NCBI GenBank assembly: GCA_028293405.1
Contig: JAQGOW010000054.1
Span: 1-9,415 of the forward strand
Reading direction: 5' to 3'
Length of the DNA stretch: 9,415 nucleotides
Source of the DNA: Verrucomicrobiales bacterium
GTDB taxonomy: Bacteria > Verrucomicrobiota > Verrucomicrobiia > Limisphaerales > Palsa-1400
Shown: piece by piece, positions 1 through 9,415 of the stretch
Layout: the number at the start of each line of letters is the position of its first letter
Position numbering within the stretch: position 1 is the first letter of the stretch
Position numbers and translations under genes: made by a program
Notes under the pieces: model-generated
Seen by the model: the letters and a program-made list of their open reading frames with translations, nothing else
Told to the model about the DNA's origin: nothing
Database searches by the model: none

Positions 1-2518
1 TCGTTTCAGGACCGTTGGTGATTTCGACGACTGCCGCCTCGATGCCGCCGGCTTGTTGTTGTGTATTTGCACCGGAAGCGGTCAGACCTGCTTTGAATAG
101 TTCAACGGAGACGTTCAGGGTACACGCGGCCACAAGTTTCAGTTTTATTTGCGTAGGCCGTCCATTGGTTACTTCCACCTGGAGCGGCATCGGTTCAGTC
201 GCAACGCGGTTCATGCCGATGCTCTTTTGGTCCAGACGAAGCTTGTAGCTCCCGGGCTTGAGACCAGGCAGCTCGAACTCGCCGTTTGCGCCTGAAACCG
301 CGGCGGCGCCATCCCATCTGAGGACGGCGCGCGGCACAGGTTGCAGCAGCGAGTCATCTGATTCGAAGATTTTTCCACGAATAGAGCCGACGTTTTGTTT
401 CTTACGAATCGGCAAACTTAGCGGGATCGTGTAGCTGATGAACGCAGATGTCTCATTTCTGTGCGTGACATCGTCGCCGATCCAACGCCCGCCGAGAGCG
501 ACTGAGTGCCCATTCCTGAACGTGTAACTGGCAGTCACGTAAGCTGTGTTTTGTTCGTGAGCGACGGTAGAGTCGTAACGATTTTTCGCGAAGCTCGCAT
601 CCACGGTGAGTCGATGAAAGAGCAACCACTTCGCAGACACCCCAAGTGTGGTAGAGCGTTGGGCGCCAGAGATAAAGTATGACGAACCGAACGTGCCAAA
701 GGCCGAATAACTTTGAGACGCCGACGGAGAGTAGGTGAGGTAAAGTCCCGTACGTTCTACGTTATGGTCCTTGCCTGTGAGTTTGTCCTCTGCCACTCCG
801 CCTTCAAGAAAGCCTTGCACACTCAATCTTCCGAAGCTGTGCCCGATACCGAGACGAGCGGAGTTTTCTTCGAGATTGAATTCGGTTGGCTTGAGCATGT
901 CCTGGCGGAGGATATGTCTATATTGCAGCGTCAGGTCCGTGCGCGAAGAGAGGTTATAGAGTAATCCGGGCTGGATCAGCGTCTCATGGTTTGCGACCGG
1001 ACTGCGAGATGGATCATGGGCGAGATTGCTCTCGTAATCGTTGTAGGAAAAATTCCCGCGCAGCCGTTTGTAAATGGGAAAGGCAACGGTGCCATAGGTC
1101 GATGCGGAGTTGTTGTAATAACCAAAGTAGCGCGGTTGCGCGTAGATGCGTTCCAGTGAGTAGTCGACTCCGGACAGCTGTCCTTTGAATTGTGCGCGAT
1201 ACGCGCGATTCTGGTCATGGCCCGGTTGATCACTGTCCGAAAAACCGTATTCAAAGTCGATGTCGAGCGCTTTGCCAAGATGCAACTGCGGCTGAAAGCT
1301 ATAAATGTTCGCCGGCAATGCGTTCGTCAGAAAGCCTGAGTGCCCCTCCTTCGCCAGAAAGTTCGCGCGCATCGTGAATAGATGTGTGAAGTCCTGTTGA
1401 ACAAAGCTGCCGATCTCGTTGAAGGTTTCTTTGCGCCAGCGGCTCTCGAAATAGAACGCGCCCGCGGCTGTATTGGTGCGGTGAAGGTCCACTTCTGCGC
1501 CGCGACCGTAGCCGTAACGTTCGGTCAGCGGTGACAGCGTGTAATTGCGGTCGCCGACGTGGACATCCATCAATTGGTCGAAGTAGCTGACCCGGTATTC
1601 ATCGCGCAACCCGAACGCGTCGCTCTTGCTCAGGGTGTCTGGACCGCGCAGAAGGAAATCAATCTTCTGTGTGCCCTGCTCGTTCAAGTTTCCGGCTCCA
1701 GAAAATTCCATTTGAAAACCTGCGCCACGCCCACTTTGACCCACGCCGGTGAAGCGCATTTGGGCGGGCAATCGAAACCACGGATCACTGTCCCCCGTGA
1801 TTTTAGGAACTATCTCAACCAACAAAGTGCGCGATACTGGTTCTTTCATCGACGACGTTTCAGCAGTGACTTTAAGCGATTGCGTGATCCGTTTGTTCAG
1901 CGTGGCATCGGTGTCAACCGTCACACGAACTGTCTGAGAGTCGCCGGCACCGAGTTCGATGGCTGGATGCTCGATCTGAAACGGGTAAGTCGGCGCACTT
2001 TGGACGTGCAACTTTATCGATTCGCGGCTGTTGCCGCGATTAATCACTTTAACGTGAGTCTCGTAGGTGTCGCCGGCGACAACCAGCGACGGTTTGTCAA
2101 CGAAGAGCACTTCCACTTTGGTGACTGGAAGAATATGGACTGTGAGGGGCGCACTATCAGTAACAGCGTAGTCCTTGCGGCTTTTAATGCCGTAGCGAAT
2201 CTCGTGCTCGCCTGATGCGGCATTCAACGGCACGGAAATGACAACGACACGGACCTGCTGTTCGTTGGGGTGGAGTTGGAACGGCTGGTCAATTGGCGCG
2301 ATCTTCTGCCAACCTTCGGGGAGAGTAATGTCCTCGACGAACTGTTCGTCCCGTGAAAGTTGGCTCGAAACGGCGAAGCTCGCCGTCACGATCTTGCCCG
2401 GCGTGAGTTCGGGCTCTCGCGCAGTGGCCAAACGAACTATCACGCCGTGCTGTTGCGCCAGCAAAGGCAACGACAACAGCAGGAACAACAGCACGACGCA
2501 TATTCCGGTTCTATTCAA
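1..2518 (-). CDS. Usher-like outer-membrane beta-barrel protein (3' end outside window)
   Basis: This frame stays open from 2518 to the window edge, giving at least 839 residues. There is no ATG near its start. An in-frame TGA lies two codons upstream of TTG 2518, and TTG gives a good signal peptide (MNRTGI, then a Leu-rich core, LLA-QQ cleavage near residue 21). That TTG overlaps the stop of the preceding gene by 8 nt, suggesting translational coupling. Residues about 25-130 and 131-240 look like two Ig-like/NEW3-type domains (second begins near VEVLFVDKPSLVVAGD). Residues about 245-705 show alternating, aromatic-rich strands typical of a beta-barrel, with the segment VGDRNYTLSPLTERYGYGRG at 321-340. 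Residues about 710-795 resemble a carboxypeptidase-regulatory/SdrD-B-like domain (GSIRGKIFES, GANGEFELPGLKPGSYKLRLD). By context it is the likely export pore for the two small secreted proteins. The Ig-barrel-Ig order recalls fimbrial ushers, but I see no clear canonical usher signature. A general barrel transporter is the alternative. Confidence 0.8.
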   Translation of the reverse strand, partial: MNRTGICVVLLFLLLSLPLLAQQHGVIVRLATAREPELTPGKIVTASFAVSSQLSRDEQFVEDITLPEGWQKIAPIDQPFQLHPNEQQVRVVVISVPLNAASGEHEIRYGIKSRKDYAVTDSAPLTVHILPVTKVEVLFVDKPSLVVAGDTYETHVKVINRGNSRESIKLHVQSAPTYPFQIEHPAIELGAGDSQTVRVTVDTDATLNKRITQSLKVTAETSSMKEPVSRTLLVEIVPKITGDSDPWFRLPAQMRFTGVGQSGRGAGFQMEFSGAGNLNEQGTQKIDFLLRGPDTLSKSDAFGLRDEYRVSYFDQLMDVHVGDRNYTLSPLTERYGYGRGAEVDLHRTNTAAGAFYFESRWRKETFNEIGSFVQQDFTHLFTMRANFLAKEGHSGFLTNALPANIYSFQPQLHLGKALDIDFEYGFSDSDQPGHDQNRAYRAQFKGQLSGVDYSLERIYAQPRYFGYYNNSASTYGTVAFPIYKRLRGNFSYNDYESNLAHDPSRSPVANHETLIQPGLLYNLSSRTDLTLQYRHILRQDMLKPTEFNLEENSARLGIGHSFGRLSVQGFLEGGVAEDKLTGKDHNVERTGLYLTYSPSASQSYSAFGTFGSSYFISGAQRSTTLGVSAKWLLFHRLTVDASFAKNRYDSTVAHEQNTAYVTASYTFRNGHSVALGGRWIGDDVTHRNETSAFISYTIPLSLPIRKKQNVGSIRGKIFESDDSLLQPVPRAVLRWDGAAAVSGANGEFELPGLKPGSYKLRLDQKSIGMNRVATEPMPLQVEVTNGRPTQIKLKLVAACTLNVSVELFKAGLTASGANTQQQAGGIEAAVVEITNGPET

Positions 2519-3314
2519 GATTCAGTTGATATTGAGCGGCCATGACCTGGTCGCCGCCACCGTCCATGACGAGTAGCGCGGTGTAATCGCCTTTCGGAGC
2601 TTTCGAGAAGTCGAGCAAATGGCGGACCGAACAGCCCGGATAGATGCGTGCTTTGTTCGATTGAAACTTTCCGATGGAGGCTCCTTTGGCATCAAAAAGC
2701 TCCGCCCAGACCGCCGGAATCAACAGTTTTTCACCTGTGTTTTCCAAGTCGACCTGAAGCGTTTGCCTGCCTTCAGCTTTGAGCAACTTTCTACCGGCAA
2801 CTTTGAGATTCGGTCGTCCGCCGGGCACTTCAGTGACGATTTGGACAGCGAAACGGATTACCGAATGAATGCCCAGTTTGTGATCGGGATCCTTCGGGTC
2901 GATGGACGAAGGGGGTGGCGTGGCGGGTTCCACCACGATGATGCTCCAGTAGGTGCCGTTCAAAAGAGGGTTGGCAGGCGCAGTTCCCCGATAGTGGACG
3001 GATAGCGACTCGTGCGGGCGAACCGTAAGCCGGGGTGGACTGACGGTAAACCAACCGGCGTTGGAACGCGGCGCACTGCCGGGATCGCCATAAGTGTTCT
3101 GGCCATTGGCAAGGAAGAGATAATCACGTTGATGAATACGGACGTCCGCGGCGGTATCACCGTTGTTCTGAACCATGATATCGCCTTCAAAAGTTTTTCC
3201 TGGCTCGACATCCTGCGTGCGCGCCAAACTGCCGACGACGGAGATCCCACCGAAAAGTGAATGCTGGAGGAGCAGCCAGCAGGTGAGTTGAATGATGGAG
3301 AATTTAAGTTTCAT
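2511..3314 (-). CDS. Secreted two-Ig-domain protein, candidate periplasmic pilus chaperone
   Basis: A 267-residue protein with an N-terminal signal peptide (MKLKFSIIQ, then a hydrophobic core to about residue 27). Domain 1 (about 32-163) opens with VEPGKTFEGDIMVQNNGD and contains WFTVSPPRLTVRPHESLSV (88-106) and LNGTYWSIIVVEP (118-130). This combines a PapD-like 'SPPRLTV+P' strand with a layout also known from DUF916-type surface-protein-binding proteins. Domain 2 (about 167-267, from NLKVAGRKLL) is a second beta-sandwich with ENTGEKLLIPAVWAELFD. The size and two-domain plan fit fimbrial chaperones (about 230-270 residues), though the canonical chaperone Arg/Lys anchoring pair cannot be assigned by eye. 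The start lies 3 nt after the stop of the upstream secreted subunit, and its stop overlaps the start of the barrel gene. This places it in the same translation unit between subunits and candidate usher. No clear Shine-Dalgarno site is visible, so coupling is likely. Confidence 0.85.
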   Translation of the reverse strand: MKLKFSIIQLTCWLLLQHSLFGGISVVGSLARTQDVEPGKTFEGDIMVQNNGDTAADVRIHQRDYLFLANGQNTYGDPGSAPRSNAGWFTVSPPRLTVRPHESLSVHYRGTAPANPLLNGTYWSIIVVEPATPPPSSIDPKDPDHKLGIHSVIRFAVQIVTEVPGGRPNLKVAGRKLLKAEGRQTLQVDLENTGEKLLIPAVWAELFDAKGASIGKFQSNKARIYPGCSVRHLLDFSKAPKGDYTALLVMDGGGDQVMAAQYQLNLE

Positions 3315-3317
3315 GAG

Positions 3318-3779
3318 CTATTCGAGAGTAAAAACTACGGAGGTGTTATAGCTGGCCGGTGAAAGAGTTGTTGAGACGCCGACGATTTCGAATTGCAGGC
3401 TGACGTAGGAACGATCGCCGGCACCGGAACAAATTTGGGCGTCGATGTTTGACAGATCCACGTACGGCTCCCCACCAGTGACGTAGCCGGTACCCGAACC
3501 GTCGCCGCACCGTCTGACGCGCAAGCCGACATTGCTGTGCCATAGTCCTCCGGACCGACGGACTTTTAGCCGCCAAGCCCCGCCGGACGTGTTACTAACG
3601 GAGACTAACGTCACGCCGACGGGACTTTCATGCTGGGAAATGAGGTGGGAGCCCGCGCCGCGGGACAGATCCGCTGCGTTGATTTGCCGTGTCCAGTCAC
3701 CACTGGTAACAAGGTCTGCAGCAGTCGCCCGGCTCAACAACGACGCGAGCATTAGGAGGGCTGTTGGAAGATGTCTCAT
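3318..3779 (-). CDS. Small secreted beta-rich protein, candidate minor pilin/adhesin subunit
   Basis: A 153-residue protein starting MRHLPTALLML with a signal peptide and an AxA site (ATA at 18-20), so the mature chain probably begins ADLVTSGDW. The mature part is Gly/Ser/Val-rich with alternating hydrophobic residues. It has two cysteines (C91 and C117) that could form a disulfide across the loop YVTGGEPYVDLSNIDAQIC. The C-terminus (SYVSLQFEIVGV, then SPASYNTSVVFTLE) ends in a beta-strand of the kind found at the end of spore-coat-U/Csu-like and other pilin subunits. I do not recognise a specific family. It sits downstream of the larger subunit gene and its hairpin, and 3 nt upstream of the candidate chaperone, so a lower-abundance tip or minor subunit is a reasonable inference. 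An AGGA lies almost directly against the ATG, too close for a standard ribosome-binding site. A second ATG at codon 10 would shorten the signal peptide and is less likely. Confidence 0.78.
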   Translation of the reverse strand: MRHLPTALLMLASLLSRATAADLVTSGDWTRQINAADLSRGAGSHLISQHESPVGVTLVSVSNTSGGAWRLKVRRSGGLWHSNVGLRVRRCGDGSGTGYVTGGEPYVDLSNIDAQICSGAGDRSYVSLQFEIVGVSTTLSPASYNTSVVFTLE

Positions 3780-3800
3780 TTCCTATGAACAAAATTCGGA

Positions 3801-3828
3801 GAAGAGGCGGGAACAGTCCCGCCTCTTC
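3801..3828 (-). terminator. Perfect 12-bp-stem hairpin after the first subunit gene
   Basis: GAAGAGGCGGGA at 3801-3812 pairs without mismatch with TCCCGCCTCTTC at 3817-3828 across a 4-nt loop. On the minus strand the stem is followed a few bases later by a short TTTT run (within 3781-3800). It lies 12 nt past the stop of the 161-residue subunit gene and before the next gene. The T-run is short and not adjacent to the stem, so it may act as a partial terminator and/or a 3' mRNA stabiliser rather than a full stop. Such hairpins after the major pilin gene are known in fimbrial operons, where they raise subunit mRNA over downstream genes. Confidence 0.75.
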
Positions 3829-3840
3829 AATGTGTAAGGG

Positions 3841-4326
3841 TTACGATCCGGCAGTAACAGTGAAGGTCACTGTTTTGCTGTCTGACGAAACTACACCCGC
3901 TGCAGAGGTAGCATTGAACTTGTAGGTGATGCTCTTGCCGCTTTCGTTGAGCGTGGAGATGCCGCAGACCACGTCGGAAGCCGATGTACCGAGGACCACG
4001 TCGCCCGCGCTGGTGGCGCCGGTTGGAGCGGCGAGGTTCACTTTCAGTGTGGTGCCAGCGGCCATGGCCGTGTCGATCTGAGCCGTGATCTTGCGATCTG
4101 ATTCGTTGGAAGTGATCGCATAACTGGTGCTCGAGTCCTGGACGCCATCGGGAGCGTTGCCGGCCGTTGCGGTGCTGATAACCAATGCACCTGGATTGCC
4201 GCTGACCGAGATTTCGTTGATTGCCTGCACTTCGAACGAGACCGTTTGTTGTGCTGTGTTGCCCGCCATGACACAGAGACCTGAACCGATTAAGCCGAGG
4301 GCGATTAGACTGCTAAGTGTTTTCAT
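3841..4326 (-). CDS. Secreted beta-rich subunit, candidate major pilin/surface coat protein
   Basis: A 161-residue protein beginning MKTLSSLIALGLIGSGL with a typical signal peptide, probably cleaved near VMA-G (residue 21). The mature chain starts NTAQQTVSFEVQAINEISVS, a strand-like N-terminus that could serve as a donor strand, and is rich in Ala, Thr, Ser, Val and Gly with almost no aromatic residues. Repeated short beta-strand segments end in KTVTFTVTAGS. There is one mature cysteine (C121). The reading frame is open upstream to an ATG at 4473, but that extension is Cys/Arg-rich, crosses a candidate operator and would bury the signal peptide, so the 4326 start is preferred. It is the first gene of the secreted-protein operon and is followed directly by a strong hairpin, which fits an abundantly made structural subunit. 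I recognise the general look of secreted beta-sandwich surface proteins but cannot name a family. Confidence 0.82.
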   Translation of the reverse strand: MKTLSSLIALGLIGSGLCVMAGNTAQQTVSFEVQAINEISVSGNPGALVISTATAGNAPDGVQDSSTSYAITSNESDRKITAQIDTAMAAGTTLKVNLAAPTGATSAGDVVLGTSASDVVCGISTLNESGKSITYKFNATSAAGVVSSDSKTVTFTVTAGS

Positions 4327-4370
4327 TATTATGGATGTATTATTTATTATTACGTTTATTTCTGTTTTCT
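4327..4370 (-). promoter_or_regulatory. A/T-rich leader without Shine-Dalgarno site
   Basis: The 44 nt directly before the ATG of the candidate major subunit are almost entirely A/T on the minus strand (ACGTAATAATAAATAATAC...) and contain no GGAGG-like site. A weak 5-bp stem (TTGCG/CGCAA, 4371-4384) lies just upstream. Unstructured A-rich leaders of this kind commonly support S1-dependent initiation in lineages that use few Shine-Dalgarno sites. A role as an efficient translation start for an abundant protein is inference. Confidence 0.45.
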
Positions 4371-4446
4371 TTGCGCATCCGCAAGCGCGGCGCGCACGGT
4401 TGCAAATAGCAGCACTAACGCCACAACCACTGCACTTCCGATGATA

Positions 4447-4493
4447 CCTACACGTGTAGGCGTAGTCCGACATTCAGAGCCTAAAGGTGTAGG
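4447..4493. promoter_or_regulatory. Duplicated 14-bp dyad, candidate operator of the surface-protein operon
   Basis: CCTACACGTGTAGG at 4447-4460 is a perfect 14-bp palindrome. A second copy, CCTAAAGGTGTAGG at 4480-4493, differs at two positions. The copies start 33 bp apart, close to three helical turns, and lie about 120-170 bp upstream of the candidate major-subunit start. Two similar dyads on the same DNA face in front of an operon are typical of sites for a dimeric regulator. Which regulator binds is unknown. I could not assign convincing -35/-10 boxes between these sites and the gene. Confidence 0.5.
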
Positions 4494-4821
4494 ACAGCAG
4501 CGAAGATCAGCTGAATTTTGGCAGGGTGCGAGCAACCGACGCTCAGGCTAAGCGAACGTTTCTGTGTGTCGGGTTGGCAGGGTTCGCAATTTCAGGAATT
4601 TCCGGCAGGTCAGAAGCGAAAGGACAAAGAAAGGACTGTTGATTTTGCTGGCAGTTCGCGGAACGTGGTGCTGCCGTGTCCGCGCTTTCACGCTTACTAA
4701 ACCCGTACGAGCACACAGGATTCGAAGGTTATTCGCAACGTTGTTCGATGCGGGTGAACGCGGTCGCTTAATGGCCCTGGCCGTGATCGCTTTCCCTTTT
4801 GTAAGCGCTCGTAAGCGCCCA
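4494..4821. other. Non-coding stretch between regulator and surface operon
   Basis: About 330 nt with no supportable gene on either strand. It holds the 3' flank of the response-regulator gene, including a tandem repeat at 4801-4820, and probably part of the promoter region of the surface operon. Short plus-strand frames here lack plausible starts or domains. I see no tRNA, no strong terminator and no clear remnant of another gene. Confidence 0.5.
4801..4820. repeat. Tandem 10-bp repeat next to the regulator stop codon
   Basis: GTAAGCGCTC (4801-4810) is followed immediately by GTAAGCGCCC (4811-4820), one mismatch apart, starting 1 nt after the stop of the single-domain response regulator. 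The first copy contains the self-complementary core AGCGCT, so a small stem is possible, with a T-run too weak on the minus strand to call a terminator. Confidence 0.5.
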
Positions 4822-5268
4822 CTAAGGAGATGGCTGAGGTGTTTCGGTGGCGATGCCCAATACCTTCTTGATTGTGTTATAATCTTCCGGTTTCAAAGGC
4901 TTCGACATAAAGTGCTGCACGCCCACCTTCTTGAATTTTGCAGCGGACTTTGACGGCTCTCCTCCACTGGCGCCTATCACGTGGAGGTCCACTTGCGCTT
5001 TCGTGAGCCACTTAGCGACTTCCGGCCCCTCAACGTTCGGCATGTTCAGGTCCAGAATGATGAGCTCAGGTAACGGTTGAGCCCACGAACCTAACGTAAA
5101 ACAGACGGTCAAGTAATCGATCAACATCGCACCGTCCAAAAGATGGTGAATCGGGTTTTGAACACCCCAGGCTTCGATAACTCCCCTCAGCGTCTGAGCA
5201 AAAACCACATCATCATCGACGATAAGAATTGGGCGCGCAGTCTTAACAGAATTAGTAGGTAAAGTCAT
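4822..5268 (-). CDS. Single-domain response regulator (CheY/Rcp1-like receiver)
   Basis: A 148-residue protein made of one receiver domain and no output domain. The first strand ILIVDDD carries the acidic pair D18/D19. The phospho-acceptor is D73 in LIILDLNMPN (69-78), and the conserved lysine is K123 in FMSKPLKP (120-127). The long insert between D45 and D73 (DGAMLIDYLTVCFTLGSWAQPLPE) resembles Rcp1-type receivers, where a helix 'DGxxAIxYL' precedes the acceptor strand. The fourth strand reads LHVIGASGGE, where the usual Thr/Ser switch residue appears to be Gly (G99), so signal propagation may be altered. F120 occupies the aromatic switch position. It lies downstream of the histidine kinase and the broken receiver gene on the same strand and is the only intact receiver here, so it is the likely phosphotransfer partner of that kinase. 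With no DNA-binding domain it would act by protein contact or in a phosphorelay. Its ribosome-binding site is weak. Confidence 0.93.
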   Translation of the reverse strand: MTLPTNSVKTARPILIVDDDVVFAQTLRGVIEAWGVQNPIHHLLDGAMLIDYLTVCFTLGSWAQPLPELIILDLNMPNVEGPEVAKWLTKAQVDLHVIGASGGEPSKSAAKFKKVGVQHFMSKPLKPEDYNTIKKVLGIATETPQPSP

Positions 5269-5269
5269 A

Positions 5270-5617
5270 TTGTCCGGTTGTCTTCATTTTGTGCAGATAA
5301 GTGTTTTCAATACTTCTGCGAGCTGAAGTTCCATAAAGGTTACGCGAGGCTTCTATGGACGTCCAGCCTCCTCGCCATGAACTGCAAAATCCTTTCAAAG
5401 TGAGCGCGTTGTTTGCGGATTGCGCGCAGGTCTGCCAGCACTGCCGCTTCCGCAGCGTCGAAGTCGTTTTCGTTTGAATCGACGTTAACGATTTTACGAA
5501 AGTCTTGATGAATTGCTTCATTGTCATCAACGATGAGAATGCGACGATTTTTGTTCCAACCCCCAACGGGCTGTGAACCTTCACTGAGCTGTCGGCTCGT
5601 GTTGTTCGCATAGACAT
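5270..5617 (-). pseudogene. Frameshifted and truncated response-regulator receiver gene
   Basis: A clear receiver N-terminus (NRRILIVDDNEAIHQDFRKI, then DAAEAAVLADLRAIRKQ) is encoded in the frame that ends at the TAA at 5340-5342, but this frame has no start codon after the kinase stop. ATG 5617, 5 nt after that stop, opens a different frame (MSMRTTRADSSV) that would join the receiver frame if the G5 run (minus strand; C5 at 5560-5564) had one more base. Downstream, acceptor-strand features expected after this N-terminus are missing. Other frames keep faint likeness to later receiver parts (GEEAGRP, then LQLAEVLKTLICT where family members often have an LW...ICTAYSD segment). This N-terminal type is usual for larger regulators in Verrucomicrobiota and related groups. 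I infer a decayed gene between kinase and intact regulator; a sequencing error could explain only the first break. Confidence 0.65.
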
Positions 5618-5622
5618 GAAAT

Positions 5623-8600
5623 TTATTTGTGGTCGCTACCCAGTGGGAGCGACAGGGTGAAAGTAGCGCCCGTTCCGACGCCATCACTTTTGACAGCAAG
5701 CGAGCCACCCATTTCCCGAGCGGCAATTGCGCCGCTGTGCAAGCCGAAGCCATGGCCATCCTTTTTGGTGGTGAATCGATGGCCAAAGATGCGGGTGAGA
5801 TTCTCGGGCGGAATTCCAATGCCGTTGTCGATGACGCTCAACGCGACATGGTCAGGGCCGCTGGCGATCCGAAGGATCAACTGCTTGTCGTCGCGGCCAC
5901 TGTCTGTGAGCGCATGTTTTGCATTGCGGATGAGGTTGACAAGGATTTGCAGCACTTTGTGCTTATCGACAGTAATCGTTGGCGCGTCCACAATTTGGCG
6001 AATGACTTTGACGCGGTGCCGCCTCAAAGCGCCCTCATTCAGGCGCAGGGCATCTTCGAGCAGTTGCTGAATCGGCAATGTCTCTCGATTACCTCCGACG
6101 TCGCGCGCGTAACTTTGCTGCATGGTGATAACGCTCTTGATGTGCTCGATGTTGGCGGTAAGCGATTGGACTTCTTCGAGCACGGCCTTTTGCTCTTCAG
6201 AAAGTCGGACAGCAAGTTTGCTCAGAAACTCCGGCAATTTCTTTCCCGCAGGATCGGTCGTTAAAAATTCGGAAAGATCGCCGGCATGTGCGCTCAACAA
6301 TTCTGCCGTTTTGGTCACACTGCTGATCCGTGTGTTGCGGACTTTTTCGGAAATGATCGAGCAGGAAACATTTACACTGTTCAAAACGTTTCCAACGTTA
6401 TGGAGCACGCTGGTCGCGACTTCTGACATGCCGGCCTGGCGAGACGCCTCGCGCAATTGGCGGTTAGCTTCTTCCAATGCTGCCTCTGCTGTTTTTCGCT
6501 GCGTGATGTCACTGCCGATACCAGTGAGGCGAATCACTTTGCCATCAGCATCCCGGACTTGAAATCCACGGTCATGGACCCACCGAACCGTGCCATCAGG
6601 ACGCAGTATCCGATATTCCAGGCTCACCTGCGGCTCATCTTTCATCAAAGTGGCGAAGACGGATAAGACACGCTCACGGTCATCGGGAAATAGAGAGTCT
6701 TCCCAATCCTGAGGACGAGCATAGAGGTCGTCTCGTTTGCGACCCCAGATTTGTTCATAGCCAATACTGACGTACTGCATGCCTTTGAAGTCAGGTGGAG
6801 CGATCCAAAAGGTGTCGGAAATATGATCGGCCAACTGACGAAATTTCTCCTCGCTGTTACGCAGAGCTTCATCCACTGAAATTCGCGCGAGCGCGCCACC
6901 GCATTGGTCCGCCAGACTTTGTAAAGTGGCTAAATTTTGTTCCGTATAAGCGCCACGTGTGTAGCTCTGAATTGAGAGAACGCCAACGTTCTTATCCCGG
7001 TATCGAATCGGAACAAACATCAGCGAAGCGGACGGGCGAGTGGTGTCACCAACTGACATTGCGCCAGGTTGAAAAGTATCGGTATTTTCCCGCAGAATCA
7101 GCTTCCCCCCGGAATCTAAAACCTGCCGTTGTAACGCAGACGGGCGTTCACTACCAATGGGATGGTCGGCACAACGTTTTCCGTTGAACGTGTCGATCTG
7201 CAAAACCAGACGCATTTCGTCTTTATGTGGATCGTAAAGTGAGACCCAGCAAGCATCCCAGGTGAGGAGGGTATCGGAAACATCAATAATGAGCTGTGCC
7301 GCTTCTTTTGCTGACGAGGCTGAACTCAAAGCTCGACCCAGCTTTGAGAAGGCCAGTGTCGCAATTTCCGCAAGCTTTCGCTCGGTGATGTCTTGGAGAA
7401 TGCCGGCTGAGCCGGTCGGTGTTCCCTTCTCATCCAGGCTTTGGACAGAGGAATCGGATAGCCATCGCGATTTTCCATCGCGAGTCAGAACGCGCATGTC
7501 GCACCGCCACCTCTCGACTTTCCCAGTCGTCATTAGTTGGGATGCTTCCTCTTTCGACATCCCCGCCGTGTCCCCCATCATGATTGACTCTTGAACAATT
7601 CGTTTCCAGAGCTGGGCGGACACTTCACTCGTTGAATACCCAATCAACTGTTGAATTCCTTCACCCATGAAAAGGTACGAATTCGATTTGTAATCAGAGG
7701 AATAAGGGACCGCCCCTGCCCCGGCGATGGCCCGGCGATAAAGTTCTTCAGTCCGGCGCAATGCTTCCTCTGTCCGCTTTCGCTTTAGATCGCTGTCGTT
7801 GAGCTTGGCCTGCGTTTCTGACAACCAAGCCAGCACGCTGCTTTGCCGGCCGTCTTTTACCCGGATGGTGGCAGAAAAATCCCCGCTGCCCATTTTGGCA
7901 ATGCGCGCATGAACCTCGTCAACGGAGCCGCCGAGGGTGTCGATTAAGGCGGCGTAGAGACGCCAGAGCACGAACATCAATACAAGGCCAAAGGCAACAA
8001 ATACGTAGCGATAAATCAAGGACTTCTGTACCGCGGCCTGGACAGCAGCGATCGTGCGCTCGTCCACCAGCACATTAAACTCGTCAATCGGCTTCATGAT
8101 GGCGGCCTTGGCCAGATGGTAATTGGCGTCATGCAATATCCTTCGCGCGTTGGCCCGATTGCCTTTGGCCCCCGGCCCCGTGGACTCGACCAGTTTCATC
8201 GCCTCGAATTCCCGGATGGTCAGCTCGTCGGATCTCGCCTTAGCCTTCGCCAGTCGGCCAAACTCTTCCTCAGTAAACCCGGCCTGCTGCATCAACTGCA
8301 GCAACGGAATGGCTTCCTTGCTGTCCGGGCGCGGCACTTGGCCACCCACCAGCACCAAATCCCAGTAACTCCTCGAATAAGCTTCGGGCCGGGCTTTCTT
8401 TCCATCACGGATGTCTAGAATGTCCTGATAGTGTTTTTTATAAGTTGGGTCGCAGGTAACCACATACGTCCGGACCATGCGGGTCAGGTCATCCGAAGAC
8501 TGGCCCAACTCACCGGCCAGTAGAAGGGACCGCTGCCGCAGCTCATTGGCTCGATCGATTTGCTTTTCCGACCTTGCATAAAGTGCGAAGGCGATGGCCA

Positions 8601-8745
8601 GCGCAGCCGCGCAACCCACCGTGCGCCAGATGTGGTTGGCAAATCGGTTCGGCTTGGGAGTTGAGGCACTCCGACCCCCACCCCTGACCGGAAAACCGGC
8701 AGAAGTTAACTTCTGATCGACGACTGAGTTCGGGTCGGTTGGCAT
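5623..8745 (-). CDS. Membrane sensor histidine kinase (HAMP-PAS-GAF-PAS-kinase)
   Basis: A 1040-residue protein. A membrane helix at about 41-56 and a second at about 245-266 enclose a helical extracytoplasmic sensor region (about 60-243, including SSDDLTRMVRTYVV). A HAMP linker follows (about 268-320), then PAS 1 (about 330-458, ending ILQDITERK), a GAF domain (about 462-625) and PAS 2 (about 630-752, ending GSDITQRK). The dimerisation/phosphotransfer segment has the H-box VLHNVGNVLNSV with H782 as likely phospho-site, unlike the common HELRTPL form. The ATPase domain has the N-box LVNLIRNAKHAL (N937, N941), G1 box DNGIGIPP (973-980), and G2 box GHGFGLHSG (997-1005) followed by GTGATFTLSLP. 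This core type is known from kinases of Verrucomicrobiota, Planctomycetota and some proteobacteria. All catalytic boxes look intact. No receiver is fused. The start follows the preceding stop by 7 nt, with TAAGGGAAAT acting as a weak ribosome-binding site that overlaps that stop. It probably passes phosphate to the downstream single-domain regulator. Confidence 0.95.
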   Translation of the reverse strand: MPTDPNSVVDQKLTSAGFPVRGGGRSASTPKPNRFANHIWRTVGCAAALAIAFALYARSEKQIDRANELRQRSLLLAGELGQSSDDLTRMVRTYVVTCDPTYKKHYQDILDIRDGKKARPEAYSRSYWDLVLVGGQVPRPDSKEAIPLLQLMQQAGFTEEEFGRLAKAKARSDELTIREFEAMKLVESTGPGAKGNRANARRILHDANYHLAKAAIMKPIDEFNVLVDERTIAAVQAAVQKSLIYRYVFVAFGLVLMFVLWRLYAALIDTLGGSVDEVHARIAKMGSGDFSATIRVKDGRQSSVLAWLSETQAKLNDSDLKRKRTEEALRRTEELYRRAIAGAGAVPYSSDYKSNSYLFMGEGIQQLIGYSTSEVSAQLWKRIVQESIMMGDTAGMSKEEASQLMTTGKVERWRCDMRVLTRDGKSRWLSDSSVQSLDEKGTPTGSAGILQDITERKLAEIATLAFSKLGRALSSASSAKEAAQLIIDVSDTLLTWDACWVSLYDPHKDEMRLVLQIDTFNGKRCADHPIGSERPSALQRQVLDSGGKLILRENTDTFQPGAMSVGDTTRPSASLMFVPIRYRDKNVGVLSIQSYTRGAYTEQNLATLQSLADQCGGALARISVDEALRNSEEKFRQLADHISDTFWIAPPDFKGMQYVSIGYEQIWGRKRDDLYARPQDWEDSLFPDDRERVLSVFATLMKDEPQVSLEYRILRPDGTVRWVHDRGFQVRDADGKVIRLTGIGSDITQRKTAEAALEEANRQLREASRQAGMSEVATSVLHNVGNVLNSVNVSCSIISEKVRNTRISSVTKTAELLSAHAGDLSEFLTTDPAGKKLPEFLSKLAVRLSEEQKAVLEEVQSLTANIEHIKSVITMQQSYARDVGGNRETLPIQQLLEDALRLNEGALRRHRVKVIRQIVDAPTITVDKHKVLQILVNLIRNAKHALTDSGRDDKQLILRIASGPDHVALSVIDNGIGIPPENLTRIFGHRFTTKKDGHGFGLHSGAIAAREMGGSLAVKSDGVGTGATFTLSLPLGSDHK

Positions 8746-8752
8746 ATTTCCC

Positions 8753-8968
8753 TTAGTCTGCTTTTGCGATGCGTCCGACCAGCGCGAGCAGTTCGGGCTT
8801 GTTCATAGGCATCGAAACGTAGTCGTCGATGCCCGCAGCGAGGCAACGCTCAAGGTCTCCGCCCGTGGGCGTCGGCTGAGCACCGGCAAAGTGTGATATT
8901 TGCGGTTGCGACTGCGCGACATCGCAGCCGAAGCCTTTGGCATTGCCTGCGCCATAAACACACAACAT
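8753..8968 (-). pseudogene. Receiver-domain remnant (C-terminal half only)
   Basis: A 71-codon frame whose second half is plainly the end of a receiver domain: GGDLERCLAAGIDDYVSMPM, then NKPELLALVGRIAKAD. This matches the 'RCLAAGMDDYVSKP' helix-strand segment common in hybrid kinases, but the invariant Lys is replaced by Met (SMP for SKP). The acidic pocket and phospho-acceptor strand are absent. The first half (MLCVYGAGNAKGFGCDVAQ) is at most a degraded trace. It therefore cannot work as a receiver. It does have a near-ideal ribosome-binding site and ends 7 nt before the kinase start, so it may still be translated and couple to the kinase. The likely origin is a receiver gene whose 5' part was lost near the adjoining IS end. 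Confidence 0.6.
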
Positions 8969-8976
8969 TCAGATTT

Positions 8977-8981
8977 CCTCC
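8977..8981 (-). promoter_or_regulatory. Strong ribosome-binding site before the receiver remnant
   Basis: GGAGG on the minus strand, 8 nt before ATG 8968. It is the best Shine-Dalgarno match in the window, while the intact genes have weak or no sites. It supports 8968 as a real or once-real start. Confidence 0.6.
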
Positions 8982-9199
8982 ACACGAGCTTCGTCCATGT
9001 TTTAGCTGCTCTGTTTTGCAAGAAACAATCTGCCGGAACGCATCTGGTTCCGCTCCTCGCATTTTGATATAGACCGGCTCTTTTTTGCTCGCCGCACGCA
9101 AAATTGGGCAAGCGTTTCGGGGTGCAAGGGAATTTGAAATTGGAAATTTGAGATTTGAAATTGGGAGGTGGAGGGAAGCGAGGGCGAGGGGCAGTCAGA
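8982..9199. other. Scarred non-coding stretch between IS end and receiver remnant
   Basis: About 220 nt without a supportable gene. It holds a degenerate A/T repeat (9131-9162) flanked by purine-rich sequence (9164-9191) and is probably the promoter side of the kinase operon. I could not place a convincing promoter. Confidence 0.4.
9131..9162. repeat. Degenerate AATTTGAAATT short tandem repeat
   Basis: Four loosely repeated units of the type (A)ATTTGAAATT / GGAAATTTGAG fill 32 nt. The unit is partly self-complementary. Similar TTTGAAATTTGGAAATTTG strings occur between genes in several Verrucomicrobiota-type genomes; that parallel is from memory. Confidence 0.55.
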
Positions 9200-9252
9200 A
9201 CATCGGTAACACTCTTGGTTCAATACATAGGTAACACATTTGTTGTTTAGGG

Positions 9253-9415
9253 TTACACTTTTTTCTGTTTTGGTTCCTCGGTTTTGAGCCTGCCCGTACG
9301 GGCAGGCTCAAAACCGAACGTGTGCGGATCCAAATGGCCGAGCAAGAGTTTGCTGAACCATATTTCAATCAATCCGTCGGGTCGCGGTTTCAATCCCACC
9401 GACCATCCGTCCAAT
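9253..9415 (-). CDS. Transposase/integrase C-terminus (5' part outside window)
   Basis: The last 53 codons of a frame entering from the right edge: LDGWSVGLKPRPDGLIEIWF, then SKLLLGHLDPHTFGFEP, a Lys-rich tail KTEEPKQKKV and TAA. The Trp/Gly/Pro-rich stretch resembles the C-terminal tail of IS481-family DDE transposases (integrase-core group). The catalytic DDE residues lie outside the window, so activity cannot be judged. The codons for about FEPARTGRLKTE coincide with a perfect palindrome, suggesting a small palindromic insertion that kept the frame. Confidence 0.65.
   Translation of the reverse strand, partial: LDGWSVGLKPRPDGLIEIWFSKLLLGHLDPHTFGFEPARTGRLKTEEPKQKKV
9278..9317. repeat. Perfect 40-bp palindrome inside the transposase 3' end
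   Basis: Both 20-bp arms match exactly with no loop, centred between 9297 and 9298. The core is GCCTGCCCGTACGGGCAGGC and the outer arms are GGTTTTGA/TCAAAACC. It lies wholly within coding sequence, 23 nt before the stop. It could be a mobile palindromic repeat (REP-like), a hairpin terminator for the transposase mRNA, or both. The RNA form would be a very stable stem. Confidence 0.85.

Follow-up and report, generated by a model that had tools for sequence, protein, structure and literature searches.

The window analysed here is an entire contig (C170, positions 1-9415; 9,415 nucleotides) from a genome assembly of 3.85 Mb in 684 contigs, with an estimated completeness of 67%. Four consecutive open reading frames lie on its minus strand in the order subunit A, subunit B, two-Ig protein and barrel protein (Table 1). 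The barrel gene overlaps the two-Ig gene by 8 bases and is truncated by the end of the contig, leaving the protein about 90 C-terminal residues short of a full-length relative of 926 aa. Judged by eye, the N terminus of each of the four proteins is briefly basic and then hydrophobic, resembling a secretion signal. The initial annotation had proposed four consecutive secreted proteins without stating their strand, and the reading frames were recovered at the coordinates it gave. Searches of Pfam at E <= 1 returned no match for subunit A, subunit B or the two-Ig protein of the window, NCBIfam gave none above cut-off for the window's proteins, and a promoter and terminator scan gave none above chance. 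The genome itself carries one copy of the chaperone gene and one subunit A match. Since relatives exist for each of the proteins and the set recurs across many phyla, the four-gene arrangement is more than chance.

Table 1. Features of the operon in the window
Feature	Coordinates	Strand	Remarks
Subunit A	3841..4326	-	161 aa, small secreted beta-rich protein; ORF
Candidate donor strand, subunit A residues 28-41	4204..4245	-	Putative; conserved N-terminal alternating-hydrophobic stretch
Subunit B	3318..3779	-	153 aa, small secreted beta-rich protein; ORF
Two-Ig-domain protein, WxLIP-related, likely periplasmic chaperone	2511..3314	-	267 aa; ORF
Candidate donor segment, chaperone residues 147-163	2826..2876	-	Putative; F1-G1-like hairpin loop end and next strand
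Usher-like outer-membrane barrel protein	2..2518	-	839 aa, open at contig end; start TTG 2518 or later codon
Two N-terminal Ig-like domains, barrel protein residues 40-228	1835..2401	-	NPCBM_assoc and FixG_C
Transmembrane barrel region, about residues 247-707	398..1780	-	Predicted, about 26 strands; offset from P0102
First C-terminal carboxypeptidase-regulatory-like domain, residues 713-794	137..382	-	CarboxypepD_reg, sub-threshold

Upstream of the operon, also on the minus strand, are a response regulator (4822-5268) and a large PAS-GAF-PAS histidine kinase (5623-8745). Two short reading frames on the same strand (5340-5819 and 8753-8968) resemble the start and the end of a receiver domain and may be further response-regulator pieces flanking the kinase. 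Among the 82 related loci described below, kinase catalytic domains were seen in 22, a bare count without a background rate, and in L005, L030, L051 and L058 the barrel gene is followed by multi-PAS kinase genes.

A chaperone candidate related to WxLIP

By profile comparison the two-Ig protein is a sequence relative of WxLIP, its profile aligning with EfmWxLIP1 over 229 positions (E 5.2e-5). Pfam searches of 39 members of the family matched WxLIP_PGBD in nine (best E 0.0012) and WxLIP_HBD in one; PapD_N was matched in two (best E 0.018), which leaves the family outside Pfam PapD_N. When the predicted fold was compared with known structures, WxLIP (DUF916-DUF3324) was the best match and PapD-type chaperones came next, with CfaA and CsuC among the top matches. 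The predicted model has a PapD-like two-domain chaperone fold, and the candidate probably adopts the boomerang-like shape common to WxLIP and PapD-type chaperones. The mixture of PapD-like and DUF916-like traits suspected at the outset was thus borne out by both fold and profile. In the model a beta strand is formed by the last residues of the protein; the 39-row alignment contains no C-terminal hydrophobic helix, so the C-terminal membrane helix of WxLIP is absent. WxLIP_PGBD was also found above cut-off in a control genome, that of Thermotoga maritima, an organism with an unusual outer sheath.

The model places a strand at residues 155-163, after a loop of lower confidence at 131-154 (numbering converted by hand). 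Positions 147, 149, 153, 155, 157 and 159, and also 160, are hydrophobic in 95-100% of rows, and R154 and Q158 are present in 38 of 39. A read-through chain model, which gave the strands of subunit B and the chaperone, had a pTM of 0.62.

Two small subunit families

Subunit A is strongly conserved and has many relatives: a 24-row profile, with a mean column identity of 58%, retrieved 1018 proteins from the protein database at E <= 0.001. Hydrophobic and polar residues alternate strictly in its first mature stretch (29-33), where positions 29, 31 and 33 are hydrophobic in 24/24 rows and positions 30 and 32 in 0/24, and again in its last strand (152-157). This pattern is as expected for a donor strand and a groove-flanking last strand, although edge strands generally can look alike. 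Subunit B, for which the alignment comprised 25 rows, was modelled as beta strands, with block pLDDT values of 94-98 through residue 130. The profiles of the two subunits matched over 74 columns (hhalign 89%), which makes A and B weakly related to each other. Against the fimbrial subunits of E. coli K-12 hhalign gave 16-18%, the aligned parts being the N-terminal and C-terminal strands, and values for the operon's profiles were low throughout against the ushers, chaperones and subunits of that strain. A PDB sequence search with both subunit profiles returned nothing significant, and the WxL family was absent among the Pfam families listed at E <= 1 (20 for the 24 subunit A rows and 11 for the 25 subunit B rows).

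A barrel protein with a predicted usher-like domain order

For the barrel protein, Pfam placed FixG_C (156-228) above cut-off, with NPCBM_assoc (40-111) and CarboxypepD_reg (713-794) below theirs; the latter family was matched in 42/42 barrel relatives at E <= 0.1. Full-length relatives carry a second C-terminal domain, which in the window lies off the contig, and relatives adjoining a chaperone gene are 836-1218 aa long. A SPOR domain occurs in 5/42 relatives (best E 1.5e-30) and suggests peptidoglycan binding, and in L062 and L067 large M16 peptidases lie behind the barrel gene.

Structure was assessed on the relative P0102 (pLDDT 89.8, pTM 0.69), whose numbering is offset from that of the window by 5, as taken from invariant alignment columns. 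DSSP assigned about 26 strands to residues 242-702, counting two short stretches at 506-519 as one; no inserted plug domain was seen, the longest break between strands being about 14 residues, and two beta domains follow at the C terminus. In a whole-chain Foldseek search usher-like architectures topped the list, with PapC aligned over residues 236-913. The protein is predicted to share the usher's domain order (a periplasmic N-terminal part, a large barrel and two C-terminal beta domains), although its N-terminal part consists of two Ig-like domains. When the PDB was searched with the barrel profile, the end domains matched NOMO2 and domains of the sialidase type, while the barrel itself gave OmpG with an E of 0.21.

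Pfam Usher (PF00577) was found above cut-off in none of 79 distinct genomes (the window's own plus sets of 49 and 30, with one shared), while an E. coli control was positive; the single sub-threshold match was to the barrel of L050. The initial annotation had noted the lack of an obvious canonical usher signature, with which this result agrees, and the label of canonical usher was rejected on the same ground. It had also named a barrel of 24 strands with a plug as what would support an usher; an usher-like whole architecture led the Foldseek list, and the model shows neither that strand number nor a plug.

Distribution of the operon

A protein-database search with the two-Ig protein retrieved 95 proteins, the window's own included. 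A 12-row alignment, run against a single genome for each species, yielded 170 pattern matches, of which 141 were confirmed as relatives and 80 were kept; two loci from Deinococcus plasmids completed a set of 82, and the plasmid search returned no records beyond these two. On the same strand, profiles matched the barrel at 80/82 loci, subunit A at 67, subunit B at 53, either subunit at 73 and both at 47, counts that are descriptive because the profiles were built partly from sequences of many of the same loci. The barrel is missing from L014 and L049, the latter contig stopping directly after the chaperone gene, and in L044 it lies upstream of the subunit, not downstream. Without recourse to the profiles, a reading frame of at least 200 aa starting at most 700 bases from the chaperone stop was found at 79 loci; of these frames, 77 are related to the barrel of the window (phmmer, E < 0.001; the exceptions are L003 and L023), and 62 begin between -60 and +100 bases from that stop. 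From both sets of counts, the order subunit-subunit-chaperone-barrel is a stable unit, and the co-occurrence and fimbrial-type gene order anticipated in the initial annotation were thereby upheld.

Seventeen NCBI phylum labels were found among 60 of the loci, including Verrucomicrobiota, Bacteroidota, Ignavibacteriota, Armatimonadota, Synergistota and Planctomycetota, whereas an assembly pathway of one little-studied phylum had been suggested earlier. A further 20 genome loci (including those titled KSB1, Riflebacteria and Aminicenantes) and the two plasmids carry no such label. The labels derive from submitters' titles and most loci are metagenome bins, so that any one label may be in error; among the named isolates with the operon are Thiocapsa marina, Thiohalocapsa marina, Orenia metallireducens and Mariniphaga sediminis. 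The labelled hosts belong mostly to phyla known for an outer membrane. On plasmid 2 of Deinococcus deserti (L002, 5435-9283) a small secreted protein makes up the same unit with the chaperone and barrel, which are annotated there as 'FimB/Mfa2 family fimbrial subunit' and 'carboxypeptidase regulatory-like', respectively.

The system is rare in the order to which the window belongs. It was found in 1/6 genomes of the family by a single-sequence search and in 2/97 sampled genomes of the order by a profile search, the second positive (G073) showing, one after another, a match to subunit A, another small reading frame, the chaperone and the barrel. Such patchiness led us to consider horizontal transfer. 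In a quick tree, however, the window's chaperone clustered with four Verrucomicrobiota rows (SH-aLRT 96), which disfavours a contaminant contig from another phylum, and phylum labels clustered strongly (24 changes, against a minimum of 16 and a shuffled mean of 45.8). Given this grouping and clustering, descent that was mostly vertical, with losses, accounts for the pattern as well as transfer does.

A putative route for building a surface fibre

The best explanation of these observations, and one that we consider probable, is that the operon encodes a chaperone-usher-like export route that builds a surface fibre. The interpretation in the initial annotation, a divergent assembly pathway for a surface fibre or coat, is thereby supported. 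In the periplasm the WxLIP-related protein would bind the small beta subunits and then pass them to the predicted outer-membrane barrel of about 26 strands. The long hairpin loop of this chaperone may donate a strand to subunits that lack one, and the domains at both ends of the barrel protein, Ig-like at the N terminus, may recruit chaperone-subunit complexes at the pore. The alternating-hydrophobic N-terminal strand of subunit A, or an equivalent, would displace the chaperone strand and so link subunits into a chain. The fibre would leave through the pore and, as no plug was seen, a periplasmic domain is proposed as the gate. On the simplest account, a WxLIP-family chaperone works together with two related families of subunits and with a barrel that has no plug but is flanked by usher-like domains.

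An unlikely alternative, though the strongest of those weighed, is a surface complex instead of a pilus, in which the WxLIP-like protein stays on the small proteins as an outer coat and the barrel serves only as exporter or anchor. WxLIP is indeed the closest relative in both sequence and fold; the accessible text of the WxLIP paper describes it as stably associated with WxL proteins at the surface and contains neither 'chaperone' nor 'pilus' (PMC10599100). The two-Ig protein, however, ends in a beta strand in place of the membrane helix, its partners have no WxL match in Pfam, and the WxL clusters covered in that part of the source offer no parallel to its constant association with an usher-like barrel.

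Descent from an ordinary chaperone-usher system, archaic or alternative in class and far diverged, appears improbable. The lead of ushers in the Foldseek list, the high rank of CfaA and CsuC in the chaperone comparison and the sub-threshold Usher match of one barrel would all fit it, as would the archaic systems reported also in Cyanobacteria and Deinococcus-Thermus (PMC4654587, as far as accessible). Pfam Usher, in contrast, stayed below cut-off throughout the 79 genomes and PapD_N was confined to 2/39 members with a best E of 0.018; the barrel model has about 26 strands without a plug, and the chaperone is closer to WxLIP than to any PapD-type chaperone. A conduit of the MtrB or porin type that takes no part in assembling fibres is a very improbable reading of the barrel, since Foldseek on the whole chain ranks ushers ahead by several orders of magnitude and the barrel is in constant partnership with subunits and chaperone. 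No reading frame with at least three CXXCH motifs was found at the 82 loci (frames of at least 70 aa, greedy caller), and an MtrB-type conduit was rejected on this absence of a multihaem protein. While Pfam and the predicted strand number and absence of a plug place the operon outside the known chaperone-usher families, we still regard chaperone-usher-like working as the best explanation and a probable one.

More speculatively, and with somewhat less than even confidence, the operon may represent a separate, ancient chaperone-usher class, present in at least 17 phyla that mostly lack described pili of this kind and building fibres by donor-strand exchange, its chaperone being of the WxLIP family and its usher having 26 strands and no plug. 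WxLIP would then be a wall-bound cousin of pilus chaperones, and WxL clusters and chaperone-usher pili would stem from one strand-donating ancestor. Our literature search, whose coverage excluded most subscription journals, found nothing that ties DUF916 to chaperone-usher systems or PapD. If the fibre-building reading is true, a route of the same logic with other proteins would point to a fibre or coat in these phyla, on cells with poorly known surfaces. WxLIP would become linked to PapD-type chaperones, families that have no Pfam entry (more than 1000 subunit A relatives) would gain a function, and the question would arise of how an usher works without a plug.

Comparison with known systems

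MtrB of the Mtr electron conduit is a 26-strand barrel, from which the operon's barrel, predicted to have about 26 strands, differs in its extra N- and C-terminal domains and in having no multihaem reading frame at the 82 loci. The closest relatives of the chaperone candidate belong to the WxL clusters with WxLIP (DUF916-DUF3324) of Enterococcus, Lactobacillus and Listeria; compared with these, the operon lacks the C-terminal membrane helix of WxLIP and partners with WxL matches in Pfam, and adds a gene for an outer-membrane barrel. PMC4654587, in its accessible part, describes classical and alternative chaperone-usher systems from beta- and gamma-proteobacteria only; the range it gives for the archaic class is Proteobacteria, Cyanobacteria and Deinococcus-Thermus. 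The operon departs from such pili in that its barrel has no Pfam Usher match above cut-off in 79 genomes and carries Ig-like N-terminal domains, and its subunits have no Pfam match. Its barrel is moreover predicted to have about 26 strands and no plug, whereas the usher, in the part of PMC8410936 available, has 24 strands with a plug. Like the classical (Fim, Pap), alternative or class 5 (CFA/I, Ecp) and archaic (Csu) systems, it nevertheless combines subunits, a two-domain chaperone and a large barrel, and the models predict the same likeness in the chaperone fold, the fold of the whole usher chain and the two C-terminal beta domains.
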